From Frondihabitans australicus (GTDB lineage Bacteria > Actinomycetota > Actinomycetes > Actinomycetales > Microbacteriaceae), in NCBI RefSeq assembly GCF_003634555.1, contig NZ_RBKS01000001.1:2976001-3040000 (forward strand): a stretch of 64,000 nt of DNA. Direction: 5' to 3'. Positions 1-64,000 of the stretch are shown piece after piece. Each line of letters starts with the position of its first letter. Positions within the stretch are counted from its first letter, which is position 1. Both the position numbers and the translations under genes were made by a program. A model generated the notes under the pieces. It was not told the DNA's origin. It did not search any database and saw nothing but the letters and a program-made list of their open reading frames with translations.

Positions 1-74
1 CGACGACGGCGAGAACGCGCAGCCTTCTGGGCCCGCACCTCACCGGTGCATCGATTCGGGTGTGCGGTTCGTCA

Positions 75-1364
75 CTACAGAGTCACTCCTCGGGCGGCCA
101 TGAAGGGGACGGCGTCGGTGGCGACGCCGCCGACGCGGGTCTCGAAGTGGAGGTGGCAGCCGGTGGACCACCCGGTCGAGCCGACGCGTGCGATCTGCTG
201 GCCGACGGTCACCTGCTGCCCGACGGCGACCATGATGCCGCCGTCGACGATGTGGCCGTAGCCGGTCGAGATGTTGTTGCCGTTGTCGATCAGCACGAAG
301 TTGCCGTAGCCGCCGTAGGGGCCGGCGTAGATGACGGTGCCGCTCGCAGCCGCGAGGATCGGCGAGCCGCAGGAGGCGCCGAGGTCGGTGCCGGCGTGCA
401 GCGCGCGCACGTGGGTGTACGGGTCGACGCGCCAGCCGTAGCCCGACGTGATGTAGCCGCCGGCGGGCTTGGTCCAGCCCGACGAGCTCGGGACGCCGGT
501 GAGGCCGGACGCCTTCTCGGCAGCGGCCCTCGCCTTGGCCGCGGCGGCCGCGGCCGCCTTGGCGCGAGCCTGGACGCCCTTGTTGTACGAGGCGACGGTG
601 AGGATGCGCTTGGCCCGGATCGCCGCGAGCTGCGCCTCGAGGCGGGACTCGTTCGCCGACTGCTCCGACACCGCGGCCTGCGCGGCCTCGTTCGCGGCCG
701 TGGCGGCGGCGAGCGCGGTCTTCGCCTTCGCGGCGAGGTCGTTCAGCGCCGACGCCGCGACCTTCGCCTGGTCGGTGAGGCCCTGCGCCGTGTTGTGGGC
801 CTGGACCGCGTCGGCGTAGATGCCGTTGGCCTGCTCCGTGAGCTTGCTCATCGCGCCCAGGCGGTACAGGAGGCTGCCGGCCTGGCCGGGGTGAGCGATC
901 AGGTCGCTGGTGAGATCGCTCGAGCCCGATCTGCCCAGCTGCGCGGCGAGCTGACCGGCGCGCGTCTCGCTGGCCTTGGCGACCCGCTCGGCCTCGTCGG
1001 CCTGGGCCTGGAGCTGCTCCTTCTTGCTCTCCTGCTCGTCGTAGGCCATCTGGGCCTCCTGGAGCTCTTCGCCGCGCTGCGCGGCCACCTTCTCGGCGGC
1101 GGCGGCATTCGACTTGAGCGTGCCGAGCAGCTTCGTGATCTCGGCCACCTGCTGCTGCGCGACGTGCTGGTTCTTGACGGCCGCCTGCACGTCGGACCAC
1201 GACGGGTACTTGATCGCGGCACCGTCCGCTTCGAGGGGCGAACCGATGATCGACCCGGTGAGCACGACGCCGGCCGCGAGCATGGCGACGAGCGCGCGAC
1301 GGCGCGCGCGCGAGGCGGTGGCGGTACGGAGAGAGAGGTTCATCGATTCCCGAATCGTCGTCAC
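75..1364 (-). CDS. Secreted M23 peptidase with coiled coil (NlpD/EnvC-like)
   Basis: Predicted secreted peptidoglycan hydrolase, or activator of cell-wall hydrolysis, acting outside the membrane. The first 18 residues are Arg-rich and are followed by a hydrophobic signal segment (about residues 22-45). Residues 60-290 are rich in Ala, Glu and Lys without Pro, as in a long coiled coil. The C-terminal M23 domain has the complete zinc/catalytic set: HxxxD at H323/D327 and HLH at H404/H406. The 429-aa length suits actinobacterial NlpD-like proteins. A start at Met8 is possible and would shorten the n-region. The gene stands alone, and a run of 9-bp GT(A/C)ACA-type repeats lies just upstream. Endopeptidase specificity cannot be read from sequence. 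Confidence 0.9.
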   Translation of the reverse strand: MTTIRESMNLSLRTATASRARRRALVAMLAAGVVLTGSIIGSPLEADGAAIKYPSWSDVQAAVKNQHVAQQQVAEITKLLGTLKSNAAAAEKVAAQRGEELQEAQMAYDEQESKKEQLQAQADEAERVAKASETRAGQLAAQLGRSGSSDLTSDLIAHPGQAGSLLYRLGAMSKLTEQANGIYADAVQAHNTAQGLTDQAKVAASALNDLAAKAKTALAAATAANEAAQAAVSEQSANESRLEAQLAAIRAKRILTVASYNKGVQARAKAAAAAAAKARAAAEKASGLTGVPSSSGWTKPAGGYITSGYGWRVDPYTHVRALHAGTDLGASCGSPILAAASGTVIYAGPYGGYGNFVLIDNGNNISTGYGHIVDGGIMVAVGQQVTVGQQIARVGSTGWSTGCHLHFETRVGGVATDAVPFMAARGVTL

Positions 1365-1709
1365 GGTACGGCCGGATGGCAGGTCACACCGTTAACACGA
1401 GTAACAGTAGCAACGCACCACCAGCAGCCCAAGGGTGGTTTCGCACCTCTGGGCTGCGCTGTCGACCCGAGGCTCTCCGGCGGAAAGTCTCAACTACAGC
1501 GTGAACCTAACTCTGACAGGGGATTCTTCTGCGGCGGCCCGCCCGCGGGGCGTGTTGTGGAGAACCCACGTGTGACCCCAACTGGGGAGGGGTCGCGGCA
1601 ACACCTCCCCGTCGATTTCCCGGGCGCAGGAGCCCAGAGAGAGCCGTTTTGATTTTCGCCGCGCCTATCCGTATGCTTGGGCGGGTTGCTGTGACGCCCA
1701 CAAGCTCAC
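1365..1709. other. Non-coding gap between peptidase gene and tRNA-Glu
   Basis: This 345-bp stretch holds the promoter and leader of the minus-strand M23 peptidase. Visible structure: the direct repeats at 1380-1415, an inverted repeat whose 8-bp arms read GCAGCCCA/TGGGCTGC on the minus strand (about 1423-1456), and a G/C hairpin near 1580-1608. One copy of GCGCAGGAGC lies at 1624-1633. No protein-coding signal or recognisable riboswitch core was found. Confidence 0.6.
1380..1415 (-). promoter_or_regulatory. Tandem 9-bp repeats, possible MtrA-type operator
   Basis: Consecutive 9-bp units on the plus strand read CAGGTCACA, CCGTTAACA and CGAGTAACA, followed by a weaker GTAGCAACG. The common core is GTnACA every 9 bp. 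They lie 16-51 bp upstream of the peptidase start. MtrA, which controls cell-wall hydrolase genes in actinobacteria, is known to use GTCACA/GTAAC-like repeats, so this is a plausible activator or repressor site. The assignment is inference. Confidence 0.4.
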
Positions 1710-1782
1710 GGCCCCATCGTTTAGTGGCCTAGGACACCGCCCTTTCACGGCGGCAGCACGGGTTCGAATCCCGTTGGGGTCA
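1710..1782 (+). tRNA. tRNA-Glu (UUC)
   Basis: The cloverleaf is readable. Acceptor GGCCCCA pairs with TGGGGTC (one G-T wobble), the anticodon stem is CCGCC/GGCGG with loop CTTTCAC (anticodon TTC), and the T arm is ACGGG TTCGAAT CCCGT with discriminator A. CCA is not encoded. First of three clustered tRNA genes. Its product is also the substrate of HemA, encoded about 27 kb downstream. Confidence 0.97.
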
Positions 1783-1841
1783 CAGTGCTTGATAAACGAC
1801 ACTGAAGCAGGAATTTCAAGTAAAGACAGTTTCACAAGTTT

Positions 1842-1915
1842 GGCCCTGTAGCGCAGTTGGTTAGCGCGCCGCCCTGTCACGGCGGAGGTCGCCGGTTCAA
1901 GTCCGGTCAGGGTCG
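1842..1915 (+). tRNA. tRNA-Asp (GUC)
   Basis: Acceptor GGCCCTG pairs with CAGGGTC, the anticodon loop is CTGTCAC (anticodon GTC), the T arm is GCCGG TTCAAGT CCGGT, and the discriminator is G. A CCA follows directly at 1916-1918, just before tRNA-Phe begins. It lies 59 bp after tRNA-Glu, and the spacer between them is unusually A/T-rich. Confidence 0.97.
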
Positions 1916-1919
1916 CCAT

Positions 1920-1992
1920 GGCTGGGTAGCTCAGTTGGTAGAGCGTTCGACTGAAAATCGAGAGGTCCAGGGATCGACGCCCTGTCCAGCCA
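1920..1992 (+). tRNA. tRNA-Phe (GAA)
   Basis: Acceptor GGCTGGG pairs with TCCAGCC, the anticodon stem TTCGA/TCGAG holds loop CTGAAAA (anticodon GAA), the discriminator is A, and CCA is encoded at 1993-1995. It starts 4 nt after tRNA-Asp, so the two are surely co-transcribed. The T loop reads ATCGACG, so position 54 is A instead of the near-universal T. Confidence 0.95.
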
Positions 1993-2000
1993 CCATGTTC

Positions 2001-2108
2001 GTTGGCTTCGCCAACTTCCCTCACGGACAGGGCGTTGTTCCTTTAAGAACCGCCTGTCCAGCCCGGTCCCTTCCCGCGGCTGCGCCGCGTGCGGCGCTTC
2101 GCGCCGCC
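2001..2108 (+). terminator. Hairpin cluster after the tRNA genes
   Basis: Several inverted repeats follow tRNA-Phe: GTTGGC/GCCAAC at 2001-2015, an imperfect long hairpin built on GGACAGG/CCTGTCC with GTTC/GAAC inside (about 2023-2060), and dense GGCTGCGCC/GGCGC palindromes at about 2078-2108. They probably serve processing and termination of the tRNA transcript. There is no U-tract, so the mechanism is uncertain. Confidence 0.5.
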
Positions 2109-2188
2109 TCTCGGCCGGACGGCGAAGCGTCGCGCGCCAGGAGACATTCGGCGTGGGTGTTTTATGCCCTGGTGTGATATACCTTATG

Positions 2189-2228
2189 GAGCGGCGAGGA
2201 GCTGGGTACGGCCGGCTCCTCGCCGCTC
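2189..2228 (-). terminator. Hairpin terminator downstream of rocD
   Basis: A perfect 14-bp inverted repeat, GAGCGGCGAGGAGC (2189-2202) and GCTCCTCGCCGCTC (2215-2228), with a 12-nt loop. It sits 12 bp beyond the rocD stop codon. It has no T-run, as is common for terminators in GC-rich actinobacteria. Confidence 0.7.
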
Positions 2229-2240
2229 CTGCAACAGGTC

Positions 2241-3455
2241 CTAGCGGGCGAGCACCGCGTGCAACTGCTCCGCCGCCCAGTCGAGGTCGTCGCCCGACAC
2301 CACGAGCGGCGGCGCCAGACGGATTGTCGAGCCATGAGTGTCTTTCGCCAGCACCCCGCGCCGCAGCAGGGCCTCGCACACCTCGCGACCGGTGCCGACG
2401 GCCGGGTCGACGTCGATGCCGAACCAGAGGCCGGCGCTGCGCACCGCGACCACGCCCGACCCGACGAGGGGGTCGATCGCCTTCCGCAGGCGTGCTCCGA
2501 GCGATGCGGCGCGCTCCTGGTATTCGCCGGTCTCCAGCATCCTGACGACCTCGAGCCCCACCGCCGCCGCCAGCGGGTTGCCGCCGAAGGTCGATCCGTG
2601 CTCGCCGGGCCGCAGGACCCCGAGGACGTCGCGGCGCCCGACGACCGCCGACACCGGCACGATGCCGCCGCCGAGCGCCTTGCCGAGGGTGATCAGGTCG
2701 GGCTTCACGCCGACGAGATCGCAGGCCAGCGTCGAGCCGGTGCGCCCGAGGCCGGACTGGATCTCGTCCGCGACGAGCAGGACGTTCCGCGCCGCAGTGA
2801 TCGCGCGGACCGCGGGCAGGTACGACGCCGGCGGCACGATCACACCGGCCTCGCCCTGGATCGGCTCGAGCAGGACCGCCACGGTGTCGTCGGTGATCGC
2901 CGCCTCGATCGCGTCGGCGTCGCCGTACGGCACCGAGACGAAGCCGGGCGTGTACGGACCGAAGCCGTCGCGCGCCTCCGGGTCGCCGGAGAAGCTCACG
3001 ATCGTCGTCGTGCGCCCGTGGAAGTTGCCGTCGGCGACGATGATCGTCGCCCGGCCCTCGGGCACCCCCTTCACCCGGTAGCCCCAGGCGCGTGCGACCT
3101 TGATGGCGGACTCGACCGCCTCGGCTCCTGTGTTCATCGGAAGCACCAAGTCGGCGTCGACGAGGCCGGCGAGCGCGGCCGCGAACGGCCCCAGCCGATC
3201 GTTGTGGAATGCCCGCGAAGTGAGGGTGACGCGGTCGAGCTGCGCCCGCGCGGCGTCGAGGAGCCGCGGGCTGCCGTGGCCGAAGTTCACGGCCGAATAT
3301 GCGGCGAGGCAGTCGAGGTAGCGATTGCCCTCGACGTCGGTGACCCAGGCGCCGTCGCCCGTCTCGACGACGACGGGCAGCGGGTGGTAGTTGTGCGCGA
3401 GCGCGCCCTCCTCGACGGCGATCGCCGCCGCGGTGCGGGTCGAGGCGCTAGACAT
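2241..3455 (-). CDS. rocD: Ornithine aminotransferase
   Basis: PLP-dependent class III aminotransferase that converts ornithine and 2-oxoglutarate to glutamate-5-semialdehyde and glutamate in the cytosol. Seen: the early MNTGAEAVE motif, the FHGRT segment, VADEIQSGLGRTG around the cofactor Asp, and LGKALGGG containing the Schiff-base Lys. Its 404 aa match the family. It lies 6 bp downstream of the guanidino-hydrolase gene, so the two form an operon, and PutA, which oxidises the product, is encoded 1.4 kb away. A perfect hairpin follows the stop. A related ornithine/acetylornithine enzyme is the only real alternative, and the catabolic context favours RocD. Confidence 0.93.
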   Translation of the reverse strand: MSSASTRTAAAIAVEEGALAHNYHPLPVVVETGDGAWVTDVEGNRYLDCLAAYSAVNFGHGSPRLLDAARAQLDRVTLTSRAFHNDRLGPFAAALAGLVDADLVLPMNTGAEAVESAIKVARAWGYRVKGVPEGRATIIVADGNFHGRTTTIVSFSGDPEARDGFGPYTPGFVSVPYGDADAIEAAITDDTVAVLLEPIQGEAGVIVPPASYLPAVRAITAARNVLLVADEIQSGLGRTGSTLACDLVGVKPDLITLGKALGGGIVPVSAVVGRRDVLGVLRPGEHGSTFGGNPLAAAVGLEVVRMLETGEYQERAASLGARLRKAIDPLVGSGVVAVRSAGLWFGIDVDPAVGTGREVCEALLRRGVLAKDTHGSTIRLAPPLVVSGDDLDWAAEQLHAVLAR

Positions 3456-3461
3456 GGCCCG

Positions 3462-4322
3462 TCATCGCCGGAGCTCGAGGGTGCAGCACTTCACGCCGCC
3501 CCCGCCGAGGAGGAGTTCGGAGAGGTCGACGCCGATCGGGTTGTAGCCGCGGTCGCGCAGCTGCTGCTCGAAGCCCTTGGCGCGCGAGGCGATCACGACG
3601 TTGTAGCCGTCGGAGTACGAGTTGAGGCCGAGGATGGCGGCGTCCTCCTCGCTGACCAGGATCGCGTCGGGGAAGCGGGACCGCAGCGTCGCCAGCGACT
3701 CCTCGTCGAAGGCGCTCTCGAGGTAGGCGATGTTGGAGTGCCCGTCGACCGGCTCGGGATCGAGCACGGCGATCGCGGTGTCGAGGTGGTAGAAGCTCGG
3801 GTTGACGAGGTTGAGGGTCACGACCTCGCGGCCGAAGACCTTCGCCAGCTCCTGGTGCGAAGTCGAGTCGCTGCGGAATCCCGTCCCGGCCAGGATCACA
3901 TCGCCCACGAGGAGGAAGTCGCCCTCGCCCTCGTTGATCTGCTCGGGGACGGCGACCTCGAAGCCGTGGTCGCCGAACCACTTCATGTAGGCCGGGCCCT
4001 CGGGCTGGCGCTCGGGGTAGGTGAAGCTGGCGCCGTAGGCCTTGCCGTCGAGCACGAAGCCGCCGTTGGCCGAGTAGACCATGTCGGGCAGGCCCTCGAT
4101 CGGGTCGATGAGCTCGACGTCGAAGCCGAGGCCGACGTACGTGTCGTAGAGGGTCTGCCACTGGGCGACCGCGCGGCTGGTGTCGGTGGGGTCTTCCGGG
4201 TGCATCCAGGGGTTGATGCGATAGCTCACCGTGAAGAAGTCGGGTCGGCACATCAGGATCGTGCGATGCGTCGCCCGGCGCGGTGTCGCGGGGGCCTGGT
4301 CGGTGTCGGTCGCGATGCTCAC
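3462..4322 (-). CDS. Guanidino-group hydrolase (DDAH / arginine dihydrolase-like)
   Basis: Member of the pentein superfamily that hydrolyses guanidino groups. Visible catalytic elements: PDMVYSANGGF near residues 79-89, FYHLDTA with the catalytic His, and Cys279/Cys280 in the C-terminal KCCTLEL, where the nucleophile is expected. Most databases would call this dimethylargininase. The Asn (about N86) in the SANGG motif recalls arginine dihydrolases (ArgZ/AgrE), which release ornithine plus two ammonia. Co-transcription with rocD supports ornithine as product. I chose GTG at 4322: an upstream ATG at 4388 would add 22 Arg-rich residues that overlap the divergent Lrp promoter. The true substrate is unproven. 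Confidence 0.8.
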   Translation of the reverse strand: MSIATDTDQAPATPRRATHRTILMCRPDFFTVSYRINPWMHPEDPTDTSRAVAQWQTLYDTYVGLGFDVELIDPIEGLPDMVYSANGGFVLDGKAYGASFTYPERQPEGPAYMKWFGDHGFEVAVPEQINEGEGDFLLVGDVILAGTGFRSDSTSHQELAKVFGREVVTLNLVNPSFYHLDTAIAVLDPEPVDGHSNIAYLESAFDEESLATLRSRFPDAILVSEEDAAILGLNSYSDGYNVVIASRAKGFEQQLRDRGYNPIGVDLSELLLGGGGVKCCTLELRR

Positions 4323-4425
4323 GCCTGCCAGTCTCACACGCCGATCGCGCATTCTCGTGGCATCGTGCGCACGTCTGATGCTTAACACAGCGACTCGCGC
4401 AAGATTCGAGCACTATCGTCGTCGC

Positions 4426-4863
4426 GTGGACAATCTCGACTTCAGCATCATCGACCTGCTGCGCCAGAACGCCCGCGCCGGCTACGGCGACATCGGCGAC
4501 GTCGTGGGGCTCTCGGCCTCTGCGGTGAAGAGGCGCGTCGACCGGATGGTGCACGACGGCGTGATCCGCGGCTTCACGGTGCAGGTCGACCCGGCGGTCG
4601 ACGGGCTGGCGACGGAGGCGTACGTCGAGCTGTTCTGCCGCGGAACGGTGTCGCCGGCCGAGCTCCAGCGGATCCTGAGCACCGTGCCCGAGGTGGTCGA
4701 CGCCGGCACCGTCACCGGCAGCGCCGACGCGATCGTGCACATGCGGTCGCGCGACATCCCGTCGCTCGAGGGGGCGCTCGAGCGCGTGCGGAACGCGCCG
4801 AACGTCGATCACACGCGCAGCGCGATCGTCCTGTCCAAGCTGATCAACCGGCAGCCCGCGTAG
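4426..4863 (+). CDS. Lrp/AsnC-family regulator
   Basis: Transcription factor with an N-terminal winged helix (VDNLDFSIIDLLRQNARAG onward, residues 1-60) and a C-terminal RAM/ligand domain, 145 aa. The family senses amino acids. Its position, divergent from the arginine hydrolase/rocD operon and convergent (16 bp) with putA, makes it the likely local regulator of arginine/proline catabolism. The GTG at 4426 was chosen because it starts the HTH directly and follows a CACTAT -10-like hexamer (4411-4416), giving an almost leaderless mRNA. Longer in-frame starts would add residues unlike the family. Confidence 0.9.
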   Translation: MDNLDFSIIDLLRQNARAGYGDIGDVVGLSASAVKRRVDRMVHDGVIRGFTVQVDPAVDGLATEAYVELFCRGTVSPAELQRILSTVPEVVDAGTVTGSADAIVHMRSRDIPSLEGALERVRNAPNVDHTRSAIVLSKLINRQPA

Positions 4864-4879
4864 GGCCCGGCGCGGCGCG

Positions 4880-7800
4880 CTAGAACCGGAGTGCGGCGAT
4901 GTCGGGGATCGGGTTGCCGAAGCGGTGCGCGGTGATCGAGAGCGACTGCTCGCGCAGGAACGGCAGGAGCTCGACGCGGCCCGACTCGGTCACCTCGTCG
5001 GAGTAGATCGCGACGTCGGGTGAGCCGGCGATCGCCTGCGAGAGCGCGTGCGCGGAGCCGCCGATCAGTCGGATCCTGAGCCCCCTGTAACTGCCCGCGC
5101 CGGGGCCGTCGAGGTGCGCGCCGGGGTCTGCCTGGAGCAGGGCCTGACGGTTGAACGCGACGGTGTTCTGCACGCCGAGGTTGAGCACGCCCGAGTCTTG
5201 AGTGGCCCGCACGATCATCGAGAGGTCGTCGTCGGGCGCCTGGTCGACCTGCCCCTGCAGCAGCCCGGCGGCGGCACGCGCCAGCCAGAGCCCCTCGTTC
5301 TCGACCGTGATGTCGTCGACGCGCACCGGGCTGTCAGAAGACCGCAGGAGCTGCACCAGAGTCGCCGGCAGAGGGTGCGCCGTGCTGATGGTGAGAGCCG
5401 ACCCGGCCCGGGCCCCCGCCGCGACGAGTCGGATGAGGTCGGCCATGTCGCCGTCCGTGGCCAGCCGGATCGTGACGGGGTGCGGGAGGTAGCGGAAGAC
5501 GTTGCGCTCGACGCCGAGGGCCGACGGGTCGACCGGCGAGGCGAAGCGGGCGAGCCAGGCGCGCTGGTCGCTCGCGCTGCCCGAGCGGACGAAGTCGAAC
5601 TCCTCGAACGACAGCACCGAGCGCGTCGCCTCGATGATCTTCACGCCGAGCTCGGGCACGCCGTCGAGCTGGAGCGACGCCCGGGGCTCGTGCGGCACGC
5701 GCGCGAACGAGGTGAGCGACGCGACGTAGTCGGGCCCGCCCGCCTTCGCCGTGGTGCCGACGCTCGAGCGCTTCCAGCCGCCGAACGGCTGGCGACGCAC
5801 GATCGCGCCGGTCGTCGAGCGGTTGACGTAGAGGTTGCCGGCCTCGACCCGCGACGCCCAGTGCGCGATCTCGCGGGCGTCGAGGCTCTCCAGGCCCGCG
5901 GTGAGGCCGTACTCGACGGCGTTCTGCAGGTCGATCGCCTCGTCGAGGGTCTCGGCGCGCATGACGCCCAGAACGGGGCCGAAGTACTCGGTGCGGTGGA
6001 ACTCGCTGCCGGGTCGCACGCCGTCGCGCACGCCGGGGCTCCAGAGCACGCCCGTCTCGTCGAGGGGCCTCGGGGTCGCCCACCAGGTCTCGCCCTCGCC
6101 GAGCTCGGTGAGGCCGCGCAGCAGCTTGCCCTCGGGCGGGTCGATCAGCGGGCCCATGCGCGTCGTGGCGACGTCGGGGTAGCCCACCCGGATGCTCGCC
6201 ACCGCGTCGACGAGCTGCCGCCGGAACCTCTCGCTGCGCCCCACCGAGCCGACGAGGATCACGAGCGAGGCCGCCGAGCACTTCTGGCCGGCGTGCCCGA
6301 AGGCGCTGGCGACGACGTCCGCGACCGCGAGATCGAGGTCGGCGGACGGCGTCACGACGATGGCGTTCTTGCCGCTGGTCTCGGCGTGCAGCCGCAGATC
6401 GGTGCGCCAGGATCGGAACGCCTGCGCGGTCTCGAACGACCCCGTCAGGATCACCGCGTCGACGGCCGGGTGGGCGACGAGGTGGCGGCCGAGGTCGCCC
6501 TCGTCGAGGTCGACCAGCGCGAGCAGCGAGCGCGGCACCCCTGCGCGCCAGAGGATGTCGGCGAGCACCGCACCCGTGCGGTGCGCCTGGGGCGCGGGCT
6601 TCAGGATCACGCCGCTGCCCGCCGCGAGCGCGCCGAGCACGCCGCCGATCGGGATGGAGACCGGGAAGTTCCACGGCGGGGCGACGACGGTGAGGCGCGG
6701 CGGGACCGCGCGGGCGCCATCGATCCGGTCGAGCTCTCGGGCCTGCTCGGCGTAGTACCGGGCGAAGTCGATCGCCTCGGAGACCTCCGGGTCGCCCTCG
6801 GCGACGGTCTTGCCGGTCTCGGACGCCATCACCTCGATGAGGTCGGACCGGGCGGCCGCGAGCCCGGCGGCGACGAGGTCGAGGAGCTCGGCCCGGGTGG
6901 CGCCGTCCTCACGGCCCCACTTCACGCCCGACTCGGCGACGCCGGCGATGATGCTCTCGAGGGCGGCGACGTCCGAGACCCAGGCCTTCTCGATGGTCTC
7001 GGCGCCGAGGTCGCTCGTCGCGGACTTCTGCAGGATCCGCGCCGCCCACGTCCGGTTCGCCTCGAGAGCGGGATCGGTGTCGGGCTCGTTCTCGAAGTCG
7101 CCGACGCGCATGTCGAGGTCGTAGCCGCGGGAGCGATCCTGCGTCCGCCGGGGGCCCGGCGTCTCGTCGCCGGCCGCGACCAGGTCGTCCTTCAGCGCGA
7201 GCGACGCGAGGAAGCGGTCTTTCTCGCGCTCGAACACCTCGGGGTCGGTGTCGATCTCGAAGGCGCCGGAGAGGAAGTTCTCGGGGCTGGCGTTCTCCTC
7301 CAGTCGTCGCACGAGGTAGCTGATGGCGGAGTCGAACTCGGCAGGGTGCACGACGGGCGTGTAGAGCAGGAGCCGCCCCACGTCTTTCCGCACCGCCTCG
7401 GCCTGCGCGGTGGCCATGCCGAGCAGCATCTCGAAGTCGACCCGGTTGGTGACCATGTTCTGCTTCGCGAGGTTCCACGCGTAGGCGACGTCGAAGAGGT
7501 TGTGCCCGGCGACGCCGATCTTGACGGCGGCCGCGTTCTCGGGCTGGAGCGCCCAGTCGATCATGCGGAGGTAGTTCGCGTCGGTCTCGACCTTCGACGA
7601 CCAGGTGGCGAGGGGCCAGCCGTGCACGGCGGCGTCGACGCGCTCCATCGCGAGGTTGGCGCCCTTGACGATGCGCACCTTGACCGGGGCTCCGCCGCGG
7701 GCGATGCGAGCCCGGGACCACTCAGTGAGCAGCTTGAGCGCGCCGAGCGAGTCGGGCAGGTAGGCCTGCAGCACGACGCCGGCCTCGAGGCCGAGCATCT

Positions 7801-8524
7801 CGGGGGTGTCCAGGATCCGGGCGAAGACGTCGATCGTCAGGTCGAGGTCGTGGTACTCCTCCATGTCGAGGTTGATGAACTTCGTCGTGGTCGACGACGC
7901 CGCCAGCTCGTAGAGCGGCGTGAGCCTCTCGACCAGCCGGTCGCTCGTGGCCTCGAACGCCCACAGGCTGAGCTGGCTGGCGACCGCGGACGCCTTGATC
8001 GACACGTAGTCGACGTCGCCGCGGGCGAGGAGCGCACGCGTGCCCTCGAGCCGGCGGTCGGACTCGGCGTCGCCGAGGACGGCCTCGCCGAGGAGGTTGA
8101 GGTTGAGCCGGGAGCCGTCCGCGCGGAGCTTGGCCAGGCTCGCGCCGAGCCGGTGCGGGGTCGCGTCGACGATGAGGTGCTCGACCATGCGGCGGAGGGC
8201 CTTGCGGGCGACGGGCACGACCGTGCGCGGCGCACCCGACGCCAGGCCGCCGCCGGTCGAGATGGCGGCGCGGAGGAACCACGGCAGGAACTTCGGGATC
8301 GACCGGCTCAGCTCTTCCAGGCTGGCGCCCGCGACCTGGAGGTCTTCCGGACGCACGACGCGGTCCACGAAGCCGAGCGTGAAGTCGAGGCCGTCGGGGT
8401 CGCGGAGCACGCCGGCGAGCCGCTGCGCCTGGACGCCGACGCGGGCGCCCTGCGACTCGCTCAGCCAGCGGCGGACCGTGTCGACGGACTCCTGGGCCAG
8501 GGAAGCGGGGCGCACGTCGGACAT
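4880..8524 (-). CDS. putA: Bifunctional proline dehydrogenase / P5C dehydrogenase PutA
   Basis: Oxidises proline to P5C with FAD and then glutamate semialdehyde to glutamate with NAD+. The N-terminal half has PRODH features (KFINLDMEEYHDL, VRIVKGAN). The second half is an aldehyde dehydrogenase with LHAETSGKNAI and the catalytic Cys749 in FGHAGQKCSA. At 1214 aa it is a long PutA with a C-terminal extension after the ALDH domain, but it lacks the N-terminal ribbon-helix-helix repressor domain of enterobacterial PutA. It also completes ornithine degradation by taking the RocD product. The AGGATA (minus-strand TATCCT) at 8531-8536 lies 6 nt before the ATG, suggesting a leaderless mRNA divergent from marR. 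Confidence 0.96.
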   Translation of the reverse strand: MSDVRPASLAQESVDTVRRWLSESQGARVGVQAQRLAGVLRDPDGLDFTLGFVDRVVRPEDLQVAGASLEELSRSIPKFLPWFLRAAISTGGGLASGAPRTVVPVARKALRRMVEHLIVDATPHRLGASLAKLRADGSRLNLNLLGEAVLGDAESDRRLEGTRALLARGDVDYVSIKASAVASQLSLWAFEATSDRLVERLTPLYELAASSTTTKFINLDMEEYHDLDLTIDVFARILDTPEMLGLEAGVVLQAYLPDSLGALKLLTEWSRARIARGGAPVKVRIVKGANLAMERVDAAVHGWPLATWSSKVETDANYLRMIDWALQPENAAAVKIGVAGHNLFDVAYAWNLAKQNMVTNRVDFEMLLGMATAQAEAVRKDVGRLLLYTPVVHPAEFDSAISYLVRRLEENASPENFLSGAFEIDTDPEVFEREKDRFLASLALKDDLVAAGDETPGPRRTQDRSRGYDLDMRVGDFENEPDTDPALEANRTWAARILQKSATSDLGAETIEKAWVSDVAALESIIAGVAESGVKWGREDGATRAELLDLVAAGLAAARSDLIEVMASETGKTVAEGDPEVSEAIDFARYYAEQARELDRIDGARAVPPRLTVVAPPWNFPVSIPIGGVLGALAAGSGVILKPAPQAHRTGAVLADILWRAGVPRSLLALVDLDEGDLGRHLVAHPAVDAVILTGSFETAQAFRSWRTDLRLHAETSGKNAIVVTPSADLDLAVADVVASAFGHAGQKCSAASLVILVGSVGRSERFRRQLVDAVASIRVGYPDVATTRMGPLIDPPEGKLLRGLTELGEGETWWATPRPLDETGVLWSPGVRDGVRPGSEFHRTEYFGPVLGVMRAETLDEAIDLQNAVEYGLTAGLESLDAREIAHWASRVEAGNLYVNRSTTGAIVRRQPFGGWKRSSVGTTAKAGGPDYVASLTSFARVPHEPRASLQLDGVPELGVKIIEATRSVLSFEEFDFVRSGSASDQRAWLARFASPVDPSALGVERNVFRYLPHPVTIRLATDGDMADLIRLVAAGARAGSALTISTAHPLPATLVQLLRSSDSPVRVDDITVENEGLWLARAAAGLLQGQVDQAPDDDLSMIVRATQDSGVLNLGVQNTVAFNRQALLQADPGAHLDGPGAGSYRGLRIRLIGGSAHALSQAIAGSPDVAIYSDEVTESGRVELLPFLREQSLSITAHRFGNPIPDIAALRF

Positions 8525-8565
8525 GCAACGAGGATATGCCGCGCCCCCGTCCCTACACTGGGCGA

Positions 8566-9072
8566 ATGGCCGACCAGCTGACGGATGACGACTGGGCCGT
8601 CTGGGACGCGTTCTACTCCATGCGACGGCGGCTGGACCGCGCCCTCGAGGTGCGGCTGCAGCGGCAGTCGGGCGTCTCGGCTCCTGAGTACGAGATCCTC
8701 GCCGGGCTGGGGCGTTCGGCCGACCGCAGGCTGCGGGTGCGCGACATCGCCGAGCAGATCGGCTGGGAGAAGAGCCGCGTCAGCCACCAGGTCACGCGCA
8801 TGGAGCGACGCGGTCTCGTCCAGCGCACCGACTGCGACCTCGACGCCCGCGGCACCTGGGTCGAACTGACCGCCGACGGACGCCGGGCGATGCTCGAGTC
8901 GAGCCGCGGCCACAACGCCGCGATCAAGGAGTACTTCGTCGACGTCCTCGGCGGCGGGGCCGAGGCCCAGGCGCTGCTGGCGTTCTCGGAGCGCGTCCTC
9001 GACGCGATCGGAGACGACGCGATCGGCGACGACGCCGGGCCGGATGCGGCCGGAACGGAGCCCGGCGCCTAG
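8566..9072 (+). CDS. MarR-family transcriptional regulator
   Basis: 168-aa winged-helix protein. The HTH is clear in the LRVRDIAEQIGWEKSRVSHQ region (about residues 59-80), with the wing after MERRGLVQR. MarR proteins usually repress nearby genes and respond to small ligands. Candidates here are putA (divergent, 41 bp) and the flavin oxidoreductase, whose 3' end overlaps by 4 bp. ATG at 8566 was chosen because TACACT (8554-8559) ends 6 nt before it, the leaderless pattern seen repeatedly here. The C-terminus (after residue 150) is Asp/Ala-rich. Its ligand is unknown. Confidence 0.9.
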   Translation: MADQLTDDDWAVWDAFYSMRRRLDRALEVRLQRQSGVSAPEYEILAGLGRSADRRLRVRDIAEQIGWEKSRVSHQVTRMERRGLVQRTDCDLDARGTWVELTADGRRAMLESSRGHNAAIKEYFVDVLGGGAEAQALLAFSERVLDAIGDDAIGDDAGPDAAGTEPGA

Positions 9073-9566
9073 AGCGAGATCGTCGTGTTCTCGCCGACGT
9101 TCTCCGGGTGCCCGCCGGTCGCCGCGGCCTTGGCGTACTTGAAGAGGGTGACGGCTTTCGGCTCGGTGCTCGTCCACGACTCGACGGTGTGGGCGCGGAC
9201 CTCGAGCAGGGCGACCTCGGGATCCTGCCGCCCCTGATCGAACCAGGCCTCGGCACCGGTGTTCCAGAGCTCGTCGACCTTCTGCGGGTCGGTCGTCAGC
9301 TGCGCCGTGCCGGAGATCGAGAGCCAGCCCTTCGACGTCTCGACGCCGACGTTCACCTCGGGCTCCCGCTCGATGTCGTGCACCTTGTGGCTGCTCTTCT
9401 GCACGAAGAACCACACGGATCCGTCGAAGTCGCGGTCGATGAGCGCCAGAGGCCGACTGACCACGTGACCCTCCTGGTCGACGGTGGCGAGCAGGCCGAT
9501 GCGCGCCTTGCCGAGCACGTCGGCGACGGTCTGGAGCTCTTCTGGCGTTGCGGTGTCTGCGCTCAT
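9069..9566 (-). CDS. Pyridoxamine 5'-phosphate oxidase-like (general stress protein 26 type)
   Basis: Small split-barrel flavin-binding fold of 165 aa. Seen: GLLATVDQEGHVVSRPLA at the N-terminal strands, VWFFVQKSSHKVHDIE, and WLSISGTAQL, the usual order in the GSP26/YzzA-like group. The family binds FMN, F420 or heme, and function varies. ATG at 9566 is preferred over upstream starts because it begins the conserved domain. It shares four bases (CTAG, both stops) with the convergent marR gene and lies 10 bp downstream of trhO. The cofactor cannot be decided from sequence. Confidence 0.85.
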   Translation of the reverse strand: MSADTATPEELQTVADVLGKARIGLLATVDQEGHVVSRPLALIDRDFDGSVWFFVQKSSHKVHDIEREPEVNVGVETSKGWLSISGTAQLTTDPQKVDELWNTGAEAWFDQGRQDPEVALLEVRAHTVESWTSTEPKAVTLFKYAKAAATGGHPENVGENTTISL

Positions 9567-9576
9567 GCGCGGGACG

Positions 9577-10455
9577 CTACGCCGCAAGGGCGTGGGCGGC
9601 GCACAGCGGACTCCCGACTGCGTGATCGGCACACACCACGAGCCGTTCACGGCACTGCGCGTCCGCGCAGTTCACGAGCGTCGACGACGGCGCCTCGCAG
9701 GCGAAGCAGTGCCCGATCACCCGGGCGTGGTCGCTGAACTCGACCTTCTCGCGGCCGTCGAAGACGTGCAAGGCGCCCTCCCAGAGGCCGTCGTCGCCGA
9801 ATCTCTCGCCGTAGCGGACGATGCCGCCGTCGAGCTGGTAGACCTCCTCGAACCCCCGGTCGATCATCAGCGAGGAGAGCACCTCGCAGCGGACTCCCCC
9901 GGTGCAGTAGGTGACGATCGGCTTCGACTTCAAGTGGTCGTAGCGGCCCGAGTCGAGCTCGGCCACGAACTCGCGCGTGGTGGCGACGTCGGGCACGACG
10001 GCGTCGCGGAAGCGCCCGATCCTGGCCTCGAACTCGTTGCGCCCGTCGAACAGCGCCGTGTCGGGCCGGGTGCGCAGGAGCTCGTGGAGCCCCTCCGGGC
10101 TGAGCCTCGCCCCACCGCCGAAGACGCCCGCCTCATCGACCCGCAGCTCGTCGGGCGCCCCGAAGGAGACGATCTCGTCGCGGACCTTCACGCTCAGCTT
10201 CGGGAAGTCCCGGCCCGTGCCCTCCGACCACTTCGCGTCGACCCCGCGGAACGGGGCGTACTCGCGGAAGGCCCGCAGGTAGCGCTTCACGTAGGGCAGG
10301 TCGCCGCCGACGGTGCCGTTGATGCCGTCCTTCGAGACGATGATCCGGCCGGTGAGGCCGAGCCCACGGCAGAGGTCGCGCTGCCACAGCCGGATCGCCT
10401 CGGGGTCGGGCAGCGGCGTGAACACGTAGAAGAGCAGGATCTTCGGGGTCGCCAC
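9577..10455 (-). CDS. trhO: tRNA uridine(34) hydroxylase (rhodanese family)
   Basis: Expected to make 5-hydroxyuridine at the wobble position of tRNA with O2 (TrhO/YceA). The N-terminal [18 protein letters not shown], then [14 protein letters not shown], then a rhodanese domain with the active Cys in [12 protein letters not shown] are all family hallmarks. A Cys-rich tail ([23 protein letters not shown]) probably binds zinc. 292 aa from GTG 10455, chosen because it begins the conserved [10 protein letters not shown] block; longer starts add nonconserved sequence. It is divergent from the first GntR pair. Confidence 0.92.
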
Positions 10456-10535
10456 GCGAGGAATCCTACCTTCGACCCCTCGGCCTGGAGTAGTGTGTGA
10501 CATGTCTGTTCCAGCCAGAGAGCGAAGGTGCCTCG

Positions 10536-11249
10536 ATGCCCGTCCCGCCGTCATCCGAGAGCTCCGTGCAGCGCCGGCTCCGCAAGGACGAGGTGTTCGA
10601 GCATCTCCTCGCCGCGATCCTCGACGGCTCGCTGGCCCCGGGCGAGCGGCTGCGCGACACCGACCTCCAGGAGTGGCTCGGTGTCTCCCGCACCCCGATC
10701 CGCATGGCTCTCGACCGGCTCGACTCGATGCACCTGGTCGAGACCGGCCCGAGCAGGTCGACCCGGGTGTGCCGTGCGCGACCCGACCGGATCCCGCAGT
10801 CGATCGAGGTGATGTGCGCCCTCTGGGCCCTCGCCGCCCGCAGCAGCCTGCGGCGCATCGACTCCGTCGCCGCGTCGACGGGCACTGCGGCCCTCCGCCG
10901 CGCCGCCAGGGTCTGCCGGGGCGACGAGCCCGCGACTCCGCCGCAGGCCGTCGAGCTGATGCGGCGAGCCCTCTACTTCTTCAGCCTGCACGCCGACAAC
11001 GACCTCCTTCGCGAGATGGTCGTGCGCATCGGCGCCGACCTCCGCTTCCAGCTCGGCGTGCCCGGCCCGCAGAGCGACGTCTCGGCGTTCGCCGAGGTGT
11101 TCGAGGGGCTCGCCGAGGCGGTCGAACGGCGCGACGCCGAGACCGCCGTCGACCTGTTCGAGAGCCTCGGGGCAAGCGTCCGGGCGTCGCCCGACGTCGC
11201 CGCCGGCGCCGTCTCGGCACGGACTCCCGCAGCCGGGGCCGTCGCGTGA
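10536..11249 (+). CDS. GntR-family regulator (pair A, first gene)
   Basis: 237-aa regulator starting MPVPPSS. The winged helix spans about residues 15-75: [18 protein letters not shown] followed by [16 protein letters not shown], the standard GntR operator-binding helix. The C-terminal half is helical like an FCD domain but lacks the His/Asp metal-ligand cluster, so ligand sensing would be unusual. An AAGGTG ribosome site precedes ATG 10536, and a TAGTGT -10-like hexamer lies at 10491-10496. Its stop is part of a GTGA overlap with the next regulator. Closely related in layout and N-terminal signature to the genes at 16084 and 16884. Target unknown. Confidence 0.88.
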
Positions 11250-12073
11250 GCCCCGTCCCCGCCGGCCGACCCGGCGGCCGCGTGCGAGAGAGGTTCAGCG
11301 AGACGGCGCGGCGACGCCTCCTCACCGCGCTCTTCGACGGCTCGCTGGAGCCCGGCGAGCGCCTGCACGACGAAGACCTCACCGCCTGGCTCGGCGTCTC
11401 GCGCACCCCCGTGCGCACCGCGCTCGACCAGCTCGCCGAGCTCGGCCTGGTCGAGATCACCGCCAACACGTCGACGAGGGTCTGCGTGCCGACGGCACGC
11501 TCCCACCGGGCGGCGCTCGACGTCTACGGCGCGATGCACGGCGCCATCGCGGCGAGCGTCCTCCCCACGCTGCCGGAGGCCGACATCGACGCGCTCTGCG
11601 CCGAGGCCGCGCGAGTCGCCGCGGTCGCGGCCGACGGCCCCGCCGACGACGGCGCGGTCTGGACCCTCGGCCGGCTGCAGACGATGGGCGCGATCACGGC
11701 GTTCATGTCTCGGCGGTGCGCGAATCCGATCCTGCTGTCCGCCGTCGCGGAGCTCGACCTCCGGCTCGCGTTCTCGTTCCTGGCGCTCGGGGTTCCGCTC
11801 GACCGCGAGGCGGTGGCGGCCTGTGCGTCGGGCGTGGTGCGGGTGGCCAGAGGGCGGGATGCGAGGGGGTTCGCGTCGGTGATGCAGGCGTTTCTCGGCT
11901 CCTGCGCCCTCGTGACCGCGGGTGAGACCACGCTGGCGGCCCGGGCGAGGCAGGCGCGCGATGCGTCGAGGCCAGCGCAGCCAGTGAAGCCAGAGAAGCC
12001 AGTGAAGTCAGAGAAGCCAGTGAAGTCAGCGCAGCCAGTGAAGTCGGAGGCGACGGCTACCCTGTCGGCATGA
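11246..12073 (+). CDS. GntR-family regulator (pair A, second gene) with hexapeptide tail
   Basis: Starts with GTG inside the stop of the preceding regulator (GTGA, 11246-11249), so translation is coupled and hetero-oligomers are conceivable. Residues 15-75 form the winged helix: LFDGSLEPGERLHDEDLT then [16 protein letters not shown]. The FCD-like C-terminal domain again has no metal-binding His cluster. The tail (residues 244-267) is four exact hexapeptide units, AQPVKP, EKPVKS, EKPVKS, AQPVKS, encoded by an 18-bp tandem repeat: a basic, extended, probably flexible segment. Ends in ATGA overlap with the glycosylase gene. 275 aa. Confidence 0.88.
   Translation: MSPVPAGRPGGRVRERFSETARRRLLTALFDGSLEPGERLHDEDLTAWLGVSRTPVRTALDQLAELGLVEITANTSTRVCVPTARSHRAALDVYGAMHGAIAASVLPTLPEADIDALCAEAARVAAVAADGPADDGAVWTLGRLQTMGAITAFMSRRCANPILLSAVAELDLRLAFSFLALGVPLDREAVAACASGVVRVARGRDARGFASVMQAFLGSCALVTAGETTLAARARQARDASRPAQPVKPEKPVKSEKPVKSAQPVKSEATATLSA
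11975..12046 (+). repeat. Four 18-bp tandem repeats inside a GntR gene
   Basis: Units at 11975-11992, 11993-12010, 12011-12028 and 12029-12046, each a variant of GAGAAGCCAGTGAAGTCA. Units 2 and 3 are identical. In frame they encode PVK-containing hexapeptides. Base use (A-rich, AGT/AAG codons) differs sharply from the surrounding GC-rich codons, pointing to recent slippage expansion. Confidence 0.95.
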
Positions 12074-13032
12074 GTCTCGACACGGCGGCAGAGCCCTCGT
12101 CGCCGGCGTCCGGGCAGGTCGCCACGGCGACGACGGTCTACCGCCCCGCCGAGCCGGTCCACGTGCTGCAGACGCTGCGCCCTCTCGTGCGCGGAGGCGG
12201 CGACCCGTGCTTCCGCGTCGAGGCGGGCGTGGTGTGGTGGGGCGTGCGGACGCCCGAGGGCCCCGCGACTCTGCGGCTCGGCCCGGCGGCGTCGGCCGTC
12301 GAGGCGAGGGCGTGGGGGCCGGGGGCGGAGTGGGCCGTGGCGAACGTGCCCGAGCTCCTGGGCCGGGGCGACGACTGGTCGGGGCTCGACGTGTCGGGGC
12401 ACGAACTGCTGAGCGACGCGCGACGTCGGCTGCCCGGGCTGCGGCTGCTGCGCACGAACCTCGTGGCGCAGATGATGATCCCGGCGGTGCTCGAGCAGAA
12501 GGTGACGGGCACCGAGGCGTGGCGGGCCTGGCGTCAGCTGGTGCGAGGGCACGGCAGCGTGGCCCCGGGCCCGGCCCCGGCCGGCCTCATGGTGCCGGCC
12601 GACGCCGCGACCTGGGCGAAGGTGCCGAGCTGGGAGTGGCATCGTGCCGGCGTGGGGCCGCAGCGGTCGGCGACGATCATGCGCGTCTGCGCGGTCGCGT
12701 CGGGTCTCGAGCGCACCCTGTCGCTCGGGCGAGGCGGCGACGAGGTGCAGCGACGGCTGCGGTCGGTGGTCGGCGTCGGCGTCTGGACCGCCGCCGAGAC
12801 TAGCCAGCGCGCCCACGGCGACCCCGACTCGCCGAGCGTCGGCGACTACCACCTGCCCGCCACCGTGGGCTGGGCCCTCATCGGCGAGCCGGTCGACGAC
12901 GACGGAATGCTCGAACTGCTCGAGCCCTACCGGGGTCACCGCGAGCGCGTGATGCGGCTGATCACGGCGAGCGGATTCCGCAAGCCGCGCTTCGGGCCGC
13001 GCATGACGATCCAGGACCACCGCGCCCACTGA
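12070..13032 (+). CDS. DNA-3-methyladenine glycosylase II-like (HhH-GPD superfamily)
   Basis: 320-aa protein resembling AlkA-type base-excision glycosylases. Seen: the LVAQMMIPAVLEQKVTG helix region, a helix-hairpin-helix near VVGVGVWTAAETSQ, and the downstream Asp in SPSVGDYHLP at the expected catalytic position. The N-terminal domain (FRVEAGVVWW) fits the AlkA N-terminal beta part. It would remove alkylated bases. ATG overlaps the preceding regulator stop (ATGA), so it is the third gene of that operon; why two GntR proteins travel with a glycosylase is unclear. Substrate range is not deducible. Confidence 0.8.
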   Translation: MSLDTAAEPSSPASGQVATATTVYRPAEPVHVLQTLRPLVRGGGDPCFRVEAGVVWWGVRTPEGPATLRLGPAASAVEARAWGPGAEWAVANVPELLGRGDDWSGLDVSGHELLSDARRRLPGLRLLRTNLVAQMMIPAVLEQKVTGTEAWRAWRQLVRGHGSVAPGPAPAGLMVPADAATWAKVPSWEWHRAGVGPQRSATIMRVCAVASGLERTLSLGRGGDEVQRRLRSVVGVGVWTAAETSQRAHGDPDSPSVGDYHLPATVGWALIGEPVDDDGMLELLEPYRGHRERVMRLITASGFRKPRFGPRMTIQDHRAH

Positions 13033-13062
13033 CCGCGTCGACGCGGCCGGTCGGTCACCGCG

Positions 13063-13722
13063 TCAGTGACAGGTGACGCGGTCGCCGTTCTGCGTGACGT
13101 ACTGCCCCGGCCCGACGAACGAGCACTGCTGCTGGAGCGACACCTCGTAGCGCACCCACGAGATGCCGACGACTCCGCCCACGACGATGTTGAGCACCGA
13201 CACCACGATCCCGGCTGTGCCGAGGGCGCCGGCGAGACCGACGCGGCGGCTGGCGCGGATCGACGCGATGCCGATGAACACGCCCACGACGCCGACGAAG
13301 AAGCCGACGACGATGGCGACCACGCCGCTCCTGCGACCCGGGTCGTCGTCGACGTCGGGCCAGTCGCCGGCATCGTCGCCCGCCTCATCGTCGGGCTGCG
13401 CCCGAGGTGCGCCCGGCCAGCGGTTCTCGGCGAGCTCGCCGTAGGCGGGTGGGGCGGGTGGGGGCGCAGGATGCGACAGCCCGCCCGGCAGAGGCAGATC
13501 GTCGAGCGAGAGCGGCCGCCCCGAATCGCCGGTGAGCGGCCACGGCGCGACGTCTCCGCCGGCCGCCGGGTCGACCGAGCCCCGGCCGATGCCCATGCCG
13601 TGCACGGGCGGCGGCGGCCCGGGCGGACCCACGGGGCGACCGGCGCCGCGACGGAACCGCGCGGTGCGCGGATCGGCCGGGCTCGCCGGGCCGGCGGCGT
13701 CGGGGGGCTCTGGGGACGACAT
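13063..13722 (-). CDS. Proline-rich membrane protein (DUF4190-like)
   Basis: 219 aa. The N-terminal 130 residues are Pro/Gly/Ala/Asp-rich and disordered, followed by two hydrophobic segments (GVVAIVVGFFVGVVGVFIG and LAGALGTAGIVVSVLNIVVGG) with a short basic loop, and a C-terminal extracytoplasmic tail ending in CSFVGPGQYVTQNGDRVTCH with two Cys that could form a disulfide. The two-helix arrangement is like DUF4190 proteins, of unknown function. ATG at 13722 was chosen; upstream starts add an unrelated basic stretch. Divergent from pfkA. Confidence 0.7.
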   Translation of the reverse strand: MSSPEPPDAAGPASPADPRTARFRRGAGRPVGPPGPPPPVHGMGIGRGSVDPAAGGDVAPWPLTGDSGRPLSLDDLPLPGGLSHPAPPPAPPAYGELAENRWPGAPRAQPDDEAGDDAGDWPDVDDDPGRRSGVVAIVVGFFVGVVGVFIGIASIRASRRVGLAGALGTAGIVVSVLNIVVGGVVGISWVRYEVSLQQQCSFVGPGQYVTQNGDRVTCH

Positions 13723-13806
13723 CGACTCGACCCTATTACCTCGGTGAGCCATGATGGAGCGCAGTGCGGCCGTCTGGAGCGGCCGCCGAAGTCCAACGGA
13801 GTGCAC

Positions 13807-14835
13807 ATGCGAATCGGAATCCTCACCTCGGGCGGCGACTGCCCCGGCCTCAACGCGGTCATCCGCGGCGCCGTCCTCAAGGGAATCCAGATCAACGGCC
13901 AGGAGTTCGTCGGTTTCCGCGACGGCTGGCGCGGCGTCGTCGAGGACGACCTGGTTCCCCTTGGCAGGAAGGACATCCAGGGCATCTCGAAGCAGGGCGG
14001 GACGATCCTAGGCACGAGCCGCACCAACCCGTTCGAGGGCGAGAAGGGCGGGGTCGACAACATCGCCGCCATGATGGAGCGCCGCGGAATCGACGCGATC
14101 GTCGCGATCGGCGGCGAGGGGACCCTGGCGGCCGCGAAGCGCCTCACCGACGCCGGCCTCAAGATCGTCGGAGTGCCGAAGACGGTCGACAACGACCTCG
14201 GCGCGACCGACTACACCTTCGGCTTCGACACGGCCGTCCAGATCGCCGTCGACGCGATGGACCGCCTGCGCACCACCGGCGAGTCGCACAGCCGCTGCAT
14301 GGTCGCCGAGGTCATGGGGCGCCACGTCGGCTGGATCGCCCTGCACTCGGGCATGGCCGCCGGCGCACACGCGATCCTGATCCCCGAGCAGGCCACGAGC
14401 ATCGAGCAGCTCGCCGAGTGGGTGAAGTCGGCCTACGACCGCGGCCGCGCGCCGCTGGTCGTCGTCGCGGAGGGCTTCGTACCCGACCACGAGAACGACG
14501 CGCACTCCGAGCGGGGCCTCGACGCGTTCGGCCGCCCGCGCCTCGGCGGCATCGGCGAGCGGCTCGCGCCCATGATCGAGGAGGCCACGGGCATCGAGAC
14601 CCGCGCCACGACCCTCGGCCACATCCAGCGCGGCGGCACCCCCTCGGCCTACGACCGCGTTCTCGCGACGCGTCTCGGCATGGCGGCGAGCGACTCGGTG
14701 AACGAGGGCCGGTGGGGTCGCATGGTCGCCCTCCGCGGCACCGACATCGTGCACGTGTCGTTCGAGGAGGCCCTCGGATCGCTGAAAGTCGTGCCGCAGG
14801 AGCGCTACGACGAGGCCGCGATCCTGTTCGGCTGA
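13807..14835 (+). CDS. pfkA: 6-phosphofructokinase
   Basis: Phosphorylates fructose-6-phosphate to fructose-1,6-bisphosphate in glycolysis. 342 aa, with GGDCPGLNAVIR at the nucleotide site, IGGEGTL, PKTVDNDL with the catalytic Asp, and MGRHVGWIAL. A Gly at the GGEG position points to ATP use, whereas PPi enzymes have Asp there. The Lys in PKTVDND is shared with the actinobacterial group III enzymes, so pyrophosphate activity should not be fully excluded. A CGGAG ribosome site precedes ATG 13807, and a GCGGCC/GGCCGC hairpin (13766-13786) lies in the leader. Confidence 0.96.
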   Translation: MRIGILTSGGDCPGLNAVIRGAVLKGIQINGQEFVGFRDGWRGVVEDDLVPLGRKDIQGISKQGGTILGTSRTNPFEGEKGGVDNIAAMMERRGIDAIVAIGGEGTLAAAKRLTDAGLKIVGVPKTVDNDLGATDYTFGFDTAVQIAVDAMDRLRTTGESHSRCMVAEVMGRHVGWIALHSGMAAGAHAILIPEQATSIEQLAEWVKSAYDRGRAPLVVVAEGFVPDHENDAHSERGLDAFGRPRLGGIGERLAPMIEEATGIETRATTLGHIQRGGTPSAYDRVLATRLGMAASDSVNEGRWGRMVALRGTDIVHVSFEEALGSLKVVPQERYDEAAILFG

Positions 14836-14914
14836 CACCGCGGAGCCTGCTCGGCTGACACTGCGGAGCCTGCCCGGCTGACACCGCGGCCGATTCGGCT
14901 GGCGCCGCGGAGTA
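14830..14914 (+). repeat. 23-bp tandem repeat after pfkA
   Basis: Units begin with GGCTGACACCGCGGAGCC at 14830 and 14853 (23 bp each), a shortened unit follows at 14876 (21 bp), and a diverged fourth at about 14897. The first unit contains the pfkA stop codon (GGC TGA). It fills the 90-bp gap before the next gene and has no obvious hairpin. Confidence 0.85.
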
Positions 14915-14925
14915 GCGTCGACCCC

Positions 14926-15909
14926 ATGACGCGAGCGATCGTCCTTCCCGAAGACGGTGATTCGGCTCTGACGGAGGTCGACGACGCCTTCCTCCGCGCC
15001 GGCCGCGACGACGGCGTCGTCGTCGACGTCGAGTGGTCGAGCCTCAACTACAAAGACGGCATGGCCCTGCGCGGCGACCCCGGCGTCGCCCGCACCCGGC
15101 CGCTGATCCCGGGCATCGACCTCGTCGGCACGGTCGTCGAGGGCGACTCGGCGCGCCGCTTCGAGCCGGGCGACAGCGTGGTTCTCAACGGCGCGGGCAT
15201 CGGCGAGACGCGGCACGGCGGGTACTCCGAGCGCGCGGTCGTCGACGCGGCCTCGCTCGTGCACCTGCCCGAGCAGATCACGCCTCGGCGAGCGGCCGCG
15301 ATCGGCACCGCCGGGTTCACCGCGATGCTGAGCGTGCTGCGGCTCGAGCGCGACGTGAAGCCCGGCGACGGCGAGATCCTGGTCACAGGATCAGCAGGCG
15401 GCGTCGGCTCCATCGCCCTCGCCCTGCTCTCACACCTCGGCTACACCGCGGTGGCCTCCACGGGCAGACCCGAGCAGGGCGACTACCTCCGCTCCCTCGG
15501 GGCGTCGGCGATCATCGACCGCGAGGAGCTCTCGGCGCCCGGCCGCCCCCTGCAGAAGACCCGCTGGGCCGGCGCCGTCGACTCGGTGGGCGGGCAGACC
15601 CTCGCCACGGTCCTCGCGCAGACGGCGTGGGGCGGCACGGTGACGGCGTGCGGGCTGGCCGGCGGGTCGGACCTCCCGACGACGGTGCTCCCGTTCATCC
15701 TGCGGGCCGTGAACCTGGCCGGGATCAACTCGGTCGACGCCCCGCGAGCACTGCGCGAGGAGGCGTGGGGTCGCCTGGCCGTCGACCTCGATCTGGACCT
15801 GCTCGACTCGCTCACGACCGAGGTGGGCCTCGCGGACGTCGTCGGCCTCGCCGGCGAGATCACCGCCGGTCGGGTGCGGGGGCGCACGGTCGTGCGCGTG
15901 CGCGAGTGA
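14926..15909 (+). CDS. Zinc-free MDR oxidoreductase (acryloyl-CoA reductase AcuI/YhdH-like)
   Basis: 327-aa medium-chain dehydrogenase/reductase. WSSLNYKDGMALRGDPGVA near the N-terminus, ILVTGSAGGVGSIALALLSHLGY for NADPH binding, and AVDSVGGQTLATVLAQT match the AcuI/YhdH branch, which reduces acryloyl-CoA to propionyl-CoA. No zinc-ligand Cys set is present. It lies downstream of pfkA across the tandem repeat. Closely related quinone-oxidoreductase activities are possible. Confidence 0.85.
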   Translation: MTRAIVLPEDGDSALTEVDDAFLRAGRDDGVVVDVEWSSLNYKDGMALRGDPGVARTRPLIPGIDLVGTVVEGDSARRFEPGDSVVLNGAGIGETRHGGYSERAVVDAASLVHLPEQITPRRAAAIGTAGFTAMLSVLRLERDVKPGDGEILVTGSAGGVGSIALALLSHLGYTAVASTGRPEQGDYLRSLGASAIIDREELSAPGRPLQKTRWAGAVDSVGGQTLATVLAQTAWGGTVTACGLAGGSDLPTTVLPFILRAVNLAGINSVDAPRALREEAWGRLAVDLDLDLLDSLTTEVGLADVVGLAGEITAGRVRGRTVVRVRE

Positions 15910-15977
15910 CGGCGCCGACCGACACGGCCCCGGGGTCGCTGGGAGCGGCGTGGCGCGGGTGGACACACCGGCCTGAC

Positions 15978-16005
15978 GTATTCTAAAGTCTTGGATACCG
16001 ATACA
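15978..16005 (+). promoter_or_regulatory. AT-rich operator/promoter candidate before GntR pair B
   Basis: An AT-rich island in a GC-rich gap contains GTATTC...GGATAC as an imperfect inverted repeat (15978-15997) and the direct repeat GATACCGATAC (15994-16004). FCD-type GntR proteins often bind GTATAC-like palindromes, so autoregulation by the gene starting at 16084 is plausible. The exact -35/-10 could not be fixed. Confidence 0.4.
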
Positions 16006-16083
16006 TTCATCTGCATGGAAGACGCGGCATGCCCGTGACCGCCCTTCCAGGAGCGAATCGACGAGTCAACAGCAGGGAGTCCC

Positions 16084-16773
16084 ATGCCAGTCCCCGTACC
16101 CAACCCTGAGACCCAGGAGCCGCGCCGGCTCCTCCGCGACGTCGTCTACGAGAAGATGTTCGAGGCGATCATCGACGGCACCCTCGAGCTGGGCGAGCGT
16201 CTCAACGACGACGAGCTCGTCCGCTGGCTCGGCGTCTCGCGGACGCCCGTCCGCGAGGCCATCGCGCGTCTCGCCGAGTACGGCCTGGTCGACATCGAGG
16301 CGAACCGGTACACGCGCGTCGTCGCGCCGTCGTACGCCGAGTTCCTCGACACCGTGCACACCGGCTACGAGCTCTGGTCGATGTTCGTCCGCACCGGCGT
16401 GCCCGCGCTGAACGAGGCCGACCGAGCCTTCGTCGCCGACGTCTTCGACAAGCGCGCCGCCGTCATGGACAAGGAGGGCCGCGAGGACATCTTCGCGCTC
16501 TCCGAGGCGAACAACCGCCTCCTCGCGGCCTCGGGCAGCCCGATCATGACCCGCGTCTGGGCGATCACCGGCCCGATCGTTGCGCTCCTCTTTCAGCGCA
16601 CCGGCGCCGTCGGCATCTTCCCGTGGAAGGAGGGCGCGAGCTTCTCCCGCGACCTCCGCGACGCGATCAAGAAGGGCGACGGCGAGAAGGCCGGCGACCT
16701 CGTCGCGGCCCAGCCGGCTCGCTTCGGCGCCTACCTCGACGCGGTCAAGGAGTCGGGGATCTTCCCGGCCTGA
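16084..16773 (+). CDS. GntR-family regulator (pair B, first gene)
   Basis: 229 aa beginning MPVPVPNPETQEPRR. The winged helix (residues 18-80) includes LELGERLNDDELVRWLGV and SRTPVREAI, almost identical to the gene 110 bp downstream, so the two are a tandem duplication. The C-terminal domain is helical and FCD-like but without the metal-binding His set, and it has diverged from its neighbour. A CAGGGAG ribosome site precedes ATG 16084. An AT-rich island upstream may be the operator. The regulated genes may include the ABC ATPase downstream. Confidence 0.9.
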   Translation: MPVPVPNPETQEPRRLLRDVVYEKMFEAIIDGTLELGERLNDDELVRWLGVSRTPVREAIARLAEYGLVDIEANRYTRVVAPSYAEFLDTVHTGYELWSMFVRTGVPALNEADRAFVADVFDKRAAVMDKEGREDIFALSEANNRLLAASGSPIMTRVWAITGPIVALLFQRTGAVGIFPWKEGASFSRDLRDAIKKGDGEKAGDLVAAQPARFGAYLDAVKESGIFPA

Positions 16774-16883
16774 CCCTGACCGGGCGGCTCTCGCTGATCC
16801 TGCGTCCGCCGCCCGGCCCCGTCGCGCCCTCGCGCGGCCGCCCCGTTCCCCGCACACCCACCCGAATCACCAGGAAGCACCCG

Positions 16884-17582
16884 ATGCCCGTTCCCGTTCC
16901 GAAGTCCGAATCCCCCGCTCCCCGTCGCCTCCTCCGCGACGTCGTCTTCGACAAGATGCTCGCCGCGATCGCCGACGGCACCCTCGAGCTCGGCGAACGC
17001 CTGAACGACGACGAGCTGGTGCGCTGGCTCGGAGTGTCGCGCACGCCGGTGCGCGAGGCGATCGCCAAGCTCGCGGACTTCGGGCTGGTCGACATCGAGG
17101 CGAACCGCTACACGCGCATCATCTCGCCGTCGCTCGAGGACTTCGCCGACACCACCGCGACCGCCTTCGACGTCTGGGCCGTCGTGACGCGCCGCGGCAT
17201 CCCGCTGCTCTCGGCAGCCGAGGCGAACGAGGTCACGTCTCTGATCAGCACCGTCAAGCGCAGCTCGTCGGGCGAGATCCGCACGGACGCCATCGCGAAC
17301 TTCGGCACCGCCATGAAGATCATCGCCGCCGCTTCCTCCTCGCCCAGCGTGCTGCGCCTGCTGGAGACCGTCAGCGACCGCGCGACCCTCCTCATCGGCC
17401 TGGCGACGCGCCAGGTCTCGTTCGGCGTGGCCCCCGCCCTCCTGCAGGGCCTCTCGGACGCCGTGGCCGCCCGCGACGGCAAGGCCGCGGCCGAGGTGCT
17501 CCTCTCGACGCACGACACCGTGGGCGACTACGTCGCCGCGGTCGGCGCCGCGGGCGTGTTCCCCGAGAAGCGCGCGCTCTGA
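16884..17582 (+). CDS. GntR-family regulator (pair B, second gene)
   Basis: 232 aa beginning MPVPVPKSESPAPRR, the closest paralogue of the preceding gene: both carry the segments LELGERLNDDELVRWLGV and VREAIA, and both continue DIEANRYTR. The effector domains differ strongly, suggesting that duplication was followed by ligand divergence. ATG 16884 was preferred over upstream frames because it aligns with the paralogue start. The stop overlaps the ABC gene by 4 bp (CTGA), giving an operon of regulator, regulator and ATPase. Confidence 0.9.
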   Translation: MPVPVPKSESPAPRRLLRDVVFDKMLAAIADGTLELGERLNDDELVRWLGVSRTPVREAIAKLADFGLVDIEANRYTRIISPSLEDFADTTATAFDVWAVVTRRGIPLLSAAEANEVTSLISTVKRSSSGEIRTDAIANFGTAMKIIAAASSSPSVLRLLETVSDRATLLIGLATRQVSFGVAPALLQGLSDAVAARDGKAAAEVLLSTHDTVGDYVAAVGAAGVFPEKRAL

Positions 17583-18373
17583 CCGGCCCCGGGGCCGACG
17601 CCGTCCTCGAGCTGGACGACGTCCGCGTCACGCGCGCCGGGCGGGACCTCCTGCAGCACATCGACCTGACCGTCCGCGCGGGCGAGCACTGGGCGCTGAT
17701 CGGCCCGAACGGCGCCGGCAAGACCACGATGCTCACGATGTGCGGAGCGCTCGGCCATCCCACCTCGGGCACGGTCACCGTGCTCGGCAAGCGCCTGGGC
17801 CGCGTCGAGCTTCGCGAGCTGCGCACGCACATCGGCCACGTCGACCCGCGCCACCGCATGCTCGGCGACAACACTGTGCTCGAGGTGATCCTCACCGGCC
17901 TCACCGGCTCGAGCGATCCGCTCCCCCGCTGGGAGGCGTCCCCGACCGAGGTCATCAGGGCGCAGGAGCTGGCGGAGTCCGTCCGCCTCGAAGCCCGCCT
18001 GGCCTCGCGCTGGTCCACGCTGAGCCAGGGCGAGCGCGGCCGGGCTCTCATCGCCCGGGCGCTGATCGCGGATCCTGCCCTCCTGCTCCTCGACGAGCCG
18101 GCGACGGGCCTGGACGTCGCTGCCCGCGAGCACCTGCTCGAGACCGTCGACGCCCTGCGGGTGGCGCACCCCGAGGTCGCCTCGGTGACGGTGACGCATC
18201 ACCTCGAGGACCTGCCGGCGTCGACCAGCCACGCGATGCTGCTGCGCGACGGGCGCATCGCCGCGACGGGCGGCGCCGACGACGTGCTCACGAGCGAGAA
18301 CGTGTCGGCGGCGTTCGACTTCCCGCTGGCGATCACCCGCCACGAGGGCCGCTGGCTCGCGCGTCGCGCCTGA
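17579..18373 (+). CDS. ABC transporter ATPase (ModF/YlmA-like), CTG start
   Basis: 264-aa single ATPase domain: Walker A GPNGAGKTT, signature LSQGERGR, Walker B LLLLDEPATGLD and H-loop VTVTHHLEDLP. It resembles the ModF/PhrA/YlmA group, which often lacks a permease partner, and none is nearby. No ATG, GTG or TTG exists in frame between the upstream regulator and the first conserved strand. The only sensible start is CTG 17579, overlapping the regulator stop as CTGA, with GAGAAG about 9 nt upstream. That is an unusual initiation codon and needs coupling. Transport substrate unknown. Confidence 0.87.
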   Translation: MTGPGADAVLELDDVRVTRAGRDLLQHIDLTVRAGEHWALIGPNGAGKTTMLTMCGALGHPTSGTVTVLGKRLGRVELRELRTHIGHVDPRHRMLGDNTVLEVILTGLTGSSDPLPRWEASPTEVIRAQELAESVRLEARLASRWSTLSQGERGRALIARALIADPALLLLDEPATGLDVAAREHLLETVDALRVAHPEVASVTVTHHLEDLPASTSHAMLLRDGRIAATGGADDVLTSENVSAAFDFPLAITRHEGRWLARRA

Positions 18374-18376
18374 CGG

Positions 18377-19723
18377 CTAGGCGGGGGCGACGGCCGAGGC
18401 AGCGGCGCGCGCGGCGGCGGGCAGGGCCTGCAGGATCCGCGACACCGCCGCGTCGTCATGTGCGGCCGTCACGAACCACGCCTCGAACACCGACGGCGGC
18501 AGGTTGACGCCCTGGTCGAGCATCGAGTGGAAGAACGGCGCGTAGCGCCACCCCTCCTGTGCGCGGACGTCGTCGTAGTTCCGCGGGGTCTCGCCGGTGA
18601 ACGCGAACGAGAAGAGGTTGCCGGCCCGCTGGACGCTGTGCGCGACGCCCTCGGCCGACAGCGCCGCGGACGTCTCGCGGGCGAGGACGTCGGCGACCTC
18701 GTCGAGACGGCGGTACACCGAAGCGTCGGCGAGGCGCAGCGTGGCGATGCCGGCGGCGACCGCGACCGGGTTGCCGCTCAGCGTGCCCGCCTGGTAGACC
18801 GGCCCGAGCGGCGCGAGGTAGTCCATGATCTCGGCCCGGCCGCCGAGCGCGGCGAGCGGCATGCCGCCGCCGATGACCTTGCCGAAGGTGATGAGGTCGG
18901 GCTCCCAACCGGCGCCGTCGGGCACCACGCGCGACGCCTCGAGGCCCCACCAGCCGGCGCTGCCGACCCGGAAGCCGGTGAGCACCTCGTCGACGATCAG
19001 GAGCGCGCCGTGTCGCCGGGTGATCTCCGAGAGCGCCCGGTTGAAGCCGCGGTCGGGAGCCATCACGCCCATGTTGGCGGCAGCCGCCTCGACGATCACC
19101 CCGGCGATGCGCTCAGAGTGCTCGTCGAACGCGGCACGGACGGCGTCGAGGTCGTTGTACGGCAGGACGAGGGTCTGCGAGGCGGTCTCGACCGTGATGC
19201 CGGCGGAGCCCGGGAGCGCCAGCGTCGCCACACCCGACCCCGCCTCGGCCAGGAGCGAGTCGGAGTGGCCGTGGTAGTGCCCGGCGAACTTCACGAGCAG
19301 GTCCCGGCCGGTGTAGCCGCGGGCGAGGCGGATCGCGGTCATGGTCGCCTCGGTGCCCGTCGACACCATCCGGATCTTGCCGATCGGCTTCTGATCGCCC
19401 ACGCTCACTCGCTCGCGCACGATCTCGGCCAGCTCGGTCTCGCCGGGCGTGGACGCGCCGAACGACAGCCCGTGGCCGGCCGCCTCGCGCACCGCCTCGA
19501 CGACCGCGGGGTGCGCATGGCCCAGGATCGCCGGACCCCACGAAGCGACGAGGTCGACGTACTCGCGGCCCTCGGCATCGGTGACGTACGCACTGTGCGC
19601 GTCGACGAGGAAGCGCGGGGTGCCGCCGACCGAGCCGTAGGCGCGCACCGGCGAGTTGACCCCGCCCGGGATCGAGGCCTTGGCGCGCGAGAAGGCGAGG
19701 TCGTTGGCGGTCTGGTTCGTCAT
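18377..19723 (-). CDS. hemL: Glutamate-1-semialdehyde 2,1-aminomutase
   Basis: PLP enzyme making 5-aminolevulinate from glutamate-1-semialdehyde, the second step of C5 heme synthesis. Seen: [14 protein letters not shown], the [15 protein letters not shown] segment, [24 protein letters not shown] and the cofactor Lys in [11 protein letters not shown]. 448 aa. ATG 19723 is the conserved [11 protein letters not shown] start; longer frames add unrelated residues. Last gene of the minus-strand hem run. It ends 3 bp from the convergent ABC gene, leaving no room for a terminator. Its leader is a CA/GT-rich low-complexity tract. Confidence 0.97.
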
Positions 19724-19787
19724 GATCCTGCTGTCTGTGTCGGTGTGTGTCTGTCTGCGCGAGCCGCCCGGGCCGGGCCGCCCCGGG

Positions 19788-20801
19788 CTAGAGGAGGGCG
19801 CGCGACGGGTCGCCGAGACCGCGCAGGCGCTCCGCGAGGTCGGTGGCGAAGTAGGTGAGGATGCCCTCGGCACCCGCGCGCTTGATGCCGAGCACGCTCT
19901 CGTACGACGCGGCGTCGAGGTCGATCCAGCCGTTCGCGGCGGCGGCCTGCATCATCGAGTACTCGCCCGAGATCTGGTACGCCCACACCGGCACGTCACT
20001 GATTGCAGCGGTGTCGGCCAGCACGTCGAGGTAGCTCATCGCCGGCTTCACCATCACGATGTCGGCACCCTCGTCGAGGTCGAGCTGAACCTCGCGCCCG
20101 CCCTCGCGGCGGTTGGCGGAGTCCATCTGGTAGGTGCGGCGGTCACCCTGGAGCGACGACTGCACGGCCTCCCTGAACGGGCCGTAGAAGGCGCTGGCGT
20201 ACTTCGCGGCATAGGCCAGGATCGCGCGATCGCCGAACCCGGCGGTGTCGAGGGCGTCGCGAATGGCGGCCACCTGACCGTCCATCATGCCGCTCGGCGC
20301 GACCAGCTCGGCTCCGGCGTCGGCGTGCTGCACGGCCATCTCGCGGTAGCGCTCGAGGGTCGCGTCGTTGTCGACGACGCCGTTCGCGTCGAGCACGCCG
20401 CAGTGGCCGTGGTCGGTGAACTCGTCGAGGCAGACGTCGGTCTGGACCACCATGACGTCGCCGACCTCGGCAGCGGCCACGCGCGTGGCGCGGTTGAGGA
20501 TGCCGTCGGGGTCGGTGGCGCCGGAGCCCCGGGCGTCCTTCTTCTCGTCCAGCGGCACGCCGAACAGCATGACGCCGCCGACGCCCGCGGCCGCCGCGCG
20601 CTGCAGGGCCGGCTTCATGCTGTCGAGCGAGTGGTGCGCGACCCCCGGCATCGATGCGATCGGCACGTCGGCGTCGATGCCCTCGCGCACGAACATCGGC
20701 AGGATCAGGTCGGCGGGGTGCAGGCGGGTCTCGGCGACGAGTCGGCGCAGAGCCGGGGTGGCGCGCAGACGGCGCCCGCGGACGGCGGGGAAGGACGACA
20801 T
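19788..20801 (-). CDS. hemB: Delta-aminolevulinic acid dehydratase (porphobilinogen synthase)
   Basis: Condenses two 5-aminolevulinates to porphobilinogen. Residues include [28 protein letters not shown] with metal-site Cys/His, the Schiff-base Lys in [13 protein letters not shown], and [11 protein letters not shown] with the second active Lys. 337 aa from ATG 20801, preferred over an upstream ATG at 20843. It is 4 bp after hemD, so clearly in the operon. The [14 protein letters not shown] region supports a metal-binding type with mixed Cys/Asp ligands; the exact metal is not certain. Confidence 0.97.
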
Positions 20802-20805
20802 GGAG

Positions 20806-21609
20806 TCAGCTTTCGGAAGGATCGGCCTGGCCGGCGAGCGCATGCTCGACCACGGCCTCGACCAGGGCGGACGCCGAGCGGGTCTCGGCGATGAGATGCA
20901 CCGGGAGGCCCGCGGCGCGGGCGTCGAACGCGGTGCGCGGGCCGATGCAGGCGACGACGGTGCCCTCGGGCAGCGGTGCGAGCTGGGCCGCGATCTGGCG
21001 GGCGACGCTGCCCGAGGTGATGAGGATCACCGAGATGTCGCCGCTGGCGACGCGGCTGGTGATCGCAGGATCCACGGGAACCCCGACCGTCCGATACGCC
21101 GCGACGAACTCCGCGTCGAGCCCGGCGTCCCGGAGGCCGGCCACGAGCGTGGGCTCCGCGATGTCGGACTGCGGGACGAGGACCTTCCCGGCGATCCTGG
21201 TGCGGGGCAGCTCTTTGACGAGGCCGCGGGCGGAGTTGTCGTTCTCGGGGACGAAGTCGACGCGGATCCCGGCGAGCTTCAGCGCGGCCGCCGTGGTCTC
21301 ACCGACGGCCGCGACCCGGGTGGTCGGCGCCGGGCGGATGCTGTTGCCCATGAGCACGTCGACCGTGGTCGCACTGGTGACGACCAGCCAGTCGTACTCG
21401 CCGGCCTCGAGCTTGAGCAGCGACACCATCAGCCCGTGGGCGTTCTCGGTGGGCGCGAAGTTGATGAGCGGGGCGATGACCGGATGCGCGCCGTACGACC
21501 GCAGCGTGGCCGACACTCCGTCGCCCCACTTGCCGCCGCGCGGAACGAGCACGCTGACGCCGCGCAGCGGCTTGTCAGCGCCTATCGGTCGGTCGCCCCG
21601 GTCGGTCAT
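20806..21609 (-). CDS. hemD: Uroporphyrinogen-III synthase
   Basis: Cyclises hydroxymethylbilane with ring-D inversion. 267 aa with the two-domain HemD pattern: LRGVSVLVPRGGKWGD at the start, WLVVTSATTVDVL, VAAVGETTAAAL and, in the second half, VILITSGSVARQIAAQL and VVACIGPRTAFDA. HemD sequences diverge strongly, so operon position (ATGA overlap with hemC, 4 bp before hemB) adds weight. ATG 21609 is the coupled start. Confidence 0.94.
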   Translation of the reverse strand: MTDRGDRPIGADKPLRGVSVLVPRGGKWGDGVSATLRSYGAHPVIAPLINFAPTENAHGLMVSLLKLEAGEYDWLVVTSATTVDVLMGNSIRPAPTTRVAAVGETTAAALKLAGIRVDFVPENDNSARGLVKELPRTRIAGKVLVPQSDIAEPTLVAGLRDAGLDAEFVAAYRTVGVPVDPAITSRVASGDISVILITSGSVARQIAAQLAPLPEGTVVACIGPRTAFDARAAGLPVHLIAETRSASALVEAVVEHALAGQADPSES

Positions 21610-22571
21610 TCCGCGTCGGTCCCCTTCGCCGAGTCGCCGAGAGGGGCGAGCGTGGCGGCGCCGTTCGCGAGCAGCTCGTCGACGACCCGCCCGGCGACCT
21701 CGTGCACGTCGGCCAGCTGCGACGCGAGGCCGCTCGGCTCGAGGGTGACGCCGTGCGAGGCGCTGAGCCGCGAGGCCCCGTCGAGCGCGTAGACGGTGGC
21801 AGACACGAGCAGGAGCCCGGCGTCCACGACCGCGGTCACACCCACCGGCGCCGCGCACCCGGCCTCGAGGCCCGCCAGCACCTCGCGCTCGGCGGTCGCG
21901 ATCAGCCGTGTCTCGCGGTGGTCGAGGGCCTTCAGCCCCTTCGTGAGGTCGGGGCCGGAGTCGCCGTCTCGCACCTCGAGGGCGAGAGCCCCCTGGCCGG
22001 GGGCGGTCGGCCAGAAGCCGAGCCCGAACAGCTCGGTGGCCTGGTCGAGCAGGCCGAGGCGGGAGAGCCCGGCGGCCGACAGCATCACGGCGTCGAGGTC
22101 GTCGCCGACCCGGCCCAGGCGCGTGTCGACGTTGCCTCGGATGTCGACCACCTCGAGATCCTGCCGCCTGCTCTTCAGCTGGGCGACGCGACGCGGCGAC
22201 CCGGTGCCGACCCGGGCGCCCTCGGGCAGCTGGTCGAGGGTGAGGCCGTCGCGGGCGCACAGCGCGTCGCGGGCATCGGCGCGGGCGGGGATCGCACCGA
22301 TCACGAGACCGGGGTGCAGCGCCGTGGGGAGGTCTTTCAGGGAGTGCACGAGCAGGTCGCACTCGTCGGCCAGCAGGGCCTCGCGCAGGGCGCTGGCGAA
22401 GACGCCCGTGCCGCCGAGCGTGGCGAGCGACGCCTGGGTGCGGTCGCCCTCGCTCGCGATGGTGACCAGCTCGACGTCGCGCCCGGTCGCCTTCGCGAGG
22501 CGCTCGAGCATGAGCGTCGACTGCGCCACGGCGAGCGCCGAGCCGCGGGTGCCGATCCGGAGGGCTGTCAC
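21606..22571 (-). CDS. hemC: Hydroxymethylbilane synthase (porphobilinogen deaminase)
   Basis: Polymerises four porphobilinogens. IGTRGSALAVAQS at the start, VHSLKDLPTALHPGL, RVGTGSPRRVAQLKSRR, DIRGNVDTRLGR and the dipyrromethane-binding Cys in LEAGCAAPVGV are all present. 321 aa from GTG 22571, which overlaps the ferrochelatase stop (GTGA). The 3' end overlaps hemD (ATGA). Confidence 0.97.
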   Translation of the reverse strand: MTALRIGTRGSALAVAQSTLMLERLAKATGRDVELVTIASEGDRTQASLATLGGTGVFASALREALLADECDLLVHSLKDLPTALHPGLVIGAIPARADARDALCARDGLTLDQLPEGARVGTGSPRRVAQLKSRRQDLEVVDIRGNVDTRLGRVGDDLDAVMLSAAGLSRLGLLDQATELFGLGFWPTAPGQGALALEVRDGDSGPDLTKGLKALDHRETRLIATAEREVLAGLEAGCAAPVGVTAVVDAGLLLVSATVYALDGASRLSASHGVTLEPSGLASQLADVHEVAGRVVDELLANGAATLAPLGDSAKGTDAE

Positions 22572-23767
22572 GGGGCCACACCGGCGGCCGCGGGCTTGAA
22601 GCCCAGGCGGACGTTCTCGCAGCAGCCCGGCCGGCAGACGTCGTACCAGGGGCCGAGGTCGGTGACGTGCGGGCGGTCGCCGACCGGCACGCCGTCGCGG
22701 CGCTCCAGCACCAGGTCGACCAGACCGGTGACGTAGTTCGGGTCGATGCCGGGCGTCGGCGTGCGGACCGCCCAGAAGCCCTCGTCTTCGCAGGATTCGA
22801 GCGCCTCGTTGTCGAGGTCCCACATGACCTCCATGTGGTCGCTCACGAACCCGAGGGGAACGATCACGACGGCCTTCGTCGGGCCGCCCGCGAGCGCGTG
22901 GATGGCGTCGTTGATGTCGGGCTCGAGCCACGGCATCGACGGCGGGCCGGAGCGCGACTGGAAGACGAGCTGCCACGGCACGCTCGTCTCGGAGTCGAGC
23001 TCGAGGGCCGCTTCGGCCGCGGCCATAACGACCTCCGCGACCGCGCGGTGCTGGGCGGCGTAGGCGCCGTCAGCGTCGAACCCGCGAGACTCAGGGCCGC
23101 TCTTGGCGGCATCGGTCGACGGGATCGAGTGCGTCGAGAACAGCACCTGCACCTCGCTGCCGAGGTCGAGGCCGTCGATCTCGGCCCGCGCCTTGACGAG
23201 GGCGTCGCGGACGCCGTCGATGAACGGCTGCACGAAGCCGGGGTGGTCGAAGAACTGGCGCACCTTGTCGATCTGCACGGTGCCCTCGAGGCCGGTGCTC
23301 TCGAGGCCCATCGCGAAGTCCTCGCGGTACTGGCGGCACGACGAGTAGGACGAGTAGGCGCTCGTGGCGATGGCGATGAGCTTCGTGAAGCCGCGCTCGT
23401 TCGCCTCGCGGATCGCGTCGGGGATGTACGGCTCCCAGTTGCGGTTGCCCCAGAGCACCGGCAGGTCGATCTCACGCCGGGCGAGTTCGGCCTCGAGGGC
23501 CGCCTTGAGCTCGCGGTTGTGCTCGTTGATCGGGCTCACCCCGCCGAAGTGGCGGTAGTGGTGCGCGACCTCCTCGAGGCGCTCCTCGGGGATCCCGCGG
23601 CCGCGGGTGACGTTGCGGAGGAAGGGGATGACGTCCTCCTGCCCCTCGGGCCCGCCGAAGCCGGCGAGGAGGATGGCGTCGTAGGCCGTGGGCTCGGCGA
23701 CCCACTCGGGGCCGTCGGCCGCGACCGGCGTCGCGCCGAGGACCATGCCGTTGTTCGTGATGCTCAA
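22568..23767 (-). CDS. hemH: Coproporphyrin III ferrochelatase (HemH/CpfC)
   Basis: Inserts Fe2+ into a porphyrin. Because HemQ and HemY of the coproporphyrin route are encoded alongside, the natural substrate is expected to be coproporphyrin III. Seen: YDAILLAGFGGPEGQEDV, the FGGVSPINEHNRELK region, FSTHSIPS with the active-site His, and WLEPDINDAI. Cys in YSSYSSCRQY plus the C-terminal CRPGCCENV cluster could bind the [2Fe-2S] centre known from actinobacterial ferrochelatases. I favour TTG 23767, which overlaps the hemQ stop as TTGA; ATG 23746 (7 residues shorter) is possible. Confidence 0.94.
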   Translation of the reverse strand: MSITNNGMVLGATPVAADGPEWVAEPTAYDAILLAGFGGPEGQEDVIPFLRNVTRGRGIPEERLEEVAHHYRHFGGVSPINEHNRELKAALEAELARREIDLPVLWGNRNWEPYIPDAIREANERGFTKLIAIATSAYSSYSSCRQYREDFAMGLESTGLEGTVQIDKVRQFFDHPGFVQPFIDGVRDALVKARAEIDGLDLGSEVQVLFSTHSIPSTDAAKSGPESRGFDADGAYAAQHRAVAEVVMAAAEAALELDSETSVPWQLVFQSRSGPPSMPWLEPDINDAIHALAGGPTKAVVIVPLGFVSDHMEVMWDLDNEALESCEDEGFWAVRTPTPGIDPNYVTGLVDLVLERRDGVPVGDRPHVTDLGPWYDVCRPGCCENVRLGFKPAAAGVAP

Positions 23768-24489
23768 CGGAGCACGTCTCCGATCTCCGCCGTCGGGATC
23801 CGGCGTCCGGTGTAGAAGGGAACCTCTTCGCGCACGTGCATCCGCGCCTCGGTGTAGCGGAGGTCTCGCATGAGATCGACCAGCTGCACGAGCTCGGGTG
23901 CTTCGAGCGCCAGAATCCATTCGTAGTCGCCCAGGCTGAAGCTCGCCACCGTGTTCGTCAGCACCTTGCGGTGCGCGGCGCCCTTCATGCCGTGGTCGCG
24001 GAGCATCGCGCGACGCTCGTCGTCGGGCAGCAGGTACCACTCGTAGCTGCGCACGAACGGGTACACGGTGAGCCACTGCTCGGGCTCCTTGCCGCGCATG
24101 AAGGCGGGGCTGTGGTCTTTCGAGAACTCCGCCTCGCGGTGCATGCCCATCGCGTTCCAGGTCGGCAGGAGCTCACGCAGCAGCGGGGTGCGCAGCAGCG
24201 CGCGGTAGCCCGCCTGAAGGTCTTCGGGGACGCTGCCGTGCAGCCAGATCATGAGGTCGCTGTCGGCCTTGAGGCCCGAGACGTCGTAGAAGCCGCGGAC
24301 CGTGACGCCCTGCGCGGCCAGCTCGGCCACGACGTGGTCGATCTCGCTCGCGTGCGAGGGGTGGGTGTCGATCGGGCGTGCGGGGTCGCGGCGCAGGACC
24401 GTCCAGAGCGTGTAGCCCAGGATCTCGGACTGTGCTGCGGCGGCGGATTCGGGCAGGGAAGTGCCGTGCGCGTCGGCGCTGGAGTTCAT
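23764..24489 (-). CDS. hemQ: Coproheme decarboxylase (HemQ/ChdC)
   Basis: Chlorite-dismutase-fold enzyme that oxidatively decarboxylates coproheme to heme b with H2O2, the last step of the actinobacterial route. 241 aa; catalytic Tyr expected in VYPFVRSYEWYLL and axial His in LRDHGMKG. The N-terminal GYTLWTVLRRD and C-terminal FYTGRRIP are typical. First gene of the coupled hemQ-hemH-hemC-hemD-hemB-hemL series. Upstream neighbours are three small membrane-protein genes. Confidence 0.95.
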   Translation of the reverse strand: MNSSADAHGTSLPESAAAAQSEILGYTLWTVLRRDPARPIDTHPSHASEIDHVVAELAAQGVTVRGFYDVSGLKADSDLMIWLHGSVPEDLQAGYRALLRTPLLRELLPTWNAMGMHREAEFSKDHSPAFMRGKEPEQWLTVYPFVRSYEWYLLPDDERRAMLRDHGMKGAAHRKVLTNTVASFSLGDYEWILALEAPELVQLVDLMRDLRYTEARMHVREEVPFYTGRRIPTAEIGDVLR

Positions 24490-24556
24490 GCCTCTATCTT
24501 CCCTTGCCGACCTGAAAGGCGCGAACCGGGGCGCTCGGCCCCGAGCGACCGGCAGG

Positions 24557-24784
24557 TCAGCGACGGCGCAGCGCGATCAGGGCGAAGCCGCCGATCGCCG
24601 CAGCGGTCGCGGCGGCACCGGCCAGCCACGGCTTCGGGTCGACGTCGAACGACGCCTTCGCCTTGGACGCGGCCGCCCCGAGCTGCTTGGGGATGTTGAG
24701 CTTGTCCTCGAGCTCGTTCAGCGTCGCCGCGAGCTCGGCCCGCGTGTGGTCGATCGAGGCCTGGATGTCGTCGATGTTGCTCAT
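24557..24784 (-). CDS. DUF3618 small membrane protein
   Basis: 75 aa. The N-terminal part (NIDDIQASIDHTRAELAATL) is the DUF3618 amphipathic helix, then a linker with KQLGAAASKAKA and one transmembrane helix near the C-terminus ending in ALRRR. Function unknown. The family commonly travels with holin-like and YtxH-like proteins in actinobacteria, as here. Its ATG overlaps the preceding stop by 1 nt. Confidence 0.85.
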   Translation of the reverse strand: MSNIDDIQASIDHTRAELAATLNELEDKLNIPKQLGAAASKAKASFDVDPKPWLAGAAATAAAIGGFALIALRRR

Positions 24785-25245
24785 CAGAAGCGTCCTCCGA
24801 AGTCGGAACCGATGTCGGAGCGCGGGATCCGCCCGACGCCCTTGACCGCCTTCACGTCGCTCTTGACGCTGTCGATGGTCTTCTTCGGCAGGGGCGGCAG
24901 CCCCTTCTTGATCTGGGTGTACCCGAGGTAGCCGAGACCGGCCGCCACGAGGAGGAAGAGCGCAGCGACCAGCAGGGCGGCGAGCCAACCCGGCATGACG
25001 AGCGACAGCGCGAAGATGCCCGCGATGATCAGGCACAGCAGCATGAGGAACAGGAACAGGAGGGCGCCCACGATGAGGCCCGCCCCGATGCCGAAGACCT
25101 TCGCCTTGGCGATCAGCTCTTTCTTGAGCAGCTCGATCTCGCCCTTGACCAGGTCTTTGACCAGGTTCGGGATGTCGGTGAGCAGGTTCAGCAGAGAGCG
25201 CTTCTTCGCGTGGTGGATGCCGTCGGCCCGGGTCGACTCGGTCAT
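24784..25245 (-). CDS. Phage-holin-family / Actinobacterial holin-X membrane protein
   Basis: 153 aa. A basic N-terminus with an amphipathic helix (IPNLVKDLVKGEIELLKKEL), then two long hydrophobic segments (GAGLIVGALLFLFLMLLCL and the one around LAALLVAALFLLVAAGLGY), and a basic tail KKGLPPLPKKTID. This is the DUF1469/holin-X pattern; despite the name there is no sign of prophage here. ATGA overlap with the upstream YtxH-like gene. Possibly a membrane-stress or envelope protein; role unknown. Confidence 0.82.
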   Translation of the reverse strand: MTESTRADGIHHAKKRSLLNLLTDIPNLVKDLVKGEIELLKKELIAKAKVFGIGAGLIVGALLFLFLMLLCLIIAGIFALSLVMPGWLAALLVAALFLLVAAGLGYLGYTQIKKGLPPLPKKTIDSVKSDVKAVKGVGRIPRSDIGSDFGGRF

Positions 25246-25505
25246 GCGGTGCCTCTCTTGGGTGTTGTCTGGATTCCGAGGAGCTTCTTGACCGCCCACA
25301 GCACGACGTGGAACAGCCCCGTCACCACGCGCGGCAGCACTGCCTCGGCGGCCCGTTCGACCTTGACGACCTGCTTCTGCACCGGAGCCGAGTGCCACAC
25401 CTTCGAGGCCCCCGCGGCGATCTGCTCGTAGCGCTGGTGGCCGGCGCGCGAGCCCAGCACGTAACCGATCGCCGCGCCCGCGACGAACAACAGCCTGCCT
25501 CGCAT
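25242..25505 (-). CDS. YtxH-like small membrane protein
   Basis: 87 aa. RLLFVAGAAIGYVLGSRAG is a YtxH-type N-terminal transmembrane glycine-rich helix, followed by a soluble helix containing YEQIAAGASKVWHSAPVQKQ and a second weakly hydrophobic region. First of the three small genes, coupled to the next by ATGA. Sits 87 bp after hemY. YtxH proteins are associated with general stress in Gram-positives; function here is unknown. Confidence 0.78.
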   Translation of the reverse strand: MRGRLLFVAGAAIGYVLGSRAGHQRYEQIAAGASKVWHSAPVQKQVVKVERAAEAVLPRVVTGLFHVVLWAVKKLLGIQTTPKRGTA

Positions 25506-25592
25506 GCAACCTCCTGCTGCTGGTGATCGGCCCGGGCTTCTGACCGGCGCGTTCCTAGGTTAGTCCGGTGCGCCTGGCCTTTTCCGCGCGGG

Positions 25593-27005
25593 TTACAGGT
25601 CGGTCCGCAGGATCGGCGACTCCTCGCCCGTCTCGAGCAGCGACGCCGCCTTCTCCCTGGCGTCCTTCACGACCCCCGCGAGACCGCGCCCGGCGACCGC
25701 TCCGCCGACGCGAAGGACTCCCTCGGGCGTGGAGGCCGGGGTGCCGCGGTAGGGGGCGTCCCACTCGACGCGCGCGACGCCTTCGACGGACGACGGCGCG
25801 AGGGGTGCGCCCAGGATGAGCCCTGCATCCTGCGTCGCCATCGCCCTGAGGTCGGCGTCGGAGGTCGACCGGTCGACGATGGGCGAGTCGTAGCTGAGTC
25901 GGAGGACGTGCTTCCCCTCGGCGCGCTCGGCGACCCAGGCCCACTTGATGCTGGCGTGCGTGAGCGCCTTGGCCCGGATGCCGGACGCCTCCGCCGCGCC
26001 GGGCGCGATCAGCACGCCGGTGCCGCGCGGGCCTGCGTCCAGCGCGGGATCGTCGACGACGAGGGTGACCAGCGTGATCAGGCCGACCTGTGGCTCCTGC
26101 GGCGAAGTCGACCCGGTCGTGCTGGCCGACCCGTCGAGGACCGCCGCGTCGCGGGCCCCCAGCGCCACGACGACCGCGCCCCCGGCGATGCGCTCGCCCG
26201 AGTCGAGCGTGACCGACCCGGGGTCGTACGAGCGGACGCGCGCGCCGAGACGGACCTCGACGCCGTACGTCTCGAGGTCGGCGACGAGCTCGTCGACGAG
26301 GCGCGCCATGCCGTACCGGATGCCGCCCACGGCCGACCCCGCGGGCGCCAGCGCGCGCATCTCGCGGACCGCCCGGGCGAGCGAGTTCTGCTTGAGGAGC
26401 TGGGCGCGCAGGCCCGGCGCGACGCGATCGACGTCGAGGTCGTCGGGGTGCGCGGAATGGACACCCATGACGACCGGGGCCACCAGCCGCTCGAGCACGG
26501 CGTCGCCCATGCGGCGGCGCACCAGCGCGCCGAGCTTCTGCTCCTTCGCGCCGACGGGGCCGGGCAGGAGCGAGTCCATCTCGGCCCGCATCGCGGCCTT
26601 CGTGCCGATCACGTCGATGACGTCCTGCGCCAGGGCGGTGCCGGGGATTCCGAGCAGGCCCGTCTTCGGCAGCGGGAACGCCGCTCCGTCGGCCTCGACG
26701 ACCCAGGCGCCGCGCGGGTCGGGCGTGACGATGTCGTTTCCCAGGCCGAGCTGCGTCGCGAGCCGGGCGATGGTGTCGCCGCGCGTCGCGAAGCTCTCGG
26801 CTCCGGCGTCGAGGTCGATCCCCGCGACCGTGTGCCGACGCACCTCGCCGCCGAGCCGACCGGACCCTTCCAGCAGGAGCACGCGACGCCCCGCCTTCCC
26901 CAGGTCGCGCGCGACGACCAGCCCCGCCACGCCGCCCCCGACGACGATCACGTCGAACGCGCCCTTCGGCAGGCGCTCGCCGAACTGCGGTTCCGCGTCG
27001 CTCAC
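25593..27005 (-). CDS. hemY: Coproporphyrinogen III oxidase (HemY/CgoX)
   Basis: FAD-dependent six-electron oxidation of coproporphyrinogen III to coproporphyrin III. The dinucleotide fold is [18 protein letters not shown], followed by [15 protein letters not shown] and [11 protein letters not shown]. The C-terminal [16 protein letters not shown] closes the FAD site. 470 aa from GTG 27005, which overlaps the hemE stop (GTGA). Gram-positive HemY proteins work on coproporphyrinogen rather than protoporphyrinogen, in line with HemQ nearby. Confidence 0.95.
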
Positions 27006-28075
27006 AGCGTGTGCGCCAGCTCGACGATGCGCGTGAGCACGGTCGGGTCGGTGTCGGGGTTGACCCCGTGGCCGAGGTTCAGGACGTGCGCGGGAGCAGC
27101 GCGCCCCCGCTCGACGACGTCGCGCACGTGGGCCTCGAGCACCGACCACGGCGCCTGCAGCAGCGCGGGGTCGATGTTGCCCTGCACGACCGTCCGCCCG
27201 CCGAGGCGACGCGACGCCTCGTCGAGCGGGATCCGCCAGTCGACGCCGACCGCGTCCGTCCCGACGTCGCGCATGGCGGCCAGCACCTCGCCCGAGCCGA
27301 CGCCGAAGTGGATCCGCGGCACGTCGAGGCCGTCGATGTGCGACAGGGCGCGGGCCGAGTACGGGGCCACGAGGCGGGTGTAGTCGGAGAGCGAGAGGGA
27401 GCCCACCCACGAGTCGAAGAGCTGCGCGGCGCTTGCTCCTGCGAGCACCTGGGCGCGGAGGAACGCGCCGGTGGTGTCGGCCGCCCAGGTCATGAGGGCG
27501 TCCCAGGTCTCGGGGTCGGCGTGCATCAGCGTGCGGGCGCGGATGTGGTCTTTCGACGGGCCGCCCTCGACGAGGTAGGCGGCGAGGGTGAAGGGGGCGC
27601 CGGCGAAGCCGATGAGAGGGGTCTCGCCGAGCTCCTGCACCGTGCGCTCGACGCCCTCGGCGATGGGCTGGAGGGCCGCAGGATCCAGCGGCTCGAGTCG
27701 GGCGATGTCGTCGCGCGTGCGCAGGGGCGCGTCGAGCACCGGCCCGCGCCCGGGGACGATCTCGACCCCGACCCCCGCCAGCTTCACGGGCACGACGATG
27801 TCGCTGAAGAAGATGCCGGCGTCGACGCGGTGGCGCCGGACGGGCTGGAGAGTGATCTCGCTGGAGAGCTCGGGGTCGAGGCAGGCGTCGAGCATCTGCG
27901 TTCCGACCCGGAGCTCGCGGTACTCGGGCAGCGAGCGACCAGCCTGCCGCATGAACCACACCGGCAGCGTCTCGGGCCGGTCGCCACGGAGGGCGCGCAC
28001 GAGCGGCGACTGAGCGGTGCGGCCGCTCGCGAGCGGGTGGGCGGCGGGGAGGGCGGTCGAGATCACGTGCTGCAT
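27002..28075 (-). CDS. hemE: Uroporphyrinogen decarboxylase
   Basis: Decarboxylates uroporphyrinogen III to coproporphyrinogen III. 357 aa with the N-terminal [19 protein letters not shown] active-site motif, [38 protein letters not shown] and [13 protein letters not shown]. Starts the minus-strand hem run, 58 bp after a small lipoprotein gene. Confidence 0.97.
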
Positions 28076-28133
28076 TCTCGCATTCCGCGCTGGGCCCTCC
28101 CCCGCGCGGCCCAGGACCGCCCTCGCCGCCGAG

Positions 28134-28535
28134 TCAGGACGCGTAGACGTACGTCGACACGCTGGACGACACGTTGCCCGGGGTGCCCGGCGCAGTGTTC
28201 TGGTTCACCGAGAGGTAGGTGCCACCCGAAAGGACCAGCCCGAGCGGGATCTCCCACGTGCCGTCTGCGGCCACGGTCGCCGAGCCCGTGGCGCTGTAGC
28301 CCAGAAGGCGGGCCGTCACGGTGGCGCCCGGCTGCCCCGTGCCCGTGATCGACAAGAGGACACCGTCGGGAACCGCGGCCGGCGTCGTGACGGCAAGGGC
28401 CGAGATGGACGCGGGCGAGGAGACGGTCGAGACCTGGGGCGCGGGCGCTGCCTCTGCGGCACAGGAGCCGACGACGACGAGACCGGCGACCACGGTCGCG
28501 GTGGAAAGGATTCTGAGGGGGATTCCGAACTTCAT
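28134..28535 (-). CDS. Small lipoprotein with Ig-like domain
   Basis: 133 aa. A lipobox-like VVVGSC after a hydrophobic signal suggests a lipid-anchored surface protein; the mature part contains a single Ig-like beta domain ([26 protein letters not shown]) of the type found in bacterial surface proteins. The same GTG(Q/P) turn occurs in the secreted protein at 58046. A TAGAAT -10 (minus strand; 28542-28547) ends 6 nt before the ATG, so the mRNA is probably leaderless. Function unknown. Confidence 0.75.
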
Positions 28536-28600
28536 ACTGAAATTCTAGGAACAAGAGTCGCGCGTGGTCCGACCTCCCGGCGAGCCGTAAGAAGTCGCGA

Positions 28601-29122
28601 TCAGAGAGGCTTGGCGAGCACGACCATGTGCAGGTCGTCGCGCTTGGGCGTGCCGAAGCGCTCGTCGCCGTAGGGGAATTCCCGGTACTCGCCGGTCCGC
28701 ACGAACCCGCGCCGCTCGTAGAAGGCGATGAGCTCGTCGCGCGGCTCGAGCACGGTCATCTCGAGGGTCGTGGAGCCCCACTCGTCGCGACTGATGCGCG
28801 CGGCCTCCTCGAGCACCTGCTTGCCGAGGCCGGCGCCCTGTCGCCCCGGCATGACGGCGAACATGCCGAAGTACGCCACGCCGTCGCCCTTGTCGACGAG
28901 GTTGCAGCAGGCGAGCATCTCGTCGCCCTCGAATCCGACCAGCAGCCTTCCGGAGGGCTCGGCGAGGTCATCGGCGAGCACCTCGGGCGTGATGCGCGGC
29001 CCGTCGATGAGGTCAGCCTCCGTGGTCCAGCCCCCTCGGCTCTCGTCGCCGCGGTAGGCGGAGGTGACGAGGGCGACGATGGCATCGGAGTCGGCGAGCG
29101 AGGCGGGGCGGAAGAGCAGCAC
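28601..29122 (-). CDS. GNAT-family N-acetyltransferase
   Basis: 173 aa with the GNAT fold. [21 protein letters not shown] is the acetyl-CoA-binding motif A (R/QxxGxG/A), and [19 protein letters not shown] the C-terminal motif B. Substrate unknown. Divergent from hemA (71 bp between starts) and upstream of the lipoprotein gene. Confidence 0.9.
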
Positions 29123-29193
29123 GATGCGACCCTACTGCGCGATCGCTCGACTTCGAGTCCCGCCAGAAGCACCCGGTCACGGCGAGAGTTACC

Positions 29194-30507
29194 ATGTCTG
29201 TTGTGCTCCTCTGCCTGACGGCGTCTCACCAGAACGCCAGCTTCGATCTCCTCGAGAGACTGAGCATCAGCGCACCCTCCGCGGCAGCGACGCTGGTCGA
29301 GTCGAGCGACTTCGTCTCGGGCGCGGTCGTCCTCGCCACCTGCAACCGCTTCGAGGCCTACCTCGACCTCGACGAGCCCCTCACCGCGGCGAGCGCGATC
29401 GCCGTCGAGGCCACGATCCAGACGATGAGCGAGGCGTCGGGCGTCGAGCCCGCCGAGCTCCGCGACAGCGTGAGCGTCATCACCGGCGACGGCGTCGTCG
29501 AGCACCTGTTCGCCGTGTCGTCGGGCCTCGAGTCCGTCGTGGTCGGCGAGGACGAGATCTCCGGTCAGGTCCGCCGCGCCCTCGAACGAGCTCGCGACGA
29601 CGGCACCACCTCCTCCGACCTCGAGCGCCTGTTCCAGAAGGCCTCGCACACGTCGCGCGGCGTGAAGAACCGCACGAACGTGGGCGGCGCCGGCCGCTCA
29701 CTCGTGCGACTCGCCCTCGAGCTGGCGTCGAGCCGGGTCACCGACTGGGCCGAGGCCAGGGTCCTGCTCGTCGGCACCGGCCAGTACGCGGCGACGACCG
29801 TGGCCGCCCTCCGCGACCGCGGCGCCGTCGACATCGGCGTGTACTCGGCGTCGGGCCGCGCGGCGTGGTTTGGTGCGAAGCACGACGTCACCCCGCACGA
29901 CGACCTCGCCGCCGCCATCGCCTGGAGCGACGTCCTCATCACCTGCACGTCGACCGCCGAGCCCCTCGTGACTCCCGAGGTCGTGGCCGCAGGAGCCCGG
30001 CGACTCGTCATCGACCTCGGTCTCCCCCGCAACGTCGACCCGCTCGTGGCCCGCGTCGACGGCGTCGAGCTGCTCGACCTCGAGACCATCAGCCTCCACG
30101 CTCCGCTGGCCGAGCTGAGCGCCGCGGACGACGCCCGCGCCATGGTGTCGGACGCCGCCGCCGAGTTCCAGGCGGTCGCCGCCGAGCAGTCGCTGTCACC
30201 CGCCGTCGTGGCCCTGCGCAAGCACGTCTTCGACATCCTCGACGCCGAGATCGAGCGCGCCCGCGGCCGCGGCGACTCGAGCGACCGCACCGAGCAGGCT
30301 CTCCGCCACCTCGCCGGCGTCCTCCTGCACACGCCGTCCGTCCGAGCGCGCGAGCTCGCGCGCGAGGGCCGTGGCGAGGACTTCCGCGACGCGCTCGAGG
30401 CTCTCTTCGGCCTTACCGACACGCGCGCGGCGGTGGCGCCGACGCACATTCACCCGACGAGCCGCGGCGCGGCCACGGGCGACGCCGGTCGCGCCGACGC
30501 CGTCTGA
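29194..30507 (+). CDS. hemA: Glutamyl-tRNA reductase
   Basis: First committed enzyme of C5 heme synthesis: NADPH-dependent reduction of glutamyl-tRNA-Glu to glutamate-1-semialdehyde. The catalytic Cys50 lies in [31 protein letters not shown] follows, then the NADPH fold [17 protein letters not shown] and the dimerisation helix. 437 aa with an extended His/Ala-rich tail after residue 410. Transcribed away from the other hem genes, with two small genes between, so its expression can be controlled separately. Confidence 0.97.
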
Positions 30508-30534
30508 CGCGGGCGCTCCGCTGCTCCTGCGCCC

Positions 30535-31107
30535 ATGTTCGACGCCTCGCCGATCCGCACCCGACGGCTGCTGCTGCGCCCGCTGACCGCCGGCGATCTC
30601 GACGACGTCGTGGTCTACCAGTCGGACGCCGAGACGCTGCGCTACATGTTCTGGCCCGTGCGCGATCGGGCGGCCTCGATCGAGCACCTCGCCGAGCGGG
30701 CCGCCCGCACTCACCTCGAGAACGACGGTGACGCGCTCGTCCTGGCGATCGAGACCCTCGACGAGCCGGGACGCGTGATCGGCGAGGTGAACCTCCGGCT
30801 CACCAGCGTCGCGCACCGTCAGGCCGAGATCGGCTGGATCCTCAACCCGGCGCATCAGGGCCACGGGTTCGCCTTCGAGGCGGCCGCGCGGATGGTCGAC
30901 CTCTGCTTCGACGAGCTCGGCAGTCATCGGGTCCACGCCGAGCTCGACGCCCGCAACCTGGCTTCCGCCGCGCTGTGCCGTCGTCTCGGGTTCCGCGAGG
31001 AGGCGCACTTCGTCGAGGACGTCTGGAACAAGGGCCAGTGGACCGACTCGAAGGTGTTCGCCGTCGTCGAGCACGAGTGGCGGGCTCGGCGCACGAGCGA
31101 CGTCTAG
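30535..31107 (+). CDS. RimJ/RimL-type GNAT acetyltransferase
   Basis: 190 aa; begins with IRTRRLLLRPLTAGD, characteristic of the ribosomal-protein-acetyltransferase-like branch, then IGWILNPAHQGHGFAFEAA (CoA loop) and LDARNLASAALCRRLGF. May modify a protein N-terminus or a small molecule. 27 bp after hemA, so possibly co-transcribed; the gap contains one GCTCCTGCGC motif. It ends 4 bp from the convergent GntR-like gene. Confidence 0.9.
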   Translation: MFDASPIRTRRLLLRPLTAGDLDDVVVYQSDAETLRYMFWPVRDRAASIEHLAERAARTHLENDGDALVLAIETLDEPGRVIGEVNLRLTSVAHRQAEIGWILNPAHQGHGFAFEAAARMVDLCFDELGSHRVHAELDARNLASAALCRRLGFREEAHFVEDVWNKGQWTDSKVFAVVEHEWRARRTSDV

Positions 31108-31111
31108 GTCG

Positions 31112-31759
31112 TCAGTCGATCGAGAGCGCCACGACGTAGTCGGCGATGGCGTCGCGGAAGTCGTCGATCCGGCCGTCGATGAGGCTCGAGACCATGGTCG
31201 CGACCATCTCGCGGCGGACGGCCGCAGGAGCAGCGAACTCCATCCCGTGGACGACCTGGGCCGCCTCCGACAGCAGCACCGCCAGAGGCACCGTGACCTC
31301 GTCGACGAGCGCGGGGGCCGTCGAGCCTAGCAGCGCACGGCCGAGCTCGAGGAAGACGTCGACGTCGTCGGGCGTGGTGAGCCCGAACAGCTGGACCGCG
31401 CCGAGTCGGGACTGCTCGCCGTCGATGACGTGACGCGGCGCCTGGCGACCCGCGCCCACCCCGGCGACGGCGGCGACCATGGCCCGGGCGAGGCGGTGCA
31501 GCTGCCTCTGAGTCGACTCCGGCGTCCAGCTCACGATGCCGCTCGTGCCGCCGGGGCCCAGCAGCACGAAGCCGAGCTGCCAGGCGGCCTCGACGGCCTC
31601 TCGTGCCTCGGTGCAGGTGAGGCCGTGCTCTTCGGCGAGCTGCTCGACGTGGACGGCGTCGCCGGGAAGGTGACGGCCGGTGGCGAGGTCGACGAGGAGG
31701 TAGTCGACGGGGTCGACGACGAGGGCGGGGGCGAGAGAGATGGTGGCGGCGGCGTTCAT
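31112..31759 (-). CDS. GntR-like regulator, divergent
   Basis: 215 aa. Residues 15-80 have the spacing of a GntR winged helix: LATGRHLPGDAVHVEQLAEE, then HGLTCTEAREAVEAAWQLGF. The usual VSRTPVREAL core is changed to LTCTEAREAV, so DNA specificity would differ. The all-helical C-terminal part resembles the four GntR proteins at 10.5-17.6 kb and also lacks metal-ligand His. A GATATC-containing AT-rich island lies upstream (31852-31871). Moderately confident; a non-DNA-binding relative is possible. Confidence 0.65.
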   Translation of the reverse strand: MNAAATISLAPALVVDPVDYLLVDLATGRHLPGDAVHVEQLAEEHGLTCTEAREAVEAAWQLGFVLLGPGGTSGIVSWTPESTQRQLHRLARAMVAAVAGVGAGRQAPRHVIDGEQSRLGAVQLFGLTTPDDVDVFLELGRALLGSTAPALVDEVTVPLAVLLSEAAQVVHGMEFAAPAAVRREMVATMVSSLIDGRIDDFRDAIADYVVALSID

Positions 31760-31851
31760 GGCGGGGCCTTTCGGGCTCGGGAGAAACGGGTCGTCTTCGG
31801 GTTGCTACGGGTTGTTAGTGATGCGGTTTCGATGCGAGCGCATCTGACATT

Positions 31852-31871
31852 GAATATTTCATAGAGATATC
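31852..31871 (-). promoter_or_regulatory. AT-rich GATATC/TGAAATA module
   Basis: On the minus strand the island contains GATATCTC, two bases, then TGAAATA. It lies about 95-110 bp before the GntR-like start at 31759. A nearly matching module occurs at 63475-63494. Likely a promoter or operator; no assigned protein. Confidence 0.4.
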
Positions 31872-31920
31872 CGGGTGTCAAGGCGTCGGCGGAAAATCGT
31901 TTGTGCGGGACGATGGAGCC

Positions 31921-32319
31921 ATGGACCCGATCGTCGTCAGCGCCCTCGCCCTCGTCCGCGACCGGAAGATGCTCATGGTGGTCGCCCGCGACCGCGACGT
32001 CCTCTATCTGCCCGGCGGCAAGGTCGAGCCCGGCGAATCGGGGGCGGCGGCAGCGATCCGCGAGGCGCGCGAGGAGGTCTCCGTCGAGCTCGATCCGGCG
32101 AGCGTCCGCGAGCTGTTCACCGTGCGCACCCAGGCGCACGGCGAGCCCGAGGGCAGGCTCGTCGAGATGACGCTATTCGCGGGCGACACCGACGACGAGC
32201 CGCATCCTGCCGCCGAAGTCGGCTCGATCGCCTGGGTGACGACGGCTGACGCCCACCGGTGTCCGCCTGCAGGCGTAGCGACGCTCGAGCAGATGTCGTC
32301 CCTCGGACTGATCGACTGA
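31921..32319 (+). CDS. Nudix hydrolase
   Basis: 132 aa. Nudix box GGKVEPGESGAAAAIREARE then EVSVEL fits Gx5Ex7REuxEExGu, with the last Gly replaced by Ser, so the fold is complete but the metal loop slightly atypical. Probably hydrolyses a nucleotide-diphosphate-linked compound; substrate not predictable. ATG 31921 was chosen because it starts the first strand; an in-frame start 18 nt upstream adds little. 26 bp before the lipoprotein gene. Confidence 0.92.
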   Translation: MDPIVVSALALVRDRKMLMVVARDRDVLYLPGGKVEPGESGAAAAIREAREEVSVELDPASVRELFTVRTQAHGEPEGRLVEMTLFAGDTDDEPHPAAEVGSIAWVTTADAHRCPPAGVATLEQMSSLGLID

Positions 32320-32345
32320 CAGCCCCGTCGTGGCAGGGTGGGGTC

Positions 32346-32975
32346 ATGCGCACCACCACCAAGATCACCGTCGCCGCGCTCGCCCTGGTCACAGCCCTGG
32401 GCCTCGCCGGCTGCGCGGGCGGCAAGACCGCCTCCGAGCCGACCGCGACGACGACCATCACACAGTCCCCACAGCCCTCACCGACCCCGACCGACACGTC
32501 GTCGTCCGCGCCCACCACGGGCACCGGCGGCGGCGGAACCGGCACCGGCACGACCGCGGCCTGCGCCACCGCGAACCTCACCGGCGCCCTCCAGGCCGAT
32601 CCGAACGGCGGTTCGGCCGGCCACGAGTACCTCGACCTGGTGCTCACCAACCACGGCGCGTCGTGCACTCTGCAAGGCTGGCCCGGCACGTCGTTCGTCG
32701 GCACCTCCGGCAACCAGCTGGGCGCCGCGGCCACCTTCGTCACCGACTCGCCGCACGACACCGTGACCCTCGCCACCGGCGGCACCGCCAAGGCGACCAT
32801 CTCGATCGCCCAGGCCGGCAACTACGGCTCGTCGTGCACCAAGTCGGCCGCGAAGGGCTTCCGCATCTACCCGCCCGGGCAGACGGCGTCGCTCTTCGCC
32901 GACGGCTCGAAGTTCAGCCTGACCGCCTGCACGCAGTCGAGCATCAAGCTGCTCACCGTCACCGCGTTGCAGTAG
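32346..32975 (+). CDS. DUF4232 lipoprotein
   Basis: 209 aa. Lipobox LAGC after a 20-residue hydrophobic signal, then a Ser/Thr/Pro linker and a beta-rich DUF4232 domain with CATANLTGAL at its start, paired Cys (SCTLQGWPG, SSCTKSA) and a C-terminal Cys. Membrane-anchored outside the cell; function unknown. ATG 32346 begins the signal peptide. A 14-bp-stem hairpin follows the stop. Confidence 0.9.
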   Translation: MRTTTKITVAALALVTALGLAGCAGGKTASEPTATTTITQSPQPSPTPTDTSSSAPTTGTGGGGTGTGTTAACATANLTGALQADPNGGSAGHEYLDLVLTNHGASCTLQGWPGTSFVGTSGNQLGAAATFVTDSPHDTVTLATGGTAKATISIAQAGNYGSSCTKSAAKGFRIYPPGQTASLFADGSKFSLTACTQSSIKLLTVTALQ

Positions 32976-32980
32976 CCCGC

Positions 32981-33027
32981 GGGCGCAGGAGCAGCGGCAC
33001 GGCCCGACCTCCTCTGCTCCTGCGCCC
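32981..33027. terminator. Bidirectional hairpin terminator built from the GCGCAGGAGC motif
   Basis: Perfect 14-bp inverted repeat GGGCGCAGGAGCAG (32981-32994) / CTGCTCCTGCGCCC (33014-33027), loop 19 nt. It lies between the convergent ends of the DUF4232 gene and the beta-lactamase-like gene and serves both strands. Each arm is a copy of the genome-wide 10-mer. Confidence 0.75.
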
Positions 33028-33038
33028 GGAAGCTCCCC

Positions 33039-33974
33039 TCAGCCCACGTGCTCGAGAAGGTCGAGCCCGACCACCCGCATGACCTCGAGCACGCGCAGCC
33101 TCGTCGTGAGGTCGAGGTCGTCGAAGGCCACGGTGACCGCGTACGAGACGCCCCGCGACGGTCCGCGCAGGGCGCCGGCCTCCGCGCGCACGCCCGGGGC
33201 GGCGCCGGTGAGGTTCACGAGCTGGAGTCCGTGATCCTGCGCCCTGTGGCCCGCCGGGTCGAGGCCGAACGCCGACGAGACCATGGAGAGGTCGGAGCCG
33301 GTGGAGAGCCAGCCGAGCACCCGGTTGCTCACCGAGGTGTCGACGCAGACGCCGGCGACGAGGTCGGCCAGGATGCCGCGGAGCTCGAGGGTCGAGCCGA
33401 CGGAGATCTGCGGGGCGTCGTCGGGGCCTCTCTCGGCCCGGGCGAGGTCGAGGAGGGCGGTGCGGCGCAGGCCGAGGGACTCGCCGCGGGCGTGCACGGC
33501 GTCCAGCCCGATGCGACGCGCCAAGGCGTTGGTCGCGACGGGGTCGCGCACGGCGCCGACGAGCGTCGCGGCGTCGAGGACGGTGAGCGTCGGTGTGAGC
33601 AGCGACGACCAGAGGCCACCGATGCGAGGGTCGTCGACCTGGGTGGCGTCGTTCGACGCGGAGTCCCGCCGGAGCTCGTCGACCGGCGAGAGGCTGCCGT
33701 CGCCGAGCCGCGTGGCGACCTCGATCAGCAGCAGGAGGTTGCCGAGCTGCGCCGTCGGCAGCGAGACGGTCTCGTCGATGGCCACGAGGACCTCGCCGGA
33801 GTCGAGGTCGGCGGCCGACGCCGACACCCGCGCGCCGGTGTAGGCGAGGGAGCCGAGCGCCTGGAAGGTGCGCTCGAACGGCTCGCCCGAGCGGTCGCCG
33901 CGGTGCCGGGCGCTGTCGCGTCCCCGACGCCCGCGGCGCCGCTCGACGCCGCCCTCGATGCCGTTCGTGGCCAT
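33039..33974 (-). CDS. Beta-lactamase-fold protein with all catalytic motifs lost
   Basis: 311 aa that follow the class A beta-lactamase/serine hydrolase layout, but the three motifs are degenerate. The SxxK region reads VSLPTAQLGNLLLLIEVATR (Thr and Leu at the expected Ser and Lys positions), SDN is RDP in RDPVATNALARRIG, and the KTG site reads RAQDHG. Strong fold signal, no catalytic machinery: probably a pseudoenzyme, perhaps a ligand-binding protein. No signal peptide; the N-terminus is Arg-rich and polar. Lies 7 bp downstream of the M13 peptidase gene, in the same operon. Confidence 0.7.
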   Translation of the reverse strand: MATNGIEGGVERRRGRRGRDSARHRGDRSGEPFERTFQALGSLAYTGARVSASAADLDSGEVLVAIDETVSLPTAQLGNLLLLIEVATRLGDGSLSPVDELRRDSASNDATQVDDPRIGGLWSSLLTPTLTVLDAATLVGAVRDPVATNALARRIGLDAVHARGESLGLRRTALLDLARAERGPDDAPQISVGSTLELRGILADLVAGVCVDTSVSNRVLGWLSTGSDLSMVSSAFGLDPAGHRAQDHGLQLVNLTGAAPGVRAEAGALRGPSRGVSYAVTVAFDDLDLTTRLRVLEVMRVVGLDLLEHVG

Positions 33975-33981
33975 CGACCGC

Positions 33982-35952
33982 CTACCAGATCGTGACGCGC
34001 GAGGCCTCGGGCAGCCAGAGCCCGTCGGTCTCCTTGACGTCGAAGGCGCCGTAGAACTCGTCGATGTTGCGGACGATCTGGTTGCAGCGGAACTCGTTGG
34101 GCGAGTGCGGGTCGATCGACAGGAGGCGCACGGCCTCCTCGTCGCGGATCTTCATCTGCCAGGCCTGAGCCCAGCTGAGGAAGAAGCGCTGAGCACCGGT
34201 GAGCCCGTCGACGACAGGGGGCTCCTCGCCGTCGAGCGAGATGAGGTAGGCCTTCCAGGCGATCGAGAGGCCGCCGAGGTCGCCGATGTTCTCGCCGATC
34301 GTGAGGGCGCCGTTGACATGGTGGCCGGGCGTCTGCGCGGGCTCGAGCACGTCGTACTGCTCGATGAGCGACTTCGTGAGCTTCTCGAAGGCCTCCTTGT
34401 CGGCGGGCGTCCACCAGTCGGTGAGCTTGCCGTCGCCGTCATACTTCGCGCCCTGGTCGTCGAAGCCGTGGCCGATCTCGTGGCCGATGACGGCCCCGAT
34501 GGCGCCGTAGTTGGCCGCCGCGTCGCGCGACTCGTCGAAGAACGGGAACTGCAGGATCGCGGCGGGGAAGACGATCTCGTTGAAGCCGGGGTTGTAGTAC
34601 GCGTTGATCGTCTGCGGCGTCATGAACCACTCGTCGCGGTCGATCGGCTTGCCGATCTTGCCCAGCTCGCGGTGGAACCCGAAGACGGCGGTCGCCCGCA
34701 CGTTGCCGACGAGGTCGCCGGCGTCGATCTCGAGCGTCGAGTAGTCGCGCCACTTCACCGGGTAGCCGATCTTCGGCGTGAACTTGTCGAGCTTGTCGAG
34801 CGCGCGCGCCTTGGTCTCGTCGGTCATCCAGGCGAGCGCCGTGACGCTCTGCCGGTAGGCCTCGACCAGGTTGGCGACGAGGGCGTCCATCGTCACCTTC
34901 GCCTCCTCGGCGAAGTGGCGCTCGACGTAGATCTTGCCGACGGCCTCGCCCATGGCGCCCTCGACGAGCGAGACGCCGCGCTTCCACCGGGCCCGCTGCA
35001 CCGGGGTGCCGGTGAGGGTCTTGCCGTAGAACTCGAAGTTGGCCTTCACGAAGTCGCTCGAGAGGTAGGCGGCGAACGACCGGACGATCTGCCAGCGCAG
35101 CCAGTCGCGCCAGGCGTCGAGGCGCTCGGCGGTGAGGAGCGACGCCAGGCCCGTGACGAACGACGGCTCGCGCACGACGAGCTCGTCGAACACGCCCTCC
35201 GGCGCGCCCACGGCGTCGCGCCAGACCGTGAAGTCGACGCCGTCGGTCTCGCTGAGCGCGGCGACGTCACCCCAGGGCAGCAGGTTGTACGTCTTGTCGC
35301 TGTCGCGGGTCGTGACGTTGTCCCAGTGCTGCTTGGCGATCGCGGTCTCGAGGTCGACGACGCGAGCGGCGCTCTCGGCCGAGCTCTCGGATCCTGCGAG
35401 GCCCAGCATCGTCTCGACGAACGAGCGGTACGCCGTGACGATGCCTTCGAACTTCTCGTCGCGGTAGTACGACTCGTCGGGCAGGCCCAGGCCGCCCTGC
35501 TCGAGGAAGACCATGTACCGCTCGGGGTCGCCGGGGTCGTTGTCGACGAACAGCTGCAGGAACCCCGAGACGCCCTGCAGCTCGAACGAGCCGACGGTGC
35601 GCAGGAGCTCGTCGACGCTCGACACCCCGTCGACGCTCGCGAGCAGAGCCTCGATCGGCGCCCTGCCCAGCGACTCGACCTTCTCTTCGTCGAGGAAGCT
35701 CGCGAAGAGGTCGCCGACCTTGCGGGCCTCGGTGCCGGGCTCGGCCTTCTGCGACTCGTCGATGATCTCGCGGACGGCCTTCTCGGCGGCCTCGGCGAGG
35801 ACGTAGAACGAGCCCCAGCGCGCCTTGTCTTCGGGGATCTCGGTCGCCGCGATCCACTTGCCGTTGACGTGGCGGAAGAGGTCGTCCTGCGGGCGGACGG
35901 CGGGGTCGAGAGCGTCGGTGAGGATTCCGGAGGGTGCGGAGACGTCGGTCAT
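33982..35952 (-). CDS. pepO: M13-family zinc metallopeptidase (neprilysin/PepO-like)
   Basis: 656 aa. Zinc site HEIGH in VIGHEIGHGFDDQG, third ligand Glu in ENIGDLGG, and the NAYYNPGFNEIVFPA strand that binds peptide backbones. The N-terminal DDLFRHVNGKW and C-terminal RVTIW are diagnostic. No signal peptide, so a cytosolic oligopeptidase like PepO. AGCCTA (35959-35964), i.e. TAGGCT on its strand, precedes ATG by 6 nt. Divergent with the permease gene across 35 bp; the two promoters must overlap. Confidence 0.95.
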   Translation of the reverse strand: MTDVSAPSGILTDALDPAVRPQDDLFRHVNGKWIAATEIPEDKARWGSFYVLAEAAEKAVREIIDESQKAEPGTEARKVGDLFASFLDEEKVESLGRAPIEALLASVDGVSSVDELLRTVGSFELQGVSGFLQLFVDNDPGDPERYMVFLEQGGLGLPDESYYRDEKFEGIVTAYRSFVETMLGLAGSESSAESAARVVDLETAIAKQHWDNVTTRDSDKTYNLLPWGDVAALSETDGVDFTVWRDAVGAPEGVFDELVVREPSFVTGLASLLTAERLDAWRDWLRWQIVRSFAAYLSSDFVKANFEFYGKTLTGTPVQRARWKRGVSLVEGAMGEAVGKIYVERHFAEEAKVTMDALVANLVEAYRQSVTALAWMTDETKARALDKLDKFTPKIGYPVKWRDYSTLEIDAGDLVGNVRATAVFGFHRELGKIGKPIDRDEWFMTPQTINAYYNPGFNEIVFPAAILQFPFFDESRDAAANYGAIGAVIGHEIGHGFDDQGAKYDGDGKLTDWWTPADKEAFEKLTKSLIEQYDVLEPAQTPGHHVNGALTIGENIGDLGGLSIAWKAYLISLDGEEPPVVDGLTGAQRFFLSWAQAWQMKIRDEEAVRLLSIDPHSPNEFRCNQIVRNIDEFYGAFDVKETDGLWLPEASRVTIW

Positions 35953-35987
35953 ACGGCCAGCCTAGGCGGATCACTAAGGTCGTAAGC

Positions 35988-37253
35988 ATGGCGCTGCCCT
36001 GGAAGCTGCACGGTGACGGACGATCGGTCGACGCGAGCACGATCGTCGTGCCCGAGGAACGCCTCAGCTGGCCGCGCACGATCGGCTTCGGCGCCCAGCA
36101 CGTGGTCGCGATGTTCGGCGCGACCTTCCTCGTGCCGCTCATCACGGGCTTCCCGCCGGCCACGACGCTGTTCTTCTCGGGCATCGGCACGCTGCTCTTC
36201 CTGCTCATCACGCGCAACCGCCTGCCCAGCTACCTCGGGTCGTCGTTCGCGTTCCTCGCGCCGATCGCCGCGGCCGAGAAGGTGGGCGGCATCCCGCTCG
36301 CCCTGAGCGGCATCATCATCGTCGGGCTCCTGCTCGCCCTGGTCGGCCTTCTCGTGGTCGTCGTCGGCACGCGCTGGATCGACGCGCTGCTCCCCCCGGT
36401 CGTCAGCGGCGCGATCGTCGCGCTCATCGGCTTCAACCTCGCGCCGACGGCCGAGGCGAACTTCGCCAAGGCACCCGTCATCGCGCTCATCACGCTCGCG
36501 GCCGTCGTCCTGTCGGCGGTCGTGTTCCGCGGCATGCTGGGGCGCCTGTCGATCTTCGTCGGCGTCGTCGTCGGCTACGTGGCCGCCGCCATCGCCGGAC
36601 AAGTCGATTTCTCGGAGGTCGCGAAGGCGAAGTGGCTCGGCCTCCCCACCTTCACCGCGCCGTCGTTCGACCCCTCGCACCTGCCGATCTACCTGGGCTT
36701 CCTGCCCGTCGTGCTCGCCCTCATCGCCGAGAACGTCGGCCACGTGAAGGGCGTCGGCCAGCTGACGAACCGCAATCTCGACGATCTCACCGGCCGCGCC
36801 CTGCTCGCCGACGGTGTGAGCTCGCTCCTCGCCGGTCTCGGCGGCGGCTCGGCGACCACGACCTACGGCGAGAACATCGGCGTGATGGCAGCGACCAGGG
36901 TCTTCTCGACCGCGGCCTACTGGGTGGCCGGCATCATCGCGATCCTGCTCGGACTGTCGCCCAAGGTCGGCGCGATCATCTTCACGGTGCCCGACGGCGT
37001 GCTCGGCGGCGTGACGACCGCCCTCTACGGTCTGATCGGCATCATCGGCGTGCGCATCTGGGTCGAGAACAAGGTGGACTTCTCGAAACCGAAGAACCAG
37101 CTCACCGCCGCCGTCGCACTCGTCTTCGGCATCGCGAACTTCACGGTGGCCCTCGGCGGCGCGACGTTCAGCGGCATCGTGCTCGGCACCGTCGCCGCGA
37201 TCGTCATCTATCACGTGATGAACGCGATCGGGCGCGCGCGGGGCACCTCCTGA
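35988..37253 (+). CDS. NCS2-family uracil/xanthine permease
   Basis: 421-aa membrane protein with about 12 hydrophobic segments. GFGAQHVVAMFGATFLVP is the NCS2 signature region, NVGHVKGVGQLTNRNLDD the conserved QNxGxxxxT-like loop, and TTTYGENIGVMAATRVFS the transport motif, all typical of the UraA branch. Imports uracil or a related base with H+. ATG 35988 follows TAAGGT (35975-35980), suggesting a leaderless mRNA. Stop codon is shared with a CTG-started MATE gene. Confidence 0.93.
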   Translation: MALPWKLHGDGRSVDASTIVVPEERLSWPRTIGFGAQHVVAMFGATFLVPLITGFPPATTLFFSGIGTLLFLLITRNRLPSYLGSSFAFLAPIAAAEKVGGIPLALSGIIIVGLLLALVGLLVVVVGTRWIDALLPPVVSGAIVALIGFNLAPTAEANFAKAPVIALITLAAVVLSAVVFRGMLGRLSIFVGVVVGYVAAAIAGQVDFSEVAKAKWLGLPTFTAPSFDPSHLPIYLGFLPVVLALIAENVGHVKGVGQLTNRNLDDLTGRALLADGVSSLLAGLGGGSATTTYGENIGVMAATRVFSTAAYWVAGIIAILLGLSPKVGAIIFTVPDGVLGGVTTALYGLIGIIGVRIWVENKVDFSKPKNQLTAAVALVFGIANFTVALGGATFSGIVLGTVAAIVIYHVMNAIGRARGTS

Positions 37254-38599
37254 GCCAGGGCGCAGGAGCCGGCGCACACGCCCTCGACCGAGAGATCGCC
37301 CGCCTCGCCGTGCCCGCCCTCGGCGCCCTCGTCGCCGAGCCGCTCTTCCTCCTCACCGACACGGCGCTCGTCGGGCATCTCGGTGCGGCGCCCCTGGCCG
37401 GTCTCGGGGTGGCGAGCGTCGTCCTGCAGACCGCCCTGGGCCTGCTGATCTTCCTCGCCTACGCGACGACTCCCGCGGTGGCGAGGCGTCTCGGCGCCGG
37501 CGATCGCGCGGGGGCGATCCGGGCCGGGGTCGACGGGCTGTGGTTCGCCCTCGGGGTGGGCGCCGTGCTGCTCGTGGCGGGGCTCCTGACGGCCCGGCCC
37601 CTCGTCGACGCCTTCGACATCGACACCGCCGCCCGGGCCGAAGCCGTCACGTACCTGTCGATCTCGGTGCTCGGCCTGCCGTTCATGCTGCTCGTGGTCG
37701 CCGCGACCGGCCTTCTGCGCGGCCTTCAAGACACCCGCACGCCGCTGGTGGTGGCGACCGCCGGCTTCGCGGTGAACGCGGGCCTCAACGCGCTGCTCAT
37801 CTACGGCTTCCGGTGGGGCATCGCAGGATCCGCAGCCGGCACCGTCCTCGCCCAGCTCGGCATGGCCGCCGTCTATTCGGCGATCGCCGCGAGAGCCGCG
37901 CGGCGCGAGAGGGTCTCGCTGCGCCCCGGCCTCGACGGCGTCGGGCGCACCGCCTCGGCGGGCGGATGGCTGCTGATCCGGAACGCGTCGCTGCGGCTGG
38001 CCATGCTCGCGACCGTGTCGGTGGCAGCGCGTCTCGGCGTCCACGGTCTCGCCGCGGTGCAGGTGGCGCTGTCGCTCTTCTCGACCATGGCGTTCGCGCT
38101 CGACGCGCTGGCGATCGCCGGGCAGGCGATGATCGGGCACGCGCTCGGTTCCGGCGATACTGGGCGGGTGCGGGCGGTCACCCGGCGGCTGATCGGGTGG
38201 GGGTCCGTGGGCGGCGCAGGCCTCGGGATCCTGCTGGCCGCGCTGGCGGGTGTACTGGCGCCTGTGTTCACCGGCGACCCCCGCGTGCAGGCGATCGTGC
38301 CGGGGCTCGTGCTGGCGATGGCGGCGGGGATCCCGCTGGCCGGTTTCGTGTTCGTGCTCGACGGAGTGCTGCTCGGGGCGGGCGACGCGCGCTATCTGGC
38401 CTGGACCGGGGTCGTCGACGTCGCCGTGTACCTGCCGCTGCTGGCGTGGGCCGCGGCATCGGGGTCGCCGGTCGCGCTGTGGTTCGCGTTCGGCCTCGGC
38501 TACATCGGGGCGCGCGCCGTCACGCTCGGGCTGCGGACCCTGCGCTGGCGCTGGCTGCCGGCGACGCCGTCGTCCGCCCCCGCCGGAACTCGCTCGTGA
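37250..38599 (+). CDS. MATE-family efflux transporter, probable CTG start
   Basis: 449 aa, 12 hydrophobic segments. EIARLAVPALGALVAEPLFL and DTALVGHLG at the start are DinF/NorM-like, and GLLRGLQDTRTPLVV is conserved. Na+/H+-driven export of cationic compounds, or a DinF-type role in stress. No ATG/GTG/TTG lies in frame upstream of the first helix. CTG 37250, overlapping the permease stop as CTGA, is the best start; GTG near 37310 would delete the N-terminal segment. The 3' end overlaps the convergent lacI gene by 80 bp. Confidence 0.88.
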   Translation: MSQGAGAGAHALDREIARLAVPALGALVAEPLFLLTDTALVGHLGAAPLAGLGVASVVLQTALGLLIFLAYATTPAVARRLGAGDRAGAIRAGVDGLWFALGVGAVLLVAGLLTARPLVDAFDIDTAARAEAVTYLSISVLGLPFMLLVVAATGLLRGLQDTRTPLVVATAGFAVNAGLNALLIYGFRWGIAGSAAGTVLAQLGMAAVYSAIAARAARRERVSLRPGLDGVGRTASAGGWLLIRNASLRLAMLATVSVAARLGVHGLAAVQVALSLFSTMAFALDALAIAGQAMIGHALGSGDTGRVRAVTRRLIGWGSVGGAGLGILLAALAGVLAPVFTGDPRVQAIVPGLVLAMAAGIPLAGFVFVLDGVLLGAGDARYLAWTGVVDVAVYLPLLAWAAASGSPVALWFAFGLGYIGARAVTLGLRTLRWRWLPATPSSAPAGTRS

Positions 38600-39596
38600 A
38601 CGACACCGACGGAACCTCCTCGCCGGCGAGCAGCCCCAGGACGGCACGCCCGGCGGCCTGACCCTTGGCGATCGCCGGCTGCACCATTGTCGTCAGCCCG
38701 TCGGCCGCGGGGTCGTCGACGCGCACGCCGTCGAAGCCGACGACGCTCAGGTCGTCCGGCACGCGCAGCCCCAGCTCGGCGGCCGCCCGGATCACGCCGG
38801 TGGCGAGCAGGTCGCTCTGCCCGATGATCGCCGTCGGCCGGTGCGCGGTGTCGGCCAGCAGCTCGCGCCCGGCGACGAGCCCCTCGTCGATGGTGCTGCC
38901 GAGCGTCGCGAAGCCGCGCGCCTCGGGGAACACCTCGAAGGCGCCCTTCATCCGCTCGACGGCCGTGTAGGTCGTCGCGCGCCCGATCAGGTCGGGCGTC
39001 AGGAGCCGGTGGCGCCGCTCGCGATCGAGCTCCAGCGTCACGAGGGCCACGTCGCGGTGCCCGAGGTCGCGCAGGTGCTGCGCCAGCGCCCTGGTCGCCT
39101 CGCGGTTGTCGAGCCCGACGTCGACGACGCCGTCGGCCGGCTCTCCCTCGATCGAGACGATCGGCAGCCCGCGGCGGCGGACCACCGCGACCTTGTCGTC
39201 GACGCGCGGGCTGCAGCCGAACAGCACGACGGCGTCGATCGGGGCGTCCACCAGGCTCGAGGGGCCACCGGCCCTCTCCGTGATCAGCAGGAGAGAGTTC
39301 CCGGCGGGCCCCGTCACGTCGGCGATGCCATCGAGCATGAGCACGTTCATCGGGTCGCGGAAGGCGTCGCGGAGGCTGTCTTCGAGCACGACTCCGACGA
39401 TGCCCGAGCGGCCTCGCCGCAGGGACCGCGCGCGGGGGTCGGGGCCGGCGTACCCGAGCTCCTGCGCCGCCGCCTCGACCCTGACGCGCGTCGCCGCCGA
39501 GACCGGGCCCGAGTCGTTGAGGGCCAGCGAAGCGGTCGACGGCGAGACGCCGGCGCGGCGCGCGACGTCGGCCAGGGTGGGACGTTCGCCGCTCAT
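38520..39596 (-). CDS. LacI-family transcriptional regulator
   Basis: 358 aa. HTH and hinge are intact: PTLADVARRAGVSPSTASLA then ARSLRRGRSGIVGVV. The periplasmic-binding-like core contains IVSIEGEPADGVVDVGLDN and the sugar-binding end VGFDGVRVDDPAADGLTTMV. Divergent from an MFS transporter, and two exact palindromes CTCGAATCGATTCGAG-type lie between them, so repression of itself and the transporter is almost certain. The C-terminal domain is complete and simply extends through the last 80 bp of the MATE gene on the other strand. Effector unknown. Confidence 0.93.
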   Translation of the reverse strand: MSGERPTLADVARRAGVSPSTASLALNDSGPVSAATRVRVEAAAQELGYAGPDPRARSLRRGRSGIVGVVLEDSLRDAFRDPMNVLMLDGIADVTGPAGNSLLLITERAGGPSSLVDAPIDAVVLFGCSPRVDDKVAVVRRRGLPIVSIEGEPADGVVDVGLDNREATRALAQHLRDLGHRDVALVTLELDRERRHRLLTPDLIGRATTYTAVERMKGAFEVFPEARGFATLGSTIDEGLVAGRELLADTAHRPTAIIGQSDLLATGVIRAAAELGLRVPDDLSVVGFDGVRVDDPAADGLTTMVQPAIAKGQAAGRAVLGLLAGEEVPSVSFTSEFRRGRTTASPAASASAGSAARA

Positions 39597-39609
39597 GCCT
39601 CGACCATAG

Positions 39610-39623
39610 TCGAATCGATTCGA
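39610..39623. promoter_or_regulatory. LacI-type operator O1
   Basis: Perfect 14-bp palindrome TCGAATCGATTCGA with a central CG, as LacI-family operators have. It sits 14 bp upstream of the lacI start. Centre-to-centre distance to O2 is 66 bp. Confidence 0.85.
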
Positions 39624-39674
39624 GAAAACTCTTGTCGGAGTTCCCGACCGTTGTTAGCGTTGTCGTCAGCCCGC

Positions 39675-39690
39675 CTCGAATCGATTCGAG
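39675..39690. promoter_or_regulatory. LacI-type operator O2
   Basis: Perfect 16-bp palindrome CTCGAATCGATTCGAG, identical to O1 over 14 bp, flanked by GCCCG/CGGGC. It lies 42 bp upstream of the MFS start, where it would block that promoter. Confidence 0.85.
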
Positions 39691-39731
39691 CGGGCACGAT
39701 GGCACTCCGACTCCGAGCACGAAGCAGACCG

Positions 39732-40976
39732 ATGGCGACCTCTCCCTCACTCGACACCCGCACCTACGACGGCGGCCTCACGCGCTCGCAGGTCGTCGCC
39801 TGGCGCAACGCCGTCTTCGTGGTCTTCGCACTGTCGGGCCTCGGCATCTCGACCTGGCTCGGACGCGTGCCCTCGGTGCGCGACATCCTGCACGCCTCCA
39901 CGCTCGAGATGGGGTACCTCGCCGGCGGCATCAGCGTCGGCTCGATCATCGGCGTCACCACGTCGAGCCACCTCGTCGCCCGCTTCGGCGCGCGCCGCAC
40001 GGTCGAGCTGGCGATGTGCGTGGTCGGCCTCGGCATGATCGGCGGCGGCCTGGCCGCGTCGCTCGGCGGCGGCTTCTGGGGCATCATCGGCTTCATGGCC
40101 GTCTTCGGCTACGGCAACGGCACCTGCGACGTCGCGATGAACGTCTCGGCCGCGGCCAACGAGCGCGTGCTGGGCCGCACGATCATGCCGATGTTCCACG
40201 CGTCGTTCAGCGTCGGCACGATGCTCGGGGCTGCGCTGGGCGCAGGAGCCGAGGCGGTCGGCATCCCGGTCGGCATCCACGTGCCGATCGTGGGCGCCGT
40301 GATCGTGGTGGGCACCCTGCTCTCCGCCCGCAACTTCCAGTCGGAGGAGCTCGGCCACGCGCCGCTCGAAGGCGACGACGTCGCCGCGGTGTCGTCCTGG
40401 CGGTCGCGCCTCGCCGTCTGGGCGATGCCGTCGACGATCCTCATCGGCCTCATCGTGCTCGGCATGGCGGCGGCCGAGGGCTCGGCGAACGACTGGCTGG
40501 CGCTGGCGATGGTCGACGGCTACAAGGTCGACAACGCCGCCGGCACCACGATCTTCTTCGTCTTCGTCACGGCGATCACGCTGGCCAGGGTCGCAGGATC
40601 CCCGCTCGTCGACCGCTTCGGCCGCGTCCCGATGCTCCGCGCGAGCGCCGTGTCGGCCGTGGTCGGCCTCCTCCTCGTCATCTTCTCCCCCGCGCTGCCC
40701 CTCGCCATCGTCGGCGTCGTGCTCTGGGGCTTCGGCGCGGCCCTCGGGTTCCCGCTGGGCCTCTCGGCGGCGGCCGACGATTCGCGCAACGCGGCCGCCC
40801 GGGTGGGTGCCGTCGCGACGATCGGCTACGTCGCCTTCCTCGCGCTGCCCCCGCTCATCGGCTTCCTCGGCGAGCACTTCGGCCTGCTCCGGGCTCTCCT
40901 CTCGGTGCTCGTGCTGATCGTCGTCGCGGGCTTCGCGTCGGGTGCCGCCCGCGAGCGCTCGCGGTCGCGCTCGTGA
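39732..40976 (+). CDS. MFS transporter (putative sugar or drug/H+ antiporter)
   Basis: 414 aa, 12 hydrophobic helices. SGLGISTWLGRVPSVRDIL in helix 1, FGYGNGTCDVAMNVSAAANE in helix 4-5, and PLVDRFGRVPMLRASAVSA in the cytosolic loop put it in the bacterial MFS group often annotated as fucose-permease-like. Controlled by the adjacent LacI regulator through two operators. ATG 39732 was chosen; ATG 39699 is in frame and possible. Since LacI regulators usually respond to sugars, a sugar-related substrate is likely but unproven. Confidence 0.88.
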   Translation: MATSPSLDTRTYDGGLTRSQVVAWRNAVFVVFALSGLGISTWLGRVPSVRDILHASTLEMGYLAGGISVGSIIGVTTSSHLVARFGARRTVELAMCVVGLGMIGGGLAASLGGGFWGIIGFMAVFGYGNGTCDVAMNVSAAANERVLGRTIMPMFHASFSVGTMLGAALGAGAEAVGIPVGIHVPIVGAVIVVGTLLSARNFQSEELGHAPLEGDDVAAVSSWRSRLAVWAMPSTILIGLIVLGMAAAEGSANDWLALAMVDGYKVDNAAGTTIFFVFVTAITLARVAGSPLVDRFGRVPMLRASAVSAVVGLLLVIFSPALPLAIVGVVLWGFGAALGFPLGLSAAADDSRNAAARVGAVATIGYVAFLALPPLIGFLGEHFGLLRALLSVLVLIVVAGFASGAARERSRSRS

Positions 40977-41011
40977 GGCGTCGCGGCGCCCTCCTGGCCT
41001 AGGCTTCTCGG

Positions 41012-41707
41012 GTGCGTCTCGTCATTGCGAAGTGCTCGGTGGACTACGCCGGCCGCCTCTCCGCCCACCTCCCGCTCGCCAACCGCCTGCTGATGGTGAA
41101 GAGCGACGGCAGCCTCCTCGTGCACTCCGACGGCGGCAGCTACAAGCCGCTCAACTGGATGAGCCCGCCGTGCACGATCACGATGGACGAGCCCTCCGAC
41201 GAGCAGCGCGACGCCGGCATCGTCGAGGTGTGGAAGGTGACGCAGAAGAAGACGGACGACATCCTCGTCGTCTCGATCCACGAGATCCTGCACGACTCCG
41301 CTCACGAGCTCGGCGTCGACCCCGGCCTCCAGAAGGACGGCGTCGAGGCCCACCTGCAGAAGCTGATGGCCGAGCAGATCGAGGTGCTCGGCGAGGGGCA
41401 CACCCTCGTGCGCCGCGAGTACATGACCGCGATCGGCCCCGTGGACATCCTGGCCCGCGACGCGGCCGGGGCGGCCGTGGCCGTGGAGATCAAGCGCCGC
41501 GGCGACATCGACGGCGTCGAGCAACTCACGCGCTACCTCGAGCTGATGAACCGCGACCCGCACCTCAAGCCGGTCTCCGGAGTCTTCGCCGCCCAGGAGA
41601 TCAAGCCGCAGGCACGCACTCTCGCCGAGGATCGCGGCATCCGCTGCCTGATCCTCGACTACGACGCCCTGCGCGGGCTGGACGACAGCGAGTCCCGCCT
41701 CTTCTGA
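41012..41707 (+). CDS. nucS: Endonuclease NucS (EndoMS mismatch-specific)
   Basis: Mismatch-specific endonuclease that replaces MutS/MutL in actinobacteria. 231 aa: an N-terminal DNA-binding part ([20 protein letters not shown]) and a C-terminal RecB-like nuclease with [12 protein letters not shown] and [20 protein letters not shown] supplying the D-ExK residues. The extreme C-terminus SRLF is the beta-clamp-binding peptide. GTG start 6 nt after TAGGCT (41000-41005), so a leaderless mRNA. Confidence 0.97.
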
Positions 41708-41716
41708 AATATCGTA

Positions 41717-41744
41717 TTGACTTCGATCGGTTCTCTCGTAGAAT
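41717..41744 (+). promoter_or_regulatory. Consensus-like sigma-70 promoter
   Basis: TTGACT (41717-41722), 16 bp, TAGAAT (41739-41744): the best -35/-10 match seen in the window, in an AT-rich island after nucS. It drives the two small unknown genes at 41775-42187. Confidence 0.75.
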
Positions 41745-41774
41745 GTGTATATCACTATTCGAGAGGACGCCCCG

Positions 41775-42056
41775 ATGTTCCCGACCAACCCGAGCAACCC
41801 CCGTCACACGCGCACGCGCCGTTCGTCCGCCAGCCCGATCTTCGACGCCGTCGTGGCCGAGAGAGCCATCGCCCGGCACCCGGTCCGCGCCATCACCGAC
41901 ACTCCGATCTACGCGTCGATCTCGTCGGCTCACTCGAGCCGAGTCGTCGACCCCGACACCGCGCCGCTGTGGATGCTGCCGGCGGCCGAGCCCGCGGGCG
42001 TGCCCGCCTCGGCTCCTGCGCCCCGGCCCGCCCCGAGCGACCTCGTGCTGCGATGA
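41775..42056 (+). CDS. Hypothetical 93-aa basic protein
   Basis: Not recognised. The first 35 residues are Arg/Ser/Pro-rich (HTRTRRSSASPIFDAVV), the middle predicted helical, the tail Pro/Ala-rich. No signal peptide, membrane helix or Cys. GAGAGGAC before ATG 41775 is a strong ribosome site, and a near-consensus promoter lies upstream. Ends in an ATGA overlap with a 44-codon gene, indicating a real translated unit. Its location between nucS and a HAD phosphatase gives no functional clue. Confidence 0.6.
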   Translation: MFPTNPSNPRHTRTRRSSASPIFDAVVAERAIARHPVRAITDTPIYASISSAHSSRVVDPDTAPLWMLPAAEPAGVPASAPAPRPAPSDLVLR

Positions 42057-42187
42057 GCATCCACAGCGAGCCCCTCAGCGCCGAGCAGCTGACCAGCGCC
42101 GAGCGCGACCTCGTCGCCGAGTTGAGCGCGACCGTCGCCCGCCTCTTCTCGGTCGGCCACGACGGCCGCGAGGCGACCGCCCTCTGA
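42053..42187 (+). CDS. Hypothetical 44-aa microprotein
   Basis: Short coding region starting within the stop of the preceding gene (ATGA, 42053-42056). Product starts MSIHSEPLSAEQL and is mostly helical with Leu/Ala heptad-like spacing (LVAELSATVARLF), ending REATAL. No match recognised. Coding reality is supported by coupling and by the codon bias typical for this genome. Confidence 0.5.
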   Translation: MSIHSEPLSAEQLTSAERDLVAELSATVARLFSVGHDGREATAL

Positions 42188-42274
42188 CGACGCCCCGGGC
42201 CGTGCCTGCCCGATCGCGCGGCCAGGACGGCGCCCGCCGCCGCCAGTGAAGAGACACGCCCTAGGCTGGAGGGG

Positions 42275-42955
42275 ATGACCGCCACTCCGCCCTATTCCGT
42301 CGTGCTCTTCGACCTCGACGGCACCATCGCCGATTCGGCGCCGGGCATCGTCGCCTCCCTCACCGAGACCATCACCGAGCTCGGTCTGCCGCTTCCGAGC
42401 CCCGCCGAGCTGCTCGAGTGGGTCGGGCCGCCGCTGCCCGACAGCTTCACCGCGAAGCTCGGTCTCACCGGCGACGCCCTCGAGGCGGCGATGAAGGCGC
42501 ACCGCGCCCGCTACTTCACGAAGGGCGCCCTCGACAGCGAGGTGTTCCCGGGCATGGCCGACATCCTGCGGCGCACCCACGAGGCGGGGATCCCGTCGTC
42601 GCTCGCGACCTCGAAGCCCGAGGCCCCCGCGACGCTCATGCTCGACCACTTCGGGCTGTCGCAGTACCTCGACGTCATCACCGGCGCCAGCGCCGACGAG
42701 GTGCGCAGTGCGAAGGCCGACGTCGTCGAGGAGGCCCTGCGCCGCCTGACGGAGCGCGGCATCGACGTCTCGCGCCCGGTCCTCATCGGCGACCGCCACC
42801 ACGACGTCGAGGGTGCGGCCGAGCACGGCGTGCCCGTCATCTTCGCCGAGTGGGGCTATGGCAGTCGCGCCGAGCAGGCGGGGGCCATCGCGGTGGCGAC
42901 GACCCCGGGCGACCTGGTCGAGCTCCTGGGCCTGCCCGCCGAACCCGCGGCGTGA
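42275..42955 (+). CDS. HAD-superfamily phosphatase (phosphoglycolate phosphatase-like)
   Basis: 226 aa. Motif I VVLFDLDGTIADS with both Asp, motif II around SLATSKPE, motif III Lys in RSAKADVV, motif IV VLIGDRHHDVEGA. Helical cap between motifs I and II, as in Gph/PgmB enzymes. Substrate probably a small phosphate ester. TAGGCT (42262-42267) ends 7 nt before ATG. The stop is shared with the following MFS gene (GTGA). Confidence 0.92.
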   Translation: MTATPPYSVVLFDLDGTIADSAPGIVASLTETITELGLPLPSPAELLEWVGPPLPDSFTAKLGLTGDALEAAMKAHRARYFTKGALDSEVFPGMADILRRTHEAGIPSSLATSKPEAPATLMLDHFGLSQYLDVITGASADEVRSAKADVVEEALRRLTERGIDVSRPVLIGDRHHDVEGAAEHGVPVIFAEWGYGSRAEQAGAIAVATTPGDLVELLGLPAEPAA

Positions 42956-44226
42956 GCGGGGCCGCGGCCCGGGCCGCCCGATCGCCGATCGCCTGGCTGC
43001 TCACGCTGGCGATCGTTCTCATCGCGCTGAACCTCCGCGGCACGATCGTCGCGGTCGCGCCGGTCATCGGCCCGATCACCTCCGATCTCGGCCTCTCGAC
43101 CGTCGTCGCGGGTCTGCTCACGTCGATCCCCGTCCTCTGCTTCGCCGTCGCGAGCCCGCTCGCCTCGGCGGTGATCGCGCGCCTCGGCGCCGAGCGCGCG
43201 GTGACCATCAGCCTCCTCGGCATCGTCGCCGGCACCCTCCTGCGCTCGGCGGGCTCGTCGGCCGCGCTGATCGCCGGCACGGTGCTGATCGGCGTCTCGA
43301 TCACGGTCGGCAACGTGGTGGTGCCGGTCGTCATCCGCCGCGACTTCGCCCCCGAGCGGGTCGGCATCGTCACCGGCATCTACACGTCGGCCCTCAACGT
43401 CGGGTCGATGATCACCTCGCTCGGCACGGCCCCGATCGCCGAGGCCACCGGCTGGCCGATCGCGCTGGTGGTCTGGGGCGCGTTCGCGGTGATCGCGGGC
43501 GTCGTCTGGTGCGCCTCCGTCGGCGTCCGCTCGGCCCTCCTGGGCGCGCCTACGCTGGGCGAGGGGCCGCAGGATCTCGTCACCGGCCCGATCGAGGTCA
43601 TCACGGCCAGCATCCCCGTCGTCCGGGCGGCGGCCACCGACGCCACGGAGACGCCCGAGCGCCGGTCGCTGTTCCGCCGCTGGTCGACATGGGGCCTCAC
43701 CCTCGCCTTCGCCGGGCAGGCATTCGGCTACTACGGCCTGACCGCGTGGATCCCGACGCTCCTGCACTCGGAGGTCGGGCTGTCGGCGGCCGGGGCGGGT
43801 GCCAGCTCGTCGGTCTTCCAGATCCTGGCGGTCGTCGGCGCCCTCGGCGTCCCCGTGCTGGCGCTCCGCTGGCATCCGGTGTGGATCATCGGGCTCGTCG
43901 GCCTGCTCTGGCTGGTCATGCCCCTCGGGCTCCTCTTCGCGCCGCACCTCTGGCTCGTGTGGTCGCTCTTCGGCGGTGTCGCCCAGGGCGGGGGCATCAC
44001 GATCGTGTTCATCATCATCGTGAGGATGGCGACGACCGACGTCGAGGCTCGGCGCCTGTCGGCGCTGGTGCAAGGGTGCGGCTACGCGCTCGCGTCGCTC
44101 GGGCCGCTCGTGGTCGGCGGAGTCCACGGGGCGACCGGCGGCTGGACGGCCCCGATGCTCGTCGTGTTCGTCTCGGTGCTGACGCTGGGTGTGAGCGGCG
44201 TGCTGTCCGCTCGCCGCCTGCGCTAG
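42952..44226 (+). CDS. MFS transporter, CynX/NimT-like
   Basis: 424 aa, 12 hydrophobic helices. LIALNLRGTIVAVAPVIGPI at helix 1 and VIARLGAERAVTISLLGI in the loop are typical of the CynX/NimT (cyanate/nitroimidazole) group. GTG 42952 overlaps the HAD stop, so the two are coupled. Substrate is not predictable. It ends 4 bp from a convergent gene. Confidence 0.9.
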   Translation: MSGAAARAARSPIAWLLTLAIVLIALNLRGTIVAVAPVIGPITSDLGLSTVVAGLLTSIPVLCFAVASPLASAVIARLGAERAVTISLLGIVAGTLLRSAGSSAALIAGTVLIGVSITVGNVVVPVVIRRDFAPERVGIVTGIYTSALNVGSMITSLGTAPIAEATGWPIALVVWGAFAVIAGVVWCASVGVRSALLGAPTLGEGPQDLVTGPIEVITASIPVVRAAATDATETPERRSLFRRWSTWGLTLAFAGQAFGYYGLTAWIPTLLHSEVGLSAAGAGASSSVFQILAVVGALGVPVLALRWHPVWIIGLVGLLWLVMPLGLLFAPHLWLVWSLFGGVAQGGGITIVFIIIVRMATTDVEARRLSALVQGCGYALASLGPLVVGGVHGATGGWTAPMLVVFVSVLTLGVSGVLSARRLR

Positions 44227-44230
44227 CCGG

Positions 44231-45067
44231 TCAGCCGAGCAGCTGCTCCAGCGACAGCGGCGGCCGCCCCGTGATGCGCTCGACGTCGGGCGACACCCGC
44301 TCGAGCTCGCCCGACGCGATCGACGTGTAGGTCGAGACCCAGGCGTCGGCCTGCCACGGCTCCGGGTTCCACCGCTGCCGCGACTCGTAGGCCTCGTCGA
44401 GGGTCTCGTCGTGGAACGTCACCGTGCGGCCGGTCAGACGCGTGATCGTGTCGGCCGCCTCGGCGAGGGAGAAGGCGGCGGGGCCGGTCAGGTCGTAGGT
44501 CTGCCCCGCGGAGGCTTTCGGATCCTGCAGCACCGCCGTAGCCACCGCGGCGACATCGGCGCGCGCGACCGCCGCCATGCGACCGTCGCCCGCCGGGCCG
44601 CGGATCACACCGTCGTCGCCCACGAGCTCGGGCACGAAGTCGAGGTAGAAGCTGTCGCGCAGGATCGTGAAGGCCATGCCGCTGTCGCGGATCCGCTGCT
44701 CTGTCGCCCAGTGGTCGCGGGCCAGCGTGAAGATCGCGTCGGGGGCGGCGCCGACGAACGAGGTGTAGACGATGTGCTCGACGCCCGCCTCGGCCGCGGC
44801 GTCGACGAACGCCTCGTGCTGGGCCAGACGATCGGGTGCCTCGGCGGCCGACACCATCAGCAGGAGCCGGCACCCGGCGAGAGCCCGCAGCGTCGCCTCG
44901 CGGTCGCCGTACACGGCCTCGGCCACCCTCGCCTGCTCGAGCCGGGGTGCCCGCCCGGCGTCGCGCACGACCAGTGTCTGCGCGATGCCGGCGCCTGCCA
45001 GCCCCCGCGCCACTGCGCCGCCGATGTTGCCCGTCGCACCCGTCACCGCGATCGTCGGAGTCGTCAT
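44231..45067 (-). CDS. NmrA-like NAD(P)-binding protein (SDR a5 type)
   Basis: 278 aa. Rossmann motif IAVTGATGNIGGAVARGLAG, then LVVRDAGRAPRLEQARV, IVYTSFVGAAPDAIFTLARD and MAFTILRDSFYLDFV. This is the atypical SDR family that includes NmrA and QOR2-type NAD(P)H:quinone reductases; the active Tyr-xxx-Lys is not expected. Role (redox sensing or quinone reduction) uncertain. Divergent from the SRAP gene, starts 57 bp apart. Confidence 0.85.
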   Translation of the reverse strand: MTTPTIAVTGATGNIGGAVARGLAGAGIAQTLVVRDAGRAPRLEQARVAEAVYGDREATLRALAGCRLLLMVSAAEAPDRLAQHEAFVDAAAEAGVEHIVYTSFVGAAPDAIFTLARDHWATEQRIRDSGMAFTILRDSFYLDFVPELVGDDGVIRGPAGDGRMAAVARADVAAVATAVLQDPKASAGQTYDLTGPAAFSLAEAADTITRLTGRTVTFHDETLDEAYESRQRWNPEPWQADAWVSTYTSIASGELERVSPDVERITGRPPLSLEQLLG

Positions 45068-45124
45068 GCGCTCAGCCAACCATGCGCGGGCCGGCTTGTC
45101 GGTGGCGGAGAGCACAATGGCGGC

Positions 45125-45838
45125 ATGTGCGGTCGATTCGTCGTGGCCCGAGCCACCTCCGATCTCCTCCCCGAGCTGCTCGAGGCGGTGCCGTCGCTCG
45201 CCGACGCACCGTCGCTGGCGGCGAACTACAACGTCGCCCCGACCAACCCTGTGGCGGCCGTCCGCGAGCGCCACGGCGAGCGCGAACTGGCGCAGCCGCG
45301 GTGGGGCTTCGTGCCGGGCTGGTATCCCGACCTCAAGAAGCGCCCGCAGCCGATCAACGCGCGCATCGAGACGGTGTCGACGAGCGGCATGTTCCGCAAG
45401 GCTTTCGCCACGGGGCGGTGCGTCATCCCGGCCGACGGCTACTACGAGTGGGTCATCACCGAGCAGGGGAAGCAGCCGCACTACATCTTCGATCCCGACC
45501 GCGGCATCGCGATGGCCGGCATCGTCACCGCGTGGCGCGACAGGTCGAAGTCCGACGACGACCCCGACCGCTGGGTGCTCTCGACCGCGATCATCACGCG
45601 CGACTCGCATGTGGCGCCGGGCGAGGTGCACGACCGCATGCCGGCCTGTCTCTCGACCGATGCAATCGACGCGTGGCTCGACCCGGAGCTCGTGGCCGAC
45701 GACGCCCTGGCCCTTCTCGACTCCGCGAGCGAAGCCATCGCGCACGATCTCACGCACTACGAGGTGTCGAAAGACGCGAACAGCGTCCGCAACAACGGCC
45801 CGCAGCTCATCGAGCCGCTGCCGACCCCTCGAGCCTGA
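45125..45838 (+). CDS. SRAP-domain protein (HMCES/YedK)
   Basis: 237 aa starting MCGRF, so Cys2 becomes the N-terminal residue that forms the DNA-protein crosslink at abasic sites. Also NYNVAPTNPV, PINARIET, CVIPADGYYEW with the catalytic Glu, and ITRDSHVAPGEVHDRMP with His. Cytosolic DNA-damage shield. CACAAT (45113-45118) lies 6 nt before the ATG, so the mRNA is probably leaderless, which also preserves the essential position of Cys2. Confidence 0.95.
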   Translation: MCGRFVVARATSDLLPELLEAVPSLADAPSLAANYNVAPTNPVAAVRERHGERELAQPRWGFVPGWYPDLKKRPQPINARIETVSTSGMFRKAFATGRCVIPADGYYEWVITEQGKQPHYIFDPDRGIAMAGIVTAWRDRSKSDDDPDRWVLSTAIITRDSHVAPGEVHDRMPACLSTDAIDAWLDPELVADDALALLDSASEAIAHDLTHYEVSKDANSVRNNGPQLIEPLPTPRA

Positions 45839-45874
45839 GCCCGGCGTTGTCAGCCGACGGGGAATGTTGCAGGA

Positions 45875-45888
45875 CTGAACCGGTTCAG
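45875..45888. promoter_or_regulatory. 14-bp palindromic operator candidate
   Basis: Perfect palindrome CTGAACCGGTTCAG in the 138-bp gap before the DUF3892 gene. No repressor gene is adjacent, so the regulator is unknown; size and CG centre suit LacI- or TetR-type proteins. Confidence 0.6.
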
Positions 45889-45976
45889 CCCACGCATAGG
45901 CAACCGTGACCTGCCACTCACACAGGGAGCCCGAGACAGGTCCACACTGGTTCTCTTGTGGCAAAGGAGGACTGTC

Positions 45977-46294
45977 ATGGAATCCCGAAGAGTGACCTCT
46001 GTCGAGGTCGACGAACACGGACACGTCAAGCGTCTGCTGAACGACCACGGCGACTGGTCGCCCCAGACCTGCGCTGACGTCGTCGCCGACATGGAGAACG
46101 GCGTGTGCTCGTACTTCGTCTCGTGGGCCGGCGACGACCTGCCCGTGCAAACCGCCCATGAGGGCAGTCACGTGCGGCTGGTGGCGCGCAGGAGCCCGGG
46201 TGCGATCGACCAGCTGCTGCTCCTGCCCCGGGCCGAGTCGCCCGTGGTCGAGCACGGTTCGCCGACGCACCAGTACGCGCACCTGGGCGACTGA
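45977..46294 (+). CDS. DUF3892-like small protein
   Basis: 105 aa, beginning MESRRVTSVEVDEHGHVKRL and continuing with WSPQTCADVVADMENGVCSY and LPVQTAHEGSHVRL, the arrangement of DUF3892 proteins (short beta-rich, function unknown). A perfect AAAGGAGG ribosome site precedes ATG 45977. The palindrome 88 bp upstream suggests regulated expression. Faces msrA across a strong hairpin. Confidence 0.78.
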   Translation: MESRRVTSVEVDEHGHVKRLLNDHGDWSPQTCADVVADMENGVCSYFVSWAGDDLPVQTAHEGSHVRLVARRSPGAIDQLLLLPRAESPVVEHGSPTHQYAHLGD

Positions 46295-46328
46295 CGCCTG
46301 CCAAGAGTCGACGCCGGAGGAGACACGA

Positions 46329-46363
46329 CGAGGGCGCAGGATCCGCTGGATCCTGCGCCCTCG
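46329..46363. terminator. 16-bp-stem bidirectional terminator
   Basis: CGAGGGCGCAGGATCC (46329-46344), loop GCT, GGATCCTGCGCCCTCG (46348-46363), perfect pairing. Lies between the convergent DUF3892 and msrA genes. Both arms carry the 10-mer GCGCAGGATC. No U-tract. Confidence 0.85.
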
Positions 46364-46378
46364 CTCTGCTGCCGGTGA

Positions 46379-46900
46379 CTAGGCGACCGGCGCCGCGTCG
46401 CGCTTCGGGAGCTTCCAGCCGGGCCGCACGTAGTGGCAGGTGTAGCCGGCGGGGTACTTCTCGAGGTAGTCCTGGTGCTCCTCCTCGGCCTCCCAGAACG
46501 GGCCGGCCGCGGTGACCTCGGTGACGACCTTTCCGGGCCAGAGGCCGGAGGCGTCGACGTCGGCGATCGTGTCGAGGGCCGTCTCGCGCTGCGACTCGGA
46601 GGTGTAGAAGATCGCCGAGCGGTACGACGTGCCGACGTCGTTGCCCTGGCGGTTCTTCGTCGACGGGTCGTGGATCTGGAAGAAGAACTCCAGCAGGTCG
46701 CGGTACGTGATGACGGAGGGGTCGAAGACGATCTCGACGCTCTCGGCGTGGGTGCCGTGGTGACGGTACGTCGCGTTCGCGACGTCGCCGCCGGAGTAGC
46801 CGACGCGCGTCGAGAGGACGCCGGGCTGGCGACGGAGCAGCTGCTGGGCTCCCCAGAAGCATCCGCCGGCGAGGATCGCGGTCTCGGTCTGTGCGCTCAT
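46379..46900 (-). CDS. msrA: Peptide methionine (S)-S-oxide reductase
   Basis: 173 aa. The catalytic Cys lies in [14 protein letters not shown], followed by [12 protein letters not shown], and [21 protein letters not shown] with the conserved acidic/Tyr residues. Repairs oxidised Met in proteins. Only one clear catalytic Cys; a resolving Cys may be the one in GYTCHY. ATG 46900 was preferred. Confidence 0.95.
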
Positions 46901-47088
46901 GTGTGGCTCCTTCGATCGTCGGGACCGCTGGCTGCGGCTCCTGCGGTGCCGCGCTGTTCGTCCCGACGGGACACCGCGCGGCTCCACTCGACTCAACACG
47001 TTTCTCGGCATGAAAGTTCCCGCGTCACGCACGATGCCCGGCCTTTTGTAAGATTCGTAGTGCACACCTACGAAGAGAGCGCCTTTCC

Positions 47089-47565
47089 ATGACTTCAGCC
47101 ACCGCCACGCGCGTTCGCCCCACCGCCAAGGGCCCGGCTCAGATCGCAGCGATCGTCGTCTCCGTCTTCCTGATCGTCATCGGCATCATCGGGTTCATCC
47201 CCGGCATCGTGCCGCACCTCGACCAGATCACGTTCGCCGGCCCGTACTCGGGCGCGTTCGTCTTCAACGTGTTCCAGACCTCGGTGCTGCAGAACATCGT
47301 GCACATCGTCTTCGGTCTCGCCGGCTTCGGCGCCGTCGGCAAGCGCGCCAACGCGACGAAGTACATCGCCGGCATGAGCTTCCTGTTCGGCTGCCTCTGG
47401 ATGTACGGCCTCCTCTTCGGCAACAGCACCTTCGGCGGCAACATCTTCCCGTTCAACCCGGCCGACTTCTCGTTCAACATCGGCCTCAGCATCGCCCTCG
47501 GCATCACGGCTCTCGCGACCAGCCAGCTCGCCCTCTTCGGCAGCGACTGGGAGTCCGACGACTAG
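47089..47565 (+). CDS. DUF4383 membrane protein
   Basis: 158 aa, four hydrophobic helices: [20 protein letters not shown], the helix at [37 protein letters not shown] and [20 protein letters not shown]. The pattern including HIVFGLAG is typical of DUF4383, common in actinobacteria; function unknown. AT-rich TTTTGTAAGATTCGTAG upstream may contain the promoter. Confidence 0.88.
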
Positions 47566-47635
47566 CCACGCAGGCCGTCCACTTCCTCCGAGGTGGACCG
47601 CGACCCCAGGCCCGGCCCTCTGAGACGATCGACGC

Positions 47636-48319
47636 ATGAGCGTGAACGTCGAGGTGGTCCGGGTCTTCTGCGATGACGAGGGCGGGTTCGGCAACGAGCT
47701 CGGCATCGTCGAGTCGAGCGCCGACACCGAAGGGCGCGAGCAGGCCATCGCCCGCGAGCTGGGGTTCAGCGAGACGGTCTTCGTCGATGAGGTGTCGGAC
47801 GGCGTCGCCACGGTGCGCATCTTCACGCCGGCCATGGAGCTGCCCTTCGCCGGGCACCCGAGCGTGGGCACGGCGTGGTGGCTCGGGAGCACGGGGCGAC
47901 CGGTGCGGATCCTGCGCGAGAAAGCGGGCGAGGTGACCGTGCGGGCCGATGCTGCGGACCCCGCGATGGTCTCGATCGGCGCGCACGCGTCGTGGGCGCC
48001 GTCGTTCGACTGGGCCGAGCTCGCGTCGGAGGCCGAGGTCGACGCCCTCGATCCGGCCGACTACTCGGGCGATCACGGCTACTTCTACGCCTGGCTGGAC
48101 GAGTCGACGGGCTCCCTGCGCTCGCGCATGTTCGCCCCGGTCATGGGCATCGTCGAGGACGAAGCGACCGGGGCAGCCGCCGTGGCGCTCACCGGCCGCC
48201 TCGAGCGCGACCTCACCATCAGGCAGGGGCGCGGCTCGAGGATCGCCACGACCTACCTCGGCGAGGGCCGGGTCGAGGTCGGCGGCCGCACGGTCTTCGA
48301 CCGCACGATCGCGGTCTGA
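47636..48319 (+). CDS. PhzF-family protein (isomerase-like)
   Basis: 227 aa. VRVFCDDEGGFGNELGIVES replaces the usual GNPxAV start, FSETVFVDE and LPFAGHPSVGTAWWLG are conserved, and MGIVEDEATGAAAVALTG closes the second half. The family includes isomerases of phenazine synthesis and related hydrolases, and no phenazine genes are near. The conserved catalytic Glu of PhzF sits in the SETVF region. Activity unknown. Confidence 0.82.
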   Translation: MSVNVEVVRVFCDDEGGFGNELGIVESSADTEGREQAIARELGFSETVFVDEVSDGVATVRIFTPAMELPFAGHPSVGTAWWLGSTGRPVRILREKAGEVTVRADAADPAMVSIGAHASWAPSFDWAELASEAEVDALDPADYSGDHGYFYAWLDESTGSLRSRMFAPVMGIVEDEATGAAAVALTGRLERDLTIRQGRGSRIATTYLGEGRVEVGGRTVFDRTIAV

Positions 48320-48333
48320 CGCGTACCCGGCCT

Positions 48334-48360
48334 GCCCGGCTGTCTGCCTGCGCGCCGGGC
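48334..48360. terminator. Hairpin between convergent genes
   Basis: Inverted repeat GCCCGGC (48334-48340) / GCCGGGC (48354-48360), 13-nt loop, in the 52-bp gap between the PhzF-like and SRPBCC genes. Weaker than the other terminators. Confidence 0.5.
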
Positions 48361-48371
48361 TGCGCGAGCGG

Positions 48372-48857
48372 TCAGGCCGCGAGCAGGGCAGGCACCTGCG
48401 AGAGCGCGCCCGTCATGCCCTCGCGCATGCCCATTCCGAGCACCTTGTCGAGGTCGTCGACGCTGGCGTACGAGGCGACGACCGTCATGCGCGTCGTCGG
48501 CCCGTCGGCCTCGAGCGTGATGACCATGTGCATCGACGGCATCGAGGTGTCGGGTTCGCCGTCGTCGGTCGAGAAGCCGTCCTCGAACTCGTAGCGGTGA
48601 GGCGCGTCGACCGCGATGGTCCGCCACCAGCCGGGCGCCTTCTCGCCGTCCGGCCCGGTCATGTGGTAGCGCGACTCGCCTCCGGGCTCGACCTCGTGGC
48701 GGGTGAACGTCGCCGGCCAGGTCGGCGGACCCCACCAGCGCTCCAGCTGCCGTGGGTCCTCCCACACCTGCCAGACGCGCTCGGGCGGCGCCTCGAAGAC
48801 GGTGACGAAGGTGAGGGTGCGGTCGTCGCGATCGACGGTCGATTCGATGGTGTCCAC
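48372..48857 (-). CDS. SRPBCC/AHSA1-family protein
   Basis: 161 aa. FVTVFEAPPERVWQVWEDPR and LERWWGPPTW are typical of AHSA1/SRPBCC small-molecule-binding proteins; GMREGMTGALSQVPAL forms the C-terminal helix. Located 12 bp after an ArsR regulator in the same direction, a widespread pair in which the ArsR protein controls the SRPBCC protein. Ligand unknown. Confidence 0.92.
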   Translation of the reverse strand: MDTIESTVDRDDRTLTFVTVFEAPPERVWQVWEDPRQLERWWGPPTWPATFTRHEVEPGGESRYHMTGPDGEKAPGWWRTIAVDAPHRYEFEDGFSTDDGEPDTSMPSMHMVITLEADGPTTRMTVVASYASVDDLDKVLGMGMREGMTGALSQVPALLAA

Positions 48858-48869
48858 GGTGATACCCCT

Positions 48870-49214
48870 TCAGTCGGCGACTCGGCTGTCGCGGAGGAGG
48901 TCGGAGATGCGGTCCGCCCGGTCGACCCAGAGCTGCCGGTAGCGCTCGAGCACGCTCTCGGCCTCGCGGATCGTGTCGACGTCGCCGCGCACGATCTGCT
49001 CTCGCCCGCGGCGCTGCTTCCGCACGAGCGCCGCTCTCTCGAGCACCGCGACGTGCTTCTGGATCGCCGCGAAGCTCATGTCGTACCGCCGCGCGAGCGA
49101 CGACACCGACTGCTCGGTCACCAGCACCCGCTCGACGATGTCACGTCGTGTGGCATCGGAGAGCGCTGCGAAGAGGCGATCGAGCCCATCGGAGTCGAAC
49201 CTATCTACAACCAT
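48870..49214 (-). CDS. ArsR-family regulator
   Basis: 114 aa. Winged helix: FAALSDATRRDIVERVL, then SVSSLARRYDMSFAAIQKHV and LVRKQRRGREQ. No metal-ligand Cys, so it is not a metal sensor of the CxC type. The start codon lies inside a 24-bp operator, so autorepression is direct. A minus-strand TAATCT (49223-49228) 8 nt before the ATG gives a leaderless mRNA. Confidence 0.93.
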   Translation of the reverse strand: MVVDRFDSDGLDRLFAALSDATRRDIVERVLVTEQSVSSLARRYDMSFAAIQKHVAVLERAALVRKQRRGREQIVRGDVDTIREAESVLERYRQLWVDRADRISDLLRDSRVAD

Positions 49215-49226
49215 TTGGTTGTAGAT
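49203..49226. promoter_or_regulatory. ArsR operator over the start codon
   Basis: Arms ATCTACAACC (49203-49212) and GGTTGTAGAT (49217-49226), exact complements separated by 4 bp. The site covers the ATG at 49214 and most of the -10 element, so binding would block both RNA polymerase and the 5' end. Confidence 0.88.
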
Positions 49227-49270
49227 TAGGGCGCAGGATCCGAGAGCGCAACCCCCTCATGCACCCCGCC

Positions 49271-50434
49271 TCAGCCCCGCACCGGCGGCGGCCCCACGTA
49301 CCGCGCTGAGGGCCGGATGATCTTGGGGTCGCGCGCCTGCTCGAGCACGTTCGCGGTCCAGCCGAGCACTCTTGCCGCCGCGAACGTCGAGGTGAAGAGC
49401 TCGCGGTCGAGCCCGGCGATCTCCATGACGACGCCGGCGTACCACTCGAGGTTCGTGTGCAGGGCCCTCCCGTGCTTGAGCTGCTCCAGCAGCACCGGGA
49501 TCCTCTCCTCGACCTGGACCGCCAGCTCGACGCGCGGGCCGCCGAAGCGCTGGGCCACGCGCTTGAGCAGGGCCGAACGAGGGTCTTCGGTGCGGTAGAC
49601 CGGGTGACCGAACCCCATGATCCTGCGCCCCGCTTCGAGCTCGCCCGCGATCCACTCGTCGGTCCGCGACGGGTCGCCGATGGCGTCGAGGGTGTCGAGC
49701 GCGCGCGAAGGCGCGCCTCCGTGAAGCGGACCCGAGAGAGCACCCAGGCCGCCGACCAGGCACGCGGCCGCATCGGCCCCCGTCGACGCGATCACGCGCG
49801 ACGTGAAGGTCGACGCGTTGAAGCCGTGGTCGATGGCGGCCACGAGGTAGACCGAGAGTGCATCCACGAACTCCGCTGGCGCCTCGTCGCCGCGGATCAT
49901 CCGCAGATAGTCGGCGACGTAGCCGAGCGCAGGATCCGGCGCCACCGGCTCGAGCCCCGCCGCCAGCCGCGCGAGCGCCGCGATGATCGTCGGCACCACC
50001 GCCGCCAGCCCCACCAGGTCGTCGCGCCGCTCGGCCTCGCTCAGGTCGTAGATGGGCCGGAGCCCCCGCTGGGCCCCCTCGATCGCGAGGGCCGCGCGCA
50101 AGGCCGACAGTGGTGCAGGCCGCGTTCCGTCGGGCGTGGGCTCGACCAGCGACGGCAGGATCCGAGACAGCGCCGCCGACATGCCCCTCCGCGCCGCGAC
50201 CTCCGCCCGGAACGACGCGGACTCGCCCGGCGTCGGGAGCTCGCCGTCGAGCAGGAGCCTCCACACGTCCTCAACCGATCGCGTCTCAGCGAGCGAAGTC
50301 GCCGGGTACTGCCGGTAGTGGTAGAAGCCCTCGTGGCCCCGGACGTCGCTGAGCTCGGTCTCGGTGACGACGACGTTCGCGAGCCCGCGCGGCACGTCGA
50401 TGAGGCGGTCGTCCATCCGCGTCGATGTGGTCAT
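49271..50434 (-). CDS. Citrate synthase (citrate/methylcitrate type)
   Basis: 387 aa. AAIDHGFNASTFTSRVIAST with the catalytic His, LGALSGPLHGGAPSRAL with the second His, and MGFGHPVYRTEDPRSALLK with the CoA region. Condenses oxaloacetate with acetyl- or propionyl-CoA. Divergent from a second citrate synthase-like gene fused to a helix-turn-helix; the promoters share 56 bp. Which acyl-CoA it uses cannot be read from the motifs. Confidence 0.92.
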   Translation of the reverse strand: MTTSTRMDDRLIDVPRGLANVVVTETELSDVRGHEGFYHYRQYPATSLAETRSVEDVWRLLLDGELPTPGESASFRAEVAARRGMSAALSRILPSLVEPTPDGTRPAPLSALRAALAIEGAQRGLRPIYDLSEAERRDDLVGLAAVVPTIIAALARLAAGLEPVAPDPALGYVADYLRMIRGDEAPAEFVDALSVYLVAAIDHGFNASTFTSRVIASTGADAAACLVGGLGALSGPLHGGAPSRALDTLDAIGDPSRTDEWIAGELEAGRRIMGFGHPVYRTEDPRSALLKRVAQRFGGPRVELAVQVEERIPVLLEQLKHGRALHTNLEWYAGVVMEIAGLDRELFTSTFAAARVLGWTANVLEQARDPKIIRPSARYVGPPPVRG

Positions 50435-50470
50435 GGCGACAGCGAAACACCTAGATTGAGAAGAGACAAG

Positions 50471-50489
50471 TCAACGTTGATCGGATCAA
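50471..50489. promoter_or_regulatory. Overlapping palindromes in citrate synthase promoter
   Basis: TCAACGTTGA (50471-50480, perfect) and TTGATCGGATCAA (50477-50489, perfect odd palindrome) overlap by 4 bp and end 1 bp before the ATG of the HTH-citrate synthase. The minus-strand TTGACT inside may be the -35 of the other citrate synthase gene. Confidence 0.65.
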
Positions 50490-50490
50490 T

Positions 50491-51783
50491 ATGACGGCGC
50501 AACGACCGGGCACCCCTCGGCTCACGACTGCCCAGGCGGCCGCCCGGCTCGGCGTCAAGCCGCAGACGCTGTACGCCTACGTCTCGCGCGGCGTCATCTC
50601 GAGCGAGCGGGGCGACGAGGGCTCGACGTTCGACGCCCTCGAGGTCGAGGCGCTGTCCGACTCCCGGGGCGCCCGGGCCCGGCGCGCGTCGGCCGTCGCC
50701 GGGTCGACGACACGGGGGCAGGAGCCCGCACACCGCCCGGCAGAACCGGGCCGGCCCATGATGGTCATCGACAGCCCGATCACTCTCCTCACCGGCGACG
50801 ACCTGTACTTCCGGGGGCGCCGCGCGACCGACCTCGCCCGGGAGGGCGGCTTCGAGCGCGCGATCGAGATCCTCTGGCAGACGGGCGCCGATCCTGCGCA
50901 CCTCACGCCCGACCGCCAGGTCGTCTCGCGTGCCCGTGCGGCCGGGGACCTGCTCGGACCCTCGGCCCGCCTGATCGATCGGCTCGCCCTCACGGTGCAG
51001 ATCGCCGCCTCGTACGACCCGTTCCGCGACGACCTCGACCCCGTGGCGGTCTTCGCCGCGGCGCGGCGCCTTCTGGCCGAGCTCGTGGCGGCTCTTCCGC
51101 TGCGCGGCGAGCCGGCGGCCCCGGAGGCCCCGCTCGCGCATCACCTCTGGCCACGACTGTCGGCGGACGCACCGTCGGGCGACGAGCTGCGGCTGCTCGA
51201 CGGCGCTCTGATCCTGATGATGGATCACGACCTCGCCACGTCGACACTGGCGGCTCGCGCCGCCGCCTCGGCCCGCGCGAACCCCTACGCCTCCCTCTCG
51301 GCCGCCCTCGGCGCGGTCGACAGCGCGCAGCACGGCGCAGCCAGCACGGCCGCGGTGAGCCTGCTGCGCGAGAGCCTCGAGTCGGGCGGCCCCGAGCGCG
51401 CCCTCGCCGCGCGCATCCGCGCCGACCGCGGGCTCCCCGGCTTCGGCCACGTGATCTACCGCGAACGCGACCCGAGAGCCGAGTTCGTCTTCGAGGCGCT
51501 CGGCAGGCTGCCGCGGTTCCGGGTGGCGGCTGCGGGCGCCGCGCGGCTCTCGGCGATCGTCCGGTCGCGACTGCCGCGGCCGGCGAACGTCGATCTCGCT
51601 CTGGCGGCCTTCGCCGTCGGCGGAGGGTTCCCGGACGACGCCGGCCAGGTGATCTTCGCCGTCGCGCGCACGGCCGGCTGGATCGCGCACGTCGTCGACG
51701 AGTACGCCCAGGTGCCGCTGAGGATGCGGCCCGAGTCGAGGTACGTGGGACCGGCGCCGTCTCACGATCCTGCGACCGCATGA
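50491..51783 (+). CDS. Citrate synthase with N-terminal helix-turn-helix domain
   Basis: 430 aa. Residues 10-45 (LTTAQAAARLGVKPQTLYAY then VSRGVISSER) form a MerR/excisionase-like DNA-binding helix-turn-helix, followed by an 80-residue Arg/Ala linker and a citrate synthase body: LILMMDHDLATSTLAARAAA with the active His, SAALGAVDSAQHGAAS (altered from the usual GPLHGGA) and LPGFGHVIYRERDPRAEF. The fold is intact but key segments differ from the neighbour, so it may be a low-activity enzyme acting as a citrate/acetyl-CoA-responsive regulator. Two palindromes lie in the shared promoter. Confidence 0.87.
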   Translation: MTAQRPGTPRLTTAQAAARLGVKPQTLYAYVSRGVISSERGDEGSTFDALEVEALSDSRGARARRASAVAGSTTRGQEPAHRPAEPGRPMMVIDSPITLLTGDDLYFRGRRATDLAREGGFERAIEILWQTGADPAHLTPDRQVVSRARAAGDLLGPSARLIDRLALTVQIAASYDPFRDDLDPVAVFAAARRLLAELVAALPLRGEPAAPEAPLAHHLWPRLSADAPSGDELRLLDGALILMMDHDLATSTLAARAAASARANPYASLSAALGAVDSAQHGAASTAAVSLLRESLESGGPERALAARIRADRGLPGFGHVIYRERDPRAEFVFEALGRLPRFRVAAAGAARLSAIVRSRLPRPANVDLALAAFAVGGGFPDDAGQVIFAVARTAGWIAHVVDEYAQVPLRMRPESRYVGPAPSHDPATA

Positions 51784-51816
51784 TTATGAAGTTGAGACTT
51801 CACAGTTCGAGATACG

Positions 51817-51828
51817 CAGTCTAGACTG
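51817..51828. promoter_or_regulatory. Palindrome over MFS promoter
   Basis: Perfect 12-bp palindrome CAGTCTAGACTG overlaps the TAGACT -10 element (51822-51827), which ends 6 nt before the MFS start. TTCACA (51799-51804), 17 bp upstream, is a plausible -35. An unlinked repressor is expected. Confidence 0.65.
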
Positions 51829-51833
51829 TCGAT

Positions 51834-53282
51834 ATGACCTCAGCCTCACCAACCCGCACCGCGCCCGAGGGCGCGTTCGACCGGCGCCTGCTCTCGCCGA
51901 TGATGCTCGGGTCGATCCTCAACCCGGTCAACTCGTCGATCATCGCGGTCGCGCTCGTGCCGATCGCCACGAGCTTCGGGGCCCCGGCCTCGCAGACCGC
52001 CTGGCTCATCTCGGCCCTCTACCTCGCGACGGCCATCGGCCAGCCGCTCGTCGGCCGCCTCGTCGACACGTTCGGGCCGCGACGGCTTCTCGTGGCCGGG
52101 GCCGTGCTGACCGGCATCGCGGGCGTGCTCGGCGTTCTCGCGCCGAACATCGGCGTGCTCATCGCCGCGCGCGTGATCCTCGGATTCGGCACCTGCGCCG
52201 GCTACCCGGCCTCCATGAGCCTCATCCGCAGCGAGGCGAACCGCACCGGCATCGCGAGCCCGGCCGGCGTGCTCACCGCCCTGGCCGTGACGACCCAGAC
52301 GATCGCCGTCATCGGCCCCACCCTCGGCGGCCTCCTCATCGGCGTCGGCGGCTGGCGCGCCACGTTCGCCGTCAACATCCCCCTCGCCGTCGCGAGCCTC
52401 GTGCTCGCCCTCCTGTTCGTGCCGCGTGCGACCTCCCTCGAGGCCTCCGACGGGGCGCAGGAGCAGGGCCACACCCCCTCCCTGAGACTCGACTACCCCG
52501 GCATCCTGCTCTTCGCCGCCACGCTCGTCGCTCTCCTGCTGTTCCTCATGAACGTCGGCCTCGCGTGGTCGCCGCTGCTGCTCGTGGCGGCCGCCGCCGG
52601 CACAGGATTCACCCTGCGCGAGCTCCGCACCGCCGACCCGTTCATCGACGTGCGGGTCTTCGCGGGCAACGCGCCGCTGCTCGTGACCTACGCCCGCGGG
52701 TTCCTCGCCGCCACCGTGAGCTACTGCTTCCTCTACGGCTTCACCCAGTGGCTGGAGGACGGCCGCGGGCTCGAGCCCTCCGAGGCCGGCCTCCTCCTGC
52801 TGCCGACCTTCGCGGTCGGGATCCTGGTGTCGACGCTGACCGGGCGTCGCCCCGAGATCCGCGGCAAGCTGCTCGTCGGCGCCTGCGTGCAGGTCGTCAT
52901 GTGCGCCCTCATGCTGCTCGTCCACGCCCAGGCGGCCATTCCCTTCCTCGTCGTCATCGCGCTCATCACCGGCGTGCCCCAGGGCCTCAACAACCTCGCG
53001 GTGCAGAACGCGCTCTACTACCAGGCCGACCCGGCGCGCATCGGGGCGTCGTCCGGGCTCCTGCGCACCTTCATGTACCTCGGGGCGATCGCGGCCTCCA
53101 GCGCCAGCGGGGCCTTCTTCGGCGCCCGCGCCACGACCGGAGGCCTGCACGAGCTCGCCTGGTTCATGCTCGGCGCCGCGGTGATCTTCGTGGCGATCAC
53201 CGTGGCGGACCGATCGCTCGGGCGGATCAGCCGCGAGAACCGGCGGAAGGCCGAAGCGGCGAAGGCGGGCGCCGCGGCCTGA
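51834..53282 (+). CDS. MFS multidrug-type transporter
   Basis: 482 aa with about 14 hydrophobic segments. PVNSSIIAVALVPIATSF, QTAWLISALYLATAIGQPLV and GRLVDTFGPRRLLVAGAV are EmrB/QacA-type motifs. Proton-driven export of hydrophobic compounds. Follows the HTH-citrate synthase in the same direction, but has its own palindrome-covered promoter. No adjacent TetR/MarR gene. Confidence 0.92.
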   Translation: MTSASPTRTAPEGAFDRRLLSPMMLGSILNPVNSSIIAVALVPIATSFGAPASQTAWLISALYLATAIGQPLVGRLVDTFGPRRLLVAGAVLTGIAGVLGVLAPNIGVLIAARVILGFGTCAGYPASMSLIRSEANRTGIASPAGVLTALAVTTQTIAVIGPTLGGLLIGVGGWRATFAVNIPLAVASLVLALLFVPRATSLEASDGAQEQGHTPSLRLDYPGILLFAATLVALLLFLMNVGLAWSPLLLVAAAAGTGFTLRELRTADPFIDVRVFAGNAPLLVTYARGFLAATVSYCFLYGFTQWLEDGRGLEPSEAGLLLLPTFAVGILVSTLTGRRPEIRGKLLVGACVQVVMCALMLLVHAQAAIPFLVVIALITGVPQGLNNLAVQNALYYQADPARIGASSGLLRTFMYLGAIAASSASGAFFGARATTGGLHELAWFMLGAAVIFVAITVADRSLGRISRENRRKAEAAKAGAAA

Positions 53283-53363
53283 GGGGCCAGGGGCTCGTCT
53301 GCGCGACGGGCCGGCCCCGCGAACGGGGACCACCCGATTCGAACCCCGGCGCACTAGGCTGTC

Positions 53364-53389
53364 ACTGGTCATGTCCACATGTGACCAGG
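53364..53389. promoter_or_regulatory. dre-like site before GntR/UTRA regulator
   Basis: ACTGGTCATGT (53364-53374) and the opposing ACATGTGACCAG form an inverted repeat immediately after the TAGGCT -10 (53355-53360), that is, at the transcription start. Resembles the DasR element ACTGGTCTAGACCACT. Implies autorepression. Confidence 0.6.
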
Positions 53390-53426
53390 CGACGATCTCG
53401 CGTCGCCAGCCAGGTCGGAGGTTCCC

Positions 53427-54209
53427 GTGCCCGCCAAGCAGACGCCAGCGCCACTCGACGCGCCCGCGCCGGGCATCGTGCTGGGCGCGGTGCCGAAGCA
53501 CGAGCAGCTGCGGCGGATCCTGCGCGACCTCGCTCTCGACCGGCTGCAGCCCGGCAGCGCGATCCCGTCCGAACGACAGCTGATCGCCGACTACGGCGTG
53601 AGCCGGATCACCGTGCGCGAGGCCGTGGGCCAGCTCGTGAACGAGGGGATCCTCACCAGGGTCCGCGGCAAGGGCACGTTCGTCGCGCATCGCGCCGTGC
53701 AGTCGACCCTGCACCTCGCCTCGTTCACACAGGAGATGGCGTCGCTCGGCCACGTGCCGACGACAGTCGTCCTCGTCCGCGAGGAGGCCCGGCTTCCGGC
53801 CGACACCGCTGCGGCTCTGGGCCTGGCACCCGACGACACCGGGTTCCACGTGAAACGACTTCGCCTCGCCGACGGCGCACCGGTCTCGATCGACGACGCC
53901 TGGTTCGCGCGGGCGCCCTACCCGGGGCTCCTCGACCACGACCTGTCGAAGTCGATCTACGCGCTGGCCGCCGAGCGCTACGACGCACCGATCGTGCGGG
54001 CGCGACAGACCGTGGCCGCCGAGCCCGCGCCCGACGACGTGGCGACGCTGCTCGGCACGAAGACGTCGGCGCCGGTGCTCGTCTTCGACCGCGTCTCGTA
54101 CGCCGCAGCAGGGCCCGTCGAGCACACGCGCAGCTGGTACCGGAGCGACCGCTATCGGGTGCAGATGGAGGTCTCCGCGCGCGAAGAGCCCGCTCTGCGG
54201 GGTGCGTAA
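53427..54209 (+). CDS. GntR/HutC-family (UTRA) regulator, DasR-like
   Basis: 260 aa. Winged helix LRRILRDLALDRLQPGSAIP and SERQLIADYGVSRITVREAV, then a UTRA ligand domain (FTQEMASLGHVPTTVV, FHVKRLRLADGAPVSIDDAW, FDRVSYAAAGPVEHTRSWYR). Architecture and neighbourhood match DasR/NagR proteins that bind amino-sugar phosphates and control GlcNAc PTS genes. GTG 53427 follows GGAGG. Next to EIIA, EIIB and EIIC with dre-like sites. Confidence 0.9.
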   Translation: MPAKQTPAPLDAPAPGIVLGAVPKHEQLRRILRDLALDRLQPGSAIPSERQLIADYGVSRITVREAVGQLVNEGILTRVRGKGTFVAHRAVQSTLHLASFTQEMASLGHVPTTVVLVREEARLPADTAAALGLAPDDTGFHVKRLRLADGAPVSIDDAWFARAPYPGLLDHDLSKSIYALAAERYDAPIVRARQTVAAEPAPDDVATLLGTKTSAPVLVFDRVSYAAAGPVEHTRSWYRSDRYRVQMEVSAREEPALRGA

Positions 54210-54280
54210 CCGCACGGGGCAGTGTCGTTCACGACACAGTGTCGCGCCGAGGCCTGGCGAGACCTTCTCGGCAGGCGGCG

Positions 54281-54745
54281 TCAGACCTCGAAGAGCGCGG
54301 CGCCCGACTCGATCGGCGACCCGACTGCATCCTGCGCCACCGAATCAGGCGCCGAGCCCAGGATCACGACGGGGCACACGGGCGAGTAGCCCGCTTCGAC
54401 GATGACCGCCGGGTCGAAGCGCACGACGACGTCGCCCGCCTCGACCTGCGAACCCTCGTCGGCCACGAGCTCGAAGCCGCGGCCGGAGAGCTTCACCGTG
54501 TCGATGCCGACGTGGACCAGCAGCTCGGTGCCGTCGTCGCCCTGCATCGCGTAGGCGTGCGGGTGCAGCTTGACGATCGTGCCCGCGATGGGCGCGACGG
54601 CGCTGACGGTGGCGGCGTCGGACGCACTTGCCGCCGTTGGAACGACGGCGACGCCGGCCCCGACGAGCTGCCCGGCGAACACCGGGTCGGGCACGTCGGC
54701 GAGCGCGATCACGTCGCCGGCGAACGGCGTGAGGACGCGCGTCAC
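54281..54745 (-). CDS. PTS glucose-family EIIA (Crr-like)
   Basis: 154 aa. VLTPFAGDVIALADVPDPVF at the start and HPHAYAMQGDDGTELLVHVG carry the two active His (about H63 and H78), of which H78 is phosphorylated by HPr. Donates phosphate to EIIB. GTG overlaps the EIIB stop (GTGA). Confidence 0.94.
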   Translation of the reverse strand: MTRVLTPFAGDVIALADVPDPVFAGQLVGAGVAVVPTAASASDAATVSAVAPIAGTIVKLHPHAYAMQGDDGTELLVHVGIDTVKLSGRGFELVADEGSQVEAGDVVVRFDPAVIVEAGYSPVCPVVILGSAPDSVAQDAVGSPIESGAALFEV

Positions 54746-54972
54746 AGGAGGTCTTCGATCTCCTGCGCCAGGTTGTCGGCCTCGGGGCCCACGATGACCT
54801 GGATGCCCGTGCCGATGGCGACGACGGCGATCGCGCCTGCCGCCTTGAGCGCCGCCTGGTCGACCAGCGACGGGTCCGAGACCTCGGTGCGGAGTCGCGT
54901 GATGCAGCCCTCGACCTCTTCGATGTTGTCGGCGCCGCCGAGCGCGGTGATGATGTCTTCCGCCTTGGACAT
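54742..54972 (-). CDS. PTS EIIB, glucose/GlcNAc type
   Basis: 76 aa. Phosphorylated Cys23 in NIEEVEGCITRLRTEV, the conserved EIIB-Glc motif. AIAVVAIGTGIQVIVGP closes the small domain. A strong GAGGAGG ribosome site precedes the ATG. Coupled with EIIA; separate from the EIIC gene on the other strand. Confidence 0.94.
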   Translation of the reverse strand: MSKAEDIITALGGADNIEEVEGCITRLRTEVSDPSLVDQAALKAAGAIAVVAIGTGIQVIVGPEADNLAQEIEDLL

Positions 54973-55033
54973 GTTTCCTCCTCGTTTCGACTCCGGCTCT
55001 CGGGTTGACATCGATGCGTCATTCCGTCGAGAC

Positions 55034-55054
55034 TGACCACTGGTCATGACCGGA
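55034..55054. promoter_or_regulatory. dre-like sites between PTS genes
   Basis: TGACCACTGGTCA (55034-55046) is a perfect odd palindrome, and ACTGGTCATGACCGGA (55039-55054) matches the DasR element except in the central two and last bases. Located in the shared region of the divergent EIIB and EIIC genes. Confidence 0.75.
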
Positions 55055-55150
55055 CAGGACCGGGTTGCTTGAACCGAGGCTACCCGTGAACCGCGGCCTT
55101 CGACAACCGACGCTCCATTCGGGCACCGCCCAACGACGAGAGGAACCACG

Positions 55151-56410
<1,260 letters not shown>

Positions 56411-56473
56411 GCGCAGGGCGCAGGATCCCGCGGAGGCCGCACGGCTGACAGTGGCCGGCGATACTCTCGCCGC

Positions 56474-57025
56474 GTGACCTCCCGATCCTGCGCCCAGCCC
56501 GGGTGCTCGGCGGCGAGTGAGCCCGACGCTCCGGTCGCTCTGTGCGGCGCGCATCTGGCGGCCGCGGCCGAGTGGGTGGGCGAGGCGTCCGGGGTGACCG
56601 AGCCGCTGCCTGCGCCCTGCGTGGCGTGCGGGTCGCGCCTCGGAGTGACGTACCGGTCGGGCCGGCTCTGCGCCGTGTGCGAGTGGCGGTTCGGCGACGT
56701 GGCCGACGGCGAGCTCGCGCCGCCGCGGGTCGACGTCGTCTACTACCTGCGCTTCGGCGAGCGCATCAAGATCGGCACGACCGCCAACCCGCGGCAGCGA
56801 TTCGCTCAGCTGCGCTTCGACGAGCTGCTCGCGTTCGAGCGGGGCGATCGGGCCGTCGAGCAGGCCCGTCACCGGCAGTTCGCGGCGTGGCGGGAGGGCG
56901 GCGAGTGGTTCACGGCGTCGCCTTCGCTCGTCGATCACGTGGCGTTGGTCGCTGCGGGGCACCCGGACCCCTGGGCCCTCTACGCCCGCTGGCGATCGGA
57001 GGCGCTGGCGCTGCGCGTGTCGTGA
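56474..57025 (+). CDS. Zinc-binding GIY-YIG nuclease-like protein
   Basis: 183 aa. N-terminal CxxxC-type knuckles (CAQPGCSAAS, LCGAH) and CVACGSRLG with LCAVCEW suggest two zinc sites, followed by VYYLRFGERIKIGTTANPRQ, the GIY-YIG-like strands of the T5orf172/Mug113 type, and FAAWREGGEWFTASPSLVDH with the catalytic Glu position. Probably a DNA-acting nuclease, target unknown. Convergent (13 bp) with a second nuclease-like gene. TACTCT (56462-56467) is 6 nt before the GTG. Confidence 0.75.
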   Translation: MTSRSCAQPGCSAASEPDAPVALCGAHLAAAAEWVGEASGVTEPLPAPCVACGSRLGVTYRSGRLCAVCEWRFGDVADGELAPPRVDVVYYLRFGERIKIGTTANPRQRFAQLRFDELLAFERGDRAVEQARHRQFAAWREGGEWFTASPSLVDHVALVAAGHPDPWALYARWRSEALALRVS

Positions 57026-57038
57026 CGCGGCCGCGGTG

Positions 57039-57950
57039 TCAGCGCAGGTAGGCGTCGACGAAGAGCGGCCCGCGGATCGCCCGGAACGTGTCGAGCAGCC
57101 GCGGCACGGTCGAGCGCGACAGCCCGGCCACGGTCAGGTCGAACGGGCCAAGCGCGGGCAGCCGCCCCGTGCGGATCCGCACGACCTCCCATCGCACGCC
57201 CCGCAGGGACCGGTCTTTGCGGCGGTCGGCTGCCTCGCGCGCACCGACGTGCTCGAGTCCGTGGCGCCCCGTCGAGTCGTACTCGACGGCCACCTGCAGC
57301 TCTGGAATCACGACGTCGGGCCACGCCTCGAGGTGATCGAAGAACGGTCGCGGCAGCTTCACCGCGTTGACGTCGGCCGTGAACGAGAGCCTCTCGGCGA
57401 GCGCGGCCCGAAGCTCCTGCTCGACGGCCGACGCCGGGAGCGGGGCGCAGGAGCTGACGAACGCCACCCCGTCGGCAAGCCGCGGCGTCTTCGGGCACAC
57501 CCTCTCGACCGCCGGCCGACGTGTCGCCGCGGGGCGGTCGGGGCGCAGGGGTCTGCGCTCGAGAGACGACGCCGTGCTCAGCCAGTCGGTGCCGGTCTCT
57601 GCCAGCCGCCCGGGCCGCATCGGGATCGCCGGCGCCTTCGGTCGGGTGCCGGCCCCCTCCGAGCACTGCGGGCACCACGCCGACCGCCGCCTCTGCCGAC
57701 CTGGTCGCGATCGCTGCTCGTCGGGCGTCGCGACGAAGAGATGGCCGACCTCGCACTGCCAGCAGAGGTAGACGTCGGCGGCGGGCGGGATCTGGCTCAG
57801 GACGATGCCGGAGTTGAACTCGGGGTGATACTGGCGGACGAGCGCGGGGTACGAGGCCCACGCCTCGCGGTAGGCGCCCACGGCGTAGGGCACGGCCTGC
57901 CCGCGCGACGTCTGCCGTCGCGCCCACCAGGCGTCGATCGGCTCGGGCAC
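57039..57950 (-). CDS. Treble-clef zinc finger + PD-(D/E)xK-like nuclease protein
   Basis: 303 aa. YLCWQCEVGHLFVATPDEQ and SAWCPQCSEGAG make a treble-clef (DUF4379-like) zinc site in residues 60-100; residues 190-260 read FFDHLEAWPDVVIPELQVAV and EYDSTGRHG, an E/PD/E-x-x pattern of Vsr/restriction-endonuclease-like folds, though the Lys is not obvious. Similar proteins are poorly described. Its tail-to-tail position with the GIY-YIG gene suggests a shared theme in DNA processing. Confidence 0.65.
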   Translation of the reverse strand: MPEPIDAWWARRQTSRGQAVPYAVGAYREAWASYPALVRQYHPEFNSGIVLSQIPPAADVYLCWQCEVGHLFVATPDEQRSRPGRQRRRSAWCPQCSEGAGTRPKAPAIPMRPGRLAETGTDWLSTASSLERRPLRPDRPAATRRPAVERVCPKTPRLADGVAFVSSCAPLPASAVEQELRAALAERLSFTADVNAVKLPRPFFDHLEAWPDVVIPELQVAVEYDSTGRHGLEHVGAREAADRRKDRSLRGVRWEVVRIRTGRLPALGPFDLTVAGLSRSTVPRLLDTFRAIRGPLFVDAYLR

Positions 57951-58045
57951 GGGGGCAGGTTACGCCCGGCCACCGACATGGCAAGGGGCCTGACTCGCCG
58001 CAACAGCAACGAGTCAGGCCAGCGTCGAGTCAGGCCCGGTGCGAC

Positions 58046-58711
58046 CTACTTGGCCTGGAGGTCCCGCGTGTGGACGACGGAGCGGTCGTCGTCGGACACG
58101 AACATGAACGTCTTCGCGCCGGCGGGCAGCACGACGGACGCCTTCCGCACGCCCGACGCGTCGGCCGTGGCGTAGATGCTGGCGACGCTCATGCCGCTGG
58201 CATCCACGACATCGCCCAGGACGACGCGACCCGCCTGGCCGGTGCCGGTGAAGGTCTTCACGGCTCCGGGCGTGAACGCGGCGTCGGAGGTGACCGTCGC
58301 GCCGAGGGCCGAGTCGCTGCCCGCGGTGAGCGGAGCGGTGACCGGGGCGGGAGCACCCGAGGCGTACACGAGCACCGAGGCGGTCGCGCTGCTCGGCGTG
58401 ACGCCGATCGACCAGTGACCGAACGAGTCGATCGTCGTGTAGGTGCTGCCGAGCACGGCGCCGGAGGCGTCGTACAGCTCGACGTACAGCACCTGGTTGG
58501 CGGGCCCGGTGCCCTCGAGGGTCTTCGTCGTGCCGGGCTTGAAGGTCGAGCTCGACGTGATGGCCAACTGTCCGGCGGCCTTCGTCGAGGCGGCAGCCGA
58601 GACGGGCGCGGTGACCGCGTCGGTCGTGGCGGCGTTGGCGCCGACGGCGGTGCCGAGGGTGCCGAGAGCGACGGCGCCGCAGACGAGCGCGGCGGCGAAC
58701 TTCTTGTTCAT
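58046..58711 (-). CDS. Secreted protein with two Ig-like repeats
   Basis: 221 aa with a clean signal peptide (MNKKFAAALVCGAVALGTLG, cleavage near ANAATT). The mature part holds two copies of a domain with FKPGTTKTLEGTGPANQVLY and FTPGAVKTFTGTGQAGRVVL, each about 90 aa, like bacterial Ig-like surface domains. No LPXTG or lipobox, so released. The AT-rich GGATAT/ATATCC island with a TAGAAT -10 is upstream. Function unknown; perhaps a cell-surface or adhesion protein. Confidence 0.8.
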   Translation of the reverse strand: MNKKFAAALVCGAVALGTLGTAVGANAATTDAVTAPVSAAASTKAAGQLAITSSSTFKPGTTKTLEGTGPANQVLYVELYDASGAVLGSTYTTIDSFGHWSIGVTPSSATASVLVYASGAPAPVTAPLTAGSDSALGATVTSDAAFTPGAVKTFTGTGQAGRVVLGDVVDASGMSVASIYATADASGVRKASVVLPAGAKTFMFVSDDDRSVVHTRDLQAK

Positions 58712-58774
58712 GGTTCTCGTTTCGTTCAGAGGGAGGCGACGCAGGTGCGCGCCATCGAACGATGGTCTCATGCT

Positions 58775-58798
58775 GGATATTACATTCTACTGATATCC
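58775..58798 (-). promoter_or_regulatory. AT-rich palindromic promoter island
   Basis: Arms GGATAT (58775-58780) and ATATCC (58793-58798) with a 12-bp spacer. The minus-strand -10 TAGAAT (58784-58789) is inside the spacer, so a bound protein would control the secreted-protein gene directly. Confidence 0.55.
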
Positions 58799-58842
58799 AC
58801 AGGGGCCTCTGCCCTGCGCCGCAGAGGCGTAGCGTGAAGGCC

Positions 58843-59550
58843 ATGGATCTGCAGCTGACCGGCCGTGTCGCACTCGTCGTCGGAGGGGCCGGCTACATCG
58901 GCTCCGCGATCACCACCCGGCTGCGGGCGGAGGGGGCGACGACGATCGTCGCATCACGTCGACCGGGCGAGGGGCAGTCGGGCGAGGGCGCACCGGGCGA
59001 GCGCGTGGTGCTGGACACCTCGGATCCTGCGTCCGTCAGCGCCGCGATCGACGAGGTGCTCGCGGCGCACGGCCGCATCGACGCACTCATCGTCACAGCC
59101 GCGCCCAGCGCCCAGACTCTCGACCCGGCGAAGCACGCCGACCCCGAGCAGGCGCTCGAGGCGATCAACGGCAAGGCCATGGGCTTCCTTCGCGTGGCCA
59201 ACGCCGTGCTGCCGTCGATGAGCGAGAGGGGCTTCGGCCGCGTCGTCGTGCTGAGCGGCCAGAACGCCTACATCGCCAGCAGCATCACGGCGTCGGTGCG
59301 GAACGGCGCGACGAACATCATCGCGAAGAACCTCGCCGACTCCCTCGCCGGCTCGGGTGTGCAGGTCAACGTCGTCAATCCGGGCGTGGTCGCCGACGAC
59401 CCGAAGGGCGACGTCGACCTCGCGCGCGGCGGGGAGTCCAGCCCGACGCAGATCGCCGATCTCGTGGCGTTCCTATGCTCACCGCTGTCGGCACTCAGCG
59501 GCGAGTCGATCTCGATCGCCCACAGGATGCGCGGCATCGTCACGCTCTGA
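58843..59550 (+). CDS. SDR-family protein lacking the catalytic Tyr-Lys
   Basis: 235 aa. Rossmann GGAGYIGSAITTRLRAEG and NAG-like VTAAPSAQTL are present; the Ser strand is VVVLSGQNAYIAS, but the YxxxK site reads ITASVRNGATNIIAKN with no Tyr in register, so reductase activity is doubtful. The C-terminal SPLSALSGESISIAHRMRGI fits enoyl-ACP-reductase-like SDRs. ATG 58843 preferred; longer starts add an unrelated stretch. Role unclear. Confidence 0.75.
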   Translation: MDLQLTGRVALVVGGAGYIGSAITTRLRAEGATTIVASRRPGEGQSGEGAPGERVVLDTSDPASVSAAIDEVLAAHGRIDALIVTAAPSAQTLDPAKHADPEQALEAINGKAMGFLRVANAVLPSMSERGFGRVVVLSGQNAYIASSITASVRNGATNIIAKNLADSLAGSGVQVNVVNPGVVADDPKGDVDLARGGESSPTQIADLVAFLCSPLSALSGESISIAHRMRGIVTL

Positions 59551-59577
59551 TGCTCGCCGGCGCCGAAGCGCCCGACC

Positions 59578-59805
59578 TCAGAACTGGCGGGTCTGCGTCT
59601 GCGCCGAGCCGCTACCGGCCCTGGTGCGCGCCTCACTCTGAGTCCGCGCGATGTCGGCCTCGTGTCGGCCCTCGCGGGACTCCTCACTGCGTTCCGCGCG
59701 CTCGGCGCGCGTGAGGCCGAGCGCGTGGCGCCGACGGAAGACGTTCGACACCAGGGCCAGAGCGATCAGCACGGCCAGCCCGGCCATCACCACGAGGAAG
59801 ATCAT
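59578..59805 (-). CDS. Small membrane protein, 75 aa
   Basis: One N-terminal transmembrane helix (MIFLVVMAGLAVLIALALVS) followed by a basic and polar tail (RRRHALGLTRAERAERSEES). ACCCTA (TAGGGT on its strand, 59812-59817) sits 6 nt before the ATG, the leaderless pattern. The first 122 bases overlap the C-terminal extension of the MarR gene in another frame. No known family. Confidence 0.6.
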   Translation of the reverse strand: MIFLVVMAGLAVLIALALVSNVFRRRHALGLTRAERAERSEESREGRHEADIARTQSEARTRAGSGSAQTQTRQF

Positions 59806-60283
59806 GGCCCGACCCTAGACCTGAGTGTCGCTCGCCACCATCCCCCCGAGGGGAAGAATCGCGCGCAGCCGCGAGCAGCTCGGTCAGCTCGTCGCGCACC
59901 CGCTCCAGCTGAGCCAGGGGCAGCCCGAGGCGCTCGACGATCTGTCCCGGCACCGCCAGCGCCTGCTTGCGGAGCGCGGCGCCCGCCGGCGTCAGGGCGA
60001 CGTCCATCGCCCGCTCGTCCGCGGCGCTGCGCGACCGCGTGAGCAGACCGGCCGCCTCCAGCCGCTTGAGCAGCGGCGACAGGGTGGCGGAGTCGAGCGC
60101 GAGCGCATCTCCGATCCCCCGCACCGTCCGGGGGCTGCGCTCCCAGAGCGCGAGCATCACGAGGTACTGCGGGTGCGTCAGGCCGAGCGGCTCGAGCACG
60201 GGCCGGTAGAGGGCGATCACGCTCCGGCTCGCGGCGGCGAGCGCGAAGCAGACCTGTCGGTCGAGGCTCAGAGGATCTTCCAC
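59684..60283 (-). CDS. MarR/OhrR-family regulator with unusual C-terminal extension
   Basis: 199 aa from GTG 60283. LDRQVCFALAAASRSVIALY carries the peroxide-sensing Cys of OhrR; PQYLVMLALWERSPRTVRGI and LDSATLSPLLKRLEAAGLL form the HTH and wing. Family members end near residue 150; here reading continues about 50 Arg/Gly-rich residues, suggesting loss of the original stop. No ohr gene is adjacent. AGCTTA (60290-60295) gives a leaderless mRNA, divergent from the small gene at 60315. Confidence 0.85.
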   Translation of the reverse strand: MEDPLSLDRQVCFALAAASRSVIALYRPVLEPLGLTHPQYLVMLALWERSPRTVRGIGDALALDSATLSPLLKRLEAAGLLTRSRSAADERAMDVALTPAGAALRKQALAVPGQIVERLGLPLAQLERVRDELTELLAAARDSSPRGDGGERHSGLGSGHDLPRGDGRAGRADRSGPGVERLPSAPRARPHARRARGTQ

Positions 60284-60298
60284 GTGCTCAGCTTAACG

Positions 60299-60321
60299 CG
60301 TACACTAATCATTCGTGTACG
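60299..60321. promoter_or_regulatory. OhrR/MarR operator candidate
   Basis: CGTACAC (60299-60305) / GTGTACG (60315-60321), 9-bp spacer, with an inner ATTCGT/ACGAAT pair (60311-60328). It lies between the divergent -10 elements of the OhrR-like gene and the 82-aa gene, ideally placed to control both. Confidence 0.7.
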
Positions 60322-60563
60322 AACGAATTTCGAGACGGCAGCGAGCGGCGACACCCTTCGACGGGCAGCGGGGTTTCTGGGCACGTATCAACCGGGCGCT
60401 CTACCCGCTCGCCGGCCCCGCGTCGCTCGGCGCGGGCCACCCCGAAGAGCCCTACCGCGCTCCTGCCGACCCGCTCTGCCCGATCTGCGGCACCCCACTC
60501 GCCACGCACGACATCGACCGCTCGCTGCCCGGGGCCCGAGCACGCCTCACCTGCCCGACCTGA
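60315..60563 (+). CDS. Small protein with zinc-knuckle
   Basis: 82 aa from GTG 60315. YERISRRQRAATPFDGQRGF at the start, then a single CPICGTPLATHD-type CxxC with a further Cys near the end (RLTCPT), compatible with a zinc ribbon. TACACT (60301-60306) is 8 nt before the GTG. Function unknown; divergent control with the OhrR-like regulator suggests a redox link. Confidence 0.65.
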   Translation: MYERISRRQRAATPFDGQRGFWARINRALYPLAGPASLGAGHPEEPYRAPADPLCPICGTPLATHDIDRSLPGARARLTCPT

Positions 60564-60674
60564 CGGGCGCAGGAGCCGGCGACACCCGCACGACAGCCTC
60601 CCGCCGCCCCGCCGAACCGCCCGCACGGCACCGGCACGCCGCCCCGTACGGGCAGCCCGTCCCGCCGCCGAGCC

Positions 60675-61463
60675 TCAGTGCACCGAGAACCCGCCGTCGA
60701 CGGCGATCGACTGCCCCGTCACGTAGGCCGCCGATGTGCTGGCGAGCCACACGGCCACTCCGGCGAAGTCGTCCGCGACCCCGTTGCGCCCGACGACGGT
60801 TCGCGCTGCGAGCGCCTCGACCCGCTCGGGATCCGACGCCAGCCGCCGGTTCAGCGCCGTGAGCACGAACCCCGGCACGAGCACGTTGCTCGTCACCCCG
60901 CGCTCCCCCCACGCCTCCGCCTGCGAGCGCGCGAGCCCTTCGAGGCCCGCCTTCGACACCCCGTACGCGCCGCTCTGAACGAACGCGCGGTGCGCCTGCT
61001 GCGACGAGATCGAGATGATGCGGCCGAATCCGCGCGACGCCATGGCGGGGCCGAACCGCTGACCGAGCACGAACGGCGCCTCGAGGTTCACGCCCATCGT
61101 GGCGTCCCAGACGTCGTCGTCCAGCTCGTCGAGGGGTGGGCGGAGGTTGATTCCGGCCGAATTGACCAGGATGTCGGGCTCTCCGACGGCGAGGACGGCC
61201 GCTTCCGCCGCCGCACGAGCGCCGTCACGCGACGAGAGGTCGCCGGGCACCGCGACGGCCTCGGCTCCTGCCGCCCGGATCTGTCGAACGGCGTCGTCGA
61301 GTCGAGTCTCTTCGCGGGCGACGAGAGCCGTCGTCGCCCCGGCGAGCGCGAGGCTGGTCGCGATCGCCAGACCGATGCCGGAGCTGCCGCCGGTGACGAT
61401 CGCGGTTCGGCCCTCCAGAGAGAAGAGCGATTCGAGGTGCGCGCGCACCGACACCGCGGTCAC
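60675..61463 (-). CDS. SDR-family oxidoreductase
   Basis: 262 aa. TGGSSGIGLAIATSLALAGA for NAD(P), NSAGINLRPPLDELDDDVWD, ISISSQQAHRAFVQSGAYGV with the catalytic Ser, followed directly by the Tyr-Gly-Val-Ser-Lys that completes the active site. Probably a gluconate/ketoreductase-like dehydrogenase. GTG 61463 overlaps the response-regulator stop (GTGA), so it is coupled to the two-component genes. Confidence 0.9.
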   Translation of the reverse strand: MTAVSVRAHLESLFSLEGRTAIVTGGSSGIGLAIATSLALAGATTALVAREETRLDDAVRQIRAAGAEAVAVPGDLSSRDGARAAAEAAVLAVGEPDILVNSAGINLRPPLDELDDDVWDATMGVNLEAPFVLGQRFGPAMASRGFGRIISISSQQAHRAFVQSGAYGVSKAGLEGLARSQAEAWGERGVTSNVLVPGFVLTALNRRLASDPERVEALAARTVVGRNGVADDFAGVAVWLASTSAAYVTGQSIAVDGGFSVH

Positions 61464-62116
61464 AGGAGCCGCCGCTCGAGCGCCCACGCCGTGAGCTCGT
61501 GGCGCGATGACAGCTGCAGCTTCCGCAGGACGCTCGACACGTGGGTCTCGACCGTCTTCACCGAGATGAAGAGCTCGGCCGCGACCTCCTTGTAGGCGAA
61601 CCCGCGGGCGATGAGGCGCATGACCTCGCGCTCGCGAGCGGACAGCCGGTCGAGCTCGTCGCTCGCCTCAGCCTGCTCGCCCGCGGCGGTGCCGAAGGCG
61701 TCGAGCACGAATCCCGCGAGGCGCGGCGAGAACACGGCGTCGCCGTCGGCCACGGCGTGCACCGCCCGGCTGACCTCGGCTCCTGAGGAGCCTTTCGTGA
61801 TGTAGCCGCGGGCACCCGCGCGGATCACGCCGACGACGTCCTCGGCGGAGTCCGAGACGCTGAGCGCGAGAAAGCGCGTGCCCGGGCACTGCGGCGCGGC
61901 CCGGCGGAGGACCTCCGCGCCGCCTCCGCCGGCGCCGCCGGGGAGGTGGACGTCGAGCAGGACGACCCCGGGTTGCGTCTCGACGATGACCTCGACGGCT
62001 TCGTCGACGGACGCCGCCTCGCCGACGACCGCGAGTGTCTCGTCGAGGTCGGCGCGGAGGCCGGAGCGGAAGATCGAGTGGTCGTCGACGATCACGACGG
62101 TGATGGCCTCGGTCAT
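61460..62116 (-). CDS. NarL/LuxR-type response regulator
   Basis: 218 aa. Receiver domain with VVIVDDHSIFRSGLR, phospho-acceptor Asp55 in VVLLDVHLPGG and the Lys of YITKGSSGAEV, then a LuxR HTH: LSAREREVMRLIARGFAYKE and VKTVETHVSSVLRKLQLSSR. Partner of the upstream kinase; ATGA overlap at 62113. Target genes unknown. Confidence 0.95.
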   Translation of the reverse strand: MTEAITVVIVDDHSIFRSGLRADLDETLAVVGEAASVDEAVEVIVETQPGVVLLDVHLPGGAGGGGAEVLRRAAPQCPGTRFLALSVSDSAEDVVGVIRAGARGYITKGSSGAEVSRAVHAVADGDAVFSPRLAGFVLDAFGTAAGEQAEASDELDRLSAREREVMRLIARGFAYKEVAAELFISVKTVETHVSSVLRKLQLSSRHELTAWALERRLL

Positions 62117-63378
62117 GCGGCACCTCCGGTCGGGTCGGGCGCGGACGACGGCGAGCCCGCGGAGCCACCGGGCCCGGCAGCCGGGATCACGGCCAGATCG
62201 AGATGCAGGTGCACCTCCGTGCCGACACCGCCGGCCCCTCGCCGCACCGTCGCCGTGCCGCCCGCTCTCTTCATGCGTCCCAGTATCGACTCGCGCACGC
62301 CGAGCCGGTCGTCGGGCACTTCGTTGACGTCGAATCCCGGCCCGCGGTCGCGGACGAAGACGTCGATCGCCGCCGAGGTCGCCTCCACGTAGACCGACAC
62401 GTCGCCCCCGGCGTGGCGGGCGGCGTTGAGCATGGCCTCGCGGGCGGCGGCGACCAGCTCGGCAGCGCCCTGCCCCGGCTCCTGCGCCATGCCGACCACG
62501 ACGACGTCGATGCGCACCGAGTGGTCGAGCTCGAGGGCGGCCGCGGTGTCGCGGATCTCGGACGCGACGTCACGCTCGGGTGCGGAGGAGCCGGCGTAGA
62601 GCCAGTCGCGCAGCTCGCGCTCCTGGGCACGTGCGATGCGGGCCACCTCGCTCGACGCACCCGCCCGGTTCTGGATGAGGGCGAGGGTCTGCAGCACCGA
62701 GTCGTGCAGGTGCGCGGCGATCTCGGCCCGCTGCTCGGTGCGCACCCGGTCGATGCGCTGCGTCGAGAGCTGACGGCGCAGGATCAGCACCTCCGGCCCG
62801 ACGGCCACGGCGGCGACCCCCAGGGAGACCAGGATCACGAGGAGCCACAGCCATCCCGCGCCCGGACTCAGCGACGTCACCGCCAGCAGGAAGCCGAGCA
62901 GCACCAGCCCCGCGCCGACAGAGATCCGAACGGCGAGCGCACCGCCGACGGCCGCGGCACCGTTCGGCGGCTCGACGAACCGGCTCCACCCGACGGCCCC
63001 GAGCGCGAGCGCGACGGTCAACGGCACGGTGACCGCGAGCGTGCCGACGGCGCCGAACGCCAGGACCGCGGCACCCGAGAACAGCGCGATCGCCGCGGCC
63101 GTCCAGGCCAGGAGCAGCGGCACGGCCACTCGACGACGGACCGGCCCGTCGGCCTCCGTCGTTCCGCGCAGCGGCGTCATCGCCCAGAGCCAGAGATAGA
63201 GCAGCACGCCGGCGCCCGACGCGAGGTTGAGCAGCACGAAGGTCCAGCGCACGACGCTCACCGGCCAGCGCAGGTGCTCGGCGACGCTCACGCTCACGCC
63301 GCTCACGGCGCAGTCGCGGGGGCGCGTCAGGCGTCGCGCCTCGGGGCGCCCGCCTGCGTCGCGTGTCGTCGTGCTCAC
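62113..63378 (-). CDS. Sensor histidine kinase with PspC domain
   Basis: 421 aa. An N-terminal PspC domain (CAVSGVSVSVAEHLRWPVSV), then several transmembrane helices (about residues 40-200), HisKA_3 with His225 in AEIAAHLHDSVLQTLALIQN, and HATPase near LVAAAREAMLNAARHAGGDV and DRGPGFDVNEVPDDRLG. Membrane-stress type sensor. Coupled to the response regulator. Signal unknown. Confidence 0.94.
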   Translation of the reverse strand: MSTTTRDAGGRPEARRLTRPRDCAVSGVSVSVAEHLRWPVSVVRWTFVLLNLASGAGVLLYLWLWAMTPLRGTTEADGPVRRRVAVPLLLAWTAAAIALFSGAAVLAFGAVGTLAVTVPLTVALALGAVGWSRFVEPPNGAAAVGGALAVRISVGAGLVLLGFLLAVTSLSPGAGWLWLLVILVSLGVAAVAVGPEVLILRRQLSTQRIDRVRTEQRAEIAAHLHDSVLQTLALIQNRAGASSEVARIARAQERELRDWLYAGSSAPERDVASEIRDTAAALELDHSVRIDVVVVGMAQEPGQGAAELVAAAREAMLNAARHAGGDVSVYVEATSAAIDVFVRDRGPGFDVNEVPDDRLGVRESILGRMKRAGGTATVRRGAGGVGTEVHLHLDLAVIPAAGPGGSAGSPSSAPDPTGGAA

Positions 63379-63474
63379 CAGAGCATCACACCACAGCGAG
63401 CCCGCCTCCCGGAGGCTCAGGGCCCGAGACCAGGGTGCGCTCAGGGTTTCCCTGGCTGACTGCTTTTGTCAATT

Positions 63475-63494
63475 GATATCTCACGTGAAATAGT
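63475..63494 (+). promoter_or_regulatory. AT-rich GATATC/TGAAATA module before secreted protein
   Basis: GATATCTC, three bases, TGAAATA, then TAGTAC as a possible -10. Nearly the same module as at 31852-31871. It precedes the gene at 63573 by about 80-100 bp, a leader that also contains two perfect hairpins (63506-63518, and 63521-63526 with 63538-63543). Confidence 0.45.
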
Positions 63495-63572
63495 ACATGT
63501 CGAATGCGGACAGTCCGCAGACCCGGCTCATTACGTTCCGGGTCGATCACCCCACAGAAAGCACCAACCTCT

Positions 63573-64000
63573 ATGCGAAAGCTCACTAGGGCCGCCGTGC
63601 TCGGCGCCACCGTCGCCGTCGCTGGCATCGCCCTGCTCCCCACCGCGGCCAACGCGGCCGAGAACGTCGTCCAGGTTCCCCTCGCGCAGGGCGCCACCGG
63701 CGACCTCGTGTGGTCGTTCACGAACACCGGCGCAGCTGTGAATAATCTGCGAGACGGCAGCACCATCGCGTTCTCCGCTCCGACGGGCACCACATTCCCC
63801 GGCCAAACGACCGTCCCCTCCTACTTCGGCACCGTGGGCACCGGCAACGCCATGCACTACACGGGCTGCACCGTCTCGAACGCCGGCAAGACCCTCACCT
63901 GCGACGTCAACATGAACGGACTCACGAACATCAGTTGGGGAACCAACGGCACGTTCATCGCCACCCCGAAGGTCACCGTCGCCGCGAACGCAGCCCCGGG
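63573..64000 (+). CDS. Secreted protein, N-terminal part (runs off the window)
   Basis: 142 codons from ATG 63573 without a stop, truncated by the window end. A typical signal peptide (MRKLTRAAVLGATVAVAGIA, Ala-x-Ala cleavage near AANAAE) is followed by a beta-rich mature part with VPLAQGATGDLVWSFTNTGA and TFIATPKVTVAANA. Two Cys (GCTVSNAGKTLTC) may pair. Looks like an extracellular Ig-like or DUF11-like surface protein. Full length needs neighbouring sequence. Confidence 0.75.
   Translation, partial: MRKLTRAAVLGATVAVAGIALLPTAANAAENVVQVPLAQGATGDLVWSFTNTGAAVNNLRDGSTIAFSAPTGTTFPGQTTVPSYFGTVGTGNAMHYTGCTVSNAGKTLTCDVNMNGLTNISWGTNGTFIATPKVTVAANAAP

Follow-up and report, generated by a model that had tools for sequence, protein, structure and literature searches.

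Among the known regulators that are enzyme-derived or trigger enzymes are PutA, BirA, NadR, and MocR/GabR, and to our knowledge none of them is based on citrate synthase (CS). In Bacillus subtilis, the gene of the LysR-type regulator CitR, a protein unrelated to CS, is located divergent to the gene of the minor CitA-type citrate synthase. The operators of the MerR superfamily lie between the -35 and the -10 region, which are separated by a long spacer, and BldC is a lone DNA-binding domain. Citrate synthases themselves undergo domain closure upon oxaloacetate binding.

In Streptomyces coelicolor, the CS-like genes SCO5831 (citA3) and SCO5832 (citA4) likewise share an intergenic region. In the accessible parts of PMC12323332, both are termed putative citrate synthases, MtrA is reported to bind between them, and expression of both is higher in an mtrA mutant at late times. 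SCO5831 appears in print as citrate synthase or citrate synthase-like, and the available parts of the papers concerned assign no regulator role to it (PMC12323332, PMC9739823, PMC8981147, PMC7324645). According to accessible sections of two of these reports, the presence of multiple Streptomyces 'citrate synthase' genes is discussed in terms of a redundancy that allows diverse regulation (PMC8981147, PMC12323332). Among the papers listed by searches of the open-licence PMC literature, we found none treating the fusion protein described below as a regulator, and no binding or expression experiment on it as such.

A citrate synthase-like fusion protein encoded divergent to a citrate synthase gene

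We analyzed a comparable gene pair in the window, a stretch of 64,000 nucleotides (64 kb) of Frondihabitans australicus DNA. The proteins and domains encoded there are the following:

50491..51783, + strand: fusion gene, MerR/BldC-like winged helix-turn-helix plus diverged CS body, 430 amino acids (open reading frame, Pfam, structure model)
50518..50703, + strand: winged helix-turn-helix of the fusion, residues about 10-71 (structure models, fold neighbours, HTH_17 matches)
50704..50760, + strand: linker of the fusion, residues 72-90, mostly of low confidence (pLDDT below 50 at 71-88)
50761..51753, + strand: CS body of the fusion, residues 91-421
49271..50434, - strand: divergent CitA-type citrate synthase, 387 amino acids, presumed target gene (open reading frame, Pfam)

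A helix-turn-helix protein fused to a citrate synthase and divergent from a normal CS copy had been proposed in a preliminary description of this DNA, and both open reading frames are present as described there and match Pfam. For Citrate_synt (PF00285, cut-off 27), the fusion scored 161.7 bits and the divergent CS 331.4 bits. The fusion did not reach the NCBIfam citrate synthase cut-offs of PRK12350.1 (123 vs. 332 bits) and TIGR01800.1 (120 vs. 421 bits), and its modelled body has the citrate synthase fold. As in the citR/citA arrangement, the neighbour is of the CitA type; its nearest solved chain is 2c6x, the citrate synthase of B. subtilis. In contrast to CitR, the candidate regulator here itself contains a CS body.

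The N-terminus had been described as MerR/Xis-like, and it does resemble HTH_17/MerR domains. The match of the whole protein (25.2 bits) was slightly below the Pfam cut-off of 27, whereas scanning only the first 70 residues gave 28.4 bits, and HTH_17 was found at E ≤ 0.01 in 16 of 16 members of the fusion family. The predicted model places strands at residues 10-12, 38-41, and 44-48 and helices at residues 13-20, 24-32, and 49-71. Foldseek returned RacA, BldC, and SoxR as fold neighbours; the best E-value was 0.0012 and none was ≤ 0.001, so that the winged-helix assignment is modest by this measure. BldC (PDB 6ama, 6amk) was the best fit to the helix-turn-helix and wing by sequence profile (6amk, E = 0.0012) and among the best by fold. 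Unlike in BldC, this domain precedes a CS body, and its presumed binding site (see below) has a palindromic core.

Conservation of a putative operator in the shared promoter region

The start codons of the two genes are separated by 56 bp, a region that contains:

50470..50489, no strand assigned: putative operator GTCAACGTTGATCGGATCAA with three TTGAY half-sites (sequence, cross-locus conservation)
50469..50474, - strand: putative -35 region (TTGACT) of the divergent CS, within the left arm of the operator (sequence)

The overlapping palindromes noted previously in this shared promoter, TCAACGTTGA at 50471-50480 and TTGATCGGATCAA at 50477-50489, were each found once in the 64 kb and are conserved beyond chance. 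In an alignment of 80 sites, GTCAA, TTGA, and TCAA were nearly invariant, and the sequence downstream was near random. All 13 fixed positions of the operator were present in 75 of 87 loci and at least 12 in 80 of 87, compared with none (13 positions) and two (12 positions) of 8,700 shuffled sequences. Upstream of the fusion gene, 122 of the 147 distinct loci and, in a phylum-wide draw, 12 of 18 loci carried the full site, GTCAAYRTTGAY-N-RTCAA with a spacer of 2 to 8 (both sets are described below), compared with 0 of 8,250 shuffled sequences. The spacer before the third half-site was 3 in 101 of these 134 full-site loci and 4 to 7 in the rest. The inner part alone, TTGAY-N2-5-RTCAA, was found in 127 of the 128 loci with a divergent CS (shuffles over all loci: 30 of 14,700). 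In contrast, the full site was absent at every one of 25 control loci surrounding other CS genes. Chance palindromes were ruled out by this conservation across loci, the shuffles, and the genome specificity reported in the next section.

The palindromes had been placed over the -35 region of the CS gene. This fits most full-site loci, in which the equivalent position carries TTGACA; the window itself has only TTGACT, and no sigma-70-type hexamer pair passed the promoter scan there. Read on the CS strand, the left arm of the operator has the sequence of a perfect -35 hexamer (TTGACA) in 68 of 73 full-site loci among the best 80 of at least 574 relatives, and in 30 of 47 others. In the window, the other end of the operator abuts the start codon of the fusion gene. 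Because the left arm is the putative -35 region of the CS promoter and the site touches the fusion start codon, occupancy of the operator should block both promoters.

Many loci contain additional half-sites. TTGAY elements in the same direction, 21 and 40 bp from the core and across the CS promoter, were found in 58 and 54, respectively, of the 73 loci among the best 80 of at least 574 relatives, and elsewhere in just 16 and 9 of the 47 other loci. Same-direction half-sites beside the core are a further likeness to BldC. They also bear on the question of whether the fusion might be a MerR-style activator of the CS gene rather than a repressor. Its helix-turn-helix is of the MerR type, the window has weak promoter hexamers, and the half-site 21 bp from the core, in the part of the loci that has it, would fall into the spacer between the -35 and -10 regions of the CS promoter. 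The main operator, however, covers the predicted -35 region itself and lies, in the window, directly before the fusion start codon, and the further half-sites, where present, extend towards the CS start, as expected for repression. We therefore regard activation as unlikely and consider the fusion to be probably a repressor.

Genome-wide occurrence of the operator

Each of seven fusion genomes, the window's genome included, contained one intergenic site with at most one mismatch, and no such site was present in seven of seven relatives lacking the fusion. One extra match in the window's genome was located, as read by eye, in the coding sequence of an unrelated protein. Among 26 further fusion genomes, 23 contained the site with spacer 3, in 22 of them exactly once. 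Of the remaining three, two (G168, G076) possess neither partner nor site, and G209 has a longer spacer. By comparison, none of 26 genomes without the fusion contained the spacer-3 site; two of these 26 (G113, G145) belong to f37, the family of the Streptomyces loci. A large regulon was also considered; the single spacer-3 site in 22 of the 23 site-bearing genomes and in six of the first seven speaks against it, the genome-wide pattern being the one with spacer 3.

The site might instead belong to another regulator such as MtrA or GlnR, with the helix-turn-helix of the fusion having another role, e.g., in assembly. Besides the MtrA data for sco5831 and sco5832 mentioned above, control of citA and citA4 by GlnR in Saccharopolyspora erythraea is reported in the accessible part of PMC10704036, and the full site is missing in six of nine partnerless loci in spite of the fusion gene. 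Since MtrA was reported at the same S. coelicolor intergenic region (PMC12323332, as far as accessible), part of the site conservation could serve MtrA. Against an assignment of the operator to such a regulator, the spacer-3 site is lacking in all 26 fusion-less genomes, including the two of f37, and it accompanies the fusion gene even next to a different type of partner enzyme. Moreover, the MtrA site, as printed in the available part of that source, showed 2 to 8 mismatches over all 80 loci of the best 80 of at least 574 relatives, and in 61 of these 80 its best fit was a stretch starting 33 bp before the operator. We consider this explanation very improbable.

Distribution of the fusion gene and identity of its partner

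Among 60 relatives, six other genomes contained a close relative of the fusion, each with a divergent citrate synthase. In one of these genomes (G001), the fusion frame is broken near its end. A scan of named genomes revealed at least 574 relatives, the best 80 of which were kept; all 80 are actinobacterial as judged from the record titles, mostly from Streptomyces, and also from Subtercola, Microbacterium, Actinoplanes, Kitasatospora, and an Acidimicrobiales MAG. With the N-terminal profile (at E 1e-9), the N-terminal domain of the fusion was found in 64 of the 394 genomes of a class-wide draw (17 of its 138 genera) and in 45 of the 396 genomes of a phylum-wide draw (20 of its 237 genera). 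The survey of fusion and site in actinobacteria that had been suggested earlier thus showed both to be widespread. Spread on plasmids was rejected, as the plasmid search gave only one match at E ≤ 1e-20 (Embleya, 36% identity).

In S. coelicolor, the counterpart of the window fusion is most likely SCO5831 (citA3). We matched this species by gene order, since at locus L104 the order of fusion, sucrase/ferredoxin-like gene, and sensor kinase fits that of SCO5831, SCO5830, and SCO5829 given in the accessible part of PMC9739823.

For a comparison of gene arrangements, we used 151 loci (the window, L006-L011, L035-L114, and L123-L186), 147 of which are distinct. A divergent full-length CS was present in 128 of these 147 loci; the others contained a partial CS (5), a tandem CS (1), a divergent HMGL-type enzyme (4), or no such partner (9). 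These counts do not represent independent events, because the loci are related to one another and Streptomyces predominates among them. From the 45 genomes with the domain in the phylum-wide draw, we retrieved 18 loci; their opposite strand encoded a CS in 14 cases and an HMGL-type enzyme in two (L225, L226).

The operator was also found with other kinds of partner. At the four distinct loci with a divergent HMGL-type enzyme in place of CS (L163, L179, L180, L181), the site is kept with a longer spacer, and together with the phylum-wide draw five of six such loci possess it (L225 does, L226 does not). For the two HMGL-type partners tested, the best NCBIfam family was homocitrate synthase, with 248 and 230 and thus under the cut-off of 462.9; Re-citrate may be among the candidates for their product. 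In Actinoplanes, the partner at L046 comes from a different CS clade, with the operator intact, and no operator was found at L107, where the divergent CS is of the same kind. The site is kept in all five loci with a partial CS. In G263, just an N-terminal CS piece lies beside the fusion gene, and a full CS gene 20 kb away has its own complete site. An integrase-like frame, named by eye, lies near this distant CS gene.

Some loci deviate. In one family group (L124, L126-L131, L133, L135, L141, L148, L150), the left arm is mostly missing and TTGAY-N-RTCAA alone is retained, and the full pattern was not found at six loci of the phylum-wide draw (L214, L217, L219, L226, L227, L228). Among the nine loci without any such partner, three have the full site (L055, L056, L186) and six do not (L049, where the site is damaged, L114, L149, L156, L182, L185). 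L182 is a second, diverged fusion copy in G049 that lacks a divergent CS, adjoins an oxidoreductase-like gene (named by eye), and has lost the equivalents of His222 and Asp317. The loss of the site in partnerless loci would fit a site that serves mainly the promoter of the partner, and the fusion protein may have another function in these loci. Since the site is frequently lost where the partner is gone, autoregulation is the weaker part of the model proposed below.

The comparison of sequences shows that the fusion exists, that the operator is conserved, that the two genes are paired, and that site and gene co-occur. A dedicated DNA site is conserved together with the gene, some loci excepted, as for an enzyme-derived transcription factor. 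The proposal that such a factor acts on the divergent CS gene is strongly supported by the conserved operator, the divergent pairing, the co-occurrence of operator and fusion, and the retention of the operator with other partner enzymes. The fusion is thus very likely a DNA-binding regulator of the neighbouring enzyme.

Conservation of the active site in the fusion proteins

The preliminary description had pointed to a changed active-site context. The motifs on which this was based, DHDLATST and SAQHGAAS, are present in the window fusion, and at the same time the catalytic triad and the oxaloacetate-binding residues are all retained. The pocket comprises H246, H281, H320, R329, D368, R393, and R413. 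Residues are named here according to the numbering of the Thermoplasma citrate synthase, applied to the fusion proteins; the equivalents of the triad His222/His262/Asp317 in the window fusion are H281, H320, and D368. Across 142 full-length fusions, the equivalents of His187, Arg271, and Arg344 are invariant and that of Arg356 is present in 140; His222, His262, and Asp317 have equivalents in 141, 135, and 141, respectively, and the triad is complete in 134. Since the four pocket residues equivalent to His187, Arg271, Arg344, and Arg356 are kept in 140 to 142 of 142 fusions, sensing of oxaloacetate, acetyl-CoA, or citrate, as originally envisaged, is plausible, and we see a reasonable likelihood that a ligand is bound in the citrate synthase pocket.

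Given the complete triad in 134 of 142 fusions, catalysis may persist. The protein could accordingly be a bifunctional trigger enzyme of the PutA kind, i.e., an active CS that also binds the operator and reports flux through the occupancy of its active site during turnover. The triad in the window fusion, its conservation in the family, and that of the other oxaloacetate ligands are in line with this idea. Several observations oppose it. The Asn of the NAST motif is replaced by Ala in 141 of 142 fusions, compared with Asn in 80 of 80 partners at the best 80 of at least 574 relatives. In six fusions with a divergent CS (L008, L048, L159, L162, L171, L172), the His262 equivalent is replaced by Gln, Met, Ala, or Ile. 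Furthermore, a dedicated enzyme is encoded next to the fusion, which changes faster than this partner (see below). The 'normal' partners, for their part, have Glu in place of the catalytic Asp (80 of 80 partners at the best 80 of at least 574 relatives). Of the six pairs lacking His262, L048 has the inner part of the site and the other five have the site in full. As these fusions retain a divergent CS, in five cases with the full site, the function that maintains the pair does not depend on catalysis. We regard a trigger enzyme as rather unlikely. A fully active enzyme whose helix-turn-helix merely helps assembly is also unlikely, because of the DNA site and the natural loss of the His262 equivalent in six pairs.

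Evolution of the fusion proteins

A tree was built from 28 fusions, 22 partners, and 25 other citrate synthases, several rows of which have long branches. All fusions grouped in a single clade (support 100/100), and the tree rules out a recent duplication of the partner CS. In six hand-picked pairs, the tree path lengths of the fusions were 1.7 to 2.5 times those of the partners, and over 11 genomes the mean identity was 0.46 for the fusion bodies and 0.55 for the partners. The recognition segment of the helix-turn-helix is the best-conserved part of the fusions, with a mean pairwise identity of 0.80 compared to 0.46 for the CS body (16 representatives). Judged from the sequences, a conserved recognition segment combined with a conserved pocket is what would be expected of a regulator that binds a fixed DNA target, and not of an isozyme. 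A broken enzyme copy in the course of being lost was likewise considered; for most members it is ruled out by the near-invariant pocket residues and the well-supported clade.

A model for regulation by the fusion protein

The overall best explanation, which we hold with good confidence, is that the 430-amino acid fusion is a CS-derived, autoregulated, and substrate-sensing repressor of the citrate synthase gene. We infer DNA binding, repression, autoregulation, the ligand, and the allosteric step as follows. The N-terminal MerR/BldC-type winged helix-turn-helix would bind to the 20-bp operator in the shared promoter. There the protein would cover the -35 region of the CS promoter and sit directly before its own start codon, thereby repressing both CS and itself. 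The CS body would dimerize and act as the sensor. Binding of oxaloacetate, either by itself or with acetyl-CoA, would close the two domains of this body as in the enzyme; closure of the dimeric body might then alter the spacing of the helix-turn-helix domains and release the promoter, and the CS level would rise as its substrate accumulates. We favour a repressor that oxaloacetate releases from the DNA, by itself or together with acetyl-CoA, because closure of the dimeric body would move the two DNA-binding domains. Like PutA, BirA, NadR, and MocR/GabR, the fusion would thus combine a DNA-binding domain with a metabolic enzyme fold as sensor.

This probable enzyme-derived transcription factor built on CS is widespread in actinobacteria and was apparently unnoticed in the open-licence literature searched. 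For the idea of a phylum-wide class of transcription factors that use the whole CS fold as metabolite sensor, with closure driven by oxaloacetate or acetyl-CoA setting DNA binding whichever enzyme (CitA-type, other CS, or HMGL-type synthase) is controlled, we see the chances as balanced. If one Streptomyces 'citrate synthase' regulates another, annotations would need to be changed, probably including that of SCO5831/citA3. The fusion would also be a candidate for a natural oxaloacetate or acetyl-CoA biosensor. If the model is correct, the fusion would directly sense substrate where the TCA cycle begins, an idea that a single protein and a single 20-bp DNA site would suffice to test, and the cell would gauge entry into the cycle using a copy of the enzyme that performs this step.

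The divergent partner of the probable fusion regulator

The CitA-type citrate synthase encoded divergently to the fusion regulator (window 49271-50434) carries a glutamate in place of the catalytic aspartate, and the same exchange was found in 80 of 80 partner proteins. In an alignment with the window partner, chain 2c6x of Bacillus subtilis also has glutamate at this position.

At six loci (L163, L179, L180, L181, L225, and L226), the citrate synthase is replaced as divergent neighbor of the fusion regulator by an HMGL-type synthase, i.e., an enzyme of the homocitrate/isopropylmalate/Re-citrate kind. The full operator is retained in five of these six loci.

Gene neighborhood in the window and in Streptomyces

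In the window, the fusion-partner pair is flanked by the following genes:

48375-49214, ArsR-like HTH gene and adjoining AHSA1-domain gene (ArsR-type matches below the Pfam cut-offs)
51834-54209, genes for an MFS transporter and a HutC-like GntR/UTRA regulator, located downstream of the fusion gene

In Streptomyces, the following gene lies downstream of the fusion gene:

L104:6271-7989, sensor kinase gene with sCache_3_2 and SPOB_a domains

This domain make-up is typical of citrate/dicarboxylate sensors. GATACGGTG was seen a few bases 5' of the ATG of many fusion genes in Streptomyces loci, e.g., L040, a placement resembling that of a leaderless transcript with the -10 region TACGGT.

Additional, displaced and remnant copies

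On contig G263:C53 (L229 and L230), the citrate synthase beside the fusion gene is reduced to an N-terminal piece, and a complete citrate synthase gene with its own operator lies 20 kb from the fusion gene. An integrase-like frame, named by eye, is located near this complete copy, which was perhaps acquired via an integrating element. A piece at G031:C1:2678496-2678762 matches the C-terminal part of the fusion protein with 42% identity and contains an internal stop codon; it is likely a remnant of a copy lost within the same family. Genome G049 harbors a second fusion:

G049:C2:111300-116300, second HTH-citrate synthase fusion (L182)

This protein is more diverged and lacks the equivalents of the catalytic residues His222 and Asp317 (Thermoplasma numbering); its gene adjoins an oxidoreductase-like gene, named by eye. 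It is possibly a regulator for a different pathway.
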